Source of the DNA: Clostridiales bacterium
Lineage (GTDB): Bacteria > Bacillota > Clostridia > Oscillospirales > Oscillospiraceae
Direction: 5' to 3'
NCBI GenBank assembly: GCA_021199695.1
Contig: JAJQHP010000248.1
Coordinates: forward strand, 1 to 10,832
DNA length: 10,832 nucleotides
The notes below the pieces were generated by a model. That model was not told the origin of the DNA. It saw only the letters and a list, made by a program, of their open reading frames with translations, and searched no databases. Shown in pieces: positions 1-10,832 of the stretch. Both the position numbers and the translations under genes were made by a program. Position 1 is the first letter of the stretch; every line of letters starts with the position of its first letter.

Positions 1-60
1 GCCCCAGAGTCGGGCCAGATGGGCGGCGGTCTCCTCCGTCCCCCGGATGTGGGGATGCGC
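1..60 (-). other. Out-of-frame start of a YqeK-like HD hydrolase domain
   Basis: Reading the minus strand with codons starting at 60 gives AHPHIRGTEETAAHLARLWG, which resembles the first helix of YqeK-type HD proteins (H-x2-G-T-x2-x-A-x2-L-A). YqeK enzymes cleave diadenosine tetraphosphate, and in Clostridia the domain is often encoded just after NadD or fused to it. The nadD frame is one base different here: it reads RIP and then T-S-G-G-R, where RIP-H-I-R-G-T-E would be expected. One extra C in the CCCC run at 54-51 (GGGG on the plus strand) would join the two frames. I see no start codon or ribosome binding site close upstream in the HD frame, so a separate gene is unlikely. A real frameshift or a homopolymer sequencing error fits best. 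Confidence 0.7.
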
Positions 61-743
61 CTGGCCCGGACCATGGCGGCGCTGACCGCCCGAAGCTCCT
101 CTAAGGTCAGGTGCTTCAAATCCGCCCGGGTCCCGTAGAGCCGGTGGCCCAGGATATAACCCCACACGCTCTCGTCCAGCCACTGGCGGCCTCCGCCCTG
201 GGACAGCTCCTCCCGCACCCGGGTAGAGGACACCTCCACCAGGTCCGGCAGGGTCGCGATCTCCACTCTGGCATTGCAGTCCCGCTCCAGCCGCTCCCGC
301 TGGGCGGCGAACCGCTCCGGCCCGTCTCCCGCCTCCCGGCCAAAGACGCACAGCCCCGCCAGGGCGGCGATGACCTCCGGCTCGTGCCAGCGGTGGAAGG
401 AGAGAAACATATCCGTCCCCATGAGCAGCCACAGCTCGTCGGCCGGATACATGGCCTTCACATACCGGAGGGTGTCGCTGGTGTAGCTCTTGCCCTCCCG
501 GTCCGTCTCCAGGCGCAGCACCTGGACGGGGATGGCCAGCCCCAGCCGGTCCGCCATAATGCCGGTCATGTTCAGCCGGTCCTCCGCCTGGGCGGAGCAG
601 CCGGAGAGGGCCTTGTGGGGCGGCAGCCCCGCCGGGATGAGCAGAAGCTTGTCCAGCCCCAGCCGCTCCGCCGCCCCCCGGGCGGCCGCCATGTGTCCCA
701 GATGGGGCGGGTCAAAGGTGCCGCCGTAAATGCCGATCTTCAT
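1..743 (-). CDS. nadD: Nicotinate-nucleotide adenylyltransferase NadD, 3' end outside window and probably frameshifted
   Basis: NadD transfers AMP from ATP to nicotinate mononucleotide, giving deamido-NAD in the cytoplasmic NAD pathway. The protein begins MKIGIYGGTFDPPHLGH, the nucleotidyltransferase fold with its GGTFDPxHxGH ATP-binding motif. It continues with a PAGLPPHK substrate loop (about residues 37-44), LLMGTDMF and, near residue 180, the second ATP motif SSTRVREEL, so the roughly 200-residue catalytic domain is complete. The ATG at 743-741 overlaps the yhbY stop in an ATGA arrangement, which suggests translational coupling. After residue 200 comes a linker (YGTRADLKHLTLEEL) that in many Clostridia leads into a fused YqeK-type HD hydrolase domain. 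Here the frame changes near residue 230 into low-complexity Arg/Pro sequence, while the HD-domain start is readable one frame over (see next entry). The catalytic assignment is firm. Whether the full gene is intact is open. Confidence 0.93.
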   Translation of the reverse strand, partial: MKIGIYGGTFDPPHLGHMAAARGAAERLGLDKLLLIPAGLPPHKALSGCSAQAEDRLNMTGIMADRLGLAIPVQVLRLETDREGKSYTSDTLRYVKAMYPADELWLLMGTDMFLSFHRWHEPEVIAALAGLCVFGREAGDGPERFAAQRERLERDCNARVEIATLPDLVEVSSTRVREELSQGGGRQWLDESVWGYILGHRLYGTRADLKHLTLEELRAVSAAMVRARRIPTSGGRRRPPPIWPDSG

Positions 744-1066
744 GCCCGGTTTCCCTGCTTCGGCCGCACCAGGACGATCTTGTCCTTCTTGTCCTTCCGG
801 TGGCTGGGCCGGTAGAGGACGAACTTGCTGCCGATGACCTGCACCGGCTCCGCCGGGACCCGGCGGCACAGCTCCTCACAGGCGGTCCGGGCGTCGTACT
901 CCGAGTTCTCCAGCACCTTGCCCTTGACCAGCTCCCGGGCCTCCAGGGCGTCCCGGCACTGGGCGACCAGGTTCTCCGTGATACCGTCCTTGCCCACCGT
1001 CAGAATGGTGTCGATGGTGTTGGCCATGCTGCGCAGCTGGGCCCGCTGCTTGCTTGTCAGTTCCAT
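740..1066 (-). CDS. yhbY: YhbY/CRS1-domain RNA-binding protein
   Basis: This 108-residue protein is a single CRS1-YhbY (CRM) domain, close to the family's usual length of about 95-105 residues. It starts MELTSKQRAQLRSMAN, carries the loop TVGKDGIT (GKDG at 25-28, the GxxG-type RNA-binding loop), then a helix, the ELVKGKVL strand and a final QVIGSKFVLYR strand, and ends in a basic tail. Members bind the 50S ribosomal subunit or its precursor and assist assembly. In Bacillus subtilis the homologue yqeI lies directly before nadD and yqeK, and the same order is seen here. The ATG at 1066 is preceded by AAAGGAGAC (1084-1076) at about 11 nt. The stop overlaps the nadD start by 4 bp. I found no clear promoter in the gap upstream, which is occupied by repeat modules. 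Confidence 0.93.
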   Translation of the reverse strand: MELTSKQRAQLRSMANTIDTILTVGKDGITENLVAQCRDALEARELVKGKVLENSEYDARTACEELCRRVPAEPVQVIGSKFVLYRPSHRKDKKDKIVLVRPKQGNRA

Positions 1067-1130
1067 GGATGTGATGTCTCCTTTATTGTCTGTTAGGCTT
1101 CTTCAAAAGGCCGTTCCATTTGCCTGTTGG

Positions 1131-1250
1131 CGAATTCGCCGGAAACTTGTACGGAACGGAAGTGCATACTGCTCTCCCTCAGTCAGCTTCGCTGACAGCT
1201 CCGCCGTCAAGCGGCACTTCCGCTACGCTCCCTGCCTCAGAGAGGGAGCC
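1131..1250 (-). repeat. Palindromic intergenic repeat, module 1 (with inserted hairpin)
   Basis: This is one of four copies of a structured module found in the two gene-free gaps. In plus-strand order it has the outer CGAATTCGCCGG (1131-1142), a 26-nt spacer, CTGCTCTCCCTC (1169-1180), a perfect hairpin GTCAGC-TTC-GCTGAC (1182-1196) and the closing GAGGGAGCC end (1242-1250). Between the hairpin and the end, about 33 extra bases (about 1203-1235, including a small GCCG/CGGC hairpin) interrupt the second CTCCCTC/GAGGGAG hairpin seen in the other copies. The outer CGAATTCG also lies within a perfect palindrome GGCGAATTCGCC (1129-1140), itself flanked by CCGTTCC (1111-1117) and GGAACGG (1153-1159). 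With module 2 it fills most of the 309-bp yhbY-rdgB gap, where I see no gene. Confidence 0.8.
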
Positions 1251-1270
1251 GAGAGGGTGCGTCAAATCCT

Positions 1271-1365
1271 TGCCTCCCTCCTTGAGGGAGGTGGCACGGC
1301 GTAAGCCGTGACGGAGGGAGAGCAGCAGGCACTACCATCCAGCTCCTATACTCCCGGCGAATACG
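1271..1365 (+). repeat. Palindromic intergenic repeat, module 2
   Basis: This copy is in the opposite orientation to module 1 and forms an inverted pair with it. It has a perfect hairpin CCTCCCTC-CTT-GAGGGAGG (1273-1291), a second perfect hairpin CACGGC-GTAA-GCCGTG (1295-1310), then GAGGGAGAGCAG (1314-1325), a 28-nt spacer and the outer CCGGCGAATACG (1354-1365). The last matches module 1's CGAATTCGCCGG as an inverted repeat at 11 of 12 positions. CTGCTCTCCCTC of module 1 and GAGGGAGAGCAG here are perfect inverted repeats, and the match extends to AGTGC/GCACT (1161-1180 and 1314-1333, 17 of 20). The rdgB stop lies about 10 bp beyond the outer arm, so the hairpins could also affect the 3' end of the rdgB transcript. 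Confidence 0.82.
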
Positions 1366-1375
1366 ATAGACACTT

Positions 1376-1972
1376 TCAGCCCGTCTCCCCCAAATACCCC
1401 TCCAGCACCCTTCCGAATGCCCGGAGGGCGTTGCCCCGGTGGGAGATGGCGTTTTTCTCCTCCGGGGTGAGCTGGGCAAACGTCTTTTTCAGCCCCGGCA
1501 CCCAGAAGATCGGGTCATAACCGAAGCCGTCGTCGCCCATGGGGGCATAGGCCACCGTGCCGTCGCACCGGCCTTCGGCGGTGAGTACTGTCCCGTCGGG
1601 GAACACACAGGCGATGGCCGTCTCAAAGTGGCAGGTCCGGGGGGACAGTCCCTGGAGATTGCGCAGCAGCAGCCGATACCGCTGCTCGTCGGTGAGGTCC
1701 TCCCCGCCGTACCGGGCGGTGTATACCCCCGGCGCGCCGTTCAGCGCGTCCACGCACAGGCCGGAGTCGTCGGAGATGGCGGGCAGACCGCTGGCGGCGC
1801 AGACGGCCTGCGCCTTGAGCAGAGCGTTTTCCGCAAAGGTCGTCCCCGTCTCCTCCACGTCCACCTGGATGCCCAGCTGAGACTGGAGGACGACCTCCAC
1901 CCCCAGCTGTCCCAGCACCTCCTGCATCTCCTTCAGCTTGCCCGGGTTGTGGCTGGCCAGTACGAATTTCAT
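1376..1972 (-). CDS. rdgB: XTP/dITP diphosphatase (RdgB/HAM1 family)
   Basis: The enzyme hydrolyses XTP, ITP and dITP to the monophosphate and pyrophosphate, removing deaminated purine nucleotides from the cytoplasmic pool before they enter DNA or RNA. The 198-residue protein has the family's usual length and all its motifs in order: SHNPGKxxE at 7-15 (phosphate binding), TFAENAxxKA at 45-54, DDSGLCVDAL at 68-77 with the metal-binding and catalytic aspartates, GAPGVYTARY at 79-88, then GDDGFGYDPIF, and SHRGNAL near the C-terminus. The ATG at 1972-1970 shares four bases (ATGA) with the stop of rph, so translation is probably coupled. The same rph-rdgB pairing occurs in Bacillus (rph-ysnA). It ends just before repeat module 2, with no U-tract terminator visible. 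Confidence 0.96.
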   Translation of the reverse strand: MKFVLASHNPGKLKEMQEVLGQLGVEVVLQSQLGIQVDVEETGTTFAENALLKAQAVCAASGLPAISDDSGLCVDALNGAPGVYTARYGGEDLTDEQRYRLLLRNLQGLSPRTCHFETAIACVFPDGTVLTAEGRCDGTVAYAPMGDDGFGYDPIFWVPGLKKTFAQLTPEEKNAISHRGNALRAFGRVLEGYLGETG

Positions 1973-2694
1973 CGCTCCGCCTCCGTCAACACCCGGTTTT
2001 GCAGCTCGATCAGCTCACCGATGCCCTTGGCGCAGTAGCGGACCAGCTTCTGCTGCTCCTCCACATCGAAGGGACGGCCCTCGCCGGTGCCCTGAATTTC
2101 GATGAGCTTGCCCTCCTCGGTCATGACGCAGTTCAGGTCCACCATGGCGGAGGAGTCCTCCTCATACCGCAGGTCGAGGAGGAGGGCGTTTTCCACGATG
2201 CCGGCGGAAACCGCCGCCACGTTGTGGATAATGGGATTTTCCTTGATCCACCCGTTCTTGTGCAGCGTCCGGCAGGCCAGGGCCAGGGCCACAAAGCCCC
2301 CCGTCACCGAGGCCGTCCGGGTGCCCCCGTCTCCCTGGAGCACGTCGCAGTCGATGACGATCTGATAGCCGGGCAGCTTTTTCAGATCCACCGCCGCCCG
2401 GAGGGAGCGGCCGATGAGCCGCTGTATCTCCGCAGAGCGGCCGGAGAGCTTGAGCTTGGACACGTCCCGGCGGCTCCGGTCCCGGTTGGCCCGGGGCAGC
2501 ATATTGTATTCCGCCGTCACCCAGCCTTCGTTTGCGGGGACGTGGGGCGGCACCCGGTTCTCCACCGAGGCGGTGATATACACCTGGGTGTCCCCACACT
2601 TGATGAGGCAGCTTCCCTCGGCAAACCGGTTGATGTTGGGGATGATCTCCACCGGCCGCAGCTGGTCCTTGGCCCGTCCGTCGATCCGTTTCAT
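1969..2694 (-). CDS. rph: Ribonuclease PH
   Basis: RNase PH trims nucleotides from the 3' end of tRNA precursors by phosphorolysis, using inorganic phosphate and releasing nucleoside diphosphates. It usually acts as a hexameric ring. The 241-residue protein matches family length. Visible signatures are RPVEI near the N-terminus, CGDTQV, the SGRSAEIQRLIGRSLRA region at 84-100 with arginines of the RNA and phosphate sites, GDGGTRTA at 121-128, the acidic EDSSAMVDLN stretch at 179-188 with likely metal-binding aspartates, and GTGEGRPF at 202-209. I chose the ATG at 2694 (MKRIDGRAK) over the in-frame ATG at 2727. It has AGGAGG at 2708-2703 with 8 nt spacing and matches the family start, whereas 2727 would lie within ftsY. 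The ribosome binding site overlaps the ftsY stop (TGAGGAGG), so the genes are tightly coupled. Confidence 0.96.
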   Translation of the reverse strand: MKRIDGRAKDQLRPVEIIPNINRFAEGSCLIKCGDTQVYITASVENRVPPHVPANEGWVTAEYNMLPRANRDRSRRDVSKLKLSGRSAEIQRLIGRSLRAAVDLKKLPGYQIVIDCDVLQGDGGTRTASVTGGFVALALACRTLHKNGWIKENPIIHNVAAVSAGIVENALLLDLRYEEDSSAMVDLNCVMTEEGKLIEIQGTGEGRPFDVEEQQKLVRYCAKGIGELIELQNRVLTEAER

Positions 2695-2707
2695 GCAAAA
2701 AGCCTCC

Positions 2708-3574
2708 TCAGATAAACGCCTTGACAAACTCGTCGGCGTCGAAATAGCGCAGATCGTCGATGCCCTCGCCCACTCCGGCGAACTTCACCGGCAGGCCCAG
2801 CTCCTGGGCGATGGCGATGGCGATGCCGCCCTTGGCGGTACCGTCCAGCTTGGTGAGCACGATGCCGGTGATACCGCAGGCCTCCTTGAACTGTTTGGCC
2901 TGGATGAGGCCGTTCTGGCCCGTGGTGGCGTCCAGCACCAGCAGCGTCTCCTTGGAGCAGATGGGGCACTCCCGCTTGATGACCCGGTCGATCTTGTTGA
3001 GCTCGTTCATCAGGTTGGTCTTGTTGTGCAGCCGTCCGGCGGTGTCCACCAGCACCACGTCGGTATACCGGGCGTTGGCGGCGTTGATGGCGTCAAAAAC
3101 CACCGAGGCGGGGTCCGCCCCCTCCCCCTGCTTGATGATGTCCACGCCGCAGCGCTCCGCCCAGATGGTGAGCTGCTCGGTGGCGGCGGCCCGGAAGGTG
3201 TCGGCGGCGGCGAACATGACCTTTTTGCCCTCTTTTTTCAGGATGTTGCCGATCTTGCCGATGGTGGTGGTCTTGCCCACCCCGTTTACCCCGATAAACA
3301 GGACAATGGAGGGCTGGCTGTACAGAATCAGCCGCTTGTCACCCACGTTGAGCATATCGGCCAAAATCTCCCGCATGACGGCCTTGGCCTTCTCCGTATC
3401 GCCGATGCGCTCGGCCTCGCACCGCTCCCGGAGGCGGGCCACCGCCTTTAGTGCGGAGTCCATCCCCATGTCGGAGAGGATGAGGGCCTCCTCCAGCTCG
3501 TCGTAGAAGTCGTCGCTCAGCTTGGTATAGGTGTTGAAGATGTTGATTTTTTTCAGTTTATCAAAAAATCCCAT
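2708..3574 (-). CDS. ftsY: Signal recognition particle receptor FtsY
   Basis: FtsY is the SRP receptor GTPase. It docks Ffh-ribosome-nascent chain complexes at the membrane and hands them to SecYEG. The 288-residue protein has an N helical bundle (about 15-85) and a G domain with GVNGVGKT (95-102, P-loop), DTFRAAA (125-131), DTAGR (177-181), TKLDGTAKGG (241-250) and GVGEGIDDL near the C-terminus. There is no long acidic A domain. The N-terminus MGFFDKLKK is a short amphipathic start, as in many Gram-positive FtsY proteins. I chose the ATG at 3574 because AAAAGGAG lies 9 nt before it and homologues begin MGFFDKL; an in-frame ATG at 3628 adds 18 unlikely residues. It follows smc, the common smc-ftsY order, but a 320-bp gap with two repeat modules intervenes. 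No convincing promoter is visible in that gap. Confidence 0.97.
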   Translation of the reverse strand: MGFFDKLKKINIFNTYTKLSDDFYDELEEALILSDMGMDSALKAVARLRERCEAERIGDTEKAKAVMREILADMLNVGDKRLILYSQPSIVLFIGVNGVGKTTTIGKIGNILKKEGKKVMFAAADTFRAAATEQLTIWAERCGVDIIKQGEGADPASVVFDAINAANARYTDVVLVDTAGRLHNKTNLMNELNKIDRVIKRECPICSKETLLVLDATTGQNGLIQAKQFKEACGITGIVLTKLDGTAKGGIAIAIAQELGLPVKFAGVGEGIDDLRYFDADEFVKAFI

Positions 3575-3642
3575 GGTATATCGCTCCTTTTGGGGTGGTG
3601 TGGGAGAAACTATTTTCCAAAAAATCAAAAATTACGCTATCC

Positions 3643-3731
3643 TGGCTCCCTCCTTGAGGGAGCTGTCAGCGAAGCTGACTGAGGGAGAGCAGTAAACACA
3701 TCCCCCTTCTGGGGGGCTTTCGGCGAATTCG
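3643..3731 (+). repeat. Palindromic intergenic repeat, module 3
   Basis: The module reads GCTCCCTC-CTT-GAGGGAGC (3645-3663), then the perfect hairpin GTCAGC-GAA-GCTGAC (3665-3679), GAGGGAGAGCAG (3681-3692), a 28-nt spacer and the outer CGGCGAATTCG (3721-3731). The spacer holds a separate C5/G5 hairpin (3702-3715). Order and spacing match module 2. The central stem has the sequence of module 1 when that copy is read in reverse. It lies about 70 bp upstream of the ftsY start and would be read in antisense orientation by smc-ftsY transcription. Its C-rich hairpin is not followed by a U tract on either strand, so I do not call a terminator. Confidence 0.82.
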
Positions 3732-3779
3732 TCGAGTCTCCAAAATATCCATTCTTCATTATTTAACGCCAACAGCCAT

Positions 3780-3871
3780 CGAATTCGCCGCAGCATTTGG
3801 ACGTATTGATGGTGCCTGCTGCACTCCCTCAGTCTGCCCTGCGGGCAGCCAGCTCCCTCGGAGAGGGAGCC
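3780..3871 (-). repeat. Palindromic intergenic repeat, module 4
   Basis: This copy is inverted relative to module 3. In plus-strand order it reads CGAATTCGCCG (3780-3790), a 28-nt spacer, CTGCACTCCCTC (3819-3830), the perfect hairpin CTGCCC-TGC-GGGCAG (3834-3848) and GCTCCCTC-GGA-GAGGGAGC (3852-3870). The central stem differs completely in sequence from those of modules 1-3 yet is fully paired. The outer arms of modules 3 and 4 are perfect 11-bp inverted repeats facing each other across about 50 less GC-rich bases (3732-3779). The smc stop lies 24 bp further on, so this hairpin pair would be in the 3' region of the smc transcript. Confidence 0.82.
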
Positions 3872-3894
3872 AAGGGTGCTACCTCTTTCTCATC

Positions 3895-6800
3895 TCACCC
3901 CTCGATGCCCAGCTCCTGCTCCACGTCGTTGAGGTTGATGGTCAGGATGCGGCTGATGCCCTTTTCCTGCATGGTGACGCCGTAGAGGACGTCCGCCTCC
4001 TCCATGGTGCCCCGGCGGTGAGTGATGCAGATGAACTGGGTCTTGTCCGTCATGCCCCGCATATACCGGGCGAAGCGGACCACATTGCTCTCGTCCAGGG
4101 CGGCCTCGATCTCGTCCATCACCACGAAGGGGGTGGGACGGACCTTCAAAAAGGCGAAGTACAGGGCGATGGCCACAAACGCCTTCTCCCCGCCGGAGAG
4201 CAGGGTCAGCACCTTCAGCGCCTTGCCCGGGGGCTGCACCTTAATTTCAATATCGCAGTTCAAAATGTCCTTGGGGTCGGACAGCTCCAGGGTGGCCTTG
4301 CCGCCGCCGAAGAGCTGGGTAAAGGTGAGGGCGAAGGCCTCGCCGATCCTCTGGAACTGCTGGGCGAAAATCTTCTCCATCTCGGTGGTGATGCCGCCGA
4401 TGATGTCGGTCAGCTCTCCCTTGGCCTGCTGCACGTCGTCCCGCTGGCCGGTCAGGTATTCGTACCGTTCGTTCACCCGCTGGAACTCGTCGATGGCCCC
4501 CAGGTTCACGCTGCCCAGGCCGGAGATTTTCCGTTTCAGCTCGCTCACCCGTCGGGCGGCCTTCTGGGTGGATTCCAGCGCCTGCCGCTGGCTCTGGGCG
4601 CCGTCGTAGCTCAGCTCGTAGCTGTCCCACAGCTTGTCCAGCAGTTGCTTTTCCTCCATGGCGGCCTGGGTCTTTTTCTGCTCCAGGGGGGAGCACTCCC
4701 GCTCCATCCGCAGCAGCTCGTCGTTCTTCTCCCGGGCGTCCTTGTCCGTCTGATTCCGGCGGCCCTCCAGGGCCAGCTTCTGGCCGTTCAGGTCGTCGAT
4801 CTGGCTCTGCTGGGCGGCCTGTCGCTGATAGAGGGCGGTCAGCGCCTGCTGGGCGCTCTCGATCTGGCTCTGGAGGCTCTCGTTTTTCCCCTCGAACTCC
4901 CGGATCTGGGCCAGCCGGGACTCCCGGTCGCCGGTGATGTCCCGCTCCATGGATCTCAGCTCGTTGAGGGCGGCCTCGGTGGCGCTCTCCTCCGCCTCTA
5001 ATGCGGCCAGCTCCGCCCGGAGCGCGGCGATCTCGTTTTGCAGTGCCTCCTGCCGGGTGCGCAGGGCGGACTGGTCCTCCTCTTTCCCTGCACTCTCCTG
5101 CCGGGTGGCCTGGGCCTGCTGCTCCAGCTGGGCGATGCGCGCCTCGGCGCTTTGGGTGTCCGTCTCCGTCTGGGTGCTCCTGCCCGCCAGGCTCTCCAGC
5201 TCGGTCCGGCTGACCTGCTCCTGCTGCTCCAGGGCCTCGATGAGGATACGGTACTGGCCCATCTCCCCCTCCAGCTTGAGCACCTGGTCGTCCTGCTCCC
5301 GCTTCTGGCCCTGGGCAGTCTCCACCTCGTAGCCCGCAGCGGAGACATCCCGCTTCGCCCCGTCCAGGATGCTCCTGGCCTTTTCCAGGCTCTGCCGGAC
5401 GCCTACGGCCTGCTCCTTCAAATGCTCCAGCTCGGTGGCCCGGGACAGGATGCCTGCGCTCCGGCTGACGGAGCCGCCGGTCATGGAGCCGCCGGGGTTG
5501 AGCACCTGACCGTCCAGGGTGACGATGCGGAACCGGTGGCCGTACCTCCGGGCCATGGGGATGGCGCTGTCCATGCTGTCACAGACCACCACCCGGCCCA
5601 GGAGATTGGAAAACACATTCTCATATTGGCTGTCATACCGGATGAGGCTGGATGCGATGCCCACAAAGCCCGGCTCCTGCTCCAGCCCCCGCTCCCGGAG
5701 CGCGCCGGGGCGGATATCCGACAGGGGCAGGAAGGTGGCCCGGCCCCCGTCCCGGTGCTTCAGGTATTCGATAGCAGCCTTGCCGTCCTCGGCCCGGTCC
5801 ACCACGATGTTCTGCATGGCGGCGCCCAGGGCGATCTCGATGGCTACGGTGTACTCCTCCGGCGCCCGGAGCAGTCCCGCCACCGGGCCGTGGATGCCCC
5901 TCAGCCGCCCCCGCTGGGCGGCCTGCATCACCGACTTCACCGCCTTGGAATAGCCCTCATACAGCTTCTCCATCTCGGTGAGCATTTTGATCCGGCTCTG
6001 GAGGTCGTTGTCCTCCATGGTCAGCCGGTTGGCCTGACCGGTGCAGGCGTCCAGCCGCTTCTGCCGGGCCTGGAGCCGGAGCTGATAGCCGCTGATCCGG
6101 TTGGCCAGCTCCTCCGCCTGGACCCGGGCCTCGCTGAGCTGGCTCTGCTTGTCCGCTGCCTCCGCCCGGAGGGATTCCAGCCGCCGGGCGTTCTCCTGTA
6201 ATTGGCTCTTGATGGCGGTGTCCCGGTCCAGCAGCTCCTGCTGGGCGGCGGCCAGGGCGGAGAGCAGCGCCCTGGCGTCGGCGGCAGAGGCGGTCTCCGC
6301 CTCTGCTCTGGCCCGGAGGGTCTCGATCTCCTGTCCCAGGCTCCCCGCCTGGGCGGCGAGGGTCTCCCCCGCCAGCTGCTTTTCGCTGAGGGTACGGGTC
6401 AGCTCCCGCTGATTTGCCCGCAACTCCTCCAGCCGGGCCTCTCTCTGGCCGATCTGGGCGGCCACCGAGTCCGCCCGGCCCTCCTGCCGGTCCAGCTCCT
6501 GGGTGAGCCGCTGGGCGTTCTCCCGGTTGTTCTGGACCTTGTTTTTCAAAATGGCGATGTCCGATTCTCTCTGATTGGCCTCTGCGGTCAGGCCGGAGAG
6601 CTGGGCCCGGAGCTGGTCGTTCTCCACGTCCAGCTGCCGCATCTGGGCGGACAGCTCCTCCGTCCGGTGGTACAGCTCCTCCTGCTGGGCGGCGGCCTCG
6701 TCCCGCTGGCGAACGGCGGCGGCGTAATCGCTGTAGAGCTTCCGATTGCCCAGGCGGAGCCGGTCCAGCTGATCCATCCACAGAGAGATCTCCAGCCCCC

Positions 6801-7467
6801 GCAGCTCGTCCCGGTAGAGCAGAAATTCCTTCGCCTTGGCGGACTGCTCCCGGAGGGGCTCCACCTGGAGCTCCAGCTCGGAGATCTTGTCTCCGATGCG
6901 CAGGAGGTTGTCCTCCGTCCGCTCCAGCTTGCGCTCCGCCTCCTCCTTCCGGTGGCGGAACCGGGAGATGCCCGCCGCCTCCTCAAAGACCGCCCGCCGC
7001 TCCTGGCCCCGGGTGGACAAAATCTCGTCTATTTTGCCCTGTCCGATGATGGAATACCCCTCCCGGCCCAGGCCGGTGTCCATGAACAGCTCGTTGATGT
7101 CCCGCAGACGGCAGGACTGGCGGTTGATATAGTATTCGCTCTCCCCGGAGCGGTAATACCGCCGGGTGACCATGACCTCGCTCTCCTCCATGGGGAGCAT
7201 ATGGCCGGAGTTGTCCAGGATGAGGGAGACCTCCGCGTATCCCGTCTGTTTGCGCTGCTGGGTGCCGCCGAAGATCACATCCTCCATCTTGCCGCCCCGG
7301 AGGGCCTTGGTGGACTGCTCCCCCATGACCCAGCGGATGGCGTCGGAAATATTCGATTTGCCGCTGCCGTTGGGCCCGACGATGGCGGTGATGGCCTCTC
7401 CGAAGGTGAGAACGGTTTTATCAGGAAAGGATTTGAACCCCTGTATTTCCAGTGCTTTTAAGTACAC
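3895..7467 (-). CDS. smc: Chromosome segregation ATPase SMC
   Basis: SMC is the ATPase of the bacterial condensin SMC-ScpAB, which loops and aligns sister chromosomes near the origin. The 1190-residue protein has full family length. The head starts MYLKALEIQGFKSF with Walker A GPNGSGKS at 31-38 and a Q-loop region IRWVMGEQS. A long coiled coil rich in Glu, Gln, Arg and Ala follows, then a hinge at about 520-670 with the typical VLNPGGSMTGGS element, the returning coiled coil, and the C-terminal head with signature LSGGEKA (from about 1090) and Walker B FVVMDEIEAALDE (D1118, E1119). The start codon is GTG at 7467-7465. The only nearby upstream ATG in frame is followed at once by a stop, and GAGGTG lies 5 nt before the GTG. 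A promoter fits at 7506-7534. The gene appears intact. Confidence 0.98.
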   Translation of the reverse strand: MYLKALEIQGFKSFPDKTVLTFGEAITAIVGPNGSGKSNISDAIRWVMGEQSTKALRGGKMEDVIFGGTQQRKQTGYAEVSLILDNSGHMLPMEESEVMVTRRYYRSGESEYYINRQSCRLRDINELFMDTGLGREGYSIIGQGKIDEILSTRGQERRAVFEEAAGISRFRHRKEEAERKLERTEDNLLRIGDKISELELQVEPLREQSAKAKEFLLYRDELRGLEISLWMDQLDRLRLGNRKLYSDYAAAVRQRDEAAAQQEELYHRTEELSAQMRQLDVENDQLRAQLSGLTAEANQRESDIAILKNKVQNNRENAQRLTQELDRQEGRADSVAAQIGQREARLEELRANQRELTRTLSEKQLAGETLAAQAGSLGQEIETLRARAEAETASAADARALLSALAAAQQELLDRDTAIKSQLQENARRLESLRAEAADKQSQLSEARVQAEELANRISGYQLRLQARQKRLDACTGQANRLTMEDNDLQSRIKMLTEMEKLYEGYSKAVKSVMQAAQRGRLRGIHGPVAGLLRAPEEYTVAIEIALGAAMQNIVVDRAEDGKAAIEYLKHRDGGRATFLPLSDIRPGALRERGLEQEPGFVGIASSLIRYDSQYENVFSNLLGRVVVCDSMDSAIPMARRYGHRFRIVTLDGQVLNPGGSMTGGSVSRSAGILSRATELEHLKEQAVGVRQSLEKARSILDGAKRDVSAAGYEVETAQGQKREQDDQVLKLEGEMGQYRILIEALEQQEQVSRTELESLAGRSTQTETDTQSAEARIAQLEQQAQATRQESAGKEEDQSALRTRQEALQNEIAALRAELAALEAEESATEAALNELRSMERDITGDRESRLAQIREFEGKNESLQSQIESAQQALTALYQRQAAQQSQIDDLNGQKLALEGRRNQTDKDAREKNDELLRMERECSPLEQKKTQAAMEEKQLLDKLWDSYELSYDGAQSQRQALESTQKAARRVSELKRKISGLGSVNLGAIDEFQRVNERYEYLTGQRDDVQQAKGELTDIIGGITTEMEKIFAQQFQRIGEAFALTFTQLFGGGKATLELSDPKDILNCDIEIKVQPPGKALKVLTLLSGGEKAFVAIALYFAFLKVRPTPFVVMDEIEAALDESNVVRFARYMRGMTDKTQFICITHRRGTMEEADVLYGVTMQEKGISRILTINLNDVEQELGIEG

Positions 7468-7505
7468 GCCGGCACCTCGCTCACTTTTTCATAACATGAC
7501 AGTTT

Positions 7506-7534
7506 ATTATATCAGCCCGGCGTGGGATTTGCAA
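7506..7534 (-). promoter_or_regulatory. Promoter of smc
   Basis: On the minus strand TTGCAA (7534-7529) is followed after exactly 17 nt by a perfect TATAAT (7511-7506), a vegetative sigma-A type promoter. Transcription would start near 7499, about 30 nt before the GTG start of smc. It diverges from the cysK promoter, with the two -10 boxes about 95 bp apart. Confidence 0.72.
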
Positions 7535-7582
7535 CGGAGAAGTTACCCGAAAACATCAGGCCTAAAATATTTCCTCCACCCC

Positions 7583-7611
7583 TTGACAATCCGTGCAAAG
7601 AGGTATATTAT
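7583..7611 (+). promoter_or_regulatory. Promoter of cysK
   Basis: A perfect TTGACA (7583-7588) is followed after 17 nt by TATTAT (7606-7611), a near-consensus sigma-A promoter. The predicted start is near 7618, leaving a leader of about 135 nt before cysK. Confidence 0.8.
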
Positions 7612-7617
7612 CCCATT

Positions 7618-7640
7618 AAACCCACTAGGGAGGTTGGTTT
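7618..7640 (+). promoter_or_regulatory. Dyad at the cysK transcription start, possible operator
   Basis: AAACCCAC (7618-7625) and GTTGGTTT (7633-7640) form an imperfect dyad (7 of 8 pairs) around a 7-nt centre, right at the predicted transcription start. A protein bound here would block the promoter. Cysteine genes of Firmicutes are often controlled by Rrf2-family repressors such as CymR, whose sites have CC/GG half-sites in A/T context. That link is inference: the sequence shows only the dyad and its position. Confidence 0.4.
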
Positions 7641-7644
7641 TATA

Positions 7645-7724
7645 GGCGCACAAAGCCTGATCGCCCGGCGATGTCGGTCCGGGCGCTGACCGGATGCGCC
7701 CCAGGGTGCGACAGACAGGACCCT
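7645..7724 (+). other. GC-rich foldable leader of cysK, class unknown
   Basis: GGCGCA (7645-7650) can pair with TGCGCC (7695-7700), enclosing ATCGCC-C-GGCGAT (7660-7672) and CGGTC/GACCG (7675-7679 with 7688-7692), a possible three-way junction. A competing 7-bp helix CGCCCGG/CCGGGCG (7662-7668 with 7679-7685) excludes both inner hairpins. AGGGT/ACCCT (about 7703-7724) forms a further hairpin before the ribosome binding site. I compared it by eye with T-box, SAM, TPP, c-di-GMP and purine riboswitch signatures and found none convincing. There is no U-tract terminator and no clear anti-Shine-Dalgarno, so a regulatory role is only a possibility. Confidence 0.35.
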
Positions 7725-7753
7725 ATCTCAAATCAATTCAGGAGGAATGAACC

Positions 7754-8686
7754 ATGTCCAATATCTATACATCCGTCGATCAGCTCATCGGCAGGACCCC
7801 GCTGCTGGAGCTCACCCATCTGGAACACAAGTACGGCCTGAAGGCCCGGCTCCTGGGCAAGCTGGAGTATCTGAACCCCGCCGGCTCCGTGAAGGACCGG
7901 ATCGCCAAGGCGATGATCGACGACGCCGAGGAGAAGGGTCTGCTGAAGGAGGGCTCCGTTATCATCGAGCCCACCTCCGGCAACACGGGCATCGGCCTGG
8001 CCTCGGTGGCCGCCGCCCGGGGCTATCGCATCATCATCGTCATGCCCGAGACCATGAGCGTGGAGCGCCGTCAGCTGATGAAGGCCTACGGCGCGGAGCT
8101 GGTGCTCACCGACGGGGCCAAGGGGATGAAAGGGGCCATCGCCAAAGCCAACGAGCTGGCGAAGGAGATCCCCAACAGCTTTATCCCCGGCCAGTTCGTC
8201 AACCCCGCCAACCCCGCCGTCCATCGTGCCACCACCGGCCCGGAGATCTGGGCAGACACGGACGGCCAGGTGGACGTGTTCGTGGCCGGTGTGGGCACCG
8301 GAGGCACCGTCACCGGCGTGGGCGAGTATTTGAAGGGGCAAAATCCCGCTGTCCGGGTGGTGGCGGTGGAGCCCGCCTCCTCCCCGGTGTTGAGCAAGGG
8401 TGTGGGCGGTGCTCACAAAATTCAGGGCATCGGCGCGGGCTTCGTCCCCGACGTGCTCAACACCGGCGTCTATGACGAGGTCCTCCCCGTGACCAACGAG
8501 GACGCCTTTGCCGCCGGCAAAGAGTTCGGCAGGACCGAGGGCGTGCTGGTGGGCATCTCCTCCGGGGCCGCTCTGTGGGCGGGACTGCAGATCGCCCGGC
8601 GGCCGGAGAGCGAGGGCAAGACGATCGTCGTGCTTCTCCCCGACACCGGCGACCGGTATCTCTCCACCCCCATGTTTGCGGACTGA
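7754..8686 (+). CDS. cysK: Cysteine synthase A (O-acetylserine sulfhydrylase)
   Basis: CysK is a PLP enzyme that makes cysteine from O-acetylserine and sulfide in the cytoplasm. The 310-residue protein has typical length and motifs: IGRTPLLEL at 12-20, NPAGSVKDR at 41-49 with the PLP lysine at K47, [12 protein letters not shown] with the substrate-binding TSGNTG loop at about 74-79, [10 protein letters not shown] as the PLP phosphate loop at about 179-188, and GISSGAA with the serine that contacts the pyridine nitrogen. The start is firm: AGGAGG (7740-7745) lies 8 nt before ATG 7754. The gene stands alone between its own promoter and a strong terminator, and no serine acetyltransferase gene is in the window. 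Close relatives such as cystathionine beta-synthase or thiocysteine synthase cannot be fully excluded by motif alone, but the length and motifs fit CysK best. Confidence 0.94.
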
Positions 8687-8726
8687 TATTGTTTTTCGAA
8701 GGCTGTCCCATCTCATCCTTTCTTCC

Positions 8727-8770
8727 GGGCCGCCGCAGAGCGCTGTCTCTGCGGCGGCCCCCCTTTTTTG
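8727..8770 (+). terminator. Intrinsic terminator of cysK
   Basis: A perfect 14-bp stem, GGGCCGCCGCAGAG (8727-8740) with CTCTGCGGCGGCCC (8747-8760), closes a 6-nt loop and is followed by CCCC and six T residues (8765-8770). It lies 40 bp after the cysK stop. The 3' arm side and loop also take part in a second possible hairpin (8740-8786). Confidence 0.93.
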
Positions 8771-8786
8771 GGGGAGAGACAGCGCA
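8740..8786 (+). other. Alternative hairpin overlapping the cysK terminator
   Basis: GCGCTGTCTCT (8740-8750) is a perfect inverted match to AGAGACAGCGC (8776-8786). Between them CCCCC (about 8760-8764) can pair with GGGGG (8771-8775) across the T6 run, with only GCGGCGGC bulged. This fold cannot coexist with the terminator stem, because both use 8747-8750. On the minus strand it would also be a hairpin, but no minus-strand gene needs a terminator here. Confidence 0.55.
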
Positions 8787-8841
8787 GGTCCGCTCTGCCG
8801 ACCACCGCCGGATATGGAACGTAATTTCCCTAAAAAATGAA

Positions 8842-8870
8842 TTGCGACATTTTCAGGAACGTGTTATTAT
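8842..8870 (+). promoter_or_regulatory. Candidate promoter of the zinc-ribbon/RCC1 operon
   Basis: TTGCGA (8842-8847), 17 nt, then TATTAT (8865-8870) fits a sigma-A promoter with a moderate -35. It lies after the cysK terminator and about 120 nt before the chosen start of the next gene, in a locally AT-richer stretch. Transcription would begin near 8877. The rest of the 308-bp gap (8687-8994) holds the terminator and a GC-rich leader with no recognised motif. Confidence 0.55.
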
Positions 8871-8994
8871 ATCGTTGGAAAAAGTTGGATTCTTTTCTAC
8901 CGTTGAGGGCGGGTCCCGTCTGTCCGGCAGAAACAGAGGCTCGGGAGCCGGAGGCCCCCATATGAGTAAGACGATTCAGAGAGGTGTGTCTCCT

Positions 8995-10257
8995 ATGGAT
9001 GTTTGCCCCATCTGCAAGAAAGAGATGACAGAGACCCGATGCCGCCGCTGCGGATACGATGAGAGTCTGAACTACGAGCGATACGCCACGCTGATGCCGG
9101 GAGTGGCTGATGAAAAGCGGCCCTCCGTCTCCGTGACACGCCGGAAATGGACGGAGCTGGAAAGAGAATCCCTCCGCTGCCGCCGCTGCGGGAAAGGATT
9201 CTTCTGGGTCATTCCAAAGCGCCGGGTTTATGTCTGCACGGCCTGCGGAGAGGAAAATCCTTTTCCCAAGGAAGTGAAGCCGGATCTTATTCACAAGAAA
9301 GATGAGAAAAAGCCCCTTCCCAAGGACGGAAAGGAGTCTACGGGAAAGATTAAAATCGGCCCTGCCGACCCGCTGAGTTCTTATTTCAAGTGGCCCGCCT
9401 CGTCCAAAACACACCCGAAGCAGGTTGCCCCCGCCGTCTCCGCCGGGTACGGCCACGCCATCGCCATTTGCCGGGACGGGAAGGTCCTCTCCGCAGGACC
9501 CAACTATTATCACAAATGTGAGGTGCGGGACTGGCGGGATGTGGTCGCGGTCGCCGCGGGTCCGAATTTCAGCTTTGGCGTGAAGAAGGACGGCACAATA
9601 CTGACGACGAATCCGCCTGCAGCGGCAAGCTTTCTGGGCAACGTACCCGGACTGGACGGGCGGACGAAATGGGTGGGCATCACTGCGGCAGACGCCGCCT
9701 CCGGCCATATGGTGGCGATGACCCGGGACGGCAAGGCGGTGCTGTTTGGGGACCATGGGCACGGACGGTTCAATGTGACCCCATGGCGAGATGTGGTGTC
9801 CGTGTCCGTGGGGGAGGCGATCACCCTGGGACTGAACCGGGACGGGAAGGCTCTGGTCACCGGCGTCAAGCCAGGGGACGATCGTTTTCGGGAGGTCGCC
9901 GGTTGGAAGGACCTGGCCGGTCTCTCCGCCGGGGGGCAGCACGCCGTCGGGCTGAAACGGAACGGGACGGTGATCGCCGCCGGAGATAACCTGTCCGGTC
10001 AGTGCGACGTAGAGCACTGGAGCCAGATCAAGGCAGTGGCCGCCGGAGACCGCCACACGGTAGGGCTGAAAGATGACGGCACCGTGGTCGCGGTCGGCAG
10101 AAACGCGGAGGGCCAGTGCAATGTGACCACCTGGACGGATATTGTGGCCATCGCCGCCGGAGGTACGTTCACCATCGGCATCCGGGCCGACGGCACGGCG
10201 GTCTCCACCAGCAGAAGGATCGATGTATCCGGCTGGAGCGAGGTGAGGGTACCGTAA
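8995..10257 (+). CDS. Zinc-ribbon and seven-blade RCC1-like repeat protein, function unknown
   Basis: The 420-residue protein opens with two zinc ribbons: CPIC/CRRC (C4, C7, C16, C19) and CRRC/CTAC (C62, C65, C81, C84). A Lys/Pro-rich linker (about 91-140) follows. From about 143 to the end there are seven repeats of about 38-44 residues with the pattern W-x-D-[IV]-V-A-[VI]-[AS]-A-G-x2-H-x-[VI]-G-L-x2-D-G-T-V-x-A-x-G-x-N. These are RCC1-type repeats, and seven suggests one closed beta-propeller. Repeats 5 and 6 are most regular (GQCDV, GQCNV); repeats 2 and 3 are degenerate. There is no signal peptide or membrane segment, so it should be cytoplasmic. I chose ATG 8995 (MDVCPIC, GAGGTG 8 nt upstream). 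In-frame ATG 8962 has GGAGG 7 nt upstream and is a real alternative, adding 11 residues. RCC1 repeats usually bind proteins or chromatin-like partners; no specific role can be assigned. The next gene overlaps by one base. Confidence 0.85.
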   Translation: MDVCPICKKEMTETRCRRCGYDESLNYERYATLMPGVADEKRPSVSVTRRKWTELERESLRCRRCGKGFFWVIPKRRVYVCTACGEENPFPKEVKPDLIHKKDEKKPLPKDGKESTGKIKIGPADPLSSYFKWPASSKTHPKQVAPAVSAGYGHAIAICRDGKVLSAGPNYYHKCEVRDWRDVVAVAAGPNFSFGVKKDGTILTTNPPAAASFLGNVPGLDGRTKWVGITAADAASGHMVAMTRDGKAVLFGDHGHGRFNVTPWRDVVSVSVGEAITLGLNRDGKALVTGVKPGDDRFREVAGWKDLAGLSAGGQHAVGLKRNGTVIAAGDNLSGQCDVEHWSQIKAVAAGDRHTVGLKDDGTVVAVGRNAEGQCNVTTWTDIVAIAAGGTFTIGIRADGTAVSTSRRIDVSGWSEVRVP

Positions 10258-10832
10258 TGAACCGAACAGAAGCGCATGAATATGGACCGGAGGGGGACAG
10301 CTGGCGCTGTCCCCGCTGCGGTCAGTGGAGCTACGGCGACTCCTTTTGCTCTGAATGTGGCTTTGACCACACCAGCGATCTGCTGGCCCACCCCACCCTG
10401 TCCTGGCCGGTCCCAAGAACGGCCTCTGCCAGCCCGGACGAGATGCAGAGCGCGGAGAACGGGGAAGCGGTGCAAAAGCGCCTGGAGCAGGAGCGGCGCA
10501 GAAAAACCCGGTCGCGTCGGCTCATCGTTGCTTTGGTGCTGCTCGCTTTGCTCTGCGCGCAGCTGATACCGAATCTGTGGACCGCCAGCGGGCTGGCAAG
10601 CGCAGCGAGCGATTCCTCCGACAGCACCGGGGCAGAGGAGGAGACGGACGCAGCCTCCGATGACAACGAATCGGGACCTGCCGCCGATGAAACGGCGGCC
10701 GAGGAGGACGGGGAGCCAGTGGCCGATGAAACTGCGGCCGAGGAGGCCGCGGCGGCTGGCGCCGAAGAGGGGGCAGAGGAGGCGGCCGCGCCGCCGGAGC
10801 GCGGAGATGGGGCTGAGGACGAGGACGCGCTG
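10257..10832 (+). CDS. Zinc-ribbon membrane protein with acidic outer region, 3' end outside window
   Basis: The first 192 residues are visible. One zinc ribbon (C18, C21, C31, C34; CPRCG and CSECG) is followed by a charged stretch ending in RRRKTRSRR (80-88), a hydrophobic helix at about 89-106 and, from 115 on, an Asp/Glu/Ala/Ser-rich segment with almost no hydrophobic residues. By the positive-inside rule the zinc ribbon is in the cytoplasm and the acidic part outside. The acidic region has a tandem ADETAAEE unit encoded by a 24-bp direct repeat (10683-10706 and 10722-10745, one mismatch). The ATG at 10257 overlaps the previous stop (TAATG), with GAGGTGA (10240-10246) 10 nt upstream, so the two genes are translationally coupled. 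Such acidic linkers often tether an extracellular C-terminal domain, here beyond the window. I do not recognise the gene. It may sense or anchor together with its zinc-ribbon neighbour. Confidence 0.82.
   Translation, partial: MNRTEAHEYGPEGDSWRCPRCGQWSYGDSFCSECGFDHTSDLLAHPTLSWPVPRTASASPDEMQSAENGEAVQKRLEQERRRKTRSRRLIVALVLLALLCAQLIPNLWTASGLASAASDSSDSTGAEEETDAASDDNESGPAADETAAEEDGEPVADETAAEEAAAAGAEEGAEEAAAPPERGDGAEDEDAL
10683..10745 (+). repeat. Two-copy 24-bp direct repeat in the acidic region
   Basis: A 24-bp unit beginning GCCGATGAAAC occurs at 10683-10706 and again at 10722-10745 with one mismatch, 39 bp (13 codons) apart. Both copies encode ADETAAEE. The in-frame period means copy-number change would lengthen or shorten the acidic linker without breaking the gene. 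Confidence 0.8.

Follow-up and report, generated by a model that had tools for sequence, protein, structure and literature searches.

A pair of adjacent genes at the end of a contig from an uncultured Clostridia bacterium raises the question of what a soluble repeat protein and a membrane protein might share when both open with the same kind of zinc ribbon. The window, by which we mean the whole stretch of 10,832 nucleotides that was analysed, is an entire contig (C225) of a genome, here called G000, that is 68% complete and divided into 270 contigs. An initial annotation had read the two genes, ORF1 and ORF2, as a unit in themselves. Their common N-terminal element, a ribbon plus a short tail, is called the tag here, and the features of the locus are as follows.

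8727..8760, + strand: terminator-like hairpin after cysK, separating cysK from the pair (14-pair stem, then a T run)
8842..8870, + strand: TTGCGA-17-TATTAT with extended TG, resembling a sigma-70-type promoter (one such site, versus a mean of 0.2 in shuffled sequence)
8995-10257, + strand: ORF1, tagged RCC1 protein with predicted propeller, 420 aa (alternative start ATG 8962)
9004..9051, + strand: first zinc ribbon of ORF1, C4-C7-C16-C19 (four cysteines invariant among 13 ribbon-RCC1 N-termini)
9052..9099, + strand: tag tail of ORF1, GYDESLNYERYATLMP (tail-profile match 9049-9114, E=1.2e-10; conserved columns in the alignment)
9178..9246, + strand: second four-cysteine zinc ribbon of ORF1, C62-C65-C81-C84 (four cysteines invariant in 13/13)
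9430..10254, + strand: seven RCC1-type repeats of ORF1, residues 146-420, predicted seven-bladed propeller (Pfam and BLIP-II profile match)
10255..10259, + strand: TAATG stop/start overlap of one base, read from the sequence
10257..10832, + strand: ORF2, tagged membrane protein, open at the contig end, 192 aa visible
10308..10358, + strand: zinc ribbon of ORF2, C18-C21-C31-C34, read from the sequence
10359..10406, + strand: tag tail of ORF2, GFDHTSDLLAHPTLSW (tail-profile match 10356-10427, E=1.6e-10)
about 10521..10577, + strand: single membrane span of ORF2 (hydropathy; 9 K/R on the side of the tag and none beyond the span)
10584..10832, + strand: acidic linker of ORF2, predicted outside (29 of 83 residues D/E, 1 K/R)

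Much of what the initial annotation had said of the individual parts is borne out. Both proteins begin with a four-cysteine ribbon, the genes overlap by one base, and a promoter of their own is supported by the site and the hairpin listed above: both hexamers, the spacing and the TG are conserved at the locus of a close orthologue (L032) despite a different upstream gene. A common promoter for all tagged genes was not found, as TTGCGA occurs among 24 upstream regions only before the window gene and this orthologue. When six sources were searched against Rfam, a TPP riboswitch in L226 was the sole match.

The in-frame ATG codons at 8962 and 8995 both lie within sequence conserved in the 78% identical orthologue, and it is not certain which of them starts ORF1. 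RCC1-like propellers carry several tandem RCC1 repeats in one chain, and ORF1 has seven, with boundaries drawn by eye. Pfam RCC1_2 matches ORF1 at E=6e-36 in six stretches, so that one repeat is apparently too divergent for Pfam. A family profile made from twelve ribbon-RCC1 proteins found BLIP-II (3qhy) as its best solved structure (E=1.5e-18), with profile positions 141-380 of 392 aligned to residues 8-253 of the 282-residue chain; HERC1, UVR8 and RCC1 followed, matched over parts. Homology thus supports the seven-repeat propeller that had been predicted for ORF1. BLIP-II has seven blades and binds protein, and the family match points to a propeller type known for protein binding.

The TAATG overlap, with the ORF2 start at 10257, suggests translational coupling of the two genes. 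From the asymmetry of basic residues across the span, the ORF2 ribbon is predicted to be cytosolic and the part beyond the span to be exposed outside the membrane, which agrees with the initial annotation. The visible part of ORF2 ends at the contig edge, ahead of the expected 26-residue PARCEL repeats. These repeats are present in the orthologue encoded on JAJBUB010000096.1 (L032; G023:C62), where the ORF1 orthologue is 78% identical to the window protein and the ORF2 orthologue (L032:6869-8596, 575 aa; 53% identical to ORF2 over the aligned N-terminal part) contains DUF285 (Pfam E=7e-59) and TIGR02167 (3.6e-80). Judging from this close orthologue, full-length ORF2 should run on into DUF285/PARCEL repeats. 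The gene pair in L032 overlaps by four bases (6869-6872), compared with one base in the window, and since the gene upstream also differs, the pair probably occupies a different chromosomal site. In G023, the pair lies upstream of the conserved gene cluster described below, and between them is a gene for a second tagged DUF285 protein, with Big_2.

An alignment of N-termini revealed that the window proteins and their relatives have in common the ribbon together with a tail of about 15 residues, GFDxSxDYxxYPTL. When 40 genomes (own included) were scanned with a ribbon+tail profile, complete matches were found only in G000, G002, G004, G009, G011, G016, G017, G020 and G023; the remaining matches listed (E 1.5e-7 and weaker) cover ribbon columns and are separated from the complete ones by a clear gap. 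Among these weaker matches listed, the exceptions are a weakly matching frame in G011 that contains a stop, and a pair of matches in G008 that reach column 28. The complete tag also occurs on contigs other than that of the cluster, in front of unrelated C-terminal parts (RHS, Sel1, multi-span and NlpC-like), and tagged genes can be well away from contig ends (G009:C10, a 77-kb contig, 22 kb from the nearer end; G004:C19, a 44-kb contig). In G011, a tagged protein of 85 aa directly follows the second AAA gene of the cluster.

Across the fetched loci of 12 genomes, we counted 53 tagged ORFs (tail E<1e-3), including fragments at contig ends or masked stretches; further tail matches fall outside this set (three on G419:C137, G419:C243:20426 and one on G004:C44). 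Their C-terminal parts, with some domains checked by Pfam, were labelled RCC1 (17), DUF285 (9), Sel1 (5), RHS (4) and NlpC-like (3), leaving 15 unlabelled. The three NlpC-like proteins are ones that we take to be NlpC/P60-like from the look of their motif; Pfam and PDB searches on one of the three gave no match. One tagged protein has an S1 domain ahead of its tail and is span-less, and another has an FMN_bind domain after its span. At least one span is predicted in 17 of the 53, and 36 have none. All 13 of the single-span proteins show an excess of K/R on the tag side, which predicts a cytosolic tag.

The ribbon is present in 47 of the 53 tagged ORFs. One of the other six is cut by a contig edge, and the remaining five, all from G419, keep the tail; ribbon loss is known from this one genome. 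G419 has an array of DUF285 genes directly before its SWIM-ATPase gene, in which three of four complete genes keep the tail without a four-cysteine ribbon; a further two ORFs of this kind are found on different contigs. The initial annotation had made the shared N-terminal element meaningful, and this stands; its point had been seen in a contact of ribbon with ribbon, which is not supported. The element extends beyond the ribbon, into a tail that persists in ribbon-less copies.

The cluster, which we call the core, lies behind these genes in G023. It comprises a SWIM+HerA/DndH-type ATPase, an Hsp70-like protein, an SMC-like coiled-coil protein, a 167-aa ribbon protein, U540, U423, U247 and a CDC48-type AAA protein, within whose gene the G023 contig ends. 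Pfam searches at 0.01 gave no match for the coiled-coil protein, the ribbon protein, U540, U423 or U247. The AAA protein matches Pfam AAA (4e-29), CDC48 (1.5e-33) and, weakly, AAA_5 (0.0015); its likeness to the anti-phage ATPase IetA (2e-19) belongs to a broader similarity among AAA proteins. In G009 the core genes come in the same order and a second AAA gene follows them; the genes in front encode one Sel1, one double RCC1 and one SWIM protein. In the clusters of G017, G020 and G016 the Hsp70-like gene comes after a pair of ribbon-RCC1 genes, and the SWIM-ATPase gene stands last. The window's own genome carries U540-U423-U247-AAA on contig C101. Before U540 on that contig lies what appears by eye to be the end of the ribbon protein. 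The Hsp70-like gene was not found in this genome, which its incomplete assembly can explain. A further DUF285 protein is encoded on G000 contig C16; an idea by eye that a kinase C-lobe stands at the start of C16 was unsupported by domain searches and was dropped.

Ribbon-RCC1 proteins occur in 8 of the 40 genomes (own included), and strong Hsp70-like matches (E<1e-50) in seven of the 40, all within those eight; the eighth is G000, which has U540. RCC1 matches that lack both this ribbon type and a strong Hsp70-like match were seen in G006, G022, G024, G025, G026 and G031. Outside the genus, in G342, the RCC1 array at the head of the core carries a fused kinase-like domain (PknB 2e-10; Pfam kinase only 0.0035), and the core holds a 157-aa protein with hydrophobic stretches. 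The usual catalytic positions of this kinase-like domain are apparently lost, as judged by eye.

Among mobile elements, plasmids searched with the Hsp70-like query gave 4 records, with 25-29% identity and no more than 39% of the query covered, phages searched with the U540 query gave no match, and viral contigs gave no match to the Hsp70-like query and at least 41 loci matching the AAA profile. In a phylum sample of 398 genomes, the one strong U540 match was that of G000 itself; G446 and G450 gave weak partial matches.

Taking U540 as the core marker in a sample of 32 genus genomes (own included), we found the core in 13, with the full tag in 12 of these 13 and in none of the 19 core-less genomes by the ribbon+tail profile. 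The tail-only profile recovered the same 12 genomes, and partial-column matches in G005 (0.010) and G008 (0.047); with the ribbon+tail profile, G006 matched at 9.5e-7 over ribbon columns 2-25 only. The hypergeometric p for tag and core is about 6e-8, and a held-out test restricted to the 23 genomes from which the ribbon+tail profile drew no sequence gave 3/4 versus 0/19 (p=0.002), both p-values being computed without a species tree and thus inflated by shared descent. The ribbon+tail profile (A12) was built with sequences from 9 of the 12 tagged genomes and the tail profile (A13) with sequences from a different nine (none from G004, G016 or G418); because both profiles thus draw partly on genomes that they were used to score, the 0/19 and the newly found G418, G419 and G421 count as the more independent evidence. 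Among 394 order genomes, the core was found in five and the complete tag, with at most 18 candidates scored per genome, in three of those five, and G382 showed a partial tag match and no core match. Core loci without a complete tag are those of G420 in the genus, whose ribbon protein matches ribbon columns only, and of G342 and G411 outside it; beyond the genus, then, the core can be present where this tag is not. Within the genus genomes examined, the tag is found only where the core is present, and the pair therefore looks like a piece of a bigger system.

We propose that ORF1 and ORF2 are tagged clients of this conserved multi-ATPase machine, with the tag docking diverse recognition proteins onto the core, a reading that we consider on balance probable. 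It starts from what comparison of the sequences brings out: a shared tag, its co-occurrence with the core, exchangeable C-terminal parts and a tag side predicted to be cytosolic. From these we infer physical docking, target binding and an ATP-driven step. Each client would present a cytosolic N-terminal tag (the ribbon and the tail of about 15 residues), behind which stands an interchangeable part, such as a soluble propeller of the RCC1/BLIP-II type in ORF1 or, in the predicted full-length ORF2, a membrane-anchored DUF285/PARCEL solenoid on the outside. The tag would be read by a core protein and so dock the client onto the core, the repeat domain would bind a target, and the core would then use ATP to act on the client or on its bound target. 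That the tail, with the ribbon dispensable, serves as a plug-in adaptor code marking changing recognition proteins for one Hsp70/AAA/HerA-type machine is a serious possibility, falling just short of probable. Since a kinase-like domain takes the place of the tag on the RCC1 array of G342, the adaptor itself may be exchangeable too.

The least certain step concerns the purpose of the system. The combination of ATPases with varied recognition domains resembles conflict systems already described (PMC7159879, PMC11090510), and a role in a conflict or immune response is offered tentatively, as somewhat unlikely. The main rival to this purpose is a role in export or display: the tag would mark proteins for export or sorting, and the core would be machinery devoted to secretion or display, moving tagged proteins to or across the membrane. 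DUF285, RHS, NlpC-like and FMN_bind domains are usually extracellular, and yet 36 of the 53 tagged copies lack a span, which would suit such a machine, as would the translocase-type ATPases (HerA/FtsK, AAA) and chaperone-like Hsp70 of the core and the hydrophobic 157-aa protein in that of G342. However, no channel appears among the Pfam matches of the eight core proteins scanned, each of the 13 single-span clients has a span of its own and a tag predicted to stay inside, and the S1 domain that precedes one tail is of a cytosolic type; we regard export as unlikely.

Two further explanations would loosen the tie between tag and core. The tag could be only a mark of common ancestry in a lineage-specific family, its N-terminus having been copied through recombination and being functionally unconnected with the core, and both the concentration of the co-occurrence in one genus, scored without a tree, and the existence of paralogue arrays (G419) are in keeping with this. 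Against it, the tail is conserved in front of unrelated domains and persists in G419 even where the ribbon is missing; the tag accompanies strongly diverged cores (the Hsp70-like proteins of G011 and G023 are 25% identical over 224 residues) and is absent from all 19 core-less genomes of the same genus, which makes mere ancestry improbable. The initial annotation had instead regarded the two genes as a sensor complete in itself, with the ribbons pairing and the propeller serving the membrane protein as a platform. The one-base overlap, the conserved promoter-like site and the same starting module on both proteins speak for such a sensor. Yet a tagged membrane protein of the ORF2 kind adjoins ribbon-RCC1 only in G000 and G023, two of eight genomes, and in G002, G004, G009, G016, G017 and G020 the ribbon-RCC1 genes are tandem or fused RCC1 genes. 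The two kinds of gene thus occur independently in most of these genomes, an outcome that the initial annotation had itself named as counting against the pair. Given also the spread of the module over many unrelated proteins and the ribbon-less tails of G419, the two-gene unit with ribbon pairing was set aside as the main reading and seems very improbable; the pair stands at the front of a multi-ATPase cluster that is its more constant partner.

If ORF1 and ORF2 are clients of the core, the consequences are practical. We know of no assigned job for the RCC1 and PARCEL repeat proteins of such Clostridia. The tag predicts which of these repeat proteins belong with one uncharacterised ATPase machine, and so brings them together as components of one system; its tail gives a concrete binding test, of tail peptide against core proteins. 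Should the machine be an immune or surface-display system, the tag would represent a new way to swap recognition domains.

No description of this cluster or tag was found in the literature searched, in which subscription journals are thinly covered. An ESCRT system (Vps4 and ESCRT-III; mBio 2024, PMC10936438), which would call for a Snf7-type protein and for an MIT domain on the AAA, had been suggested by eye from a likeness of U247 to ESCRT-III and of the AAA N-terminus to MIT; PDB and Pfam profile searches did not support this idea, which was rejected, and gave no match to Snf7 or MIT. A weak exception is Vps4B, the only one among the best 60 of 228 PDB matches of the AAA profile whose alignment begins at profile position 20. 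The likeness to DndFGH lies in the core SWIM-ATPase, a protein of 575 aa that matches DndH, a HerA/FtsK ATPase, at E=2e-176 over its last ~390 positions only (1296-1685 of 1686). The long N-terminal domain array of DndH is absent, and an assignment of the core protein as DndH was rejected because the match covers the ATPase domain only; DndF and DndG had no PADLOC match among ten proteins scanned, eight of them core proteins. ATPase-only homologues are reported to inflate DndH counts, and the accessible portion of the same account describes six clades of DndH-related ATPases, with no Hsp70/SWIM/RCC1 neighbourhood among them (PMC10853773).

The multi-component NTP-dependent conflict systems (PMC7159879) and the extended CoCoNuTs (PMC11090510) resemble the core in being operons that combine Hsp70-like, AAA and HerA-type ATPases with coiled coils and zinc ribbons, and with repeat or membrane components that vary. 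The vWA domain of MoxR-vWA conflict systems gave no match at E<=0.01 in ten proteins scanned, and the McrB-type GTPase with coiled coil of CoCoNuTs gave no McrB model match in the ten proteins of each scan.

ORF1 is predicted to share with BLIP-II a compact RCC1-like propeller, by the profile match given above; BLIP-II is not known to have ribbons or a tag, whereas ORF1 has two ribbons and the tag in front. The PARCEL/DUF285 surface proteins (TIGR02167, PF03382) have the same repeats as the ORF2 orthologue, whereas here the repeats stand behind a cytosolic ribbon and tail, and some tagged copies are span-less. Taken alone, ORF1 and ORF2 are new members of known repeat families; the tag-plus-core system we rate as categorically new.

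Window positions 1 to 7467 carry an ordinary run of housekeeping genes on the minus strand, which we take to be nadD, a yhbY-like gene, rdgB, rph, ftsY and smc; the plus-strand gene that follows is presumably cysK. Upstream of ORF1, the RCC1 gene bearing the zinc-ribbon tag, lies a 10-mer, ACCGTTGAGG (window 8899-8908). All five of its occurrences in the window and the 41 loci checked precede tagged RCC1 genes, namely ORF1 and four others that are close relatives of one another.

Further proteins lie in or beside the conserved core clusters:

L097:10795-14481 (G342:C2, another genus), minus strand: RCC1 protein, first in the cluster, 17 Pfam RCC1_2 stretches
L049:5279-7042 (G009:C65): SWIM-containing protein, 587 aa, with the RCC1 gene on one side and the SWIM-ATPase on the other
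L098:12273-14153 (G411:C101): Ser/Thr kinase carrying an NPCBM domain, immediately after the core SWIM-ATPase
L087:12039-13257, L062:567-1334 and relatives: U247, small proteins adjoining the cluster AAA

The N-terminus of the G342 RCC1 protein is a divergent kinase-like domain (PknB match, 2e-10), whose catalytic motifs, judged by eye, are apparently lost. The 587-aa SWIM protein has no match in Pfam; by eye, one stretch looks cysteine-peptidase-like. Sequence tests of an ESCRT-III/MIT likeness in U247 and the AAA N-terminus were negative; the resemblances, of U247 to ESCRT-III and of that N-terminus to MIT, were noted by eye.

Three further proteins carry DUF285 repeats:

L251:2-1798 (G000:C16, the window's own genome): second DUF285 protein there, start cut by the contig end
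L231:2704-4350 (G419:C120), minus strand: tagged protein without ribbon, with a membrane span and an FMN_bind domain
L229:16621-18357 (G419:C243), minus strand: span-less, tag tail without ribbon

No tag was found in the visible part of the first. Since the G419:C243 copy is span-less and has an S1 RNA-binding domain before its tail, DUF285 proteins need not be located outside the cell.
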